Assembly (NCBI GenBank): GCA_018971195.1
Contig: JAGXBK010000004.1
Span: forward strand, 1 to 51,972
Source: Betaproteobacteria bacterium
GTDB taxonomy: Bacteria; Pseudomonadota; Gammaproteobacteria; Burkholderiales; Casimicrobiaceae
Reading direction: 5' to 3'
Length of the DNA: 51,972 bases
The position numbers and the translations under genes were made by a program. How positions within the stretch are numbered: position 1 is the first letter of the stretch; every line of letters starts with the position of its first letter. Positions 1 to 51,972 of this stretch are shown here, piece by piece. Below the pieces are notes generated by a model, which was not told the origin of the DNA, searched no databases, and was given only the letters and a program-made list of their open reading frames with translations.

Positions 1-2
1 AT

Positions 3-1481
3 TTCCCGGATCGCCTGCTGGTCGGTCTCAACCGGCGCGTGCGCGAGTTCTTCGACGTCTACGATCTCGACCTCGCCAGCGGAACCCTGACGCTCGTCGC
101 GGAGAACCCCGGCGGCGTCACGTCGTGGGGCGCCGATCACGCCGGCCGCATTCGCTATGCGATCGCGACCAACGGCGTCGACAACACCTACCTCTACCGC
201 GACGAGGGCAATGGCGCGTTCCGCGAAGTGCTGAAGACCAGCTTCCGCGATACGTTCGCGCCGCAATGCTTCACCGCCGATAACCGGAGGCTCTACGCGG
301 CATCGAACCTCGGCCGCGACAAGCTTGCGATCGTCCTCGTCGATCCGGCGACTGCGCGCGAGGAGGAGCTCGTCTACGTACGTGACGACGTCGACGTCGC
401 CGGGATCGCGTGGTCGAAGGCGAGGAAGCGCGCATCGTTTGTCGCCTATCAGACGGCGAAGGCCGAGCGCCACTATCTCGATCCCGATGCGGGGAGCCTC
501 TACGAGACGCTCGAAGCAAAGCTCCCGGGCTATGAGATCGCGATCCAGTCGGCGACCGACGACGAGACGAAGATGATCGTCGCTGCGTTCAACGATCGCA
601 CTCAGGGGACGCGCTACGTCTACGACCGTGCCGCGGATCGGCTGACGCCGCTCGGTGCGGTGGCGCCGTGGCTGCCCGAAGCGGACATGGCCGCGGTACG
701 CCCGATCAGCTATCGCACGCGCGACGGGCTCGTCATCCACGGCTACCTGACGCGTCCGAACGGCGCACCGCCGAAGGGCCTGCCCGTCGTCGTCAATCCG
801 CACGGCGGACCGTGGTATCGCGACGGATGGGGCTTCAATCCAGAACTGCAGTTCCTCGCCAATCGCGGCTACGCGGTGCTGCAGATGAACTTCCGGGGGT
901 CGACCGGCTATGGGCGTACTTTCTGGGAAGCGTCGTTCAAGGAGTGGGGCGGCACGATGCAGGACGACATCACCGACGGCGTGCGGTGGCTGATCGCCGA
1001 GGGCATCGCCGATCCGCGCCGAATTTGCATCTACGGCGGCAGTTACGGCGGTTATGCGGTGCTCGCCGGACTGACGAAGACGCCCGAGCTCTACGCCTGT
1101 GGCATTGACTACGTCGGGGTATCGAACCTGTTCACGTTCATGCAGACGATTCCGCCGTACTGGAAGCCGTACCTCGCGATGATGTACGAGATGGTCGGCG
1201 ACCCCGAGCGCGACCATGCGCTCCTCACCGAGCGCTCGCCGGCGCTCAACGCCGAACGGATTCGTGCGCCGCTGCTGATCGCGCAGGGCGCGCGCGACCC
1301 ACGCGTCAACAAGGACGAGTCCGACCAGATGGTCGCGGCGCTGAAGGCGCGTGGCATCGACGTTCCATACCTGGTCAAGGACAACGAGGGCCACGGCTTC
1401 CGCAACGAGGAGAACCAGTTCGACTTCTACGAGGCGATGGAGAAGTTCCTGGCGAAATACCTCGGCGGGCCGGCACGCTGA
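3..1481 (+). CDS. S9 family peptidase (prolyl oligopeptidase type), 5' end cut off by the window
   Basis: The reading frame is open from base 3 without a convincing start, so the first part (most of the beta-propeller) lies upstream of the window. A GTG at 39 is in frame, but the preceding residues (PDRLLVGLNRR) already read as family sequence. The visible 492 residues hold the end of the propeller and a complete alpha/beta-hydrolase domain. The nucleophile Ser347 (fragment numbering) lies in GGSYGGY, the likely acid Asp432 in GARDPRVN and the base His464 in NEGHGF. Family members cleave short peptides or acyl-amino acids. The stop shares one base with the ispD start (TGATG), so ispD is probably translated from the same message. 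The exact substrate cannot be told from sequence. Confidence 0.93.
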   Translation, partial: FPDRLLVGLNRRVREFFDVYDLDLASGTLTLVAENPGGVTSWGADHAGRIRYAIATNGVDNTYLYRDEGNGAFREVLKTSFRDTFAPQCFTADNRRLYAASNLGRDKLAIVLVDPATAREEELVYVRDDVDVAGIAWSKARKRASFVAYQTAKAERHYLDPDAGSLYETLEAKLPGYEIAIQSATDDETKMIVAAFNDRTQGTRYVYDRAADRLTPLGAVAPWLPEADMAAVRPISYRTRDGLVIHGYLTRPNGAPPKGLPVVVNPHGGPWYRDGWGFNPELQFLANRGYAVLQMNFRGSTGYGRTFWEASFKEWGGTMQDDITDGVRWLIAEGIADPRRICIYGGSYGGYAVLAGLTKTPELYACGIDYVGVSNLFTFMQTIPPYWKPYLAMMYEMVGDPERDHALLTERSPALNAERIRAPLLIAQGARDPRVNKDESDQMVAALKARGIDVPYLVKDNEGHGFRNEENQFDFYEAMEKFLAKYLGGPAR

Positions 1482-2194
1482 TGTCGCGGACATGGATCGT
1501 CGTGCCGGCAGCGGGTAGCGCGTCGCGCTTCGGCGGGCTGCGGCCGAAGCAGTACGTGGATCTCGCGGGTGCGCCGATGATCCTGCGCACGCTCGACCGG
1601 CTTGCGGTGCTCGGCGCGTCGGCAATCGTCGTCGTGCTGGCACCCGACGATGCGGAGTTCGAGCGCGTCGTGCCGCAGCGCCCCGGGGTCGAGGCGCTGC
1701 GTCGCGGCGGAACGACGCGCGCGGCGAGCGTGCGCAACGCGCTGATCGTGCTGGCCTCGCGCTGCGCGGACGACGACTGGATCCTGGTCCACGACGCCGC
1801 GAGGCCCTGCGTGCCGCGGGAAGCGCTGCTGCGTCTGGTCGACGCCGTCGCGAACGATGCCGTCGGCGGACTGCTCGCACTTCCGCTCGCCGACACGCTG
1901 AAGCGCGCCGATGCATCGGCCGACGCGCCGCGCGTGATCCGCACCGAGGACCGGAGCTCGCTGTGGCTCGCGCAGACGCCGCAGATGTTTCGCTATCGCG
2001 TCCTCGCGGACGCCCTCGCGCTCGACGCGGCAGTCGATGCGACCGACGAGGCGCAGGCCGTCGAGGCGCTCGCGGCAACCGGGGCCTGCGCAATGCCGCG
2101 ACTCGTTCTGGGGAGCCCGGCGAACATCAAGGTGACCTACGTCGGCGACCTGGCACTCGCGGCGAGCATTCTCCAGACCCAAGGTGATCCATGA
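1481..2194 (+). CDS. ispD: 2-C-methyl-D-erythritol 4-phosphate cytidylyltransferase IspD
   Basis: This enzyme transfers CMP from CTP to MEP, an early step of the non-mevalonate isoprenoid pathway in the cytoplasm. The 237-residue protein opens with the nucleotide-binding stretch [11 protein letters not shown] followed by PKQY, has the HDAARPC motif near residue 105, and then [17 protein letters not shown], all hallmarks of IspD. Length is normal. The ATG overlaps the stop of the peptidase gene by one base, and its own stop overlaps the ispF start by four bases (ATGA). The direct ispD-ispF pairing is common in proteobacteria. Confidence 0.98.
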
Positions 2195-2691
2195 ATCCAT
2201 TGCGCATCGGCACGGGATTCGACGTCCATCCGTTCGCCGCAGGACGACCGCTCGTGATCGGTGGGGTGACCATTCCCCACGATCGCGGACTCGAAGGCCA
2301 TTCGGACGCGGATGTCCTGCTGCATGCGATCGCCGACGCGGTGCTCGGCGCGCTCGCCCTGGGCGACATCGGCACCCATTTTCCGGACCACGATCCTCGG
2401 TGGAAAGGCGCCGACAGCCGGCGGCTGCTGCGCGAAGTGGTCGCGCTCGCGTCGCTGCAACGCTATCGGGTCGGCAATGTCGATACGACCGTGATCGCGC
2501 AGGCGCCGAGGCTCGCGCCTCACGTGGCGACGATGCGGGCAAACATCGCGTCGGACCTCGGCTGCGCGGTCGACTGCGTGTCGGTGAAGGCGACGACGAC
2601 CGAGCGGCTTGGCTTTGCAGGACGCGGGGAGGGGATCGCCGCCATGGCGAGCGTGCTGCTGTGCACGATGGAGGAGGGCGCCGGCCGCTGA
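2191..2691 (+). CDS. ispF: 2-C-methyl-D-erythritol 2,4-cyclodiphosphate synthase IspF
   Basis: IspF cyclises CDP-ME 2-phosphate to MEcPP with release of CMP, in the MEP pathway. The 166-residue protein starts with GTGFDVHPF, which supplies the Asp and His metal ligands, followed by [12 protein letters not shown] with the third ligand His, then GDIGTHFPD. The C-terminal part has [12 protein letters not shown] and GRGEGIAA, the CMP and phosphate contacts. The length equals the family norm (about 160). It is translationally coupled to ispD (ATGA overlap at 2191-2194) and ends head-to-head with the sensor kinase gene on the other strand, with only 56 bases between. Confidence 0.98.
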
Positions 2692-2747
2692 GTCGGCACG
2701 GCACGGCGCGAAGCCTGGCGGCGCCCCCGCGACGCAAGCGCCGCGGG

Positions 2748-4061
2748 TCACGCGGATTCGGCAGCCTTCAGCGTCACGCGCGCGATCGTGCCGCCGCCTT
2801 CGCGCGGCAGCAGGTCGAGGCTGCCGCCATGCAGCCGCGCGATGCGATCGACGATCGCGAGGCCGAGGCCCGCGCCGGCGACGCCGTCCTCCCGCGTGCG
2901 CGCTTCGCTCGCCCGCGTGAAAGGCTGCTTCAGCAGATCGACGTCGGCCGCCGCGATTCCGGGCCCGCGATCGGCGACCTCGATGACCACCGAGCCATTG
3001 CGCACGGTCGCCGACACCTCGACCGGGGGCGCGCCATAGGCGAGGGCATTGTCGATCAGGTTGTTGACCAGCCTGGAGAGCGACGTCGGCTTGATGCGCG
3101 AATGCAACGCCTTTCCGGCCGCGAGCGTCACGTCGCGCTGCGTCCGGCGATAGCGCTCGACGCAGGCCGCGACGATGGCGGCGACATCGACCGGATCGCC
3201 GGCGCAGTCAGCCTCGTCGCGGGCGAAGTCGAGGAACTGGTTGATGATCCGGTCCATTTCCTCGATGTCGGCGACCATGCCATCGCGCGTGCGGGCGTCG
3301 TCGGCGCGCAGCTCGATGCCGAGCCGCAGCCGGGCGAGCGGCGTGCGCAGGTCGTGCGAGACACCGGCGAGCAGTAGCGCGCGGTCGCGCTCGCTCTGGC
3401 GCAGGCTGGCCAGCATCGCGTTGAATCCGCGATTGACCGCGGCAATCTCGGACGTGCCGGATTCGGGCAGCGGCGCTGGCGTCTCGCCACGTCCCACCCG
3501 TTCGACCGCAAGCCGGAGCTCGCGCAGCGGTCGGGCGAGGTAGCTGGCGAAGACGAACGCGGCTGCGAGCAGCAATGCGGCGATGGTCAATGCCCAGGTC
3601 AGTGCGCGCGTCGGCACGTCGTTCTGCCGGGGCGGCAGCGGGAAGCCGATCCAGTAGCCGTCGCCGCCCGCCTGCAGGCGCACGAAGATCTCGTGCAGGC
3701 GCGGCGCGAGACGAACCTCGGTGCCTTCGCCCAAGCCCTCGCGCAGGCGTTCCTCGAGGCTGCGGAGCGTCGCCCCGGCGGGCGCGAAGCCGATGGCGGG
3801 GCGCTCGCGCTGGTCGATGATCCGCACGCCGTATTCGCGGCCGAGGCGTGCGAGCGTGTCCCGGCGAAACGGGCCGTCGACGCCCTCGAGCGACGCGCGC
3901 AGCGCCTTCATCTGGACCAGCTTGGTGTCGTTGAACTGCCGGGCGATCAGTGCGGCGCGGTCGTGGCTGAACAGCAGGATCGTGGTCAAGACGACCAGCG
4001 CGACGACGGCGACCAGCAGCAGCATCAGGCGCCCGAACAGCGAGCGCGGCCAGATCGTCAC
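2748..4061 (-). CDS. EnvZ-type sensor histidine kinase
   Basis: Membrane sensor kinase of 437 residues, partner of the adjacent OmpR-type regulator. I chose the GTG at 4061-4059 because it overlaps the regulator stop (GTGA) and gives a natural N-terminus just before the first membrane helix (residues 13-31). An ATG further upstream at 4148 would add only an Arg-rich, unhelix-like tail inside the regulator gene. A periplasmic loop (about 35-150) precedes a second helix (about 155-173), then HAMP and the H box with phospho-acceptor His236 (GVSHDLRTPLARL). The catalytic domain has an N box (NNLIDNAL, 333-340), G1 DRGPG (364-368) and GAGLGLAIV (396-404). The ligand sensed is unknown. Confidence 0.92.
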   Translation of the reverse strand: MTIWPRSLFGRLMLLLVAVVALVVLTTILLFSHDRAALIARQFNDTKLVQMKALRASLEGVDGPFRRDTLARLGREYGVRIIDQRERPAIGFAPAGATLRSLEERLREGLGEGTEVRLAPRLHEIFVRLQAGGDGYWIGFPLPPRQNDVPTRALTWALTIAALLLAAAFVFASYLARPLRELRLAVERVGRGETPAPLPESGTSEIAAVNRGFNAMLASLRQSERDRALLLAGVSHDLRTPLARLRLGIELRADDARTRDGMVADIEEMDRIINQFLDFARDEADCAGDPVDVAAIVAACVERYRRTQRDVTLAAGKALHSRIKPTSLSRLVNNLIDNALAYGAPPVEVSATVRNGSVVIEVADRGPGIAAADVDLLKQPFTRASEARTREDGVAGAGLGLAIVDRIARLHGGSLDLLPREGGGTIARVTLKAAESA

Positions 4062-4831
4062 TCGGGCTCGCTCCGGGCCGCCGCTGACGAGGCAGCCGCC
4101 TCGCCGCTCATTTCGCCTCCAGGCACGTACACGTAGCCGAATCCCCACACGGTCTGGATGTAGCGGGGCGCCGCGGGATCGGCCTCGACGAGCTTGCGCA
4201 GCCGGGACACCTGCACGTCGATCGCCCGGTCGAAGACCTCGTGATCGCGTCCGCGCGCGAGCAGCATCAGCTTTTCGCGCGCCAGTGGCTGTCGCGGATG
4301 CTGGACGAAGACCTTGATCAGGGAAAACTCGCCCGTCGTCAGCGTGTGCACCTCGCCGGCGCGCTCGAGCGTGCGCGCCGCGAGATCGAGCGTGTGCGAT
4401 CCGAAGGGCACGCGCCCTTCTCCGCCGGGAGCGCCCGGCACCAGCCGCTCGCGGTGGCGCCGCAGCACCGCGTGGATCCTGGCGACGAGCTCGCGCGGGT
4501 TGAAAGGCTTCGGCAGGTAGTCATCGGCGCCCATCTCGAGCCCGACGATGCGGTCGACATCATCGCCCTTGGCAGTGAGCATGATGATCGGAACCGACTC
4601 GCCCGCGCCGCGCAGGCGCCTGCATACCGACAGGCCGTCCTCGCCCGGAAGCATCAGGTCGAGGACGACCAGGTGCGGCGGATCGCGCTGCAGCTTCTTG
4701 TCGATCTGCGTCGCGTCGGGCAGCGATGCGACCTGGAATCCCTGCTCGGAAAGGTAGCGGGTCAGGAGGTCGCGCAGGCGCACGTCGTCGTCGACGACGA
4801 GGATCTTCGCGGGAGCGGGTTTGCCGGTCAT
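4058..4831 (-). CDS. OmpR-family response regulator
   Basis: DNA-binding response regulator of 257 residues. The receiver domain (about 8-122) has the acidic cluster VVDDD, phospho-acceptor Asp58 (VVLDLMLPGEDG), Thr86 and Lys108 (YLPKPF). The C-terminal winged helix runs from about 140 to 240 and ends in RYIQTVWGFGYVY, very close to OmpR of E. coli. It is the first gene of a two-gene unit with the sensor kinase (4-base overlap). A Spy/CpxP-like gene is transcribed divergently from the other side of the 213-base spacer, an arrangement resembling cpxP-cpxRA, which makes that gene a plausible target (inference). Confidence 0.95.
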   Translation of the reverse strand: MTGKPAPAKILVVDDDVRLRDLLTRYLSEQGFQVASLPDATQIDKKLQRDPPHLVVLDLMLPGEDGLSVCRRLRGAGESVPIIMLTAKGDDVDRIVGLEMGADDYLPKPFNPRELVARIHAVLRRHRERLVPGAPGGEGRVPFGSHTLDLAARTLERAGEVHTLTTGEFSLIKVFVQHPRQPLAREKLMLLARGRDHEVFDRAIDVQVSRLRKLVEADPAAPRYIQTVWGFGYVYVPGGEMSGEAAASSAAARSEPE

Positions 4832-4885
4832 GTCTGCCGATTAGAACGGTTCGCGACAGCAGCGTCCGCAGGCGGCGTGTAACGG

Positions 4886-4922
4886 ATTGTATCCCCGGGC
4901 GGCGGACGCAACCTCCGGTTGC
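4886..4922 (-). promoter_or_regulatory. Candidate promoter -10 and inverted repeat upstream of the OmpR-type regulator
   Basis: On the minus strand, TACAAT occupies 4891-4886 and is a good -10 hexamer 55 bases upstream of the regulator ATG. Just upstream (4908-4922) is a perfect inverted repeat, GCAACC-TCC-GGTTGC, which covers the expected -35 position; no good -35 hexamer is seen. An inverted repeat in place of a -35 would fit activation by a dimeric regulator, perhaps the OmpR-type protein itself, but that is inference. Confidence 0.4.
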
Positions 4923-5044
4923 AAAACGCAGCGTGCGGGATCGAACGCGGCCGGACAATGCGGGCCGAACGACAGTGCACGACGCTTCGGCACTCGCCGG
5001 GGTGCCCGATGCAACCGACGAAAAGCTCGAAAGGAACTTCGACC

Positions 5045-5533
5045 ATGAATCATCGAATCAGCACCGGCTTCGCAGCGGCCGCGGCCGCCGCAGTCATCGG
5101 GCTGGGTGCGATCGCCCACGCGCATCCGGGACACTTCGGCGACCGCGGCGGCGGCGACTTCATGACGACGATCGCCGCCCTGAAGGCCAAGCTCAACCTC
5201 AGCACCTCGCAGCAGGCGAGCTGGGACAGTGCGGTCGCCGCGGGCAAGGCGGCGCGCGCGAACGCCCGCACGAACATGCAGAATGTGCGCAGCCTGCTGA
5301 ACGCCGAGCTTGCGAAAGCGGAGCCCGATCTCGCCGCTGTCGCCGCGGCTGCCGACCGCGCACGGACGCAGAACGAGGCGCAGAGGCATCAGGTCCGCGA
5401 AAGCTGGCTTGGCCTCTACGCCACGTTCTCGCCCGACCAGAAGGCCATCGTGAAAGCGGCGATCGAGCAGCGTCTCGCACGCATCGACCGGTGGCGCGCG
5501 AGAATGAAGGAGCGCCACGGCCAGGGCGGATGA
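5045..5533 (+). CDS. Spy/CpxP-like periplasmic LTxxQ-motif protein
   Basis: Small exported helical protein of 162 residues, probably a periplasmic chaperone or envelope-stress sensor like Spy and CpxP. The ATG at 5045 follows a purine-rich site (AAAGGAA). Residues 1-26 form a signal peptide with an Ala-rich core, cut after AHA. The mature protein starts His-rich (HPGHFGDR) and has two LTxxQ-like motifs, LSTSQQ near residue 52 and FSPDQK near 130, the signature of the family. It is divergent from the OmpR/EnvZ-type pair and ends facing the hybrid kinase gene. Regulation by the neighbouring two-component system is likely by analogy only. Confidence 0.8.
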   Translation: MNHRISTGFAAAAAAAVIGLGAIAHAHPGHFGDRGGGDFMTTIAALKAKLNLSTSQQASWDSAVAAGKAARANARTNMQNVRSLLNAELAKAEPDLAAVAAAADRARTQNEAQRHQVRESWLGLYATFSPDQKAIVKAAIEQRLARIDRWRARMKERHGQGG

Positions 5534-5648
5534 GGCCCACGCGCTCGCCGCACCCGATGCGCCGAGCCACGGCGGGCGGGTCGCTCCCGGGGCCCGGCGG
5601 CGCCTCGCTGGAGCCTTCCTTGAGAGGGCGCCAAGCGACGCTGTGGCG

Positions 5649-7469
5649 TCAGATCCGCGCGATTGCCGCCGTCGCGTAGCGGCGGATGGTCGACACCGCT
5701 GCAGCCTCGAGCGTCGAGGGCACGACGGGCTTGCCGAGCAGCAGCAGTCCCGCCGCACGCGCCTCGCGGTCGGCGTGCGTCCCCGTATCGCCGGAGACGA
5801 TGATTGCCGGCACCGGGTACCCGAGCTCGTCGCGCAGCCTGCGCACGGCGCGAATGCCCGAATCGCCGTCGGCCAGCCTCAAGTCGGCAACGACGAGGTC
5901 CGGATAGCGCGCGACGTCACCGATGCGCGTCATCAAGCCGTCGAGCGTCTGCGAACCGACGACGGTCGCACCCCAGGTCTCGAACAGCGTCGTCATCGCA
6001 TCGACCGTCGCCGGGTCGTCGTCGACGACGGCAACGACGCGATCGGCGAGCTCGCTGCGTGGGACGGATGCAGGCAAGCCGGGTGCCGGGACCGCGCGCA
6101 GGGTGCGCAGCCGCAGGCCGCGGGCGCGCGGCGCCAGAACGCGGAAGCGCGAGCCTTCCCCGGGCACGGAATCGAGCTCGACCGCGTGGCCCAGCAGATC
6201 GGCGAAGCGCCGCACGATCGCGAGGCCGAGGCCCATGCCGCGACCCGCGGAGGGGGCCGCCGACCGATCGGCGACCTGATAGAACTCCTCGAAGATCCGC
6301 TCGCGATCGCCGGCTGCGATTCCGACGCCGGTGTCGACGACGTCGATCGCGACGCGGTTTCCGCGCCGGCGCGCGCCGACCAGCACGCCGCCGTGGCTGG
6401 TGTAGCGGATCGCGTTCGCGACGAGGTTGCCGACGATGCGCTCGAGCAGGCCGGCATCGCTGTCGACGCACAACGAGGTCGGCGCGATGCGAAACGCGAG
6501 CCCGCGCGCCGCCGCTTGCGGCGCGAATTCGCAGGCGATCCGCTCGAACAGCGCGGGCAGCGCCACGCTGCCCCGTTCCGGTGTCAGCACGCCCGCATCG
6601 AGGCGCGACAGGTCGATCAGCTGCGCGAACTGGCGCTCGAGAGCGTTGGCAGCCGTTTCCACATTGATGATCAGCGGCCGCCACTCGGCATTGCGCGCGC
6701 GCGCGGACAGCGCGGCGACGTAGAGGCCGAGCGCGTGCAGGGGCTGGCGCAGGTCGTGGCTCGCGGCAGCCAGGAGCTGGCTCTTGGCGCGATTGGCAGC
6801 TTCCGCGGCCGAACGGGCTTCGACCGCGCTGCGGGTGCGCTCCTTCAGCTCGCCGATCAGGTCGATGTTCTCGTAGCGGATGACCAGCGAGCGGGTGAGG
6901 ACGTCGTTCAGGCGATGTCCGAAACCCAGGACAAAGCCGAGGACCACGGCCATGACCCCGGCGAGGAAGAAGTGCACCGAATCGCCGACCACCGCGACGC
7001 GAACGATCAGCGGCAGCAGCGCGGGCAGCACGAAGCCGTACAACGACGGCTTGTAAACGGCGGTGAGGTAGAGTCCGCCCAGCACCACGCCGAACAGGCA
7101 CACGATCAGCAACGCCTGCAACGCCGGTTCCCGGGGAAACGCCGCGACGGCGGCGAGACCCCACAGCGCGCCGGCGATCGTCGATCCCGCGGCCCAGTAC
7201 CGGCCCCAGCGCGGCGCCGCGTCGGCGCCGGGGCGCTCCCGCGCGAACGCGCGCGCGAGCGCGGTGCGCCACGCCTGGTTGACTGCGATCAGGACGCACC
7301 ACGTCGTCATCGCGGCCGCCGAAACCTGGCCCCACATCGCCGCGGACAGGATCAGCGCGCCGAGGCCCATCGACAGCGACGTCAGGTGGACGTGCGCATA
7401 CAGCGTCGCGACCTGGTCGGCGCGAGCGCGCGCGACGAGCGCCGGGCTGACCGTGCAGGGCGGATACAC
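5649..7469 (-). CDS. Membrane hybrid sensor histidine kinase with C-terminal receiver domain
   Basis: Hybrid kinase of 606 residues. The N-terminal third (about 30-190) carries roughly six hydrophobic segments without a large periplasmic loop, suggesting it senses a membrane or small hydrophobic signal. A short coiled linker (200-232) leads to the H box AAASHDLRQPLHAL with His238. The ATPase domain has N box NLVANAI (348-354), VVDTGVGIA and GRGMGLGLAIV (409-419). The receiver (478-595) has Asp529 as phospho-acceptor and Lys580. The start is a GTG at 7469, 30 bases after the LuxR-type regulator stop, so the two form one operon. The SHDLRQPLHAL type of H box is typical of kinases paired with NarL/FixJ-type regulators. 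Confidence 0.92.
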   Translation of the reverse strand: MYPPCTVSPALVARARADQVATLYAHVHLTSLSMGLGALILSAAMWGQVSAAAMTTWCVLIAVNQAWRTALARAFARERPGADAAPRWGRYWAAGSTIAGALWGLAAVAAFPREPALQALLIVCLFGVVLGGLYLTAVYKPSLYGFVLPALLPLIVRVAVVGDSVHFFLAGVMAVVLGFVLGFGHRLNDVLTRSLVIRYENIDLIGELKERTRSAVEARSAAEAANRAKSQLLAAASHDLRQPLHALGLYVAALSARARNAEWRPLIINVETAANALERQFAQLIDLSRLDAGVLTPERGSVALPALFERIACEFAPQAAARGLAFRIAPTSLCVDSDAGLLERIVGNLVANAIRYTSHGGVLVGARRRGNRVAIDVVDTGVGIAAGDRERIFEEFYQVADRSAAPSAGRGMGLGLAIVRRFADLLGHAVELDSVPGEGSRFRVLAPRARGLRLRTLRAVPAPGLPASVPRSELADRVVAVVDDDPATVDAMTTLFETWGATVVGSQTLDGLMTRIGDVARYPDLVVADLRLADGDSGIRAVRRLRDELGYPVPAIIVSGDTGTHADREARAAGLLLLGKPVVPSTLEAAAVSTIRRYATAAIARI

Positions 7470-7499
7470 CGGGACCGCCGCGGGCGCCTGCCGGTCGCG

Positions 7500-8153
7500 T
7501 CAGTGCATGTCGGGATGCGGCGCGACGGCGTCGATCTGCACACCGCGCCGCGTGAGCTCGGCGATCGCCTGTGCGCGCGAGCGAACGTTCAGCGCCTTGA
7601 GGATCGCGCTGACATGCACCTTGACCGTCCCCTCGGACAGGCGCAGGTCGCGGCAGATCAGCTTGTTGGGCTTGCCCTGGATCAGCAGCCGCAACACGTC
7701 GGCCTGCCGGTGCGTAAGGCCGAAGAGGTCTCCGGGAAGGCCGGCGATTTCGGGGCGCGCGGGCGCGAGGTCCGCGGTGATGCTGCGTCCGCCGTCGAGC
7801 ACCGTGCGGACCGCGTCGAGCAGTTCCACCGGCGTCGAAGTCTTGGCGATGTACCCGCGAGCCCCGGCGGCCAACGCCGCGCCGACGGTCGCGCGGTCGT
7901 GGGTGGCCGACAGCACGACCACGGGAAGCCGCGGAAAGTCGCGCGTCAGCTCCGCAAGCAGGTCGAGGCCGTGGGCGCCGGGCAGGGCAAGGTCGAGCAG
8001 GACGAGCGAGCAGTCCGGATGGCGTGCCAGCGCGGCGAGCGTGCCGGCACGATCGATCGCGGCGAGTACCTCGACCGCACCGTGGATCTGAGGAAGCGAC
8101 TGGGCCAATGCCTGCTGGATCAGCGGATGGTCGTCGACCACGAGTATCCTCAT
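7500..8153 (-). CDS. NarL/FixJ-type response regulator with LuxR HTH
   Basis: Response regulator of 217 residues: receiver domain 1-120 with acidic pair VVDDH and phospho-acceptor Asp54 (LLDLALPG), then a LuxR-type helix-turn-helix around 145-205 (LTHRQADVLRLL, LSEGTVKVHVSAILKALNV). The start ATG follows a very strong GGGGAGGGGG site on the minus strand. It lies directly upstream of the hybrid kinase in the same direction and is the obvious phosphotransfer partner. Target genes are not visible. Confidence 0.95.
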   Translation of the reverse strand: MRILVVDDHPLIQQALAQSLPQIHGAVEVLAAIDRAGTLAALARHPDCSLVLLDLALPGAHGLDLLAELTRDFPRLPVVVLSATHDRATVGAALAAGARGYIAKTSTPVELLDAVRTVLDGGRSITADLAPARPEIAGLPGDLFGLTHRQADVLRLLIQGKPNKLICRDLRLSEGTVKVHVSAILKALNVRSRAQAIAELTRRGVQIDAVAPHPDMH

Positions 8154-8357
8154 CGCCCCCTCCCCGCAGGTGGCGCCGCCATCGAACAGGCGCCGCGTCG
8201 TGCCGAATCTACGGGAGGGTCGCCGCGACTCATACTGACAAAATCGCCAGTACCCGCATCGACCCCGATCGTCGCTGCCCTGTGCAGAGGCGGAGGCCGG
8301 CGCGCCGGCGGCCGTGCCGGCGGGCGATGTCGCGCGCGGCGACGAGGGTGGCCCGGC

Positions 8358-9887
8358 TCAACCCGAGCGGCCGAACCCTGCCTTCTTCTCGTCGGCAGCT
8401 TCCCTCTTGAACGCGCGCAGCCGCGAATCGACGACGGACGCCTCGTAGAAGTTGCCGTCCCCGGCCTTGGACGCGACCTCGAGCTGGTCGATCGCCCCCT
8501 TGAGATTGCCCTGCCAGGCGTAGTACTCGGCCTGGTGCTGGTGCGAGAGCATCTGCTTGTTCTGCGCGGCATAGGCACGGGCGGCGAGCAGCTGCAGCGG
8601 CCCGTCGTTCGGGAACCGGTCGATCTCGCGCTCGACGAACCTGGCAGCCTCCACGCTGCGCCCCGCTTTCAGCAGCGCGTCGGGATAGTCGTAGACCATC
8701 TGCATCTTGTTCGGATAGCGGTCGACGCCGGCCTTGAAGCGGCGGATCGCGGCATCGAGCTGCCCTGTCTCGAGCAGCACGTGGCCCGCGATCGCGTCGA
8801 TCATCGGATGGGGTGGGGCGATCTTCTCGAGCCTCGCGAGCTCGGTCTTCATGCGCGCCTGGTCCCGGGTGCGCAGCAGCGCGGCGACGAGCCCGTACTG
8901 CGTCGCGATCCTGTTGCTGTATTTGTGGTCGGCGAGCGCGTCGTCGAAGTACCTGACCGCCTCCCGGGGCTCGCCTTGGTAGCTGCGCAGCAGCGCCCGC
9001 ACGAGGAAGTAGTCGAGCGAATCGACGACCTGGCGGTACGGGACGCCTGCGGCGCGCGACTGGGCCTCGGCGATGCGCTCATAGGTGACGGGGTGGTCCT
9101 GCAGGTACGATGGGACGTCGGCTTCCGCACCGAACCGCGTCGCGCGCTGCAGCCGTTCCATGAAGGTTGCCATCGCGGTGGGGTCGAAGCCCGCCGCCAC
9201 GAGACGCTGGAAGCCGATCCGGTCGGCCTCGCGCTCCTGGTCGCGCGTGAAATTGATCTCGTGCTGGATGCTCAGGGCCTGCGTGGCGGCGATCGCACCG
9301 GACGCGGCTTCGCCGCTCGACGCGCCGCTGCCGCGCGCGGCAAGGATCGCGACGGCGAGCCCGGCGAGCGACATCAGCATCGAATCCTTCTGCGCCGCGA
9401 TCGATCGCGCGATGTGGTGCTGCGTGACGTGCGTGATCTCGTGCGCGAGCACGCTCGCGAGCTCCGATTCGGACTGCGTGAGCAGGATCAGCCCCGCGTT
9501 GACGCCGACGTAGCCTCCGGGCAGGGCGAAGGCATTGACGCCGGGGTCGCTCACCGCGAAGAAGTGGAACTCGGTCTTCACGTCCGTCGACGCGGCGATC
9601 AGCCGGTGGCCGAGCTCGTTCAGGTAGTCGTTGACCTCGGGATCGTTCAGGTAGTCGCCATTCGCGCGCAGCTGGCGGACGAGCGCTTGGCCGAGCTTCT
9701 GCTCCTGGGCCGGCGAGAGGCTGACCTGCGATACGTCACCGAGGTCGGGAAGCGTTTGCGCGACCGCATCGGCAATCGGCGCCGGGGCGTCGCGGGCGGG
9801 CGACAGCGGCGCGCAGGTGAGCGCTGCGACCAGGCAGGCCGCAATCCACCTGCGGGGGCGGCGATGGCGGGAAGCGTACGGGGACAC
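8358..9887 (-). CDS. BepA-like M48 metallopeptidase with TPR tail
   Basis: Periplasmic zinc metallopeptidase of about 509 residues resembling BepA (YfgC), which degrades or refolds misassembled outer-membrane proteins such as LptD. I use the GTG at 9887 because it gives a basic n-region and a hydrophobic signal core (residues 15-30); an in-frame ATG at 9974 would place 29 non-family residues before it and run into the moaC side. The zinc site is HEITH (149-153) in [16 protein letters not shown], with third ligand Glu220 in EREAD. The second half (about 260-500) is made of TPR-like helical repeats. The reading direction is opposite to moaC. Start certainty is moderate; the function call is strong. 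Confidence 0.9.
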
Positions 9888-9911
9888 GAGCCGGGACTTC
9901 AAGGTCGTTGA

Positions 9912-9920
9912 TGCTAAGAT
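9912..9920 (+). promoter_or_regulatory. Candidate extended -10 promoter of moaC
   Basis: TGCTAAGAT at 9912-9920 is an extended -10 element (TG, one base, TAAGAT). It would start transcription near 9927, upstream of both possible moaC ATGs. No good -35 is seen, which is tolerated by extended -10 promoters. Confidence 0.4.
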
Positions 9921-10011
9921 GCCGCCCTCGCCAAGGAGTTCACTGCGACGGCCGAGTGCCGTCGAAGGATTCATGCCGCGCCCATCCAAACCGGGATCCG
10001 TCTCCAGGCGC

Positions 10012-10584
10012 ATGCGCAGCGACACGGCAGGCGCCGAACCGGGCGCGCGGCCGCCACGCGCCGCGTCCGGTCGCGAATCCTCGCGCACGCGGCAGGACGA
10101 CCGCACCGGAGCGCATTTTACCCACTTCGACACGGCCGGCCAGGCGCACATGGTCGATGTCGGGGCCAAGGACGTGACCCGGCGCGTTGCCCGCGCCGGT
10201 GGCCGCATCGCGATGAAGGCAAGGACCCTCGAGCTGATTCGCGCCGGAACTGCGAAGAAGGGTGACGTGCTGGGGATCGCGCGCATCGCGGCCATCCAGG
10301 CCGCCAAGCGCGCGTCCGAGCTCATTCCACTCGCGCATCCGCTGATGCTGACGCGCGTCGCCGTCGATTTCGCCCATGTCGACGAGGGGCCGGCCGTCGC
10401 CATCGAGGTCACGGTCGAGACCCGCGATCGCACCGGCGTCGAGATGGAAGCGCTGACCGCCGTCGCCGCCGGGCTGCTGACGATCTACGACATGTGCAAG
10501 GCCGTCGACCGCGGCATGCGCATCGAGGGCATTCGCCTGCTCGAGAAGAGCGGCGGCCGGTCGGGACACTACAAGGTCGACTGA
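10012..10584 (+). CDS. moaC: Cyclic pyranopterin monophosphate synthase MoaC
   Basis: MoaC converts 3',8-cyclo-GTP (made by MoaA) to cyclic pyranopterin monophosphate in molybdenum cofactor synthesis. The family core begins at [18 protein letters not shown]; later come [31 protein letters not shown] and [11 protein letters not shown] with the catalytic Lys and Asp, ending [10 protein letters not shown]. Usual length is about 160 residues; this reading has 190, the extra being a basic, Ser/Arg-rich N-terminal tail. I took the ATG at 10012; an ATG at 9973 with a nearby AAGGA is also possible, and no start codon closer to the core exists. No other Mo-cofactor gene is in the window. Confidence 0.9.
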
Positions 10585-10628
10585 AAGGCCAACTTGGCAG
10601 CCGCGGAACCGCGGCAGGAGGGCAGGAG

Positions 10629-10838
10629 ATGAAAAGCGCTCTGGTCTGGATCGGGCGGGCGGCAGGCGCGATCGGTGTCGCGATTTGCGCGCTGGCTCTG
10701 GTTGCGCGGGTCACCGCTCACTACACGGTCGGCAGCTACCAGGTGGGGACCCTGCTGCTCGCCGGCACCGCGGCGATGGTCGCCGGCTGCCTGGCGCTGC
10801 TGTGGGCGCTGACCTCGCGCGACGGACAGGACCGCTGA
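10629..10838 (+). CDS. Small two-helix membrane protein of unknown function
   Basis: Protein of 69 residues preceded by a very strong ribosome site (GGAGGGCAGGAG) that decides the ATG at 10629. It consists of two hydrophobic segments (about 10-28 and 40-60) with a short tyrosine-containing turn (HYTVGSYQVG) and a charged tail (SRDGQDR). It lies 44 bases after moaC and may share its transcript. I recognise no family. It ends 5 bases before the end of the opposing mannonate dehydratase gene. Confidence 0.65.
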   Translation: MKSALVWIGRAAGAIGVAICALALVARVTAHYTVGSYQVGTLLLAGTAAMVAGCLALLWALTSRDGQDR

Positions 10839-10843
10839 CCGCC

Positions 10844-12052
10844 TCACCAGTCCCACATCGTCCCGTCCTCGAGGCGGTTCACCGGCAGGGCGCTTGCCTT
10901 GTACGGATAGCGGGACGCGAGCGTCTCGTCGATGTCGACGCCGTGGCCCGGCGCGTTTCCAGGATGCAGGTAGCCGTCGGCGAAGTGGTAGGCGTGCGGG
11001 AACACGGCATCGGTCTCCGGGGTGTGCCGCATGTATTCCTGGACGCCGAAGTTGTGCACCCAGGTGTCGAAATGCAACGCAGCACCCATGCACACCGGCG
11101 ACAGGTCGGTCGCGCCGTGCGACCCGGTGCGCACCTGGTGGAGTTCGGCAAGATGCGCGATGCGCCTCAGGTGGGTGATGCCTCCTGCGTGGACAACGGT
11201 GGTGCGGATGTAGTCGATCAGCTGTTCGCCAATCAGCGTCTGGCAGTCGAAGATGGTGTTGAAGACCTCACCGACCGCGATCGGAGTGACCGTGTGCTGG
11301 CGGATCAGTCTGAACGATTCCTGGTTCTCGGCAGGCGTCGGATCCTCCATCCAGAATAGCCGGTAGGGCTCGAGTGCGCGCCCGAGGCGTCCCGCCTCGA
11401 TCGGCGTCAGCCGGTGATGGACGTCGTGGAGCAGGTGATGCTCGAAGCCGAAGCGTGCGCGGATGGCGTCGAAGAGCTTGGGCACGTGGTCGAGGTAGCG
11501 CGCCGTCGACCAGATGTTCTCGGTGGCGATGGCTGCGTCCGCGGGCTCGTAGTACAGTTTGTCCTTCGCGACGCCGTAGGTCGACGCGAGCCCCGGAATC
11601 CCGCATTGCGCCCGGATCGCCTTGTAGCCCATGTCGATGTAACGGGCGACCTCGTCAACCGTTTCCGCGATGTCGCGGCCGTTCGCGTGCCCGTAGACCA
11701 TGACGCCGTCGCGGCTGGCCCCGCCGAGGAGCTCGTAGACCGGCAGGCCGGCGACCTTGCCCTTGATGTCCCAGAGGGCCGTATCGACGGCAGCGATCGC
11801 GCTCATCGTGACCGGTCCGCGCCGCCAGTACGCGCCGCGGTAGAGGTACTGCCAGGTGTCCTCGATGCGCGCGGGATCGCGGCCGATCAGCGCGGGGACG
11901 ACGTGCGCGGTCAGGTAGGTGGCGACCGCCAGCTCGCGGCCGTTCAGCGTCGCGTCGCCGATGCCGGTGACCCCGTCGTCGGTCTCGATCTTCAGGGTGA
12001 CGAAATTGCGGCCGGGGCAGGTGACGATGACGCGGGCTGCGGTGATCTTCAT
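10844..12052 (-). CDS. manD: D-mannonate dehydratase (ManD/RspA group, enolase superfamily)
   Basis: Dehydrates D-mannonate to 2-keto-3-deoxy-D-gluconate. The start ATG at 12052 gives 402 residues, exactly the ManD length, beginning [21 protein letters not shown]; longer in-frame readings add unrelated sequence. With this start the catalytic residues fall on the published ManD positions: Arg147 and Tyr159 (the Tyr/Arg base), metal ligands Asp210 (LLHDVHHR), Glu236 (WMEDPTP) and Glu262 (VGEVFN), acid His212, and C-terminal Trp402. Position 314 is Ala. The gene is divergent from the GntR regulator and shares an operator region with it. With the uronate isomerase and fructuronate reductase further along, it completes the glucuronate branch. 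Confidence 0.95.
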
Positions 12053-12133
12053 GGCGCAAAGCCTCGGGGGGAGCGGGACGAGGATGGCGGCGACCGGCAT
12101 CGCGGGGCGGCCCACGGCCGGGAGTGAGGTCCG

Positions 12134-12154
12134 GTGGTCTAACCACTTGACCAC
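12134..12154. promoter_or_regulatory. Putative operator of the GntR regulator: three GTGGT half-sites
   Basis: GTGGT (12134-12138), CTA, ACCAC (12142-12146), TTG, ACCAC (12150-12154). The first two halves form a perfect palindrome with core TGGTNNNACCA, the motif known for FadR-subfamily GntR proteins; the third repeats the half-site 8 bases on. It covers the -35 of the GntR promoter and the expected start point of the manD promoter, so one bound protein could repress both. Confidence 0.6.
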
Positions 12155-12176
12155 AGTATAGCGGCGTCGCTATGAT
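12147..12176 (+). promoter_or_regulatory. Promoter of the GntR-type regulator gene
   Basis: TTGACC (12147-12152), 18-base spacer, TATGAT (12171-12176): five of six matches at each hexamer. Transcription would start near 12183, which is downstream of the ATG at 12172; this is the main reason for choosing the TTG at 12211 as the regulator start. Confidence 0.6.
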
Positions 12177-12183
12177 GCGTCCA
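12155..12183 (-). promoter_or_regulatory. Candidate promoter of manD
   Basis: On the minus strand TGGACG (12183-12178), 17-base spacer, TATACT (12160-12155). The expected start point is near 12148, inside the half-site array. It overlaps the oppositely directed GntR promoter. Confidence 0.45.
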
Positions 12184-12210
12184 CATCGCGTCGCCGGGGA
12201 GAAACCACCG

Positions 12211-12978
12211 TTGCCTCTTACCGCTGTCGAGCCCAAGCGTCTGTATCGCCAGATCGCCGATCAGCTCGCGCAGCTGATCGCGAGCGGCGAATTCGCTGCC
12301 GGTTCGCGCCTGCCCGCCGAGCGCGAGCTCGCGGCGTCGCTGGGCGTGAGCCGGGCATCGGTGCGCGAGGCGATCATCTCGCTGGAAATGAACGGGTTGG
12401 TGGAGGTCCGCGTCGGGACCGGCATCTTCGTCACGCGTCCGCCCGAAGGTGTGCTGCGCGCGGGCGGGGACGGCGGCCCGGGGCCCTTCGAGCTGCTCGC
12501 GGCGCGCAGGATGGTCGAGGGCGAGATCGCCGCGCTGGCGGCCAAGGGCGCAACCGCTGCGGACGCCGACGCGCTGCGCGAGAGCGTCGTGCGGATGGAG
12601 GCGATGCTCGACGACTTCCATGCGCGCGAAGCCGAGGACCGCGATTTCCACATGCTCGTGGCGCGCGCGAGCGGAAACAGCTCGCTCGAGCTGGTCGTCG
12701 AGGGCCTGTGGAATCAGCGCGCCGGACTGTGGGGCCGGCTGCAGCAGCATTTCCATACGCGCGAGCTCGCCGTGAAGACCATCCGCGACCACGCGGCGAT
12801 CGCGAAAGCCATCGCCAACCGCGATCCCGAGGCGGCGCGCGCGGCGATGCACCGGCATCTGTCGCGGGTCGTACGCGTATTCCAGCGTGGCGTCGACGCC
12901 GAGGCGGGCCGTTCCGCCGCGACGCCGCGCCCCACATCGGCCCGGCACCCTGCGCGGCAGGCGAAGGCGCGGGCATGA
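12211..12978 (+). CDS. GntR-family transcriptional regulator, FadR/FCD subfamily (probable uronate repressor)
   Basis: Predicted one-component repressor of the surrounding uronate genes. The winged-helix domain covers about residues 10-75 (PKRLYRQIADQL, SRLPAERELAASLGVSRASV), followed by an all-helical FCD ligand domain (about 90-225) with EDRDFHMLVARASGN and a late HRHL, the usual metal and ligand positions. I start it at the TTG at 12211, which has a GGGGAG ribosome site 9 bases upstream and gives 255 residues; the ATG at 12172 lies within the predicted -10. Relatives include UxuR and ExuR of E. coli, which respond to fructuronate or galacturonate; the inducer here is inferred from context. 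The last 30 residues are a basic, Ala/Arg-rich tail. Confidence 0.9.
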   Translation: MPLTAVEPKRLYRQIADQLAQLIASGEFAAGSRLPAERELAASLGVSRASVREAIISLEMNGLVEVRVGTGIFVTRPPEGVLRAGGDGGPGPFELLAARRMVEGEIAALAAKGATAADADALRESVVRMEAMLDDFHAREAEDRDFHMLVARASGNSSLELVVEGLWNQRAGLWGRLQQHFHTRELAVKTIRDHAAIAKAIANRDPEAARAAMHRHLSRVVRVFQRGVDAEAGRSAATPRPTSARHPARQAKARA

Positions 12979-13077
12979 ATCTCATCTCGTCGTGGCCCGT
13001 CGAGGGACACGTTCGTTCCCGCGGTCGCCTTGACGCGCATCGGCGATCGATCGTCGACAACTGAAGGAGGAACTGCA

Positions 13078-14289
13078 ATGAGCAACCACAAGAAATGCCC
13101 TGGCGAGTTGCGTCGCCAGACGCTGCGCCTGATGACCGGCGCCGCGATTACAGCGCTGGCGCTCGGATCGACCGCAGCGATGGCGCAGGTTCCCCCACTG
13201 CCGAAGAGCCCGGTGACGATCAACATCGTCGATGTCGCCGGCAATCTTGCGCTGACGCAGGACGCCATCGAGGCCTACCAGAAGGCGCACCCGAACCTGG
13301 TGTCGAAGTTCAATTTCACGAAGGCCCCGGCGCCCGAGCTGCCTGGCAAGCTGAAGGCGATGCAGGCGGCAGGACGCAGCGACATCGACATGGTGCTGAC
13401 GGGCACGGACTTCCTCGCCGCCGGAATCGAGCAGGGCGTGCTGATGAAGATCCTGCCGGCCGACGCGTCGAAGTTTCCCAACCTGATGGCGAACTACCAG
13501 CCGGCGGCAGCGAAGATGCAGGAGCTGGCCGGTGACTACGGTATCGAAGTGACGTTCATGCCGGCCGGGCCGCTGATCGAATACAACCCGGCCACGGTCA
13601 AGGATGTCCCGACGACCCCGGCGCAACTGCTCGCGTGGTGCAAGGCGCATCCGAACCGCCTGATCTACGCCCGGCCCGCGAACTCGGGTCCGGGCCGGAC
13701 GTTCCTGATGGGCTTGCCCTACCTGCTGGGCGACAAGAATCCGAAAGACCCGGTCAATGGCTGGGACAAGACCTGGGCGTACCTGCAGGAGCTCAATTCC
13801 TGCATCGAGTACTACCCGTCGGGTACCGGCGCGGTGATGAAGGAGCTGGGCGAAGGCTCGCGCGACATGACGCCGACGGTGACCGGCTGGGACCTGAATC
13901 CACGCGCGCTGGGCATCGTGCCGAAGAGCTTCAAGGTCGCGCCATTCAAGGGCATGACCTGGGTCAACGACGCGCATTACATGGTCATTCCCAAGGATGT
14001 GGCGCCCGACAAGGTTGCAGTGGTCCTCGACCTGATGGCCTACCTGCTGACCCCGCACGCTCAGGCCTATACCTACGACGAGGGCTATTTCTACCCGGGA
14101 CCTGCGGTCAAGGGCGTGACGATCGCCATGGCGCCGAAGAAGAGCCAGGAATCGATCAAGGAATACGGGCGTCCCGAGTACGCCGGCTGGCTGAAGGAGT
14201 TTCCGCATACGCAGTCGCTTCCTCCCGACGCGCAGGTGAAGGCGTTTGCGCTGTGGGACCAGAAGGTCGGCGCGAAGAAGACCCGGTAA
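13078..14289 (+). CDS. ABC transporter substrate-binding protein (probable sugar-acid importer)
   Basis: Periplasmic binding protein of 403 residues, family 1 type. A strong AAGGAGG site precedes the ATG at 13078. Residues 1-37 are a signal peptide with an Arg-rich start, cut after AMA (twin Arg are not in a Tat motif). The mature protein begins VPPLPKSPVTINIVDVAGN and has no lipobox. It is followed by a matching ATPase and two permeases, and flanked by uronate catabolic genes, so I infer a hexuronate or a related sugar acid as substrate; sequence alone would also allow polyamine, iron or other small-molecule binding. A strong stem-loop between this gene and the ATPase gene may raise its relative expression. 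Confidence 0.85.
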   Translation: MSNHKKCPGELRRQTLRLMTGAAITALALGSTAAMAQVPPLPKSPVTINIVDVAGNLALTQDAIEAYQKAHPNLVSKFNFTKAPAPELPGKLKAMQAAGRSDIDMVLTGTDFLAAGIEQGVLMKILPADASKFPNLMANYQPAAAKMQELAGDYGIEVTFMPAGPLIEYNPATVKDVPTTPAQLLAWCKAHPNRLIYARPANSGPGRTFLMGLPYLLGDKNPKDPVNGWDKTWAYLQELNSCIEYYPSGTGAVMKELGEGSRDMTPTVTGWDLNPRALGIVPKSFKVAPFKGMTWVNDAHYMVIPKDVAPDKVAVVLDLMAYLLTPHAQAYTYDEGYFYPGPAVKGVTIAMAPKKSQESIKEYGRPEYAGWLKEFPHTQSLPPDAQVKAFALWDQKVGAKKTR

Positions 14290-14298
14290 GGCAGTCGA

Positions 14299-14333
14299 TC
14301 GCGCACGGCCGCCGGGAAGCAGGCCGTGCGCGA
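14299..14333. repeat. Long intercistronic stem-loop between binding protein and ATPase genes
   Basis: A perfect 12-base inverted repeat, TCGCGCACGGCC (14299-14310) and GGCCGTGCGCGA (14322-14333), with an 11-base loop. No T-run follows, so it is not a classic terminator. Such structures after binding-protein genes are known to stabilise the upstream message or attenuate the downstream one. Confidence 0.6.
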
Positions 14334-14340
14334 CACCTGA

Positions 14341-14356
14341 ATCCGCCGCGGCGGAT
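14341..14356. repeat. 16-base perfect palindrome
   Basis: ATCCGCCG followed directly by CGGCGGAT, without a loop, 7 bases after the stem-loop at 14299-14333. It could be a protein site or simply part of the same intercistronic element; I see no second copy in the window. Confidence 0.4.
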
Positions 14357-14452
14357 CGTCGGTGATGCCGGCGACGCGCTGCACTGACCCGGATCGGCCG
14401 GGCGCGGCTGCGGAAGCGGCAGTGCGCCCTCGTCGATCGTCACGAGCCGACA

Positions 14453-15538
14453 ATGAAGCAGGATTTCTCCGAACTGCGCCTCGATCGCGTCACGCGGCGC
14501 TTCGCCGGCGTCGGCGGGAAGGCATTCAACGCGCTCGACGAGCTGACGATCACGATCAAGCGCGGGGAGTTCATCGCGCTGCTCGGGCCCTCCGGCTGCG
14601 GCAAGTCGACGGCGCTGAACTGCATCGCCGGACTGCTGCCATTGTCCGGCGGCACGATCCAGCTCGACGACCTGCGCATCGACACCCTGCCTCCCGAGAG
14701 CCGCGGCTTCGGGATGGTGTTCCAGAACTACGCGCTGTTCCCGCACATGAGCGTCGAGCGCAACATCGGCTTCGGCCTGCGGATGCGCGGCGTTTCCGCG
14801 GCGGAAACGACGATGCGGGTCGCCAATGCGCTGAAGCTCGTCCAGCTCACCGGGCAGGAGCACAAGCTGCCGGGGCAGCTGTCCGGCGGGCAACAGCAGC
14901 GGGTGGCGATCGCCCGCGCGATCGTCATCGAGCCGCCGCTGGTGCTGATGGACGAGCCGCTCTCGAACCTCGACGCCAAGCTGCGCATCGAGACGCGGGC
15001 CGAGATCCGGCGCATCCATCACGAGCTCGGCCGCGCGACGATCTACGTGACGCACGACCAGGACGAGGCCCTGTCGCTGGCCGACCGGATCGTCGTGATG
15101 AAGGACGGTGTCGTCCAGCAGATCGACCGGCCGCAGCAGATCTACGCGCAACCGGCGAACCTGCACGTCGCGCGCTTCATGGGCTACCGCAACGTCATCG
15201 AGATGGACGTCGAAGGCGCGACCGGGGATTGCGTCGAGCTGCGCGACCGGGGCATCCGCCTGAGCGGCGTCGCGATGCAGGCACCGCCTGGGGCGCGGGC
15301 GATGGTCGCGATGCGTCCGGAGGAGATCGTCGTCGGTGAGGGCCCCCAAGGGCGGAACACGCTCGCGGTGCGCGTCGAGACCGTCGAGTACGGCGGCCGC
15401 GATTCCCTCGTCGGCGTCGTGACGGCGACGGGCGCCCGGCTGTTCCTGCGAACCGCGCAATCGGCGGCGCCCGGCGACGCACTCTCGATCCACGTGCCGG
15501 CGGAGCGGGCGCTCGTCTACGCGCCGACGCCGGCATGA
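14453..15538 (+). CDS. ABC transporter ATP-binding protein (PotA/MalK/FbpC type)
   Basis: Cytoplasmic ATPase subunit of 361 residues powering the importer encoded around it. Walker A GPSGCGKST is at 45-53, the Q-loop in FGMVFQNYALFPHM (about 87-99), the signature LSGGQQQR at 143-150 and Walker B LVLMDEP at 163-169, followed by SNLDAKLR and the switch His in VTHDQDEAL. The last 110 residues form a TOBE-type regulatory domain (GVAMQAPPGARAMVAMRPEE). The 163-base gap from the binding protein gene contains the stem-loop and a palindrome; the permease genes follow closely. Confidence 0.93.
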   Translation: MKQDFSELRLDRVTRRFAGVGGKAFNALDELTITIKRGEFIALLGPSGCGKSTALNCIAGLLPLSGGTIQLDDLRIDTLPPESRGFGMVFQNYALFPHMSVERNIGFGLRMRGVSAAETTMRVANALKLVQLTGQEHKLPGQLSGGQQQRVAIARAIVIEPPLVLMDEPLSNLDAKLRIETRAEIRRIHHELGRATIYVTHDQDEALSLADRIVVMKDGVVQQIDRPQQIYAQPANLHVARFMGYRNVIEMDVEGATGDCVELRDRGIRLSGVAMQAPPGARAMVAMRPEEIVVGEGPQGRNTLAVRVETVEYGGRDSLVGVVTATGARLFLRTAQSAAPGDALSIHVPAERALVYAPTPA

Positions 15539-15563
15539 TGCCCGCGGCCGGCCGGGACGGCGC

Positions 15564-16439
15564 ATGAACACGCAGACCTCCGCGCTCGCCCGCGCGCCTT
15601 TCGACCGCACGCTGCTGCTCGCTGCGCCGGCGACGCTGTTCATGGTCGCGCTGTTCATCTATCCCTTCCTCTACGGGCTGTGGCTGTCGTTCGAGCCCGC
15701 CAAAGGGGACTGGCTCGCGAACTACCACAAGTTCTTCACGGCCGACAACCTGTGGCCGACGATCTGGACCACGCTGAAGCTCGCATTGCCTGCGACGCTG
15801 ATCAACGTCGGCATCGCGCTCCCGATCGCGTTCCGGATGCGCGTCAAGAGTCGCTACCAGCGGCTGATCACGACGGTCCTGGTCGTGCCGATCACGCTCG
15901 GCACCGTGCTGATCGCCGACGGGATGCTGACCTATTTCGGGCCGAAAGGCTGGCTCGCGCACCTGCTGGAGCTCCTGCCGTTCTACGAGGGGCCGATCCG
16001 GCTGACGCACAACTACTGGGGCGTGCTGATCTCGCTGGTGATCTCGGGCTTCCCGTTCGCCTTCCTGCTGATCCTGTCGTACATCACCGGCATCGACCCG
16101 GTGCTGGCCCGTGCGGCGTCGACGCTGGGAGCGAGCCCGGCCGCGCAGTTCCGCCACATCTACCTGCCGCTGCTCGCGCCGGGACTCGCGATGTGCTTCT
16201 GCCTGGCCTTCGTGCAGGCGTACTCGGTGTTCCCTTCGGCGGTGCTGCTGGGAGCGCCGGCGGGACCGACGCGCGTCATCTCGCTGGCCGCCTACGAGGC
16301 GGCGTTCGAGCAATACGACTATTCGCTGGCCTCGGCGATCGCGATGATCATGGGATTCGTCCAGTTGATCATCGTGGCGATCGTGCTGGGCCTTCGCGGG
16401 CTGTTCTATCGCGGGCCCGTCGTGGGGGGCAAGGGATGA
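15564..16439 (+). CDS. ABC transporter permease, first subunit
   Basis: Inner-membrane permease of 291 residues with about six hydrophobic segments, the first at 17-40 after a polar N-terminus. The EAA-type loop that contacts the ATPase is at ARAASTLGASPAAQFRHIYL (near 182-201), in the expected position before the last helices. It pairs with the next gene, which begins before this one ends (ATGA, 16436-16439), so the two permeases are made together. The type is PotB/ThiP-like, as in polyamine, iron and sugar-acid importers. Confidence 0.9.
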   Translation: MNTQTSALARAPFDRTLLLAAPATLFMVALFIYPFLYGLWLSFEPAKGDWLANYHKFFTADNLWPTIWTTLKLALPATLINVGIALPIAFRMRVKSRYQRLITTVLVVPITLGTVLIADGMLTYFGPKGWLAHLLELLPFYEGPIRLTHNYWGVLISLVISGFPFAFLLILSYITGIDPVLARAASTLGASPAAQFRHIYLPLLAPGLAMCFCLAFVQAYSVFPSAVLLGAPAGPTRVISLAAYEAAFEQYDYSLASAIAMIMGFVQLIIVAIVLGLRGLFYRGPVVGGKG

Positions 16440-17284
16440 GCGGCGCGAAGTCGTGGCTCGACCGCGCGTGGAGCGGCCTGCTGTGGGGCACGATGGCGGT
16501 GTTCGTCGTCAACGTGGCGATGCTGATCGCGACGGTCGCGACCAACTCGCTCGCGCGCCGGTGGCTCGGCACCTGGTTGCCGGACGGCTGGACGGTGAAC
16601 TGGTACGTCCAGGCGTGGAAGGACTACCAGCTCTCCGACATCCTGTGGGTGACGATGGAGGTCGTGCTGGCAGTCGTCCTGCTGTCGCTGCTGATCGGCG
16701 TGCCCGCCGCCTATGCGCTGGCCCGCCGCGATTTTCCGGGCAAACGCGCGCTGATGCTGCTGTTCCTGCTGCCGCTGATGGTGCCGCCGATGACCTACGG
16801 CATACCGCTCGCGACCGTGCTCTACAAGGCGCAGCTTGCGGGCACGATCTGGGGCGTGATCCTCGCCAACCTGATTCCCGCAGCGCCGTTCGTGATCCTG
16901 GTCATGACGCCGTTCATCGAGCAGATCGACCCGAACCTCGAGTCGGCGGCGCGGGTGTTCGGCGCCGGCACCGCCCGGATGTTCACGTCGATCCTCGTGC
17001 CGCTGCTCGCGCCGGGGATCCTCGCCGCATCGCTGCTGGTGCTGGTGCGCACGATCGCGCTGTTCGAGCTCACGTTCCTGACCGCAGGGCCCGATTCGCA
17101 GACCCTGGTCGTCGCGCTCTACTACGCGGTGTTTGCCGCCGGCGTGCGCGCGCCGCAGTCGATCGATGCGATGGCGATGATCTACATGGTGGTGACGCTG
17201 GTGTGGCTGCTGATCGCATTGCGCTTCGTCAACCCGACCCAGCTCGTGAGCCGCGTCAAGGAGCATCCGCGGGTGGCCGCGTGA
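16436..17284 (+). CDS. ABC transporter permease, second subunit
   Basis: Permease of 282 residues, PotC-like, with a first helix at about 17-38 (VFVVNVAMLIATVATNSL). The EAA loop is ESAARVFGAGTARMFTSILV (about 165-184). It completes a binding protein, ATPase, permease, permease set. The stop is 21 bases before the GTG of the fructuronate reductase-like gene, so transporter and catabolic genes probably share one transcript. That link is the strongest evidence for a sugar-acid substrate. Confidence 0.9.
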   Translation: MSGAKSWLDRAWSGLLWGTMAVFVVNVAMLIATVATNSLARRWLGTWLPDGWTVNWYVQAWKDYQLSDILWVTMEVVLAVVLLSLLIGVPAAYALARRDFPGKRALMLLFLLPLMVPPMTYGIPLATVLYKAQLAGTIWGVILANLIPAAPFVILVMTPFIEQIDPNLESAARVFGAGTARMFTSILVPLLAPGILAASLLVLVRTIALFELTFLTAGPDSQTLVVALYYAVFAAGVRAPQSIDAMAMIYMVVTLVWLLIALRFVNPTQLVSRVKEHPRVAA

Positions 17285-17305
17285 GCGGCGATTCGGCATC
17301 CCGAC

Positions 17306-18790
17306 GTGAATGCACCCCGCCTCTCGTTCGCAACGCTCGCCGCGGCCGCCGCCGGCGTCGTCCGGCCCGGTTATGCGCCCGAGCGGCTCCAGGTCGGCAT
17401 CGTCCATCTGGGCATCGGGGCGTTCCATCGCGCCCACCAGGCGCTCTATACCGACGACGCGCTCGCGCGGGCCGGCGGGGCGTGGGGCATCTGCGGAGTC
17501 AGTCTGCGCTCGGCCGACGTCCGCGACCGGCTGGCGCCCCAGGACTGCCTGTACACGTCGGTCGAAGTGAGCCCGGCAGGGGTGCGCCGGCGCGTCGTCG
17601 GCAGCGTGCGCGAAGTGCTGTTCCTGGGCGATCAACGCCTCGACGTGCATCGCCGGCTCGCTGCGCGCGAGACGCGGATCATCACGCTGACCGTGACCGA
17701 AAAAGGCTATTGCCACGAGCCGGCGACCGGAAAGCTCGATTTCGCGCATCCGGATATCGTCCACGATCTCGTGCAGCCCGACGCGTCGCGCAGCGTCGTG
17801 GGCCTGCTGACCTGGGCGCTGGCGCAGCGCCGGGCCACGCACGGCGCGCCACTGACGCTCGTATGCTGCGACAACCTGCCGCACAACGGCGCGCTGCTGC
17901 GCGGGCTGGTCGACGCGTTCGCCCGCGCCCGCGATCCTGCGCTCGCCGACTGGATCGCGCGCACGATCGCGTTCCCGTCGACGATGGTCGATCGCATCGT
18001 GCCGGCGACGACGGCCGACGACATCGCGCGGAACGACGCGGCGCTCGGACTCGAGGACCGGGCGCCTGTGGTCCACGAGCCTTTCATTCAATGGGTGATC
18101 GAGGACGCTTTCGCCACCGAGCGGCCGGCGTGGGAGCTGGCGGGCGCGACGCTCACCGACGACGTCGCGCCCTTCGAATCGATGAAGCTGCGCCTGCTGA
18201 ACGCGAGCCACTCCGCTTTCGCGTACCTCGGATTCCTCGCCGGTCACGAGTACATCTACCAGGTCGCGGCGCAGCCCGATTTCATCGCACTGATGCGCCG
18301 GTACACCGCGGTCGAGGTCTCGCCGACGCTGAAGATCCCCGCCGGGGTCGACGTTGCCGCCTATTGCGAGGCGCTGGAGCGGCGGTTCGCGAATCCGGCG
18401 CTGCCGCACCGGACCACTCAGATCGCGATGGACGGCTCGCAGAAGCTGCCGCAGCGCATCCTCGCGACGGTGCGCGCCAATCTCGCCGCCGGCCGACCGG
18501 TCGAGCTCGCCGCGTTGGCTGTCGCCGGTTGGATGCGCTACGTTCGAGGCGACGACGAGCACGGGCAGCCGATCCGCGTCTCGGATCCGCTGGCATCGCG
18601 CTTCGCCTCGATCGCCACCGGGTCGGGCAAGGATCCGGTGGCGTACGCGCGAGGGCTGCTCGCGCTGTCCCCGATCTTCGGCGACGACCTGCCGGACGAT
18701 GCGCGATTCACCGGGCCTGTCATCCGCTGGCTCGGCGCGTTGTTTTCCGATGGGGCCGCGGCGACCGTGGCCCGCGCCGTGCGCGCGTGA
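17306..18790 (+). CDS. uxuB: Mannitol dehydrogenase-family oxidoreductase, probable fructuronate reductase
   Basis: NAD(P)-dependent long-chain polyol dehydrogenase of 494 residues. In this context it most likely reduces D-fructuronate to D-mannonate, feeding ManD. The nucleotide-binding stretch is GIVHLGIGAFHRAHQ (31-45). The catalytic Lys294, Asn299 and His302 in MKLRLLNASHS match the K-x4-N-x2-H spacing known from Pseudomonas mannitol dehydrogenase (295, 300, 303). The start is a GTG at 17306 just after the permease stop. Family members also act on mannitol, arabinitol or tagaturonate, so the substrate rests on neighbours: manD upstream and uxaC downstream. Confidence 0.87.
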   Translation: MNAPRLSFATLAAAAAGVVRPGYAPERLQVGIVHLGIGAFHRAHQALYTDDALARAGGAWGICGVSLRSADVRDRLAPQDCLYTSVEVSPAGVRRRVVGSVREVLFLGDQRLDVHRRLAARETRIITLTVTEKGYCHEPATGKLDFAHPDIVHDLVQPDASRSVVGLLTWALAQRRATHGAPLTLVCCDNLPHNGALLRGLVDAFARARDPALADWIARTIAFPSTMVDRIVPATTADDIARNDAALGLEDRAPVVHEPFIQWVIEDAFATERPAWELAGATLTDDVAPFESMKLRLLNASHSAFAYLGFLAGHEYIYQVAAQPDFIALMRRYTAVEVSPTLKIPAGVDVAAYCEALERRFANPALPHRTTQIAMDGSQKLPQRILATVRANLAAGRPVELAALAVAGWMRYVRGDDEHGQPIRVSDPLASRFASIATGSGKDPVAYARGLLALSPIFGDDLPDDARFTGPVIRWLGALFSDGAAATVARAVRA

Positions 18791-18866
18791 TCGAGCGCCG
18801 CTACGCAACCGATCTCCCCGTCGCGCGCACGGATACCGCGTCACTTCCGATCACGAGCCCCCGCCG

Positions 18867-20291
18867 ATGATCCCCCTCGACCTCCACCCTGACCGACTGT
18901 TTCCGTCCGATTCGGCAACGCGCAGTCTCGCGCGATCGCTGTACGCCACGGTCCGGGACCTGCCGATCGTCAGTCCGCACGGGCACACCGATCCGCAGTG
19001 GTTCGCCGACGACGCGGCGTTTCCGGATCCTTCCGCGCTGCTCATCGTCCCGGACCACTACGTGTTCAGGATGCTCTACAGCCAGGGCGTGCCGCTCGAG
19101 GACCTGGGCGTCCCGCTGCGCAGCGGCGTGCCCGAGCAAGGAGCTCGGCCCTGCGATGCGCGCGCCATCTGGCGGAGCTTCGCGGCTCGCTACCCCCTGT
19201 TCCGCGGCACGCCGACGCGGCTGTGGCTCGACCATGCATTCCACACCGTCTTCGGCATCGACGAGCGCTTGACCCCCGAGAGCGCGGACCGGTATTTCGA
19301 TCGCATCGAGGCCTGCCTGCGGGAGCCTGCGTTCCGGCCGCGGGCGCTGTTCGAGCGCTTCAACATCGAGGTGATCGCGACGACCGAGTCGCCGCTCGAT
19401 CCGCTGTCCCACCACCTGAAGATTCGCGCCAGCGGCTGGAAGGGCCGGGTCGTGACCGCCTATCGCCCCGATCCGGTCGTCGACCCGCAGTTCGAGGGAT
19501 TCGCGGACAGCGTCGCGCAGCTGGGCGAGCTGACCGGGGAGAACACCGCCGCCTGGAGCGGCTACCTGGCCGCCCACTGCGCGCGCCGCGCATTCTTCCG
19601 CTCGATGGGCGCGACCTCCACCGATCACGGCCACCCCACGGCGCGCAGCCTCGACCTGGACCCGGCCGAATGCCAGCGCCTGCTCGATCGCGCGCTGCTG
19701 GGGACGATCTCGGCGGACGAGGCCGAATCGTTCCGCGCCCAGATGCTGACCGAGATGGCGCGGATGAGCCTCGACGATGGCCTGGTGATGCAGATCCACC
19801 CGGGCAGCTTCCGCAACCACAACCCGCGGGTGCATGCGCGCTTCGGTCGCGACAAGGGTGCCGACATCCCGATGCGCACCGACTACGTCGGGGCATTGAA
19901 GCCGCTGCTCGACCGCTACGGCAACGAGCGTGATTTCACCCTGATCCTGTTCACCCTCGACGAGACGACCTACGCGCGCGAGCTCGCACCGCTCGCGGGC
20001 CATTACCCGGCGCTGCGGCTCGGCCCGCCGTGGTGGTTTCACGACAGCTACCAGGGCATGCTGCGCTTCCTCGAGCAGGCGATCGAGACCGCCGGCTTCT
20101 ACAACACCGTCGGCTTCAACGACGACACCCGGGCATTCCTTTCGATACCCGCGCGCCACGACGTCTGGCGCCGCGTCGCCTGCCGGTTCCTTGCGACCTG
20201 CGTCGTCGAGCACCGCTTCGGCGAGGATGAAGCTTTCGAGCTGGCACCGCTGCTGGCGCGCGACCTGGCCAAGGCCGCCTACCGGCTGTAG
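18867..20291 (+). CDS. uxaC: Uronate isomerase UxaC
   Basis: Isomerises D-glucuronate to D-fructuronate (and D-galacturonate to D-tagaturonate) in the cytoplasm. The 474-residue length is normal for the family. An early metal-binding motif SPHGHTDPQWF (36-46), ATTESPLD, VTAYRPDP, HPGSFRNHN and PPWWFHDS are all characteristic of this amidohydrolase-superfamily enzyme. The ATG at 18867 follows the dehydrogenase gene by 76 bases on the same strand. It is the entry step of the three-enzyme route completed by the preceding dehydrogenase and ManD. KDG kinase and aldolase, needed next, are not in the window. Confidence 0.95.
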   Translation: MIPLDLHPDRLFPSDSATRSLARSLYATVRDLPIVSPHGHTDPQWFADDAAFPDPSALLIVPDHYVFRMLYSQGVPLEDLGVPLRSGVPEQGARPCDARAIWRSFAARYPLFRGTPTRLWLDHAFHTVFGIDERLTPESADRYFDRIEACLREPAFRPRALFERFNIEVIATTESPLDPLSHHLKIRASGWKGRVVTAYRPDPVVDPQFEGFADSVAQLGELTGENTAAWSGYLAAHCARRAFFRSMGATSTDHGHPTARSLDLDPAECQRLLDRALLGTISADEAESFRAQMLTEMARMSLDDGLVMQIHPGSFRNHNPRVHARFGRDKGADIPMRTDYVGALKPLLDRYGNERDFTLILFTLDETTYARELAPLAGHYPALRLGPPWWFHDSYQGMLRFLEQAIETAGFYNTVGFNDDTRAFLSIPARHDVWRRVACRFLATCVVEHRFGEDEAFELAPLLARDLAKAAYRL

Positions 20292-20338
20292 CGTTCGCCC
20301 GGCCCGTCGCCCTCATCCCGCGGACGCCCAGCAACGGC

Positions 20339-20824
20339 TCATGGGGCTCGGACGACCTTGCGCTCGACCTCCACCAGGCGCCCGAACTGGAAGGTCAGGG
20401 TCGTGATCGTCGCCGGATCTTCCGGCGCGGGCATGTAGGTCCAGCGTGTGGTCTTGCGTCCGCTGCCCGTCGACATGTCGGGCCGGCCGACGCGTGCGAC
20501 GACTTCGCCTTCGCTGATGCCCGGGAACAGGAACTTGCGCTCGGCGGCGTTGCCGGGGCGCGCCTCCGCCTTGCGCGATTTGCGCTCGGACTTGCCGCGC
20601 GAGTCCGGCCGTGGTACCGCGCCTGCGCTGCGCGTCTCCGCTCCCGGCACGAACGTGAACGGCACGACCGAAACGTTGGCGGGGTTGCGATCGAAGTCGC
20701 GCAGCTCCTTCCCCGGCGGGCAGGGGTCCTGCTGGTAGGTGACGCTTCCGCTGTCGAGCGCGCACTTGTAGAGCCCCGCGAATGCCGTAGCGGGGGTCCC
20801 GAGGACGGCTGCGCCCGCGATCAT
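20339..20824 (-). CDS. DUF4124-type exported protein
   Basis: Small secreted or envelope protein of unknown function. With the ATG at 20824 it has 161 residues; a hydrophobic signal core follows at once and is cut after AFA. A TTG three codons earlier is also possible, and a basic stretch lies in frame upstream. The mature start GLYKCALDSGSVTYQQDPCPPG is the DUF4124 pattern with its two conserved cysteines. A Lys/Arg-rich linker (about 65-90) leads to a C-terminal segment, FLFPGISEGEVVARVGRPD, like that of outer-membrane assembly SmpA/BamE-type proteins (weak resemblance). It is divergent from the aminotransferase gene. Confidence 0.7.
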   Translation of the reverse strand: MIAGAAVLGTPATAFAGLYKCALDSGSVTYQQDPCPPGKELRDFDRNPANVSVVPFTFVPGAETRSAGAVPRPDSRGKSERKSRKAEARPGNAAERKFLFPGISEGEVVARVGRPDMSTGSGRKTTRWTYMPAPEDPATITTLTFQFGRLVEVERKVVRAP

Positions 20825-20997
20825 GAGGGCCAATCGCCACGCAGACGCGGCGGACCGGATGCGGCAAAGTCGCGCGGCGGCGGCTTTGCCACGACGGGAG
20901 ACCCGGCGGGCGCATGTGGGGCATGGCGGGAAGCGGGCAGCAGGCACGATGGCGGTACGATAGCGCCTTTCGAGTTTGGTTCGCACTAGGCCTTTGG

Positions 20998-22167
20998 ATG
21001 GACTCCCGCCCCGGACTTGCCGCACGCGTCGCCGACATCTCGCCTTTCCACGTGATGGAAGTCCAGACGGCTGCCCGTGCGCTCGAGGCTGCCGGCCGCA
21101 ACGTCGTCCACATGGAGATCGGCGAGCCGGATTTCCCGACGCCGCAACCGGTGCTCGACGCCGCGCGGCGGGCGCTGGCCGACGGCGGGATCTACTACAC
21201 GTCGGCGCTGGGCTTGCCCGAATTGCGCGAGGCGATCGCGCGTCACTACGCCGAGCACTACGGCGTGCAGGTCGACTCGGGGCGCGTCATCGTCACCGCG
21301 GGCTCGTCGGCGGCGCTGCTGCTGGTGATGGCATTGCTGGTCGATCGCGACCGGCAGATCCTGCTCGCCGACCCGGGCTATCCGTGCAATCGCCATTTCG
21401 TTCGCGTACTCGAGGGCGAAGCGCTCGCCCTGCCGGTCGGGCCCGAGTCGCGCTACCAGCCGACGGCCGCACTGGTCGAGCGGCATTGGACCGCGGCGAC
21501 CTGCGGCGTCCTGATCGCGACGCCGTCCAACCCCACCGGCACGACGGTTCCTGCCGACGAGATGCGCAGGATCGCGGTCGCCGTCGACGCCCGTGGCGGG
21601 CACCTGATCGTCGACGAGATCTACCTCGGCCTGACCTACGGCGAGCGCCCGAGGAGCGTCCTGGCGTTCGCTGACGATGCGTTCGTGATCTCCAGCTTCT
21701 CCAAGTACTTCAACATGACCGGGTGGCGGCTCGGCTGGGTCGTCGCCCCCTTGCGCTACGTGCGCGACATCGAGAAGCTCGCCCAGAACCTCTACATTTC
21801 GCCTCCGACGCTGTCGCAGCGCGCGGCACTGGCGTGCTTCGAACCGGCGACGATCGACGTGGTCGAACAGCGGCGGCGCGCATTCCAAGCACGCCGCGAT
21901 TTCCTCGTGCCCGCGCTGCGCCAGATCGGATTCGGCATCCCGGTGCTCCCCAACGGGGGCTTCTTCATCTACGCCGACTGCGCGCGGTTTTCCGACGACA
22001 GCGAGGCGTTCTGCCGCGACGTGCTGCAGGGCGCAGGCGTCGCGTTCACTCCCGGCGTCGATTTCGGTCGCCACCGCGCCAGGCAGCACGTCCGCCTCGC
22101 ATACACGATCGACGAGCGCAAGCTCGAGGACGGCGTGGCCCGCCTTGCGCGCTACCTTGCACGCTGA
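20998..22167 (+). CDS. PLP-dependent class I/II aminotransferase
   Basis: Aspartate aminotransferase-fold enzyme of 389 residues. The ATG at 20998 is chosen because family sequence (ARVADISPFHVMEV) starts right after it; an in-frame ATG at 20914 adds no family residues. Markers are GEPDFPTP (42-49), SNPTGT (177-182), DEIY (206-209) and the PLP lysine Lys236 in SFSKYFNMTGWRLGW. The closest general type is the AlaA/alanine or aromatic aminotransferase group of proteobacteria; the substrate is not determined. The next gene starts inside its last codons. Confidence 0.92.
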   Translation: MDSRPGLAARVADISPFHVMEVQTAARALEAAGRNVVHMEIGEPDFPTPQPVLDAARRALADGGIYYTSALGLPELREAIARHYAEHYGVQVDSGRVIVTAGSSAALLLVMALLVDRDRQILLADPGYPCNRHFVRVLEGEALALPVGPESRYQPTAALVERHWTAATCGVLIATPSNPTGTTVPADEMRRIAVAVDARGGHLIVDEIYLGLTYGERPRSVLAFADDAFVISSFSKYFNMTGWRLGWVVAPLRYVRDIEKLAQNLYISPPTLSQRAALACFEPATIDVVEQRRRAFQARRDFLVPALRQIGFGIPVLPNGGFFIYADCARFSDDSEAFCRDVLQGAGVAFTPGVDFGRHRARQHVRLAYTIDERKLEDGVARLARYLAR

Positions 22168-23344
22168 CGCCACGGCCGAGGCGCACTCCCGCGCACATCG
22201 GCGCCGTCGCCGACTGCTGTGCGCGGTTGCGCTGGGCACCGCCGGCGCGGCGCTGCTCGCGGCTTGCGCGAGCCGCAGCCCGATCGATTACTACTGGCAG
22301 GGCGCCGCGGGCGAGATCGATCTATTGGCGCGCAGCGAGCCGATCTCCACCGCGATCGGCAATGCCGATGCGCCGCTGGCGGCGCGGCTTGCCCAGGTGC
22401 AGGCGATCCGCGCTTTCGCGAGCCGCCGCCTCGGCCTTCCCGACAACGGCAGCTACAAGCGCTATGCCGACCTCGGGCGGCGGTTCGTCACCTGGAACGT
22501 GTTCGCGACGCCGAAGCTGTCGCTCGAGCCCCGCCAGTGGTGCTTCCCGATCGCCGGCTGTGTCGACTATCGCGGGTATTTCGATGAGGCTGCCGCGAAG
22601 CGCGAAGCGGCGCGGCTCGAGGCCGAGGGCGAGGACGTCTACGTCGGCGGGGTGCCGGCGTACTCGACGCTGGGATGGTTCGACGATCCGGTGCTGTCCA
22701 CGTTCGTCCGCTGGCCGCTGACCGAGGTCGCGCGCCTGGTCTTTCACGAGCTGGCGCACCAACTCCTGTACGTCAAGGATGATTCGGTGTTCAACGAGTC
22801 GTTCGCGACGACGGTCGAAGATGCCGGCCTCCGGCGCTGGCTTGTCGCGCAGAACGACCCCCGGCTCGATGCCGAGGCGGCGCGCGCCGAGAAGCTGCGG
22901 GGAGTGTTCCGGCATCTGGTGCGCACGACGCGGGCGAAGCTCGCCCAGGTGTACGCAAGCCCTCTGGATGCCGCCGCCAAGGAGATCGCCAAGCGGGACG
23001 CTTTCGCGTCGATGAAAGCGGCCTACGAGGCCGCGAAAGCAGGGGAGCCGGGACTTGCGGGCTACGACCGCTGGTTCGCGCATTCACCCAACAATGCGAG
23101 CCTCGCCGCGGTCGGCATCTACACGGATCGGATTCCGGCATTCAGGGAGCTGCTGCGCGAGGCGGGAGGCGACCTGCCCCGCTTCTATGAGCGGGTCAGG
23201 GCCGTGGCGGCCATGGCGAAGCCGGCGCGCGATCAGATTCTGGATGCGGCGGAGGAGCGGGGCCGCGCCTACGCCCTGACCCGGGGCGGCGCTCCGGACC
23301 CGGGCGAACCCCTGTCGACGATCAGGGCCGGCGGGGCGCAGTGA
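22145..23344 (+). CDS. Putative zinc aminopeptidase, lipoprotein (PF10023 type)
   Basis: Envelope protein of about 399 residues. The start is a TTG (22145, or another at 22157), 23 bases inside the preceding aminotransferase gene; neither has a good ribosome site. An Arg-rich n-region and hydrophobic core end in a lipobox LLAAC with Cys41, so it is likely lipid-anchored. The metal motif VFHELAHQLLY has His201, Glu202 and His205 (HExxH), and NESFATTVED downstream supplies the likely third ligand. This arrangement is typical of the predicted aminopeptidase family common in beta- and gammaproteobacteria. Its biological substrate is unknown. Confidence 0.82.
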   Translation: MRATLHADATAEAHSRAHRRRRRLLCAVALGTAGAALLAACASRSPIDYYWQGAAGEIDLLARSEPISTAIGNADAPLAARLAQVQAIRAFASRRLGLPDNGSYKRYADLGRRFVTWNVFATPKLSLEPRQWCFPIAGCVDYRGYFDEAAAKREAARLEAEGEDVYVGGVPAYSTLGWFDDPVLSTFVRWPLTEVARLVFHELAHQLLYVKDDSVFNESFATTVEDAGLRRWLVAQNDPRLDAEAARAEKLRGVFRHLVRTTRAKLAQVYASPLDAAAKEIAKRDAFASMKAAYEAAKAGEPGLAGYDRWFAHSPNNASLAAVGIYTDRIPAFRELLREAGGDLPRFYERVRAVAAMAKPARDQILDAAEERGRAYALTRGGAPDPGEPLSTIRAGGAQ

Positions 23345-23361
23345 ACTCTTGCAGTAGCCGT

Positions 23362-23391
23362 TTGATCCGCAAAGCAATTTCCTGATATAAT
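23362..23391 (+). promoter_or_regulatory. Strong sigma-70 promoter of the rpsF operon
   Basis: TTGATC (23362-23367), 18-base spacer, consensus TATAAT (23386-23391) preceded by TG at 23383-23384, so the -10 is also of the extended type. Transcription should begin near 23398. This is the best promoter in the window and fits a ribosomal protein operon. Confidence 0.8.
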
Positions 23392-23397
23392 TTCCGG

Positions 23398-23566
23398 CTT
23401 CCTTGCCTCACCCCGCCGCGGGACGATCCGGCATCGAGCGCCGATGCCGTGATCCAAGGGTCCGATGTCGAATGGGCCGCAGCACCGCACATGGGGGAGG
23501 CCATGCGGCCCACCGCGGGATGTTCCCGAAGGCGGGCCTTCATCGACCGAAAGGAGTGCTGTACCG
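23398..23566 (+). promoter_or_regulatory. Structured 5' leader of rpsF, candidate autoregulatory site
   Basis: About 170 untranslated bases with two clean stems: CGGCATCG (23429-23436) with CGATGCCG (23442-23449) around a 5-base loop, and TGGGCCGCA (23473-23481) with TGCGGCCCA (23514-23522) around a 32-base loop. rpsF leaders in several bacteria bind the S6:S18 complex for feedback control; whether this one belongs to that class cannot be decided by eye. Confidence 0.4.
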
Positions 23567-24010
23567 ATGCGTCACTATGAAGTCGTGTTCATCGTGCACC
23601 CCGACCAGAGCGAGCAGGTGCCCGCGATGATCGAGCGCTATCGCACGATGGTGACCGGCCCCGGCGGCCGGATCCACCGCCTGGAGGACTGGGGACGGCG
23701 CCAACTCGCCTACCCGATCCAGAAAGTCCACAAGGCCCATTACGTCCTGATGAACATCGAATGCGGGCGCGAGACTCTCACGGAGCTCGAGCATGCGTTC
23801 AAGTTCAACGACGCGGTGCTGCGCCACCTGGTCGTCGCGATGACCGAAGCTGTCGTTGCGCCCTCGCCGATGATGAAGGAAGAGAAGGCGAGGTCGCTGA
23901 CCGGCAAGGAAGGCGAGCGTGGCGACCGGCCCGAGCGTGCGGAGAGACCCGCCCCGGCTCCGGTCGCCGCCGCCGAGGCCCCGCAGGCCGCGCCTGCCGC
24001 GCCGGCCTGA
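23567..24010 (+). CDS. rpsF: Small ribosomal subunit protein S6
   Basis: S6 binds 16S rRNA in the platform together with S18. The ATG at 23567 has AAGGAG 10 bases upstream. The protein begins [20 protein letters not shown] and contains the conserved [14 protein letters not shown] and HYVLMNIEC. The length is 147 residues; beyond about residue 105 it carries a charged then Ala/Pro-rich tail ([17 protein letters not shown]), longer than in E. coli but seen in several high-GC betaproteobacteria. First gene of rpsF-priB-rpsR-rplI. Confidence 0.98.
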
Positions 24011-24025
24011 TCGCGGCCTGGCGAC

Positions 24026-24331
24026 GTGCCGGGCGTCAACCGGCTGGCGCTGGATGCAACGGTGGGCGATTGCGGCGCACTGCGCCATACGCCCGGCGGG
24101 ATTCCCGCAGTCGAGCTGACGCTGCTGCATCGGTCGAAGCAGGCCGAGGCGGGCGGCGAACGCGACGTGGAGTGCGAGATGCACGCCGTTGCCTTCGGCG
24201 AGGTCGCGAAGGCGTTGTCCGCAGTGGCGCCTGGCGCCGCGCTGCGATGCGAGGGCTTCATCGCGAGGCGTTACCGGAGCGGAGCGAGCGTCGCGCTGCA
24301 CGTGACACGATTCGAGACGACGGACAATTGA
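24026..24331 (+). CDS. priB: Primosomal replication protein N (PriB)
   Basis: Single-strand DNA-binding OB-fold protein of 101 residues that helps PriA and PriC/DnaT restart replication forks. The GTG start at 24026 follows rpsF by 15 bases. Features are NRLALDATVGDCGALRHTPGGIP at the start, VELTLLHRSKQ in the first strands and a conserved EGFIARRY near the end. The position between rpsF and rpsR is diagnostic of PriB in beta- and gammaproteobacteria. Confidence 0.95.
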   Translation: MPGVNRLALDATVGDCGALRHTPGGIPAVELTLLHRSKQAEAGGERDVECEMHAVAFGEVAKALSAVAPGAALRCEGFIARRYRSGASVALHVTRFETTDN

Positions 24332-24346
24332 GGAAAGGACACCGAC

Positions 24347-24634
24347 ATGCCACGCCCCATTGGAAGAGGTAAGGGCAAGTTCAAGAAGGACGGCAAGCGC
24401 CGCGAACGCGGCAACAACCTGTTCAAGCGCAAGAAGTTCTGCCGCTTCACGGCGGAGAAGGTCAAGCAGATCGATTACAAGGACATCGATGTGCTGAAGG
24501 ACTTCGTCCAGGAGAACGGCAAGATCATGCCGGCGCGGATCACCGGCACCAAGGCGCGCTACCAGCGCCAGCTCGGAACGGCGATCAAGCGCGCGCGCTT
24601 CCTGGCGCTGCTGTCGTACACCGACCTGCACTGA
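24347..24634 (+). CDS. rpsR: Small ribosomal subunit protein S18
   Basis: S18, partner of S6 on the 30S platform, 95 residues. An AGGAAAGGA site precedes the ATG at 24347. A basic N-terminus ([17 protein letters not shown]) leads into the conserved [20 protein letters not shown] and then [13 protein letters not shown] and KRARFLALL. The basic N-terminal extension is longer than in E. coli, as is usual in Burkholderiales relatives. It lies 15 bases after priB and 14 before rplI. Confidence 0.98.
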
Positions 24635-24648
24635 CGGAGCATCGGGCC

Positions 24649-25104
24649 ATGCAAATCATTCTGCTCGAGAAGATCGCGAACGTCGGCAATCTGGGCGATG
24701 TCGTCAAGGTCAAGGACGGCTATGCGCGCAATTTCCTGATCCCGCACGGCAAGGCGAAACGCGCCACGCCCGACAACCTGAAGGCGATCGAGGCCCGCCG
24801 CGCCGACCTCGAGCAGGCGGCCGCCGACAAGCTCGCGGCTGCGCAGGCGCTCGCCGCGAAGATCGAAGGTACCGCGCTGCGGATCACCCAGAAGGCCGGC
24901 GTCGACGGCCGCCTGTTCGGCTCGGTGACCAACGTCGACGTCGTCGACGCGCTGAAGGCGCAGGGCGTCGAGATCGAGAAGGCGATGATCCGGATGCCGG
25001 CCGGTCCGCTGAAGCACGTGGGCGATCACCCGGTGTCGGTCGCGCTGCACACCGACGTCAGCGCGAACATCACGGTGACGGTGATCGGCGATACGACGAC
25101 CTGA
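24649..25104 (+). CDS. rplI: Large ribosomal subunit protein L9
   Basis: L9, 151 residues, binds 23S rRNA near the L1 stalk. It begins [19 protein letters not shown] with the conserved [17 protein letters not shown], followed by the long connecting helix (about 42-75) and a C-terminal domain with [16 protein letters not shown]. It is the last ribosomal gene of the operon and is closed by an intrinsic terminator at 25129-25150, so the downstream dnaB gene probably needs its own promoter. Confidence 0.98.
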
Positions 25105-25128
25105 CCCGGCAGGACGCGGATGCAGAAT

Positions 25129-25150
25129 GGGGCCGGCGACGGCCCCTTTT
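25129..25150 (+). terminator. Intrinsic terminator after rplI
   Basis: GGGGCCG (25129-25135), tetraloop GCGA, CGGCCCC (25140-25146), then TTTT (25147-25150). A 7-base GC stem with a GNRA loop and T-run ends the rpsF operon before dnaB. Confidence 0.8.
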
Positions 25151-25183
25151 GCATGATGGGCAGCGCGCGTGGCGGCGCGTAAA

Positions 25184-27841
25184 ATGCGGGCTTTGCCGCC
25201 GATCATCCGCGTGCCCGACGATCCTCCCGTAGACCACCTGAAGCTGCCTCCGCATTCGCTCGAAGCGGAGCAGTCGGTGCTGGGCGGCCTGCTGCTCGAC
25301 AACGAGGCAGCCGACCGGATCGGCGACGTCGTCGCGGCCGACGACTTCTACAGCGACGCGCACCGCGTCATTCATCGCCATATCCTGCAGCTGATCGGCG
25401 AGGGGAAGCCTGCCGACGTCGTCACGGTGTCGGAGGCCCTGGCGTCGACGCAGAAGCTCGACTATGTCGGTGGCCTCGCCTATCTCGGCGCGCTGGCGCA
25501 GAACATCCCGACCGCGGCGAACGTCCGGCACTACGCGAACATCGTCCGCGAGCGATCGATCCTGCGCCAGCTCGCGGCCACGGCCAGCGAGATCGCGGAA
25601 TCGGCCTTCCATCCTCTGGGCCGCAATGCGAAGGCCGTGCTCGACGAGGCCGAGGCCAAGGTCCTGCACATCGCCGAACAGGGCGCGCGCGGGGCGCGCA
25701 ATTTCCAGCAGATCGGCACGCTGCTCGCGAGCGTCGTCGAGCGGATCGAGACGCTCTACAATCGCGACGATCCATCGGACGTCACCGGGGTGCCGACAGG
25801 ATTCTCCGACCTCGACCGGATGACCTCCGGCTTCCAGCCCGGCGACCTCGTCGTCGTGGCCGGAAGACCGAGCATGGGTAAAACCTCGCTGGCGTTGAAC
25901 ATCGGCGAGAACGTCGCGCTCACGACCGGCATGCCGGTGGCGGTGTTCTCGATGGAAATGGGCGCGACGCAGCTCGCGATGCGGATGATCGGCTCGGTCG
26001 GCAGGCTCGACCAGCACAAGCTCCGCACCGGGCGCCTCGCGCCCGAGGACTGGGACAAGCTGTCGGCGGCGCTCGGGCGCCTGAACGAGGCGCCGATCCT
26101 GATCGACGAGACGCCGGCGCTCAACGCGATCGAGGTCCGCTCGCGCGCGCGACGCCTGATGAAGCAGTATGGGAAGCTCGGACTGGTCATCGTCGACTAC
26201 CTGCAGCTGATGCAGGCGTCGACGCAGGGCGAGAACCGGGCCACCGAGATCTCGGAGATCTCGCGGGCGATGAAGTCGCTGGCGAAGGAGCTCCAGGTCC
26301 CGGTCGTCGCGCTGTCGCAGTTGAACCGCTCGCTCGAGCAGCGTCCGAACAAGCGGCCGGTGATGTCGGATCTCCGTGAATGCGTGACCGGCGATACGCT
26401 GGTGAATCTTGTCGATGGACGGCGCATCCCGATCCGGGAACTTGTCGGAACGACGCCGGAGGTCATCGCCATGGGCGCCGACCAGCGCCTGACGGCTGCA
26501 CGGTCTGACCTCGTATGGTCGAAGGGGGTCAAGCCGGTCTTCGATCTGTCGCTGGCAAGCGGTCGGACGATCCGAGCGACCGCCGAGCACCGGCTGTTCG
26601 CGCACGACGGATGGCGCAGAGTGTCGCAGCTGTCGATCGGCGACCGCCTGGCGATCGCGCGCCGCACCCCCGAGCCTGCATTGCCCATCGTGTGGCCGGA
26701 CCATGCGGTCGCCCTGCTCGGGCACCTCGTGGGGGATGGCAGCTACCTGACGCACCAACCTCTGCGCTACTGCACGGCTTCCGAGCGGAACAGCACGCTG
26801 GTCCGGGAAGCGGCGATCGCGATGGGGAGCACGGTGACGAGGTACGCCGGCCGGGGTGCGTGGCACCAGTTGCTGATCGCAGGCAATGGTGATCCGTGGC
26901 ACCCCGCAGGCGTCGGCGCATGGCTCAAGTCGCTGGGGATCTTCGGGCATCGCTCACACGAGAAGCGGCTTCCTGCCGAGGTTTTCCGCCTGTCGGATCG
27001 GCAGGTGGGACTCCTGCTGCAGCATCTCTGGGCGACCGACGGTTGCATTTCGATTCGTCGACCGGGCGCCAAGGGCGCTCCGCGCGTCTACTTCAGTACC
27101 TGCAGCCTGGCGCTGGCTCGCGACGTGATGGCGTTGCTGCTGCGGCTGGGGATCGTCGCACGTCTGCGGACGACGGTGCAGCCGGGCTCCCGGCCTGTCC
27201 ACGGGGTTGACGTCAGCGGCGTCGACCATCAGCGTCGGTTCCTCGACGCAGTCGGCGCGTTCGGCCCGCGCGCAGGCCCGGCAGCACGATTGCGCGAGCA
27301 CCTGCAATCCACGCTCGCCAACACCAATGCGGATACACTGCCGCAGCAGGTCTTCGCCGACGTCAAGTCGTCGATGAGTCGGCGCGGCGTCACACAGCGC
27401 GCGATGGCTGCGGCCCGCGGGACGTCGTACGGTGGGACCTCGCACTTCCGGTTCGCCCCCAGCCGGGACACGTTGCGATCCTGCGCCACGCTGCTCGACG
27501 ATCCGGTGCTTGCACGCTGGGCGCAATCGGATCTCTACTGGGATCGGATTGTCGCAATCGAGGCCGCCGGCGAAGAGGAGGTCTTCGACCTGACCGTGCC
27601 CGGCCCCGCATCCTGGCTGGCCGACGGGATCGTCAGCCACAATTCGGGCGCCATCGAGCAGGATGCCGACGTGATCCTGTTCATCTACCGCGACGAAGTC
27701 TACAACCCCGAGACGCAGGACAAGGGCACCGCCGAGATCATCATCGGCAAGCAGCGCAACGGCCCGATCGGCATGGTGCGCCTGACCTTCCTCGGCGAAT
27801 TCACGCGTTTCGAGAACGCGGCCCACCCGGGCAGCTATTGA
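25184..27841 (+). CDS. dnaB: Replicative DNA helicase DnaB containing an in-frame intein
   Basis: DnaB unwinds DNA at the replication fork. From the ATG at 25184 the precursor has 885 residues. A GTG at 25169 is also open; a GTG at 25211 would fit if TAAAAT at 25180-25185 is a -10. The N-terminal domain contains PPHSLEAEQSVLGG, and the RecA-type core has Walker A GRPSMGKT (227-234), VFSMEMG and VIVDYLQLM. The host sequence runs to MSDLRE (residue 399), is broken by a 421-residue intein (400-820) and resumes SGAIEQDADVILFIYRD (821-885). The spliced helicase would have 464 residues with the normal DLRESGAIEQDAD motif restored. No frameshift is present, so splicing is expected. Confidence 0.97.
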   Translation: MRALPPIIRVPDDPPVDHLKLPPHSLEAEQSVLGGLLLDNEAADRIGDVVAADDFYSDAHRVIHRHILQLIGEGKPADVVTVSEALASTQKLDYVGGLAYLGALAQNIPTAANVRHYANIVRERSILRQLAATASEIAESAFHPLGRNAKAVLDEAEAKVLHIAEQGARGARNFQQIGTLLASVVERIETLYNRDDPSDVTGVPTGFSDLDRMTSGFQPGDLVVVAGRPSMGKTSLALNIGENVALTTGMPVAVFSMEMGATQLAMRMIGSVGRLDQHKLRTGRLAPEDWDKLSAALGRLNEAPILIDETPALNAIEVRSRARRLMKQYGKLGLVIVDYLQLMQASTQGENRATEISEISRAMKSLAKELQVPVVALSQLNRSLEQRPNKRPVMSDLRECVTGDTLVNLVDGRRIPIRELVGTTPEVIAMGADQRLTAARSDLVWSKGVKPVFDLSLASGRTIRATAEHRLFAHDGWRRVSQLSIGDRLAIARRTPEPALPIVWPDHAVALLGHLVGDGSYLTHQPLRYCTASERNSTLVREAAIAMGSTVTRYAGRGAWHQLLIAGNGDPWHPAGVGAWLKSLGIFGHRSHEKRLPAEVFRLSDRQVGLLLQHLWATDGCISIRRPGAKGAPRVYFSTCSLALARDVMALLLRLGIVARLRTTVQPGSRPVHGVDVSGVDHQRRFLDAVGAFGPRAGPAARLREHLQSTLANTNADTLPQQVFADVKSSMSRRGVTQRAMAAARGTSYGGTSHFRFAPSRDTLRSCATLLDDPVLARWAQSDLYWDRIVAIEAAGEEEVFDLTVPGPASWLADGIVSHNSGAIEQDADVILFIYRDEVYNPETQDKGTAEIIIGKQRNGPIGMVRLTFLGEFTRFENAAHPGSY
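26381..27643 (+). mobile_element. DnaB intein with LAGLIDADG homing endonuclease domain
   Basis: Protein-splicing element of 421 residues. Block A is CVTGDTLVNLVDGRRIPI with Cys1; block B RTIRATAEHRLF has the conserved Thr and His; block F is EEVFDLTVPGP; block G LADGIVSHN ends in His-Asn with Ser as the first downstream residue. All residues needed for splicing are present. Between them lie two LAGLIDADG motifs, LLGHLVGDGSYL (Asp518 of the precursor) and LLQHLWATDGCI (Asp619), so both endonuclease acidic residues are kept. Block A closely resembles DnaB inteins of Rhodothermus and Synechocystis from memory. Some stretches are lower in GC than the exteins (about 62% in one line). Confidence 0.95.
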
Positions 27842-27901
27842 TCCTGATGGATTGCTGCCTCTGCCGCTTGCCGAAGCCGGCGATCGTCGCGACCTGAGAG
27901 C

Positions 27902-28816
27902 GTGCAAGCCGTCGCGCCTCCTGCGTCCCGCAATGCCCGCTGCCCGTGCGGCAGCGGAAGGCGCTACAAGGAGTGCCATGGTGTGCTGCGTGCCGCGGAT
28001 CCGATTCGACCTGCTGGCGACGCGAATGAACAAAGGCTTCTCGGCGAGAAACCCGCATCGGCGAGAATGTTCGCGGCGCTGGAGGCGCAGAAGTCGGGCC
28101 GCATGGACGTCGCTGTTGCCCTCTACGAATCGGTGATTGCCGCCGAACCGGAAAATTTCGACGCGCTGCACATGCTCGGGGTCGCCTATTACCAGATGGG
28201 AATCCTCGATACCGCATTGAAGCTTGTGAGCTCTGCACTTCAACTGCGACCCGACGTCGAGTTCGCGCGGCACAATCTGGCACTCATACGCAGCGCCATC
28301 GGGCATCTTCCGGCGTGCGGCGAGGAGCTTTGCGGGCTTGCGCTGCCTCGGCTTGCCCGGTACATCGAGAGTCCCGGCGCGACCCGATCGGCGCTGCGCG
28401 ACTCGTCCATACTGCATTTGGTTCGCGCCTGCGATCCCGCAGATCCGAACTGCGCCGGTCTGCTTGCGGGCGTCATCGAGTACCTCGGGCGCTCGCCCGA
28501 GCGCATCTGGGTCGATCGAGAAGGCAGATCCTGCGGATCGGCCATGCCCGAGGCGCAGCGCATCGATGTCGGGCGCGGGGCCATCCCGCGCAATGGTGCG
28601 ATCGTGGTCGCCGGGCTCGGCATGTCGTTCACGCGCTGGTGGGCGAACGCGGACATCGTCGCCTTGGCGATTCCCGCCGAAGCGGCCAACTCGAATTGCC
28701 TCCTGATTCGATGCATTCGGGCGCTCGCCAATGATGGTACGCGCAAGATTCACCTGCTCTGTGGCCGTGGCGAGCGTGCGCATGGCCCCCGGCTGCCGCT
28801 GACCTGGATCGGATGA
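27902..28816 (+). CDS. SEC-C zinc motif and TPR protein, possibly a truncated glycosyltransferase
   Basis: Protein of 304 residues, GTG start at 27902. Residues 11-27 (NARCPCGSGRRYKECHG) are a SEC-C zinc motif as at the end of SecA. Residues about 52-135 are TPR-like helices (AALEAQKSGRMDVAVALYES, FDALHMLGVAYYQMG, LDTALKLVSSALQLRPD). The final part (about 225-304) with IPRNGAIVVAGLGMSF and IHLLCGRG looks like the start of a Rossmann glycosyltransferase lobe that stops short; no GT catalytic half follows. Its stop overlaps the next gene by four bases, so the two are made together. Base composition is lower in GC than in flanking genes. The role is probably in glycan synthesis, by association. 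Confidence 0.7.
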   Translation: MQAVAPPASRNARCPCGSGRRYKECHGVLRAADPIRPAGDANEQRLLGEKPASARMFAALEAQKSGRMDVAVALYESVIAAEPENFDALHMLGVAYYQMGILDTALKLVSSALQLRPDVEFARHNLALIRSAIGHLPACGEELCGLALPRLARYIESPGATRSALRDSSILHLVRACDPADPNCAGLLAGVIEYLGRSPERIWVDREGRSCGSAMPEAQRIDVGRGAIPRNGAIVVAGLGMSFTRWWANADIVALAIPAEAANSNCLLIRCIRALANDGTRKIHLLCGRGERAHGPRLPLTWIG

Positions 28817-30840
28817 GCGCTCCCGAAACGGGCTCCCCGATTGGGATCGACACCGACGACGCGGTCAGGGTGATCGCGTTTTACTTGCCGCAATACCACC
28901 CGATCCCGGAGAACGATGCGTGGTGGGGAAAGGACTTCACCGAGTGGACCAATGTCGTCAAGGCGCGTTCGCTGTTCGATGGGCATTGGCAGCCAAGGCA
29001 ACCGGGTGACCTCGGATATTACGACCTGCGCTCGCCAGAGGTGCGCGCGAAGCAAGCCGCGCTCGCGGCGGCTCATGGCATTCACGGCTTCTGCTATTAC
29101 TGGTACTGGTTCAACGGACGCCGGGTGCTCGAACGCCCCTTCAACGAGATGCTTGCCTCGGGCGAACCGGACTATCCGTTCTGTGTGTGCTGGGCCAACG
29201 AAAACTGGACCCGGCGAAGGGATGGTCTCGATCGGGAGATCCTGCTCGCGCAGGAATACTCGGTCGATGACAGCCGCGACCTTATCGATGCCTTGCTCCC
29301 GGCATTTGCCGATCGCCGATACATTCGCGTCAACGGGCGCCCGCTATTTCTCGTCTACCGGCCGTTCTCGATTCCCGACGTCGGCCGTTACCTCGACGGA
29401 TGGCGGGAGCGGTGCGCTGCTGTGGGCTTGCCAACGCCATACTTCGCCGGCGTGAAGCAGCAACATCTCGAGAATCCGGTTGCGATCGGCTTCGACGCTG
29501 CCGTGGAATTCCCACCGATTGGACATCACGCACGCGACATTTCTCGCTCGTTGCCGGGGCTCGCCCCGAACTTCGAGGGGGCAGTCCACGAATACAGCGA
29601 GATCGCGGCCGATTTCCTGTTGCAAGTGCGACCATCGTGGCGCCAGTTCCCCGGCACAACTCCGATGTGGGACAACACCGCACGACGTCGCGAGCGGGCA
29701 TCGATATTGGTGAACGCCGAGCCAGAGGTCTTTGGCGTCTGGCTGGAGCACGCGATCCGCAATGCGCGGATGCGCGCCCCGCGAGGGGAGCGCCTCGTGT
29801 TCATCAATGCTTGGAATGAGTGGGGGGAGGGTAACCATCTCGAGCCCGACCGGCGATATGGGCATCAGTTCCTCGAAGCGGTGAAGGACGCGACCGCCAG
29901 TGCGGACCGAGGTGCCCCGACGCGGCCGTCATGGTCCGACGTCGTTGCCGAGACTCGTCGCGCATCCGACACCATGTCGATCGAGCGGTTTGCGTTCGCG
30001 GAGGCCGCGCCTGACGTCTCGGTGGTGATGCCGGTCTACAACCACGCGAAGTACATCGCACGCACGCTTGCGTCGATCGGTGCGCAGACCGGCGTGAGCA
30101 TCGAACTCATCGCGATCGACGACGGGTCGTCGGACGACAGCGCTGATATCGTCTCTGGCTTCGCGGCAAGGGCGACGTTTCCCGTAACCCTGATCCGACA
30201 GGAAAATCGTGGGGCGCACGTCGCGCTGAACCGTGGAATGGCGCTGGCACGTGCGCCTACGATCGCGCTCGCCAACTCCGACGACGTCTTCGCACCAACC
30301 CGCCTCAACGAGCTTGTGGACGCGCTTGAGGAGTCTGGGACCTCCCTTGCATTTTCGGCGACAGAGTTCATTGACGACGATGATCGCCCGATCGGCATCG
30401 ATCCTTATGTCACTACGTTGCGTGCGCAGATTGCGCGGCTGGAACGGGAAGCCCTGCTGTACGTCCTGATGCGGGTCAACGTAGCGGTTTCAACGGGAAA
30501 CTTCGTGTTTCGCAGGGCGCTCGTCGAATCGATCGGTGGATTCGCCGCATTGAGGATCTGCCACGACTGGGACTTCCTGCTCGCTGCCACGTACGAAACG
30601 GCAGTCAAGTTCGTCGCGCGACCGCTCTATCGCTACCGCCTGCACGGAGGCAATACGGTGACCAGCGGAAAGCTTGCCGGGCACTACGAGAGCGAGGTGC
30701 TTCTCGATCGATTCTTCGTCAGAATCGATGAACATCCGGCAATCGCCAATCCGACCGAGCTGCGAATGTTCCTTCGGTATGCGCGCACCATGGGACTCGA
30801 GGGATTCATTCCCGATCGCCTTCGGGCGTTGGGCGCGTAG
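28813..30840 (+). CDS. Fusion of GH99-like (WbsX) domain and family 2 glycosyltransferase
   Basis: Predicted cytoplasmic glycan enzyme of 675 residues. Residues about 18-365 are a GH99-like, WbsX-type domain: VIAFYLPQYHPIPENDAWWG, GFCYYWYWFNGRRVLERP, CWANENWTRR and FINAWNEWGEGNHLEPD. Residues about 400-640 are a GT-A family 2 transferase beginning DVSVVMPVYNHAKYI, with IAIDDGSSDDS, and the metal-binding NSDD at 488-491; the end has HDWDFLL and YRYRLHGGN, typical of O-antigen-type transferases. WbsX-like proteins occur in O-antigen and surface polysaccharide loci. The gene is coupled to the SEC-C/TPR gene. Hand counts of several lines give about 60-63% GC, below the neighbours, suggesting transfer. 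Confidence 0.88.
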   Translation: MSAPETGSPIGIDTDDAVRVIAFYLPQYHPIPENDAWWGKDFTEWTNVVKARSLFDGHWQPRQPGDLGYYDLRSPEVRAKQAALAAAHGIHGFCYYWYWFNGRRVLERPFNEMLASGEPDYPFCVCWANENWTRRRDGLDREILLAQEYSVDDSRDLIDALLPAFADRRYIRVNGRPLFLVYRPFSIPDVGRYLDGWRERCAAVGLPTPYFAGVKQQHLENPVAIGFDAAVEFPPIGHHARDISRSLPGLAPNFEGAVHEYSEIAADFLLQVRPSWRQFPGTTPMWDNTARRRERASILVNAEPEVFGVWLEHAIRNARMRAPRGERLVFINAWNEWGEGNHLEPDRRYGHQFLEAVKDATASADRGAPTRPSWSDVVAETRRASDTMSIERFAFAEAAPDVSVVMPVYNHAKYIARTLASIGAQTGVSIELIAIDDGSSDDSADIVSGFAARATFPVTLIRQENRGAHVALNRGMALARAPTIALANSDDVFAPTRLNELVDALEESGTSLAFSATEFIDDDDRPIGIDPYVTTLRAQIARLEREALLYVLMRVNVAVSTGNFVFRRALVESIGGFAALRICHDWDFLLAATYETAVKFVARPLYRYRLHGGNTVTSGKLAGHYESEVLLDRFFVRIDEHPAIANPTELRMFLRYARTMGLEGFIPDRLRALGA

Positions 30841-30927
30841 CAGCAACCGGGCTATCCGCCTCGTTCGCCAAGGAACGGCCGCGGCGAGGCGATCGCCGGT
30901 GCGGGCGACGCACGAGATTGGTAGCCC

Positions 30928-32409
30928 CTACAGCGCCTCCGCCGCGTGGTCGGCCAGCCGCGAGCGCTCGCCGCGCTGCAGCGTGACGTGCCCCGAGTGC
31001 GCCCAGCCCTTGAAGCGGTCGACGACGTAGGTGAGCCCCGAGCTCCCTTCGGTCAGGTAGGGGGTGTCGATCTGCGCGATGTTGCCGAGGCACACGACCT
31101 TGGTGCCGGGTCCGGCGCGGGTGATCAGCGTCTTCATCTGCTTGGGCGTCAGGTTCTGCGCCTCGTCGATGATCAGGAACTTGTTGATGAACGTGCGCCC
31201 GCGCATGAAATTGAGGCTCTTCACCTTGATCCTCGAACGGATCAGGTCGCGCGTCGCGGCGCGGCCCCAGTCGCCGCTCTCGTCGTCGGTCTTGTTGAGC
31301 ACATCGAGGTTGTCCTCCAGCGCGCCCATCCACGGATTCATCTTCTCCTCCTCGGTGCCCGGGAGAAAGCCGATGTCCTCGCCGACAGGAACCGTGACAC
31401 GGGTCATGATGATCTCGGTGTAGACCTTGAACTCGAGGGTCAGCATCAGGCCGGCGGCGAGCGTCAGCAGGGTCTTGCCGGTGCCGGCCTGGCCGAGCAG
31501 CGTCACGAAGTCGATGTCGGGGTTCATCAGCAGGTTGAGCGCGAAGTTCTGCTCGCGGTTGCGCGCGACGATGCCCCACACGTTGTTCTTCTGGTGCGTG
31601 TAATCCTTGAGCGTCGACAGCACGGCGCCCTTGCCCTGGATGTCCTTGACGATCGCGTGGAACGGCGCTTCACCTGCCCGCTCGAGGTACAGGAACTCGT
31701 TGACGTGCAGCGACGGCACCAGTGGCCCGCTCAGGCGGTAGTAGGTGTGGCCGCCCTGCTGCCAGGATTCCATGTCCTTGCCGTGGCGGTCCCAGAAGTC
31801 GGCAGGCAGCTCGCGGATGCCCGAATAGAGGAGCTCGGTGTCCTCGAGCACCTTGTCGTTGAAGTAGTCCTCGGCGGCTATGCCCAGCGCGCGGGCCTTG
31901 ATCCGCATGTTGATGTCCTTGGACACCAGGATCACGCTGCGCTTCGGATGCTGGCGCGACAGGTGCATGACCACCGCGATGATCTGGTTGTCGGCCTTGC
32001 CGTTGGCGAGCGATGCCGGCAACGCGGTCGCGATCGCCTCCGTCTGCAGGAACAGGCGCCCGGTCGCGGCCCCGCCGGACTTCCCGGCGAGCGGGATCCC
32101 GTGCGCGATTCCGGCCGTTCCGGGCTCCGCATGCATTGTGACGAGCTCGTCCAGGAAGCGGGATGCCTGGCGCGCATTGCGCGCGACCTCGGTCATGCCT
32201 TTCTTGTGCGCGTCGAGCTCCTCGAGCGTCAGGATCGGCAGGTAGATGTCGTGCTCCTCGAAGCGGAACAGGCTGGTCGGATCGTGCATCAGCACGTTCG
32301 TGTCGAGGACGAAAAGCTTGGTCGACTGGGACGGCCCGATGCGGGCCGGCTTGCGGGAGGGCAGGAGGTGCAGCGTGGAGGGAGCGGGGCGCAGCTTGCG
32401 TTCGACCAT
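30928..32409 (-). CDS. PIN-PhoH protein (PhoH2-type RNase/ATPase)
   Basis: Two-domain protein of 493 residues. The PIN nuclease domain (about 30-190) has KLFVLDTNVLMHD with Asp36, LEELDAHKK with the second acidic pair, and SKDINMRIKA. The PhoH ATPase domain follows with Walker A GQAGTGKT (306-313) and Walker B IIDEAQNLT (412-420). PhoH2 proteins couple an RNA helicase-like motor with PIN RNase activity. The ATG at 32409 follows AGGAGG. It is the last gene on the minus strand after bcp with a 171-base gap, so it may have its own promoter. It faces the glycan cassette end-to-end. Confidence 0.93.
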   Translation of the reverse strand: MVERKLRPAPSTLHLLPSRKPARIGPSQSTKLFVLDTNVLMHDPTSLFRFEEHDIYLPILTLEELDAHKKGMTEVARNARQASRFLDELVTMHAEPGTAGIAHGIPLAGKSGGAATGRLFLQTEAIATALPASLANGKADNQIIAVVMHLSRQHPKRSVILVSKDINMRIKARALGIAAEDYFNDKVLEDTELLYSGIRELPADFWDRHGKDMESWQQGGHTYYRLSGPLVPSLHVNEFLYLERAGEAPFHAIVKDIQGKGAVLSTLKDYTHQKNNVWGIVARNREQNFALNLLMNPDIDFVTLLGQAGTGKTLLTLAAGLMLTLEFKVYTEIIMTRVTVPVGEDIGFLPGTEEEKMNPWMGALEDNLDVLNKTDDESGDWGRAATRDLIRSRIKVKSLNFMRGRTFINKFLIIDEAQNLTPKQMKTLITRAGPGTKVVCLGNIAQIDTPYLTEGSSGLTYVVDRFKGWAHSGHVTLQRGERSRLADHAAEAL

Positions 32410-32580
32410 GGGCCTCCTGGAGCATCGACAGTCGGGACCGAAGACGGCCCCTGCAACCTTAATGTAGGCGCGAACACGCTCCGCTACAAGGGGTAGCGAT
32501 TGGCCGCTGGGTCAATTCAAGATTTTGTGGTGGAAAGCGCACATCGCGATGCGAGGCGGCGGACCGCAGCGAAGGCGAGG

Positions 32581-33033
32581 TCAGAGGGACTCGACGAAAT
32601 CCAGCACTTCCCGCGCATGCCCGGGCACCTTGACGCCGCGCCACTCGCGGACGAGCCTGCCCGATGCGTCGATGACGAAGGTGCTGCGCTCGATGCCGCG
32701 CACTTTCTTGCCGTACATGTTCTTGATCCTGATGACGCCGAACCGGGAGCACAGCGTCTCGTCGGCATCGGACAGCAGCGGGAAGGGGAATTGCATCTTC
32801 GCCTTGAAATTCGCGTGCGACTTCAGCGAATCGCGGGAGACCCCGGCCACGACTGCGCCAAGCCTGGCGAACTTCGCGTGCAGGTCGCGAAACTGCATGC
32901 CTTCGGTCGTGCACCCGGGAGTGTTGTCCTTGGGATAGAAATAGAGCACGACCGGGTGGCCGGCATGGTCGGAAAGCCGGAAAGTGCCGTCGGTGGAAGC
33001 GATCTCGAAATCGGCGATGCGGGCATCGGTCAT
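32581..33033 (-). CDS. bcp: Bcp-type thiol peroxidase (peroxiredoxin), no second cysteine at the usual site
   Basis: Peroxiredoxin of 150 residues that reduces hydroperoxides. The ATG at 33033 has GAGGAG upstream; the longer open frame before it is Pro-rich and unrelated. The peroxidatic Cys41 is in YFYPKDNTPGCTTEG. In E. coli BCP the resolving cysteine follows five residues later; here that position is Met46, and the only other cysteine is in DETLCSRFG further on. So it is either one-Cys or uses a distant resolving Cys. Remaining BCP features (GVSRDSLKSHANF, LLSDADETL) are intact. It lies 25 bases after arnD and may be read with the arn operon. Confidence 0.93.
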   Translation of the reverse strand: MTDARIADFEIASTDGTFRLSDHAGHPVVLYFYPKDNTPGCTTEGMQFRDLHAKFARLGAVVAGVSRDSLKSHANFKAKMQFPFPLLSDADETLCSRFGVIRIKNMYGKKVRGIERSTFVIDASGRLVREWRGVKVPGHAREVLDFVESL

Positions 33034-33058
33034 GGCAGGCTCCTCGAGCGTCGGAGGG

Positions 33059-34015
33059 TCAGGCGGAGGGACAGGCGGCGGGCCAGGCGGCGTCCGGCAG
33101 AAGGGCATTTGCGAGGAACTCCTCACCCTGCACGAGTAGCGTTCCGGTCCGCCCGTCGATCGCCCCCGGCCCGACTTCGCAGCGCGGCAGTGCCAGCGGC
33201 TCGACGTCGTCGCGAAGCGCGCGCACGGGCCCCAGCGTCCAGCCCTGGGCTTTCCACCCGGTCAGCAGTTGTTCGAACACGCCGGCGAGCCTCCCGCCTT
33301 CGAGCTCCGCGTGCAGCGTATAGACATGGCCCGAGGCGCGCGGATCGCGCGTGCGCTCGAGGACGTGTGCGGCGACATTGTCCTCGGTGACGCCATCGAG
33401 GCCGATCAGCTCGTCGAGCGTCGGCAGGGTCGTCGGGAACTGCGGGCAGCGGACCAGCTCGCCGCGCCACACCGGAAGGTGCGGATGCGTGCCGCGACCA
33501 TCGGAACAGTAGTCGAATCCGAGCTGCTGCGTGAGGCGCAGCGCATGCACGTTCATCTGCCAGCCAGCGGCGCCGTGCGTGGTCGGCGGCTCGCCGAAGA
33601 TCGAGGCGTAGCGCGCGCAGGCCTGGTCCATCTCGCGGCGCGTCCACTCGGCATCGGCGGTGGCGACGCCATCCTGCCAACGGATGTGATCCCAGGAATG
33701 GATGCCGGTCTCGTGGCCCGCGTCGCGGACACCGCGCATGACGTCCGCGGCGCGCACGCCGATGTCGGGCCCCGGCAGCAGCGTTCCATAGAGGAGCGTC
33801 CGCAGCCCGTAGTGCTTGAGCACCGAGGTGCGGCGGACCTTGCCGAAGAAACCTGCGCGGAAGATGCGCTTGATCGCGCGTCCGGTGTGGTCGGGGCCGA
33901 GCGAGAACAGGAACGTCGCGGCGACCCCGTGCCGACCGAGAATCTCGACGAGCCGCGGCACCCCTTCGCGCGTGCCGCGCAGCGTATCGACGTCGACCTT
34001 GAGGCCCAGCCTCAT
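33059..34015 (-). CDS. arnD: 4-deoxy-4-formamido-L-Ara-phosphoundecaprenol deformylase ArnD
   Basis: Removes the formyl group from undecaprenyl-phosphate-L-Ara4FN, making the donor for lipid A modification. It is a polysaccharide deacetylase-fold protein of 318 residues. The ATG at 34015 starts MRLGLKVDVDTLRGTREGVP, where Asp10 is the catalytic-type acid. Further markers are FLFSLGPDHTGRAIKR and HETGIHSWDH with His106 and His110 as metal ligands. The start overlaps the stop of the decarboxylase gene by four bases. A longer open frame upstream lies wholly inside that gene and is not used. Confidence 0.95.
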   Translation of the reverse strand: MRLGLKVDVDTLRGTREGVPRLVEILGRHGVAATFLFSLGPDHTGRAIKRIFRAGFFGKVRRTSVLKHYGLRTLLYGTLLPGPDIGVRAADVMRGVRDAGHETGIHSWDHIRWQDGVATADAEWTRREMDQACARYASIFGEPPTTHGAAGWQMNVHALRLTQQLGFDYCSDGRGTHPHLPVWRGELVRCPQFPTTLPTLDELIGLDGVTEDNVAAHVLERTRDPRASGHVYTLHAELEGGRLAGVFEQLLTGWKAQGWTLGPVRALRDDVEPLALPRCEVGPGAIDGRTGTLLVQGEEFLANALLPDAAWPAACPSA

Positions 34016-35055
34016 TCGACCAGGGCGCGCGCGTCGGCGACGTGACCCCGGTACGCGTCGAAGATGCGTCGCAGCGCCTCGTCCATCGGGACGCTGGGGC
34101 GCCACCGCAGGTCAGCGCAGGTGTTGTCGATCTTCGGAACGCGGTTCTGGACATCCTGGTAGCCGTCGCCGTAGTACGACGCGGCAGTCGTGTCGACGAC
34201 GCGGACCGCGGCGGCGCTGTCGCGGTACTCGGGATACTGCGCCGCCATCGCGAGCATCATCTGCGCGAGGTCGCGCACCGAATAGTTGTTGGCGGGATTG
34301 CCGATGTTGTAGATCTTGCCGCTGGCGATCCCGTCCGGGTTGTCGATGATCTTCATCAGCGCCGCGATGCCGTCGTCGATGTAGGTGAAGGTGCGCTTCT
34401 GCGTGCCGCCGTCGACCAGCTTGATCGGCTCGCCGCGCACGATGTGGCCGAGGAACTGCGTGATCACGCGCGAGCTTCCTTCCTTGGGCGCGTTGATCGA
34501 ATCGAGGCCCGCGCCGATCCAGTTGAACGGCCGGAACAGCGTGTAATCGAGTCCTTCCTGCTGGCCGTAGGCGTGGATCACGCGGTCCATCAGCTGCTTG
34601 GCGCAGGAATAGATCCAGCGCGGCTTGTTGATCGGTCCCAGCACCAGGCTGGAGCGCTCGGGATCGAACTCGGTGTCGGCACACATGCCGTACACCTCCG
34701 AGGTCGACGGGAACACGACGCGCTTGCGGTGCCTGACCGCGGCCCGCACGATCGGCAGGTTCGCCTCGAAATCCAGCTCGAACACGCGCAATGGCTCGCG
34801 GACGTAGGTCGCGGGCGTCGCGATCGCGACCAGCGGCAGCACGACGTCGCATTTCTTGACGTGGTACTCGATCCACTCGCGGTTGATCGTGATGTCGCCT
34901 TCGAAGAAGCGGAAGCGGGGCTCGCCGAGCAGGTCCGCGATCCGGTCGGCCTGCATGTCCATTCCGTGGATTTCCCAGTCGGTACCGGCGATGATCGCCT
35001 GCGACAGGTGATGCCCGATGAACCCGTTGACGCCGAGGATGAGGACGCGCTTCAT
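34012..35055 (-). CDS. UDP-glucuronic acid decarboxylase, stand-alone ArnA C-terminal domain
   Basis: NAD-dependent short-chain dehydrogenase-fold enzyme of 347 residues that oxidises and decarboxylates UDP-glucuronate to UDP-4-keto-pentose, the first committed Ara4N step. The ATG at 35055 starts MKRVLILGVNGFIGHHLS, a glycine-rich NAD site. The active site has FPSTSEVYGMC and WIYSCAKQLMDR (YxxxK). RPFNWIGAGLDSI and GGTQKRTFTYIDDGI complete the match with the C-terminal half of E. coli ArnA. In E. coli this domain is fused to the formyltransferase; here that is the separate gene just upstream (67-base gap). Confidence 0.94.
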   Translation of the reverse strand: MKRVLILGVNGFIGHHLSQAIIAGTDWEIHGMDMQADRIADLLGEPRFRFFEGDITINREWIEYHVKKCDVVLPLVAIATPATYVREPLRVFELDFEANLPIVRAAVRHRKRVVFPSTSEVYGMCADTEFDPERSSLVLGPINKPRWIYSCAKQLMDRVIHAYGQQEGLDYTLFRPFNWIGAGLDSINAPKEGSSRVITQFLGHIVRGEPIKLVDGGTQKRTFTYIDDGIAALMKIIDNPDGIASGKIYNIGNPANNYSVRDLAQMMLAMAAQYPEYRDSAAAVRVVDTTAASYYGDGYQDVQNRVPKIDNTCADLRWRPSVPMDEALRRIFDAYRGHVADARALVE

Positions 35056-35122
35056 GTAAGGTGGGGATCCGGCGGCTGACTGGGGCCGGAATTGTACCGC
35101 GGCGGGGTGCCCGGGCCGCCCT

Positions 35123-36076
35123 TCAGCGGCGCGAGCCGGGCGTTTCGTCCGGGCCGCCCGGAAGCGGCAACGGAGCGTCGCCGAAGCGTTCGGCGACCAT
35201 CGCCGGCGTATGGATGCGCCCGTCGATCTCCAGTGCGTCGATGCGCAGCATGCCGCCGCCGCCGCAGCGGGCGACGAGGTTGCCGTGCGCGACCACGAGC
35301 GTCGGGGCCGTGCGCACACCGGCGGAGGCGACGATGCGGGTGCGCAGCACGCGCGCGGGGTGCCCGGCGATCGTCGTGAACGCGCCGGGGTAGGGCGGCG
35401 CGACCGCGCGCACCAGGTCGTGGATCGTCGCTGCGGCCTGCGACCAGTCGACCCGGCCGTCCTCGGGCTTGCGCGCGCCGAAGTACGAGCCCTGCGCGAT
35501 GTCGTTGCGCAGCCGGGGCGCGGTCCCCGCGAGCAGTGCGGGGAGCACGCCGTCGAGACAGATCTCCGCCGCGAGCGTCACCTTGTCGAAGACCTCCTTC
35601 GCCGTGTCGTCGGGCAGGATCGGCACCGCCTGCTGCGCGACGATGTCGCCGGCATCGGGCTTGGCCGCCATGTAGTGCAGCGTCGCGCCGGTGTGTCGCT
35701 CGCCGCGCAGCACCGCCCAGTTCACGGGCGCGCGCCCGCGGTAGTGCGGCAGCAGCGAGCCGTGCATGTTCAGCGCACCGCGGGCAGCGACCGCGAGCAG
35801 CGGCGCGCCGAGCATGCGGCGGTAATAGAAGCTGAAGATGAAATCGGGTGCGAGCGCGGCGACTTGCGCGACGACGTCGGGGCTGTTCGCGTCGGCCGGG
35901 GCGATCCACGGCAAGTCGAGGTCGGCGGCGACGTCGGCCACGCGCGTGAACCAGTGCGCCTCGGCGGCATCGTCCTCGTGGGTGACCACCAGCGGAACGT
36001 CGACGCCGTGGGCGCGCAGCACCCGCAGGCAGCGGGCTCCGACGTTGTGATAGGCGAAGACGAGCGCCCGGGTCAT
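35123..36076 (-). CDS. UDP-L-Ara4N formyltransferase, stand-alone ArnA N-terminal domain
   Basis: Transfers a formyl group from N10-formyl-tetrahydrofolate to UDP-L-Ara4N. The 317 residues correspond to the first half of E. coli ArnA: MTRALVFAYHNVGARCL, then the catalytic Asn103 and His105 in ALNMHGSLLPHYRGRAPVNW and Asp141 in KPDAGDIV (E. coli 102, 104, 140). GARKPEDGRVDWSQ and a C-terminal OB-like domain follow. A Gly/Pro-rich tail ends the protein. It is transcribed directly before the decarboxylase, in the same order as the domains of the fused enzyme. Confidence 0.94.
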   Translation of the reverse strand: MTRALVFAYHNVGARCLRVLRAHGVDVPLVVTHEDDAAEAHWFTRVADVAADLDLPWIAPADANSPDVVAQVAALAPDFIFSFYYRRMLGAPLLAVAARGALNMHGSLLPHYRGRAPVNWAVLRGERHTGATLHYMAAKPDAGDIVAQQAVPILPDDTAKEVFDKVTLAAEICLDGVLPALLAGTAPRLRNDIAQGSYFGARKPEDGRVDWSQAAATIHDLVRAVAPPYPGAFTTIAGHPARVLRTRIVASAGVRTAPTLVVAHGNLVARCGGGGMLRIDALEIDGRIHTPAMVAERFGDAPLPLPGGPDETPGSRR

Positions 36077-36095
36077 TGCGGGGAGCTGCTTGCGC

Positions 36096-37130
36096 TCAGC
36101 GACCGTCGCCGCGCGGGGCCGGTTCGAGCTCGCGGGCGTCGATGGGCAGAAGCCTGCGTTCGCCCTGCAGTTCCGCGTCGCGACTGGCGTCGCGCTCGAG
36201 CACCGCGCGAATCACATAGCTCGGCCGCGTGCGCACCTGCTGGTAGATGCGGCCGACGTATTCGCCGAGGAGTCCGACGCCGAACATGATCCAGCCGATC
36301 AGGAAGAACGAGAGTATGTCGCGATCCCACAGCGTCTTGATGCCTTCGACGAAGCCGCCGGCAATCGTGCGCTCGGTCATGACGACGGCGTACAGGACGA
36401 TGGAACCGAAGGCGACCAGCATCCCCAGCACCGAGAAGAGCTGCAGCGGCACCAGCGAGAAGCCGGTGACGAGATCGAAGTTCAGCCGGATCAGGCGGTA
36501 GAGCGAGTACTTGGATTCGCCGGCAGCGCGCTCCTCGTGCTCGACGTCGATCTCGGTCGGATGATGCGCGAACGTGTAGGCGAGCGCCGGGATATAGACG
36601 CTGACCTCGCGTGCGGCCGCCACGGCGTCGACGATGTCGCGGCTGTAGGCGCGCAGCATGCATCCCTGGTCGGTCATCCTGATGCGGGTGATCCGCTCGC
36701 GCAGCCGGTTCATCAGCCGCGATGCCATGCGCCGCCACCAGGCGTCCCCTCGGTTGCGCCGCACGCCGCCGACGTAGTCGGCGCCGGCGTCCATCGCGGC
36801 CAGCAGCTTGCCGATCTCCTCGGGCGGATTCTGCAGGTCGGCGTCCAGCGTCACGATGCGCTCGCCGCGCACCCGCGCAAATCCCGCCAGGATGGCGAGG
36901 TGCTGGCCGAAGTTCGCGTTGAACAGGATCACGCGTGTGACATCGGGGCGGGCCGCGAACTGGTCCTTCAGCATCGCCGCCGACCGGTCGCGGCTGCCGT
37001 CGTTGATGAAGATCACCTCGTAGGGCAGCCCCAGGGCATCGAGGGCGGGGTAGAGGCGGTCGAACAGCGCAGGCAGGCCCGCTTCCTCGTTGTAGACGGG
37101 AACGACGACCGAAAGCTGGGGTGCGCTCAT
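36096..37130 (-). CDS. arnC: Undecaprenyl-phosphate 4-deoxy-4-formamido-L-Ara transferase ArnC
   Basis: Moves L-Ara4FN from UDP to undecaprenyl phosphate at the inner membrane. It is a GT2 protein of 344 residues. The ATG at 37130 has GAGGTG upstream and starts MSAPQLSVVVPVYNEEAGL. Motifs are FINDGSRDRSAAM, TLDADLQNPPEEI and DQGCMLRAYSRDI. Two C-terminal membrane helices (about 238-262 and 275-298) anchor it, as in E. coli ArnC. Only five bases separate it from arnB. Confidence 0.95.
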   Translation of the reverse strand: MSAPQLSVVVPVYNEEAGLPALFDRLYPALDALGLPYEVIFINDGSRDRSAAMLKDQFAARPDVTRVILFNANFGQHLAILAGFARVRGERIVTLDADLQNPPEEIGKLLAAMDAGADYVGGVRRNRGDAWWRRMASRLMNRLRERITRIRMTDQGCMLRAYSRDIVDAVAAAREVSVYIPALAYTFAHHPTEIDVEHEERAAGESKYSLYRLIRLNFDLVTGFSLVPLQLFSVLGMLVAFGSIVLYAVVMTERTIAGGFVEGIKTLWDRDILSFFLIGWIMFGVGLLGEYVGRIYQQVRTRPSYVIRAVLERDASRDAELQGERRLLPIDARELEPAPRGDGR

Positions 37131-37135
37131 GGTGG

Positions 37136-38275
37136 TCACCTCCGGTGCGCGGCGATGATCGCGGCGCAGGCCTCGCAGACGCGATCGACATCGGCGGTGC
37201 TCATCGCGGCATGCAGCGGCAGCGTGACGGTGGAGTCGGCGATGCGCTCGGCATTCGGGAGGTCCCCGCGCCGGTAGCCGTAGCGCCGTCCCAGCGTCGA
37301 CAGGTGCAGCGCCTCGTAGGACACGCCGGTGGCGATGCCCCGCTCCGCCAGTATGTCGCGGAACGCCTTGCGCGACAGCGTCAGCCGATCGAGCGGCAGC
37401 AGGATGCAGAACATGTTCCACGACTGCCCGTCGCCGTCGGCCGGCCGCGGCGGCAGCACGCAGGCAGGATCGGTGGCGAAGCGCTCGAAGTAGCGCGCCA
37501 CCAGCGCGCGACGCCGTTCGAGGAACGCGGGCAGGCGCTCGAGCTGCGCTACGCCGATCCTCGCGTTGACGTCGGGGAGGTTGAACTTGCCGCCAGGAAA
37601 GCCGACGTCGCGCGTGCCGTCCGGCAGCCGCTCGATGCCGTGGAAACGCAGGATGTCGACGCGGCGCGCCTCATCGGCGTCGTTGCAGACCAGTGCGCCG
37701 CCCTCGATCGACGTCATGTTCTTGTTCGGGTGGAAACTGAAGCTCACGAGATCGCCGAACGCGCCCACCGGAGTGCCTTTCCAGCGTGACCCGATCACCA
37801 GCGCCGCGTCCTCGATGACGCGCAGGCCGCGCTCGCCCGCAAGGGCGTGAAGCGCGTCCATGTCGACCAGGGAACCCGGCCAGTGGGTGGGGATGATCGC
37901 GCGCGTGCGCGGTCCGATGCGCGCCTCGACTTGCCCCAGGTCGATGTTGCGGCTCACTGGATCGCAATCGACGAACACCGGCGTCGCGCCGACCTTGACG
38001 ATCATGTTGAGCACGGTGAAGAAGCTCTGGGCGCAGGTGATCACCTCATCGCCCGGCCCGATGCCGGCGAGCTGCAGCGCGATCTCGACGGCCGCGGTCG
38101 CCGAAGTGACGGTCCGCACCGGCCGGCCGCCGCAGAAATCCGACAGCGCCGCCTCGAAACGCCCGACCCAGGGGCCGCTGGTGATCTGCCCCGAGCGCAG
38201 CACGTCGCCGACCGCGGCGATGGTCGCTTCGTCGATGACGGGGCTCGCGAACTTCAGCGCGACGGGCGGGGTCAT
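37136..38275 (-). CDS. arnB: UDP-4-amino-4-deoxy-L-arabinose aminotransferase ArnB
   Basis: PLP enzyme of the DegT/DnrJ/EryC1 family, 379 residues, which transfers the amino group from glutamate to UDP-4-keto-pentose. Features are GQITSGPWVGRFE, TVTSATAAVEIAL, AQSFFTVLNM, the IEDAAL stretch and the PLP lysine Lys185 in FSFHPNKNMTSIEGG. GVSYEALHLST is in the C-terminal part. Length is the same as for E. coli ArnB. It is packed 6 bases after the flippase subunit gene and 5 before arnC. Confidence 0.95.
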   Translation of the reverse strand: MTPPVALKFASPVIDEATIAAVGDVLRSGQITSGPWVGRFEAALSDFCGGRPVRTVTSATAAVEIALQLAGIGPGDEVITCAQSFFTVLNMIVKVGATPVFVDCDPVSRNIDLGQVEARIGPRTRAIIPTHWPGSLVDMDALHALAGERGLRVIEDAALVIGSRWKGTPVGAFGDLVSFSFHPNKNMTSIEGGALVCNDADEARRVDILRFHGIERLPDGTRDVGFPGGKFNLPDVNARIGVAQLERLPAFLERRRALVARYFERFATDPACVLPPRPADGDGQSWNMFCILLPLDRLTLSRKAFRDILAERGIATGVSYEALHLSTLGRRYGYRRGDLPNAERIADSTVTLPLHAAMSTADVDRVCEACAAIIAAHRR

Positions 38276-38281
38276 GGGGGC

Positions 38282-38653
38282 TCAGCTCTTCGCGACCATC
38301 CAGACGCCGACGATGATGAATCCGATGCCGAGCCAGCGCTGGACACTGACCGCCTCGCCGAACAGGTAGTGCGCGGCGATCGCATTGACGACATAGCCCA
38401 GTGACAGCATCGGATAGGCGAGCGAAACGGGGACGCGGGACAGGCCGAGGATCCACACGACCAGGCTCACGACGTAGAGCGTGGCACCGCCGATGAAATG
38501 ACGCTCCGTCGCCATCCGGACCAGCGTCGCGAGCCAGTCGCCCGCCGTCAACGTGATGACGCCGAGCCGGTTGGTGCCGGCCTTCAGCATGAGCTGCGCC
38601 GCGGCGTTGAGCAGCACGCCGGTGATCAGGAAGAGGAACGCGGGGAGGCCCAT
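38282..38653 (-). CDS. SMR/EamA-type membrane protein, probable L-Ara4N-undecaprenyl phosphate flippase subunit
   Basis: Four-helix membrane protein of 123 residues (helices about 5-22, 35-52, 60-75, 95-118). It contains NAAAQLMLKAG in the first helix and LSRVPVSLAYPMLSLGYVV in the third, the pattern of ArnE/ArnF small multidrug-resistance relatives. E. coli uses two such proteins as a heterodimer; only one is found here, so it may act as a homodimer or with a partner elsewhere. The position between arnT and arnB supports the flippase role. Confidence 0.88.
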   Translation of the reverse strand: MGLPAFLFLITGVLLNAAAQLMLKAGTNRLGVITLTAGDWLATLVRMATERHFIGGATLYVVSLVVWILGLSRVPVSLAYPMLSLGYVVNAIAAHYLFGEAVSVQRWLGIGFIIVGVWMVAKS

Positions 38654-38665
38654 CGGCTTTGCGTC

Positions 38666-40417
38666 TCAGCGCCGCTCGACCAGGACCCGTCGCGAATCGC
38701 TCGCGACCACTCGCATCGGCACGCCTTCCTTCGCCAGCGTCGCCCGCGTCTGCGGCGACATCAGCGCATAGCCCTGCGGCAGCGCCTCCCAGCGCGGGAC
38801 CCAGTCCGCGACGGTGGGAATCGCAAGCTCGGGCTGGATGTCGAGCCCCGGCCCCATCTCGTCGCGATACGCGACCAGCGTCGTCGTCCGGCGCAGGTAG
38901 AAAGGCAGCGTCTGGTCGTACATGCGAACCTGAAAGAAGGGGGCGTTGCGATCGTACGGAGGATCGGCGGCGTTTTCCAGTGCGCCGGCGAGGTCCGCCG
39001 CCGAACGCGTCGCCCGGAATACGTCGGACCCCCTGAAGAAGGCCTGCATCGCCAGCATCGTCGAGATCGCGATGACGGCGATCGCGGCGCTTCTCGCAGC
39101 CATGCTGCCCCGCCGCAGCATCAACCAGCCGAGGACATAGCCGGCGGCTGCGATCCCCAGCCCCAGCTCGACCCAGGGGCCGAGCGCCGCATAGATCGCG
39201 AGCGGCGTATTTGCGTCCGCCAGCTTGAGCGCGAGGGTCGGATAGCCGAGCATCGCGATCCCCCACAGCAGGACCGTCGTCGTGGCGAGCAGGGCGGCGA
39301 GCACCGAAAGCGCGCGCGTCGCCATCACGTCGAGCTGCCAGCCCAGCACCAGCGCCGTCGCCGGGAAGATCGGCAGGATGTAGGACGGCAGCTTCGATTG
39401 CGAGACGCTGAAGAAGACGAGGATGAACGCCGACCAGATCAGGCAGAAGCGCGCCCACGAGAAGCCACCGGAATCGACGCCGGCGTCGCGCCAGCTCGCC
39501 TTCAGGCGCCACAGGAACACACCGGTCCAGGGGAGGAGACCTGCCAGCAGCATCGGCAGGAAATACCACCAGGGACCCGGGCGCTTCAGCTCCTTGGTCA
39601 GGAAGCGGTCGATGTGCTCGTGGATGAAGAAGAAGCGCGCGAACTCGGGGTTGCGCATCGATACCAGGACGAACCAGGGAACGGTCAGGACCAGCAGCAG
39701 CGGGAGCCCCTTGGCGATGTGGAGACGCTTCCACGGCGCGAAGTCGCGAGTTGCAAGCGAATAGAGGATCAGCGAGGTTCCCGGGATCGCCAGCGCGACC
39801 ACCCCCTTGGTGAGGATCCCGGCCGCGGTCGCGACGTAGGCGAGGAGCATCATCCGCTCGCGCGAGCGCGGCGGGGCGTCGCTGCGCTGGGCGAGCAGGA
39901 ATCCCACCAGCGCCAGCGCCAGGCAGAACGACAGCAGGGCGTCGAGGGTCAGGATGTGCGACATGCCGAAGTGCCAGAGGCAGCTTGCGAGCACCGCCGC
40001 CGAATAGACGCCCGCGGCGGGCGAGGCGAGCAGGGCACCCGCCCAGCCGATGGCGACGATCGTCAGGAAGCCGGCCAGCGCGGTCGGCAGGCGCGCCGTC
40101 CATTCGCTGATGCCGAACGCCTCGAAGCTCGCTGCGGTGAGCCAGTACTGCAGTGCCGGCTTCTCGAAATACTTGATGCCGTTGAGGCGCGGCGTCACCC
40201 AGTTTCCGGTGGCGACCATCTCGCGCGCAATCTCGGCATAGCGGCCTTCGTCGGGATGCTGGAGCTTGCGCACCCCGAGCCCCGAGAACCACACGATCGT
40301 CATGATCAGTGCCAGGACGATCCACGTGCGCTTGGACAGGGCGGCGATCAAGGGCGAGGTGACCGGAGAGTTGTGCTTCGCCGCGGGCGGCGGGGTCGGC
40401 GAGGCGGGGCAGCGCAT
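38666..40417 (-). CDS. arnT: Lipid A L-Ara4N transferase ArnT (PMT family)
   Basis: Integral membrane GT83 enzyme of 583 residues that transfers L-Ara4N from undecaprenyl phosphate to lipid A phosphates in the periplasmic face of the inner membrane, lowering affinity for polymyxins. The N-terminal catalytic loop has LQHPDEGRYAEIAREMV, with the conserved Asp-Glu. About 12 hydrophobic segments follow up to residue 450, then a soluble C-terminal domain. KYFEKPALQYW and LPSYILPIFPATALV are typical. The ATG at 40417 overlaps a candidate -10 (TAGAAT, 40421-40416), so a downstream TTG (before IAALSKRTW) is a possible real start. First gene of the operon. Confidence 0.94.
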   Translation of the reverse strand: MRCPASPTPPPAAKHNSPVTSPLIAALSKRTWIVLALIMTIVWFSGLGVRKLQHPDEGRYAEIAREMVATGNWVTPRLNGIKYFEKPALQYWLTAASFEAFGISEWTARLPTALAGFLTIVAIGWAGALLASPAAGVYSAAVLASCLWHFGMSHILTLDALLSFCLALALVGFLLAQRSDAPPRSRERMMLLAYVATAAGILTKGVVALAIPGTSLILYSLATRDFAPWKRLHIAKGLPLLLVLTVPWFVLVSMRNPEFARFFFIHEHIDRFLTKELKRPGPWWYFLPMLLAGLLPWTGVFLWRLKASWRDAGVDSGGFSWARFCLIWSAFILVFFSVSQSKLPSYILPIFPATALVLGWQLDVMATRALSVLAALLATTTVLLWGIAMLGYPTLALKLADANTPLAIYAALGPWVELGLGIAAAGYVLGWLMLRRGSMAARSAAIAVIAISTMLAMQAFFRGSDVFRATRSAADLAGALENAADPPYDRNAPFFQVRMYDQTLPFYLRRTTTLVAYRDEMGPGLDIQPELAIPTVADWVPRWEALPQGYALMSPQTRATLAKEGVPMRVVASDSRRVLVERR

Positions 40418-40445
40418 TCTACCGTGACGCGCACTCCCGCCCGCA

Positions 40446-40454
40446 TGCTAAATT
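40446..40454 (+). promoter_or_regulatory. Candidate extended -10 promoter of the acetyltransferase gene
   Basis: TGCTAAATT at 40446-40454 is an extended -10. It includes the ATG at 40445-40447, making that start unlikely and supporting the ATG at 40478. A minus-strand TAGAAT (40421-40416) for the arn operon lies in the same 60-base divergent gap. Confidence 0.4.
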
Positions 40455-40477
40455 CAGCCCGCGACCTCCGCCCACCT

Positions 40478-41044
40478 ATGCTCCAGTCCCAGCCACAGCG
40501 CGATTCCGCGCCCGAGAACGCGCGATCGGTCGCGATCTCGACCGCGGGCCCCGACGACATCGACGCCGTCCGGCGCCTCGCGCACGAGATCTGGCGTCGC
40601 CACTATCCCGGCATCATCGCCGCGGAGCAGATCGAGTACATGCTCGAGCGTGGCTATTCGCGGGAAGCGCTGCTTCGGTTCGTCGCCCACGACGAGGCTG
40701 GCGGCGCGCCCGAGGATCGCGGCATCGCGCTGGCGCGGGTGGCGGAGGTGCCGGTGGGATTCGCCGCCTGGTGCCCGGCGGACACCCGTGGCGTGATGAA
40801 GCTCGAGCGGCTCTACCTTCTTCCCGAGTATCACGGCAAGGGCATCGGGCGCTCGCTGATCGAGCACGTCGTCGAGCGCGCGCGCGCCGCTGCCTGCCGG
40901 CGACTGACGCTGAACGTGAACCGCAACAACACGGGCTCGGTCCGCGCCTACGAGCGCTGCGGGTTCGCGATCGCCGGCCGCGGCGACTTCCCCATCGGCG
41001 GGGGTTTCGTCATGGAAGACTTCATCATGGAACGCGAAATCTGA
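40478..41044 (+). CDS. GNAT-family N-acetyltransferase
   Basis: Acetyl-CoA-dependent transferase of 188 residues from the ATG at 40478 (an ATG at 40445 lies in a candidate -10). The first 18 residues are polar and unstructured. The GNAT core starts at VAISTAGPDDIDAVRRLAHE; motif A is LYLLPEYHGKGIGRSLIEHV, with the pantetheine-binding QxxGxG-like HGKGIG, and motif B is NRNNTGSVRAYERCGFAI. The end (GDFPIGGGFVMEDFIMERE) resembles acetyltransferases acting on small amines or protein N-termini. The substrate is unknown. It is divergent from arnT; cysS follows after 88 bases. Confidence 0.88.
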   Translation: MLQSQPQRDSAPENARSVAISTAGPDDIDAVRRLAHEIWRRHYPGIIAAEQIEYMLERGYSREALLRFVAHDEAGGAPEDRGIALARVAEVPVGFAAWCPADTRGVMKLERLYLLPEYHGKGIGRSLIEHVVERARAAACRRLTLNVNRNNTGSVRAYERCGFAIAGRGDFPIGGGFVMEDFIMEREI

Positions 41045-41132
41045 GCGCCGGACCCGCGCGCGGCGGCCGCGTCAGCGTCGCGCACGCCCCGACCCATCGC
41101 GCTTTGCGCAGGCCCGAAGCCCGTCCCACCCG

Positions 41133-42524
41133 ATGTCCACGTCCACGCCGCTGATCCTCTACGACAACTTCACGCGCAGTCTGCGCGAGTTCGAGCCGCT
41201 CCACCCCGGCGGCGAGGTCGGCATCTACACCTGCGGCCCGACCGTCTACGACTACCAGCACATCGGCAACTACCGGACGTTCATGTTCGAGGATGGGCTG
41301 AAGCGCGCGCTGCGCTGGAACGGCTACCGGATCCGCCACGTGATGAACATCACCGACGTCGGCCACCTGACCTCCGACGCCGACACCGGCGAGGACAAGA
41401 TGGAGAAGGGCGCGCGGCGCGCGGGCAAGAGCGCGTGGGAGATCGCGGCGCTCTACACGCAGGCTTTTCTCGCCGATCTCGACGCACTCGATATCGGCCG
41501 CCCCGACGTGCTCCCGAGGGCGACCGACCACATCGCTTCGCAGATCGAATTCATCGCCGATCTCGAGCGCAAGGGCTACACCTACCGGACGGCCGACGGC
41601 GTCTACTTCGACACCCGCCGGCAGGCCGACTACGGCTATCTCGCGCGCCTCGACAAGGCGGGGCTCGAAGCCGGCAGGCGTGTCGACCTGGGCGACAAGC
41701 GCAGCGCGACCGATTTCGCGCTGTGGAAATTCTCGCCCGAAGGCAGCACGCGGCAGATGGAATGGGACAGCCCCTGGGGCCGCGGCTTCCCGGGTTGGCA
41801 CATCGAGTGCTCGGCGATGGCGCAGGACTACCTCGGCGACTACTTCGATATCCATTGCGGCGGCGAGGACCACATCCCGGTGCACCATACGAACGAGATC
41901 GCGCAGACCGAGGCGCGGGTCGGGACACGGCTGGCCAACTTCTGGATGCATGGCTACTTCCTGCTCGCCAACGACGCCAAGATGGCCAAGTCGGCGGGCG
42001 AGTTCCTGCGCCTGCAGGCGCTCGTCGACCGCGGCTACGACCCGCTGGCGTTCCGCTACCTGTGCCTGACCGGGCACTATCGCAGCCAGCTCAACTTCAC
42101 CTGGGACGCGCTCGACGCCGCGGCGACCGGCCTCGCGAGGATGCGTGCGGGCTTTCATGCGCTGGAGCGCGGGGGCGCCGCCGCCGACGAGACCCTGGTC
42201 TCGCGCTTCACCGCCCAGGTCAACGACGACCTGAACCTCCCGCGGGCGCTGGCGATCGCGTGGGAAACGCTGCGCGGTGGATTGGCCGGGCCGGTCAAGC
42301 GCGCGACGCTCGCGCGCTTCGATCAGGTCCTCGGCCTCGGGCTCGCCGACTGGCGCCCGAAGGAGGAAGTGGTTCCTGGCGACATCGATGCGCTGGCGCG
42401 CGCGCGCGTCGCGGCGCGCAAGGCACGGGACTGGGCCGAGGCGGATCGCCTGCGCGCGTTGCTGCGCGACGCGGGGTGGGACGTGGAAGATCGCCCCGAC
42501 GGGTATGCGCTGAAGCGCAGGTAG
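41133..42524 (+). CDS. cysS: Cysteinyl-tRNA synthetase, variant KMAKS signature
   Basis: Class I aminoacyl-tRNA synthetase of 463 residues charging tRNA-Cys. Zinc ligands are Cys34 (YTCGPTVYD), Cys in WHIECSAMA, and His/Glu in HHTNEIAQTE. The HIGH motif is HIGN (43-46). The KMSKS loop reads KMAKS (283-287). The stretch VMNITDVGHLTSDADTGEDKMEKGA after the HIGH region differs from the usual proteobacterial CysS and resembles forms I associate with candidate-phyla and other non-proteobacterial enzymes. The anticodon-stem helical domain at the C-terminus is present, though the protein ends close after it. Functional on its face; ancestry may be foreign. Confidence 0.95.
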   Translation: MSTSTPLILYDNFTRSLREFEPLHPGGEVGIYTCGPTVYDYQHIGNYRTFMFEDGLKRALRWNGYRIRHVMNITDVGHLTSDADTGEDKMEKGARRAGKSAWEIAALYTQAFLADLDALDIGRPDVLPRATDHIASQIEFIADLERKGYTYRTADGVYFDTRRQADYGYLARLDKAGLEAGRRVDLGDKRSATDFALWKFSPEGSTRQMEWDSPWGRGFPGWHIECSAMAQDYLGDYFDIHCGGEDHIPVHHTNEIAQTEARVGTRLANFWMHGYFLLANDAKMAKSAGEFLRLQALVDRGYDPLAFRYLCLTGHYRSQLNFTWDALDAAATGLARMRAGFHALERGGAAADETLVSRFTAQVNDDLNLPRALAIAWETLRGGLAGPVKRATLARFDQVLGLGLADWRPKEEVVPGDIDALARARVAARKARDWAEADRLRALLRDAGWDVEDRPDGYALKRR

Positions 42525-42546
42525 CCGCGCGAGCGGCGAGCAGGGG

Positions 42547-42564
42547 CCCCGGCGGCGGCCGGGG
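42547..42564. terminator. GC hairpin in the convergent gap after cysS
   Basis: CCCCGGC (42547-42553), loop GGCG, GCCGGGG (42558-42564), 23 bases after the cysS stop and facing the end of the anti-sigma gene. No T-run on either side, so it is a weak terminator or a 3' message stabiliser. Confidence 0.4.
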
Positions 42565-42679
42565 ATGCGAGGGATGGCGAGTCGCGGCTCGAGACCGACA
42601 CGTCGAGGTGGCGCGTCAGTAGGCCATATCAAGGAGGTCGAGGCCGCGCGCCCGGCGAGCACCATCCCCGGCGCGGCAG

Positions 42680-43390
42680 TCAGTACATGCGCTCGATTTT
42701 GCCCGAGTAGAGCACCGGCCCGGTCGGCGCCCCCGTCGGCGAGCCCCCTGCGGGCTCGAGGCTGACCGATAGCGGGGTGATGTTCGCAAGCGACTCGCCG
42801 GCGGGCGCCTGCAGCGGCACCTCGACGATGGCCCCGTCCGGAATCACCCCCAGCGACCGGGGCGCGCCGGCCCTGGGCAGCGCCCACAGCTCGAACGCCT
42901 TGCCTTGGGGTGGCGCCGTGTCGACGACGGCCTTCATCGTCAGGAAGCGTCCGCTGCGGGCCGCAGTCGCGATGATCGCCGGTCTGGCATCGGGTCCCGC
43001 GAGCACGACGACCAGCGGCGCCGCGGCGGGGACGGGTTGCCGCGTAAGCTGCACGACGCCCAGTGCCATCGCGACGACGAAGCTCGCGGCCGCGAGGCCG
43101 CGCCACAACCCCAGCCGGTCCCACCACGCAATCCGGGGCGCCTCTGCGGTCACGAGCCCGAGCTTTTCGGTGATGCGTCGCCATACCCGCGGCGGCGGCG
43201 TCACACCGGGGGCGCCCTCACCGAGCACGGCGATCAGGCGTTCCCATTGCGCGAGCGCCTCGGCGACCACCGGATCGCGGCGCGCGATCCGGGCCAGCCG
43301 ACGGCGTACCCGTGGCGGCGAGGTGCCAAGCGCATATTCGGCGGCGAGGCTCGCCAGCCGCTCGCGGCGATCGGCCCGGGACAGGTTCAT
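42680..43390 (-). CDS. RskA-type anti-sigma factor
   Basis: Membrane protein of 236 residues that should hold the ECF sigma factor encoded just upstream. The cytoplasmic N-terminal part (1-90) contains an anti-sigma-like segment (LAAEYALGTSPPRVRRRLAR) and lacks the zinc-type HxxxCxxC. A single membrane helix is at about 98-116. The outer domain (120-236) matches the RskA/anti-sigma-K pattern (GRFLTMKAVVDTAPPQGKAFELWALPRAGAPRS read as two adjoining motifs) and ends with SLEPAGGSPTG. The start overlaps the sigma factor stop by four bases. Confidence 0.9.
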   Translation of the reverse strand: MNLSRADRRERLASLAAEYALGTSPPRVRRRLARIARRDPVVAEALAQWERLIAVLGEGAPGVTPPPRVWRRITEKLGLVTAEAPRIAWWDRLGLWRGLAAASFVVAMALGVVQLTRQPVPAAAPLVVVLAGPDARPAIIATAARSGRFLTMKAVVDTAPPQGKAFELWALPRAGAPRSLGVIPDGAIVEVPLQAPAGESLANITPLSVSLEPAGGSPTGAPTGPVLYSGKIERMY

Positions 43391-43998
43391 CGCGTCACAC
43401 CGGCGCCGTCGAGGCAGCGCTTCAGTTTCTCGAGCCCGCGGCGGACCCAGGACTTGACGGTCCCGAGAGGCTCGTCCAGGTGCCGGGCGAGCTCGCCATG
43501 CGACAGGCCGTGGAAGAACGCGAGGGCGATCGCCTGCTTCGGTCCCGGCTCGAGCCCGTCGACGCAGTCGCGCAGCGACCTCGCGTCGGCGCCTGCGAGC
43601 AGCAGGTCCACCGGGGAGGGCTCGTCGGCAGGAAAGTCGATGTCAGGTGCATCATCGTCGCCGGCCGGCTCGACCACGTCGATCTCGCGGCGCCGCAGCC
43701 GGTCGAGGCTGCGGTTGCGCACGATCGACGTGAGCCAGGTGAGGGGCTGGCTCTTCGCGGCGTCGTAACCGCCGGCATGGTGCCAGATGCTGATCCAGGC
43801 TTCCTGCAGGATGTCCTCGGCGGCGGACGCATTCCTCAGGATACGCAGGGCGACCCCGTACAGATGCGGCGCCGTGAGCCGATAGAGCTCGGCGAACGCG
43901 CCCTGGTCGGCGAGCGCGACCCGCGCGAGCAGCGCCGCGAGTCGCGCGCTGCGCTCGGCCGGGGCGGTCGCCGCGGCCCCGTGCGCAGCTTCGTTCAT
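43387..43998 (-). CDS. ECF sigma factor (SigK-like)
   Basis: Sigma-70 family extracytoplasmic-function factor of 203 residues from the ATG at 43998. Region 2 (about 28-95) has LYRLTAPHLYGVALRILRN, AEDILQEAWISIWHHA and PLTWLTSIVRNRSLDRLRRR. Region 4 (about 140-195) has ALAFFHGLSHGELARHL and GTVKSWVRRGLEKLKRCL. The start overlaps the stop of the adenosyltransferase gene (ATGA, 43995-43998), an unusual upstream partner for an ECF sigma. The sigma/anti-sigma pair resembles the SigK/RskA type; in that group release follows redox or proteolytic signals. Target promoters are not identified. Confidence 0.93.
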   Translation of the reverse strand: MNEAAHGAAATAPAERSARLAALLARVALADQGAFAELYRLTAPHLYGVALRILRNASAAEDILQEAWISIWHHAGGYDAAKSQPLTWLTSIVRNRSLDRLRRREIDVVEPAGDDDAPDIDFPADEPSPVDLLLAGADARSLRDCVDGLEPGPKQAIALAFFHGLSHGELARHLDEPLGTVKSWVRRGLEKLKRCLDGAGVTR

Positions 43999-44561
43999 CG
44001 GGTGGCGGTACCGCGCGAGCGTCCTTTGTGCCACAGGACATCCGGAACACCGGACGCCCGGTTGAGTTGGCGGGCGATGACGAACAGCAGGTCCGACAGG
44101 CGGTTCAGGTAGACGCGACCGTGCTGGGACAGCGTTTCCTGCCGGGCGAGGGCCACCACGGCGCGCTCGGCCCGGCGGCAGACGGTGCGCGCGACGTGCG
44201 CGAGCGCCGCGGGCCGGGTACCCCCGGGGAGGATGAACTCCTTCAGCGGTGAAAGGCCCGAGTTGATCTTCTCGACCGCCTGTTCGAGCCGGATCACGTG
44301 GTCGGCGCTGACCGCGGCGTGCCCCGGAATCGAAAGCTCGCCGCCGAGGTCGAACAGGTCGTGCTGGACGTCGATCAGCAGGGCGGCAACCGCGTCGGGC
44401 AGGGGCTCGGCGAGCAGAGCGCCGATGCTCGAATTGAGCTCGTCGACGCCGCCGATCGCGGCGATCCGGAGGCTGTCCTTGTCGACGCGCGAGCCGTCGC
44501 CAAGGCCTGTCGTTCCCGAGTCTCCGGTGCGGGTGACGATGCGGGAAAGGCGATGTCCCAT
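43995..44561 (-). CDS. PduO-type ATP:cob(I)alamin adenosyltransferase
   Basis: Makes adenosylcobalamin from cob(I)alamin and ATP. The ATG at 44561 gives 188 residues, the single-domain PduO length. The N-terminal ATP loop is IVTRTGDSGTTGLGDGSRV, followed by GGVDELNSSIGALLA; later VCRRAERAVVALA and LNRLSDLLFVIARQLNR form the conserved helices. It is the first gene of a three-gene unit with the ECF sigma and anti-sigma factors. No cobalamin-dependent mutase and no cobalamin riboswitch are visible in the window. Confidence 0.94.
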   Translation of the reverse strand: MGHRLSRIVTRTGDSGTTGLGDGSRVDKDSLRIAAIGGVDELNSSIGALLAEPLPDAVAALLIDVQHDLFDLGGELSIPGHAAVSADHVIRLEQAVEKINSGLSPLKEFILPGGTRPAALAHVARTVCRRAERAVVALARQETLSQHGRVYLNRLSDLLFVIARQLNRASGVPDVLWHKGRSRGTATR

Positions 44562-44648
44562 CGAGCGTCGATCTTCATGCGGGCGTCCGGCATGGTCGTC
44601 GATTTTGCTACGATTGTCCACCTGAGGAGACAAGGGCAGGGGCGCGCC

Positions 44649-46289
44649 ATGGCGACTCGCGGCATCTACGAGCAGCATCTCGATCGCAACGCTGCGAACT
44701 ACGCGTCGCTGACGCCGCTCTCCCTCATCGCGCGCACCGCCTACACGTGGCCGCAGCGGGTCTCGGTCGTGCACGGTGGGCGACGCTATTCCTGGGCCGA
44801 GACCTACGCGCGCTCGCGCAGACTGGCCTCGGCGCTCGCGCACCGGGGCATCGGCGTCGGCGACACCGTCGCAGTGATGCTCGCGAACACCCCCGAGATG
44901 GTCGAATGCCACTTCGGCGTACCGATGACGGGCGGCGTGCTGAACACCCTCAACACGCGGCTCGACGCCGAAACGCTGGCGTTCATGCTCGAGCACGGCG
45001 AGGCGAAGGTGCTGATCACCGACACCGAGTTCTCGCCTGCGATCGCTGCCGCGTTGAATCGCCTGTCGACGCGGCCGCTGGTGATCGACGTCGTCGACGC
45101 GCTGGGGCCCGGTGGCGACCTCCTGGGTGAATCCGACTACGAGACCTTCATTGCCAAGGGGGATCCCGATTTCGCATGGCAGCCCCCGGGCGACGAGTGG
45201 CAGGCGATTTCGCTCAACTACACGTCGGGGACCACCGGCAATCCCAAAGGCGTCGTCTACCACCACCGGGGCGCCTACCTGAACGCGCTTTCGAACATCG
45301 TCGACTGGGGCATGCCGCGGCACTCGACCTACCTGTGGACGCTGCCGATGTTCCACTGCAATGGCTGGTGCTTCCCGTGGACGATGGCGGCGAACGCCGG
45401 GACCAACGTGTGCCTGCGCAAGGTGGAGGCCAAGGCAGTGTTCGATGCGATTCGCGAGCACCGGGTCACGCACTATTGCGGGGCGCCGATCGTGCACGCG
45501 ATGCTGATCAACGCCCCCGAGTCGCTGAAGGGCGGCATCCGGCACAAGGTGCACGCGCTGGTCGCCGCGGCAGCGCCGCCGGCCTCCGTGATCGAAGGGA
45601 TGGAGCGGTTGGGCTTCGAGATCACCCACGTGTACGGCCTGACCGAGACCTATGGCCCCGCGGCCGTCTGCGCGAAGCAGGACGACTGGGAACGCCTCGA
45701 CATCGGAGCGCGCACCGAGCGCAACGGGCGTCAGGGCGTCCGCTACACCTGCCAGGAAGGCATGACGGTGATGGACTCCACGACGATGCTGCCGGTGCCC
45801 TGGGACGGCGAGACGATGGGCGAGATCATGTTCCGCGGGAACATCACGATGAAGGGCTACCTGAAGAATCCCGGCGCGACCGACGAGTCGTTCGCCGGCG
45901 GGTGGTTCCATTCCGGGGATCTCGCGGTGATGCAGCCTGACGGTTACGTGAAGATCCGGGACCGGTCCAAGGACGTCATCATTTCCGGTGGCGAGAACAT
46001 AAGCTCGCTGGAGGTCGAGGACGTCCTCTACCGGCACCCCGCGATTCTCGCCGCCGCAGTCGTCGCCAGGCCCGATCCGAAGTGGGGCGAGACGCCCTGC
46101 GCGTTCGTCGAGCTGAAGCCCGACGCCGAGCTGAGCGAGGCGGAGGTCATCGAGCATTGCCGCGCGCAGCTCGCGCGCTTCAAGGTGCCGAAGAGCGTCG
46201 TTTTCGGGGAGCTGCCGAAGACCTCGACCGGCAAGATCCAGAAATTCATCCTGCGCCAGCGCGCGCAATCGACGGCGGCGATCGAATGA
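44649..46289 (+). CDS. AMP-forming acyl-CoA synthetase
   Basis: ANL-superfamily ligase of 546 residues that activates a carboxylic acid with ATP and CoA. The ATG at 44649 follows GGCAGGGG. The P-loop-like motif YTSGTTGNPKG is at 191-201, the adenine motif HVYGLTETYGP lies in the middle of the protein, GWFHSGDLAV and IRDRSKDVIISGGENISS mark the hinge, and the catalytic lysine is Lys529 in STGKIQKF. The overall pattern is that of medium-chain or methylmercaptopropionate (DmdB-like) ligases. It is coupled (ATGA) to the crotonase gene and followed by a HAAT importer, suggesting it activates the imported acid; the substrate is not known. Confidence 0.92.
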   Translation: MATRGIYEQHLDRNAANYASLTPLSLIARTAYTWPQRVSVVHGGRRYSWAETYARSRRLASALAHRGIGVGDTVAVMLANTPEMVECHFGVPMTGGVLNTLNTRLDAETLAFMLEHGEAKVLITDTEFSPAIAAALNRLSTRPLVIDVVDALGPGGDLLGESDYETFIAKGDPDFAWQPPGDEWQAISLNYTSGTTGNPKGVVYHHRGAYLNALSNIVDWGMPRHSTYLWTLPMFHCNGWCFPWTMAANAGTNVCLRKVEAKAVFDAIREHRVTHYCGAPIVHAMLINAPESLKGGIRHKVHALVAAAAPPASVIEGMERLGFEITHVYGLTETYGPAAVCAKQDDWERLDIGARTERNGRQGVRYTCQEGMTVMDSTTMLPVPWDGETMGEIMFRGNITMKGYLKNPGATDESFAGGWFHSGDLAVMQPDGYVKIRDRSKDVIISGGENISSLEVEDVLYRHPAILAAAVVARPDPKWGETPCAFVELKPDAELSEAEVIEHCRAQLARFKVPKSVVFGELPKTSTGKIQKFILRQRAQSTAAIE

Positions 46290-47089
46290 ACGCAGCTGCG
46301 GAGCCGATGCTCTCCCCGTTCGTCCTCGCGGATACCCGCGAAGGCGTGCGAACCCTGACCTTGAACCGTGGCGAGCGCTACAACCCGCTGTCGTACGACA
46401 TGCTCGCCGCCCTCGAGACGGCGATCGACGAGGTCGCAGCGGACTCCGGGGTCCGCGCCGTGGTGCTGGCGGGCGCCGGCCGCGGATTCTGCGCCGGCCA
46501 CGACCTGAAGGAGTTGCGCGCGCAGCGCTCTCCACAGTGGCGACGCGGGCTGTTCGATCTCTGCAGCCGGGTCATGATCAAGCTCACGCAGCTGCCGCAG
46601 CCGACGATCGCGCGCGTTCACGGCATGGCGACTGCGGCAGGGTGCCAGCTGGTGTCGATGTGCGACCTCGCCGTGGCCGCCGACACTGCGCGCTTCGCGC
46701 TGCCGGGCGTCAATGTCGGCGTCTTCTGCTCGACGCCCGCCGTGGGGGTCGGGCGCAATGTCGCGCGCAAGCGCGTGATGGAAATGCTGCTGACTGGCGA
46801 GCCGATCGACGCCGCCACCGCGCTGGCATGGGGGCTCGTCAACCGGGTCGTGGCCGTCGACGCAATCGACGCCGGGGTCCGGCAATTCACCGACCTGATC
46901 GTGGCGCGCAGCGCGTCGATCATCGCGATGGGCAAGCGCGCCTTCTACGCCCAGATCGACGCTTCGCTGGGCGACGCCTATGCGGTGGCCGGCGAGACCA
47001 TGTGCTGCAATCTCGATGATCCCGACGCCGACGAGGGCATGGATGCCTTCATCGCGAAGCGTCCCCCGGACTGGCGGACGCGCGGCTGA
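46286..47089 (+). CDS. Crotonase-fold protein lacking both canonical hydratase glutamates
   Basis: Enoyl-CoA hydratase/isomerase superfamily protein of 267 residues. The oxyanion-hole motif GRGFCAGHDLKEL (66-78) is intact. In enoyl-CoA hydratases two glutamates act as acid and base, in GGGCEL and in PE before the GxxPGAGG loop; here the matching positions are Gln121 (AAGCQLVSMCDLAV) and Gly141 (FALPGVNVGVFCSTPAVG). This layout resembles the ECHDC3-like branch. It is therefore probably not a classical hydratase; it could be a hydrolase, isomerase or decarboxylase acting on the CoA ester made by the preceding ligase (4-base overlap). Confidence 0.88.
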   Translation: MNAAAEPMLSPFVLADTREGVRTLTLNRGERYNPLSYDMLAALETAIDEVAADSGVRAVVLAGAGRGFCAGHDLKELRAQRSPQWRRGLFDLCSRVMIKLTQLPQPTIARVHGMATAAGCQLVSMCDLAVAADTARFALPGVNVGVFCSTPAVGVGRNVARKRVMEMLLTGEPIDAATALAWGLVNRVVAVDAIDAGVRQFTDLIVARSASIIAMGKRAFYAQIDASLGDAYAVAGETMCCNLDDPDADEGMDAFIAKRPPDWRTRG

Positions 47090-47216
47090 CCGGTCGGCGC
47101 CGGATTCGTGGATTCGTTGCCAAGCCCGGGCATCGCCGGGATAATCACCGGCGCGGCGGCCGCGGAGGCGAATTTCCGAGGCACACGGCTTGCGCCGCGC
47201 GACCCGAGGCGAGCGG

Positions 47217-47972
47217 ATGGCCGACGACATCATTCTGGAGACGCGCGGGCTCACCAAGGAGTTCAAGGGCTTCGTCGCGGTCAAGGACGTCAGCCTCGCC
47301 GTGAAGCGCGGGACGATCCATGCGCTGATCGGTCCCAATGGTGCCGGCAAGACGACCTGTTTCAACCTGCTCACCCATTTCCTGACGCCGACGCAGGGCC
47401 GCATCTACTACAACGGCCGCGAGATCACCGGCTCGCGGCCGGCAGCGATCGCGCGCATGGGCCTCGTCCGCTCGTTCCAGATCTCGGCCGTCTTTCCGCA
47501 CCTGACGGTGCTGGAGAACGTCCGCATCGCGCTGCAGCGAAAGCGCGGTCGATCCCTGGACTTCTGGCGCTCGGAGCGCGTGCTGCGCGAGCATGATGGG
47601 CGCGCGCGCGAACTGCTCGACGCCGTCGGCCTCGAGGGTGTCGAGAGTGTCCGCGCCGGCGAGTTGCCCTACGGGCGCAAGCGGGCGCTCGAGATCGCAA
47701 CGACGCTGGCGCTCGAGCCCGAGATGATGCTCCTCGACGAGCCGACGGCCGGCATGACCCACGAGGACGTCGAACGCATCGCTGCGCTGATCAGGAAAGT
47801 CGCGGCCGATCGCACCGTGCTGATGGTCGAGCACAACCTGTCGGTCGTGTCGACGCTGTCGCATCGCATCACGGTGCTCGCGCGCGGCGAAATCCTCGCC
47901 GACGGCGACTACGCGTCGGTATCCGCCGATCCGGCGGTCGTCGAAGCCTACCTCGGGAGCGCGCATGCCTGA
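47217..47972 (+). CDS. livG: HAAT-family ABC transporter ATP-binding protein LivG-type
   Basis: ATPase subunit of 251 residues of a hydrophobic amino acid/organic acid type importer. The ATG at 47217 follows GAGGCGAG. Walker A is GPNGAGKTT (about 41-49), Walker B MMLLDEPTAGMTHEDV and the switch His is in VEHNLSVV. The signature is LPYGRKRALEIA, diverging from the usual LSYGQQRRLEIA with Pro in place of Ser. The 127-base gap after the crotonase gene is on the same strand without a terminator, so it may be cotranscribed. livF begins eight bases before its end. Confidence 0.92.
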   Translation: MADDIILETRGLTKEFKGFVAVKDVSLAVKRGTIHALIGPNGAGKTTCFNLLTHFLTPTQGRIYYNGREITGSRPAAIARMGLVRSFQISAVFPHLTVLENVRIALQRKRGRSLDFWRSERVLREHDGRARELLDAVGLEGVESVRAGELPYGRKRALEIATTLALEPEMMLLDEPTAGMTHEDVERIAALIRKVAADRTVLMVEHNLSVVSTLSHRITVLARGEILADGDYASVSADPAVVEAYLGSAHA

Positions 47973-48711
47973 GAGCGCGCAGCGCGAGCGCCCCCCCGCC
48001 GCAGCGGCCGCGGCGCCGCTGCTCGCGGTCCGCGAGCTGCAGGCGTGGTACGGCGAATCGCACATCCTGCATGGCGTCTCGTTCGACGTCGCGCCCGGCG
48101 AAGTCGTGACGCTGCTCGGCCGCAACGGCGCAGGCAAGACCACCACGCTGAAGTCGATCATGGGCGTCGTCCCGCGGCGCAGCGGCTCGATCGTGTTCGA
48201 GGGCGCCGAGACGATCGGGCTGCCGTCGAATCGCATCGCGCGACTGGGCCTCGCGTGGTGCCCGGAGGAGCGCGGAATCTTCTCGAGCCTCGACGTCGAG
48301 GAGAACCTGATGCTGCCGCCGAAGGTCCGCGACGGAGGGCTGTCGGTCGAGCAGATCTACGCGCTGTTCCCCAACCTCGCCGAGCGGCGCGGGAGCCAGG
48401 GGACCAAGCTGTCGGGCGGCGAGCAGCAGATGCTCGCGATAGGCAGGATCCTGCGCACGGGCGCGAGACTGCTGCTGCTCGACGAGCCCACCGAGGGACT
48501 CGCGCCGGTCATCGTCCAGCAGATCGGCCGTACAATCGTCAAGCTCAAGGCGCAGGGCTTCACCATCCTGCTGGTGGAGCAGAATTTCCACTTCGCGGCG
48601 ACGGTCGCCGATCGACACTGCGTCATGGAGCACGGGCGCATCGTCGATGTGATTGCCAACGCGGAACTCGATGCGAACATGCCCAAGCTGCACAAATACC
48701 TTGGCGTATGA
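47965..48711 (+). CDS. livF: HAAT-family ABC transporter ATP-binding protein LivF-type
   Basis: Second ATPase of the importer, 248 residues. An Ala/Pro-rich N-terminus (1-17) precedes the core LLAVRELQAWYGESHILHGV. Walker A is GRNGAGKTT, the signature LSGGEQQML, Walker B RLLLLDEPTEGLAP and the switch region LLVEQNFHFA. WCPEERGIFSSLDVEENL is typical of LivF. It overlaps livG by eight bases and is followed by the binding-protein gene after 49 bases. Confidence 0.94.
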   Translation: MPESAQRERPPAAAAAAPLLAVRELQAWYGESHILHGVSFDVAPGEVVTLLGRNGAGKTTTLKSIMGVVPRRSGSIVFEGAETIGLPSNRIARLGLAWCPEERGIFSSLDVEENLMLPPKVRDGGLSVEQIYALFPNLAERRGSQGTKLSGGEQQMLAIGRILRTGARLLLLDEPTEGLAPVIVQQIGRTIVKLKAQGFTILLVEQNFHFAATVADRHCVMEHGRIVDVIANAELDANMPKLHKYLGV

Positions 48712-48760
48712 GAGGAATCGAGTGATATCGGTCGAAATGCACCTGCAGAGGAGGAACGCC

Positions 48761-49978
48761 ATGAACGCAATGAAGCGCAGCCTGTTCGCGCTCGCGATCG
48801 CCGGCAGCCTCGCGGCCGGCACCGCGTACGCGCAGTACACGAACAACGAGATCAAGCTCGGTGTGCTGTCCGACATGTCGAGTCTGTACACCGACCTCGC
48901 GGGGCAGGGCTCGGTGATCGCCGCGAAGATGGCCGTCGAGGACTCCGGCATCGAGAAGCGCGGCATCAAGGTCGAGATCGTTTCCGCCGACCACCAGAAC
49001 AAGCCGGATGTCGGCTCGGCGATTGCCCGCCGCTGGTACGACGCGGAGGGCGTCGATGCGATCGTCGACGTCCCGAATTCGGGCGTGGCCCTCGCCATCG
49101 CGCAGATCACGAAGGACAAGAACAAGGTGTTCCTCGCGTCCGGCCCTGGCAGCTCCGACCTGACCGGCAAGGCGTGCTCGCCCAATACCGTGCATTTCAC
49201 CTACGACACGTGGATGCTCGCGAACGGCACGGGTACTGCGATCACCAAGCAGGGCGGCAACACCTGGTTCTTCATCGCCGCCGACTATGCGTTCGGCCAG
49301 GCGCTCGAGCGCGACACCACGGCCGCCGTCGAGAGGGCGGGCGGCAAGGTGCTGGGCGACGTGAAGGCGCCGATCAATACGCAGGATTTCTCGTCGTTCC
49401 TGCTGCAGGCGCAGGCGTCGAAAGCCAAGGTCATCGGCCTTGCCAACGCCGGCGGCGATACGACGAATGCGATCAAGCAGGCGGCTGAATTCGGCATCGT
49501 CAAGGGAGGACAGAGGCTTGCCGGGCTGCTGGTGTTCCTCACCGACGTGCATGCGCTGGGACTGCAGACCGCGCAGGGCCTGACGCTGACGACGACGTTC
49601 TACTGGGACATGAACGACAAGACGCGCGCTTTCGCCAAGCGCTTCGCCGCGCTCGACAATGGCATCCATCCGACGATGGTGCACGCCGGGGTCTATGCGG
49701 TAGTGCTGCATTACCTGAAGGCGGTCGAGGCATTGAAGAGCGACGCGGACGGCGCGAAGGTCGTTGCCGAGATGAAGAAGCTGCCGACCGACGATCCGCT
49801 GTTCGGCAAGGGCTCGATCCGCGTCGACGGGCGCGCAATCCATCCGGCGTACCTCGTCCAGGTGAAGTCGCCGGCCGAATCGAAGTACCCGTGGGATTAT
49901 TACAAGATCCTCGCGACGATCCCCGCCGACGAGGCGTTCCGTCCGCTGAAGGACGGCGGGTGCTACCTCGTCAAGTGA
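48761..49978 (+). CDS. HAAT-family ABC transporter substrate-binding protein
   Basis: Periplasmic binding protein of 405 residues. A GAGGAGGAA site precedes the ATG at 48761. The signal peptide (1-24) is cut after AYA. The mature protein starts QYTNNEIKLGVLSDMSSLY, the LivK-type first strand, and has DVPNSGVALAIAQIT and FIAADYAFGQALERDT in the hinge regions. Homologues of this subgroup bind branched amino acids, urea, amides or aromatic and short organic acids; the linkage with an acyl-CoA ligase favours an organic acid here (inference). Confidence 0.92.
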   Translation: MNAMKRSLFALAIAGSLAAGTAYAQYTNNEIKLGVLSDMSSLYTDLAGQGSVIAAKMAVEDSGIEKRGIKVEIVSADHQNKPDVGSAIARRWYDAEGVDAIVDVPNSGVALAIAQITKDKNKVFLASGPGSSDLTGKACSPNTVHFTYDTWMLANGTGTAITKQGGNTWFFIAADYAFGQALERDTTAAVERAGGKVLGDVKAPINTQDFSSFLLQAQASKAKVIGLANAGGDTTNAIKQAAEFGIVKGGQRLAGLLVFLTDVHALGLQTAQGLTLTTTFYWDMNDKTRAFAKRFAALDNGIHPTMVHAGVYAVVLHYLKAVEALKSDADGAKVVAEMKKLPTDDPLFGKGSIRVDGRAIHPAYLVQVKSPAESKYPWDYYKILATIPADEAFRPLKDGGCYLVK

Positions 49979-49999
49979 CGCGGTCGACCGGGAGCATCG

Positions 50000-50878
50000 A
50001 TGCAGGCACTGTTCGGCCAGCTGCTGATCGGACTCATCAACGGCGCGTTCTACGCGATGCTCTCGCTTGGGCTTGCCATCATCTTCGGCCTGCTCAACAT
50101 CATCAACTTCACGCACGGCGCGCAGTACATGATGGGCGCGTTCTGCGCGTGGTTCCTGCTCCGGTACGCACACGTCGGCGGCTGGCATCCCGGCTACTGG
50201 TCATCGCTCGTGATCGCCCCGGTCGTCGTCGGCGCGGTCGGGATCGTCATCGAGCGCACGATGCTCAAGCGGCTCTACAACCTCGACCACCTGTACGGCC
50301 TGCTGCTGACCTTCGGGCTCGCGCTGGTGATCCAGGGCGTGTTCCGGAACTCGTTCGGCTCCTCCGGGATGCCCTACGAGATACCGTCGCTGCTGGCGGG
50401 AGGCGTCAACCTGGGCTTCATGTACCTGCCGATCTACCGCGCCTGGGTCATCGTCGCATCGCTCGCGATATGCATCGCCACCTGGTACGTGATCGAGCGA
50501 ACGAAGCTCGGCAGCTACCTGCGCGCCGCGACCGAGAATCCGACGCTGGTGCAGGCGTTCGGAATCAACGTTCCCCTGATGATCACGCTGACCTTCGGCT
50601 TCGGGGTCGGCCTCGCCGCCCTCGCGGGCGTGATGGCCGCGCCGATCTACCAGGTCAATCCGCTGATGGGCGCCGACCTGATCATCGTCGTGTTCGCAGT
50701 CGTCGTGATCGGCGGCATGGGCTCGATCATGGGCGCGATCCTGACGGGGTTCGGCCTCGGCGTCGTTGAAGGACTGACCAAGTACTTCTACGCCGAAGCA
50801 TCGACGACGGTCATCTTCGTCATCATGGTGGTCGTGCTGATGATCAAGCCGGCGGGCCTGTTCGGGCGGGAGCACTGA
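50000..50878 (+). CDS. livH: HAAT-family ABC transporter permease LivH-type
   Basis: Inner-membrane permease of 292 residues with about eight hydrophobic segments. It begins MQALFGQLLIGLINGAFYAML, the usual LivH start, then IIFGLLNIINFTHGAQYMMGA. The coupling region near the end includes GGMGSIMGAILTGFGLGVVEGL. The ATG at 50000 follows GGGAG. Two bases separate it from the livM start, so the two permeases are co-translated. Confidence 0.94.
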   Translation: MQALFGQLLIGLINGAFYAMLSLGLAIIFGLLNIINFTHGAQYMMGAFCAWFLLRYAHVGGWHPGYWSSLVIAPVVVGAVGIVIERTMLKRLYNLDHLYGLLLTFGLALVIQGVFRNSFGSSGMPYEIPSLLAGGVNLGFMYLPIYRAWVIVASLAICIATWYVIERTKLGSYLRAATENPTLVQAFGINVPLMITLTFGFGVGLAALAGVMAAPIYQVNPLMGADLIIVVFAVVVIGGMGSIMGAILTGFGLGVVEGLTKYFYAEASTTVIFVIMVVVLMIKPAGLFGREH

Positions 50879-50880
50879 CC

Positions 50881-51846
50881 TTGGCGACCGAGCTTTCGGT
50901 CGCTGCCGACGCGCGCGGATCGCGAAACGGCATCCTGATCGCAACCGGCATCATGGCGGGGCTCCTCGCGGTGGCGCCGCTGGCGAACGTGTACCCGGTG
51001 ATCGTCGAGAAGGCGATGTGCTTCGCGCTGTTCGCCTGCGCCTTCAATCTGCTGCTGGGCTTCGGGGGCCTGCTCTCGCTCGGCCACGCGATGTTCCTCG
51101 GCACGGCGGGCTACGTCTGCGCCTACGCCGCGAAGCGATTGGGTTTCCCCCCCGAGCTTGCGATCGCTGCGGGGACCGCGGCCTCGGCCGCGCTCGGGCT
51201 GGTCGTCGGCGCGCTGGCGATCCGCCGGCAGGGCATCTATTTCTCGATGATCACGCTCGCGATCGCGCAGATGATGTACTTCCTGTACGTGCAGGCACCT
51301 TTCACGCACGGCGAGGACGGCATCCAGGGGGTGCCGCGCGGCCGGCTCTTCGGCATGATCGACCTCTCGCAATCGCTCGCGATGTACTACACGGTGCTGG
51401 TGGTGTTCATTGCGGCATTCCTGCTGATCTACCGGATCATCCACTCGCCGTTCGGCCAGGTGCTGAAGGCGATCCGCGAGAACGAGCCGCGCGCGGTCTC
51501 GCTGGGCTACGACGCCGACCGCTACAAGCTGCTGGCGTTCGTGCTGTCCGCGACGCTCGCGGGGCTGGCCGGCGCGCTCAAGGCCATCGTATTCCAGCTG
51601 GCGTCGCTGACCGATGTCCACTGGAGCATGTCCGGCGAAGTCGTCCTGATGACCCTGCTCGGCGGGATGGGGACGATCTTCGGGCCGGTGGTCGGGGCGT
51701 TCATCATCGTCGCGCTCGAGAACTACCTGGCCGGCTTCGGCGAGTGGGTGACGGTCATCACCGGCGCGATATTCGTCGTCTGCGTGCTCGCATTCCGTCG
51801 CGGCGTCGTGGGCGAGGCCGGCGCCTGGTGGCGGCGGCGCGGCTGA
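50881..51846 (+). CDS. livM: HAAT-family ABC transporter permease LivM-type
   Basis: Partner permease of 321 residues, TTG start at 50881 with GGGAG in the end of livH. Characteristic stretches are NLLLGFGGLLSLGHAMFLGT, the ATPase-coupling loop PFGQVLKAIRENEPRAVSLG and TLLGGMGTIFGPVVGAFIIV. It completes a five-subunit importer (livG, livF, binding protein, livH, livM). An Arg/Trp-rich tail (WWRRRG) ends the protein. Confidence 0.94.
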   Translation: MATELSVAADARGSRNGILIATGIMAGLLAVAPLANVYPVIVEKAMCFALFACAFNLLLGFGGLLSLGHAMFLGTAGYVCAYAAKRLGFPPELAIAAGTAASAALGLVVGALAIRRQGIYFSMITLAIAQMMYFLYVQAPFTHGEDGIQGVPRGRLFGMIDLSQSLAMYYTVLVVFIAAFLLIYRIIHSPFGQVLKAIRENEPRAVSLGYDADRYKLLAFVLSATLAGLAGALKAIVFQLASLTDVHWSMSGEVVLMTLLGGMGTIFGPVVGAFIIVALENYLAGFGEWVTVITGAIFVVCVLAFRRGVVGEAGAWWRRRG

Positions 51847-51872
51847 GCGTGCCGGGCGACGCGTCCCCGCGT

Positions 51873-51902
51873 TTGACCCGCACTGCCGCAAAGCGTTAAA
51901 AT
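51873..51902 (+). promoter_or_regulatory. Sigma-70 promoter for a gene beyond the right edge
   Basis: TTGACC (51873-51878), 18-base spacer, TAAAAT (51897-51902). It starts a transcript near 51909. No start codon with a ribosome site is seen before the window ends at 51972. A stem, CCGGCC (51940-51945) with GGCCGG (51958-51963), lies in the presumed leader. Confidence 0.6.
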
Positions 51903-51972
51903 CCAAAGGTTTTGGCGGCAGGTCCGCGCGATCGGCGGTCCGGCCCGGCGGCGTCTTGGCCGGGGGGCGGAC

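Follow-up and report, generated by a model that had tools for sequence, protein, structure and literature searches.

The 27-bp element at positions 12127..12153 of the window (the whole 51,972-nucleotide stretch analysed) is predicted to serve as operator for the GntR/FCD repressor encoded beside it, which would close the gntR and manD promoters together until a compound of the uronate pathway releases it. Judging from sequence comparisons, the probability of this reading was put at about 80%. In the most likely arrangement, one site lets an ExuR/UxuR-like FCD repressor shut down both its own promoter and that of manD; a single conserved site was found between gntR and the divergent manD, alongside both predicted promoters.

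Gene Content of the Locus

The regulator gene gntR (12211..12978, plus strand) has a TTG start and encodes 255 aa; its start and second residue were invariant among 15 aligned sequences. By both of its domains, an N-terminal GntR winged helix (PF00392, 80.8 bits, cutoff 27) and a C-terminal FCD domain (PF07729, 88.6 bits, cutoff 24.3), the product is a member of the FadR subfamily of the GntR family. The top three NCBIfam matches were ExuR, UxuR and NanR, all far under their cutoffs. E. coli ExuR and UxuR, which function in the same pathway as the locus, were the highest-scoring named regulators, and neither reached its curated NCBIfam equivalog cutoff (147.7 versus 396 bits for ExuR and 122.8 versus 442 bits for UxuR).

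The manD gene (10844..12052, minus strand) encodes a D-mannonate dehydratase of 402 aa (NCBIfam ManoateDhtManD, 745.3 bits, cutoff 550). Beyond it, on the left side, is moaC (10099-10584). On the plus strand, gntR is followed by genes for an ABC transporter solute-binding protein (13072..14289, Pfam SBP_bac_8), an ABC transporter ATPase and two permeases (14453..17284, profile matches), and a fructuronate reductase-like protein of the mannitol dehydrogenase family (17306..18790; PRK15037, 431.6 bits, under the cutoff of 603). According to these profile matches, the gene content of the locus is that of uronate catabolism. The gntR gene and the transport genes probably share one transcript. The closest named relatives of the locus were in assemblies labelled Betaproteobacteria, Proteobacteria or Burkholderiales.

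Predicted Interleaved Promoters

The predicted gntR promoter is TTGACC-18-TATGAT on the plus strand (12147..12176), with the -35 at 12147-12152, the -10 at 12171-12176 and a probable start at about 12183. The predicted manD promoter is TGGACG-17-TATACT on the minus strand (12155..12183), with the -35 at 12183-12178, the -10 at 12160-12155 and a probable start at about 12148. A promoter scan of 11900-12400 returned exactly these two sites, with a mean of 0.0 in 50 shuffles. Under the same rule, the whole window held five plus-strand matches and one minus-strand match, and the manD/gntR pair was its only pair of opposite matches overlapping by at least 20 bp. Both scans agreed with the interleaved arrangement proposed in the initial annotation, and the stretches from -35 to -10 of the two opposed consensus matches overlap. 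The minus-strand -35 was weak, with 3 to 4 of 6 consensus letters. The sixth base of the -35 consensus is usually A; in the gntR promoter it was C in all 27 orthologs aligned. Furthermore, TAnnnT was present 16-18 bp past the -35 in 26 of these, the exception being L035. With starts at about 12183 and 12148, the operator would lie at about -56 to -30 of gntR and -5 to +22 of manD.

Anatomy of the Proposed Operator

The proposed operator is an imperfect dyad, AGGTC-CG-GTGGT-CTA-ACCAC-TT-GACCA, centred at 12140, and was delimited from its letters, its conservation in 27 orthologs and its genome-wide link with GntR genes. It comprises box 1 (AGGTC, ideally TGGTC, 12127..12131), which was recognised from conservation at the mirrored offset in orthologs; box 2 (GTGGT, 12134..12138) and box 3 (ACCAC, 12142..12146), both seen in the letters and in the ortholog alignment; and box 4 (GACCAC, 12149..12154), which overlaps the gntR -35. 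Compared with the ideal element TGGTC-N2-GTGGT-N3-ACCAC-N2-GACCA, the copy in the window differs at one of the 20 fixed letters, and the dyad measures 27 bp once box 1 is counted.

Half-sites placed 8 bp apart, GTGGT at 12134-12138 and ACCAC at 12142-12146 and 12150-12154, had been described before as a three-half-site operator, and the letters, places and spacing of these boxes were as described. The three-half-site model was nevertheless rejected as incomplete, because the alignment of the 27 orthologs contained a fourth box at the mirrored place, 12127-12131, which had been missed. In addition, the box at 12150, whose letters had been read correctly, is one with the gntR -35, and only its ACC was conserved; the following A occurred in 15 and the C in 16 of the 27 orthologs.

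On sequence grounds, the region contains a putative palindromic operator of the TGGTNNNACCA type that marks the FadR subfamily. This palindrome occurred once in the window against a shuffle mean of 0.22, and since it turned up at least once in 19 of 100 shuffles, it is not rare on its own. The exact pattern GTGGTN3ACCACN3ACCAC was also found once, with an expectation of 1.8e-5 per window (first-order model, both strands). With the shuffles, this expectation and the reversed-pattern control in related genomes, chance was rejected as the origin of the array and of the paired promoters; for the inner palindrome by itself it was not.

Conservation among Orthologs

The survey covered 64 genomes of the window's family, 32 of which encoded a GntR relative (E 1e-40 or lower). 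Window-type gntR was defined by at least 52% identity, giving 28 genes, 27 of them with upstream sequence; L025 was dropped from the set because its contig begins inside the gene. When 399 genomes of the order were searched, 8 had matches at 1e-60; three of these belong to the family and 5 lie outside it. The 27 orthologs were aligned on CTTGACC (CTTTACC in L035, known beforehand), an anchor that was found in 27/27 with none lost. The anchor was chosen on these letters, so their invariance, including that of the ACC of box 4 (27/27), is partly an artefact. Boxes 2 to 4 were recognisable upstream of all 27 genes; the palindrome columns were nearly invariant, and conservation dropped leftward of the outer box. 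The array was therefore kept across the orthologs, in agreement with the conservation in relatives expected in the initial annotation.

Box 1, scored as at least 4/5 letters of TGGTC, was present at the mirrored offset in 18/24 orthologs versus 0-3/24 at 26 other offsets. The 24 exclude L022, L023 and L035, in which box 2 is turned and the outer-left place reads TGGAC, TGGCC and TGGTT, respectively; with these added, box 1 was found in 21/27. It was missing in L028, L030, L032 and L034, which form one clade, while L011 and L012 had 3/5 and 2/5 of its letters. In the three excluded orthologs, which represent two separate lineages, box 2 was ACCAC for GTGGT with the 8-bp register unchanged. In the GntR tree, L022 has L023 as its sister and L035 branches off deepest in the set, so box 2 was turned at least twice, or once and then reverted.

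The Minus-Strand -10 and the Divergent Gene

The manD gene was divergent in 13/27 loci (behind a Gfo/Idh gene in L024, and cut by the contig end in L018 and L022), and a Gfo/Idh gene was divergent in L013. A minus-strand -10 (TATACT or TATAAT) was present at the expected place in each of these 14 loci, one base further in L018. The match was 5-6/6 in these loci versus at most 3/6 for the best minus-strand site in each of the other 13. Nine of the latter (L014, L016, L028-L034) lacked manD and carried moaC within 1 kb upstream, in the same orientation. L021 and L026 had divergent genes of other function (aminotransferase and glycosyltransferase, respectively) and no minus -10 there, L035 had neither manD nor minus -10, and L027 had no minus -10 on a contig too short to show the neighbour. 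Because moaC is found behind manD in the window and ahead of gntR in nine relatives that lack manD, manD can be regarded as an optional element separating moaC from gntR.

The divergent state required 4 changes on the GntR tree. Starred branches provided 3 independent pairs, and all branches together 4. The 3 pairs agreed in direction, which in a sign test (p 0.25) is below significance. The clearest pair, two sisters, contrasted L017, with manD and TATACT, and L016, with TGGACT, no manD and moaC adjoining. The predicted minus promoter is thus supported by a -10 that appears to track the divergent gene over 3 to 4 independent changes.

At E 1e-120, ManD was found in 13/64 genomes, a count that leaves out the partial copies of L018 and L022. 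In G031, where ManD is encoded elsewhere, no such palindrome was found in the 1.3 kb upstream; the contig of the G043 ManD gene ends within the gene. In L021 (G003:C66), a minus-strand TATAAT was observed to the left of the array, outside the operator, before the divergent aminotransferase gene.

Genome-Wide Link of Array and Regulator

The exact core TGGTNNNRCCACTTGACC was found at 57 places in 31 of the 64 genomes, versus 1 place for the reversed control in the same genomes. It was present in 31/32 genomes with a GntR relative and in 0/32 without; G063 was the sole genome with the relative and without the exact core. The 64 genomes are not independent cases in this count, because regulator-less genera lack the array as whole groups. 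Within the window's own genus, G052 and G053 were without both array and regulator.

Most of the places (42/57) were within 300 bp upstream of a GntR gene on the same strand. By neighbour, 18 lay before window-type gntR, 24 before paralog-type gntR and 15 elsewhere (L149-L163). The genes downstream of five of these 15 were checked and encoded TctC (2), DctP (2) and a 2-hydroxyacid dehydrogenase (1). In G027 and G056, the sole exact place was away from any GntR gene found. Among the 59 GntR genes listed, 17 had no exact match upstream; those of the 17 that were window-type and had upstream sequence showed inexact matches.

The window's own genome (3.17 Mb) contained two exact places only, the one in the window and one before a paralog on contig C256. 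The latter (C256:16419-16436 in G000; L039, L199) reads TGGTAATGCCACTTGACC, has the same core and is located upstream of a paralogous FCD regulator gene. Cross-talk between this paralog and the window's regulator is possible. By eye, the frames beside the paralog resemble sugar-acid and ABC transporter genes. In G044, a divergent enolase-superfamily gene with MR_MLE domains (L202:2173-3480, minus strand) lies beside a paralog-type gntR, echoing the manD-gntR arrangement.

The palindrome alone, allowing at most one mismatch, was of no use as an operator finder in the own genome (48 forward versus 119 reversed matches). Similarly, TGGTCNGACCAC without the TTGACC requirement gave 37 places in 19/64 genomes versus 45 for its reversed control, so the palindrome by itself is not specific. 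TTGACC was in register at 11 of these 37 places, and ACC without TTG at 3 (CTGACC, CAGACC and TCGACC).

Relatives outside the Family

Another 69 named loci, some possibly of the window's family, were recounted. The core site was present in 57/69, and 12/69 were without it by the rule used. An outer box at exactly 8 bp was found on the right in 8/57 and on the left in 4/57 loci, versus 0-2 loci at each of the other distances between 5 and 12 bp; the remaining 45/57 had none at 8 bp. The right-box loci were from Azohydromonas, Silvimonas, Parapusillimonas, an Alcaligenaceae strain, Rhizobacter, Vreelandella and two Achromobacter. All four left-box loci were from Pseudomonas, so the 12 are not 12 independent cases. 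None of the right boxes outside the family was within TTGACC, which speaks for box 4 being more than a -35. A four-box array general to the GntR group was not borne out; the full form occurred in the window's family only, and elsewhere an outer box was seen in 12/57.

Two other arrangements were observed among these relatives. In Pseudomonas, TGGTCAGGCCA appears as another operator form. Tandem FadR-type palindromes about 20 bp apart near the start codon were noted by eye in Polaromonas, Variovorax, Rhodoferax and Achromobacter (L079, L080, L081, L084, L087, L088, L089, L093, L097 and L104).

Proposed Switch and Alternative Explanations

In the proposed switch, a repressor dimer would most likely occupy boxes 2 and 3, which make up the inner palindrome. 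The boxes flanking these at 8 bp on either side might hold further dimers, strengthen binding or enlarge the contact. The bound repressor would sit over the gntR -35 and the manD start point, and because both would be covered, both promoters would be shut at once. Release would be caused by fructuronate, mannonate or a neighbouring compound of the uronate pathway, after which polymerase would take one of the two mutually exclusive, interleaved promoters. The shared switch for regulator and enzyme suggested earlier thus keeps its basis, a conserved operator within reach of both promoters, and is revised from three boxes to four.

More tentatively, the FCD repressors of the window's family may read an 8-bp lattice of orientation-exchangeable half-sites instead of one palindrome. 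The -35 would then be a lattice box that is touched by polymerase as well, and divergent genes would be added by gaining a -10 only. This extension is considered possible, with the odds leaning against it. On a plainer account, the operator would be only the inner palindrome TGGTNNNACCA, and the -35 ACC and the upstream TGGTC would be promoter or chance sequence kept by descent. Such an account fits the coincidence of box 4 with the -35 in 27 orthologs, the 45/57 outside loci that have the site and show no outer box at 8 bp, and the absence of box 1 in 6/27 orthologs. Yet box 1 lies outside the hexamers of both promoters and still occurred at the mirrored offset in 18/24 orthologs versus 0-3/24; three loci in two lineages retained all four positions despite a turned box 2; and outer boxes elsewhere favoured 8 bp, the right ones not being in TTGACC. 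An operator of the palindrome alone is therefore considered improbable.

The four-box operator of the adjacent repressor, acting on both promoters, was also weighed against explanations that change the promoters or the regulator. It is quite improbable that the gntR promoter alone is real, with manD starting elsewhere and the minus-strand TATACT being fortuitous: a -10 at 5-6/6 in 14 loci with divergent manD or Gfo/Idh versus at most 3/6 in 13 others argues against it, even though the minus strand offers a poor -35 (3 to 4 of 6) and the independent changes on the tree are few. The array might instead be read by another FCD regulator, such as the C256 paralog, or by several cross-binding ones, and not by the adjacent GntR alone. 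The paralog's own promoter has TGGTAATGCCACTTGACC, of the 57 exact places 24 precede paralog-type genes and 15 are elsewhere, and the tested genes after stray arrays encode TctC (2), DctP (2) and a 2-hydroxyacid dehydrogenase (1). However, the array is directly upstream of the own gene for each regulator type, the usual sign of autoregulation, and a different or shared reader is considered rather unlikely.

Comparison with Known Systems

Face-to-face overlapping promoters closed by one repressor site are classical in E. coli bio and argE-argCBH. These systems differ from the present locus in that the repressors belong to other families and the regulator gene is not in the pair. The repeats bound by E. 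coli NanR are 8-9 bp apart.

Like the window's regulator, NanR is an FCD GntR regulator of a sugar acid with a closely spaced array of half-sites. According to passages of PMC8012715, three NanR dimers assemble on the adjacent repeats of the (GGTATA)3 operator, each offset by about half a DNA turn, and cooperativity requires a 32-residue N-terminal extension. The half-turn offset resembles the 8-bp distance of the window's boxes, whereas the NanR repeats described there are all direct and the window's boxes are mirrored (PMC8012715). In the window's protein, the GntR domain begins at residue 11, leaving no room for a NanR-type extension, and residue 8 aligns to NanR residue 29; neither the domain match nor the NanR alignment gave any sign of that extension. 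Furthermore, a FadR-type operator, GTGTGGTCAGACCACAC, was predicted for MSMEG_0596 (PMC2018728); it, too, has the GTGGTN3ACCAC palindrome of boxes 2 and 3 in front of a gene for a FadR-type GntR regulator. It differs in being a mycobacterial prediction of the palindrome alone; the passage concerned gives no outer boxes or promoters (PMC2018728).

For FadR-subfamily GntR regulators, sites were described in which weaker boxes flank a palindromic core, 7-12 nt away from its centre, on one side or on both; where the genes of a regulator and an enzyme form a divergon, a single site was described as serving both operons (Suvorova et al. 2015, relevant sections of PMC4494728). The window's operator is in agreement with that description in its palindromic core, extra half-sites and predicted single-site divergon. 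Compared with the same sections, the window's family has a strict 8-bp lattice, one box fused with the -35, and a box 2 in either orientation; fusion of an extra half-site with the -35 is not named in sections 5, 14 and 17 of PMC4494728. The separate parts, namely extra half-sites beside FadR-type palindromes, single-site divergons and face-to-face promoters under one operator, are thus already described, and the fixed 8-bp four-box lattice, the -35 as a lattice box and the box changing orientation in place appear to be new relative to them. Among titles and abstract openings in the literature, mostly outside subscription papers, no report of the array or of a manD-gntR switch was found.

The function of extra half-sites beside GntR palindromes was left open in 2015 (PMC4494728, section 17). 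In the window's family, these half-sites are kept at a fixed register relative to the core and the -35, and are flipped in two lineages. Their role is therefore open to study with a single protein and a small set of short DNA fragments. Moreover, within one and the same operator, the L016/L017 pair shows a divergent -10 where manD is found and none where it is missing.
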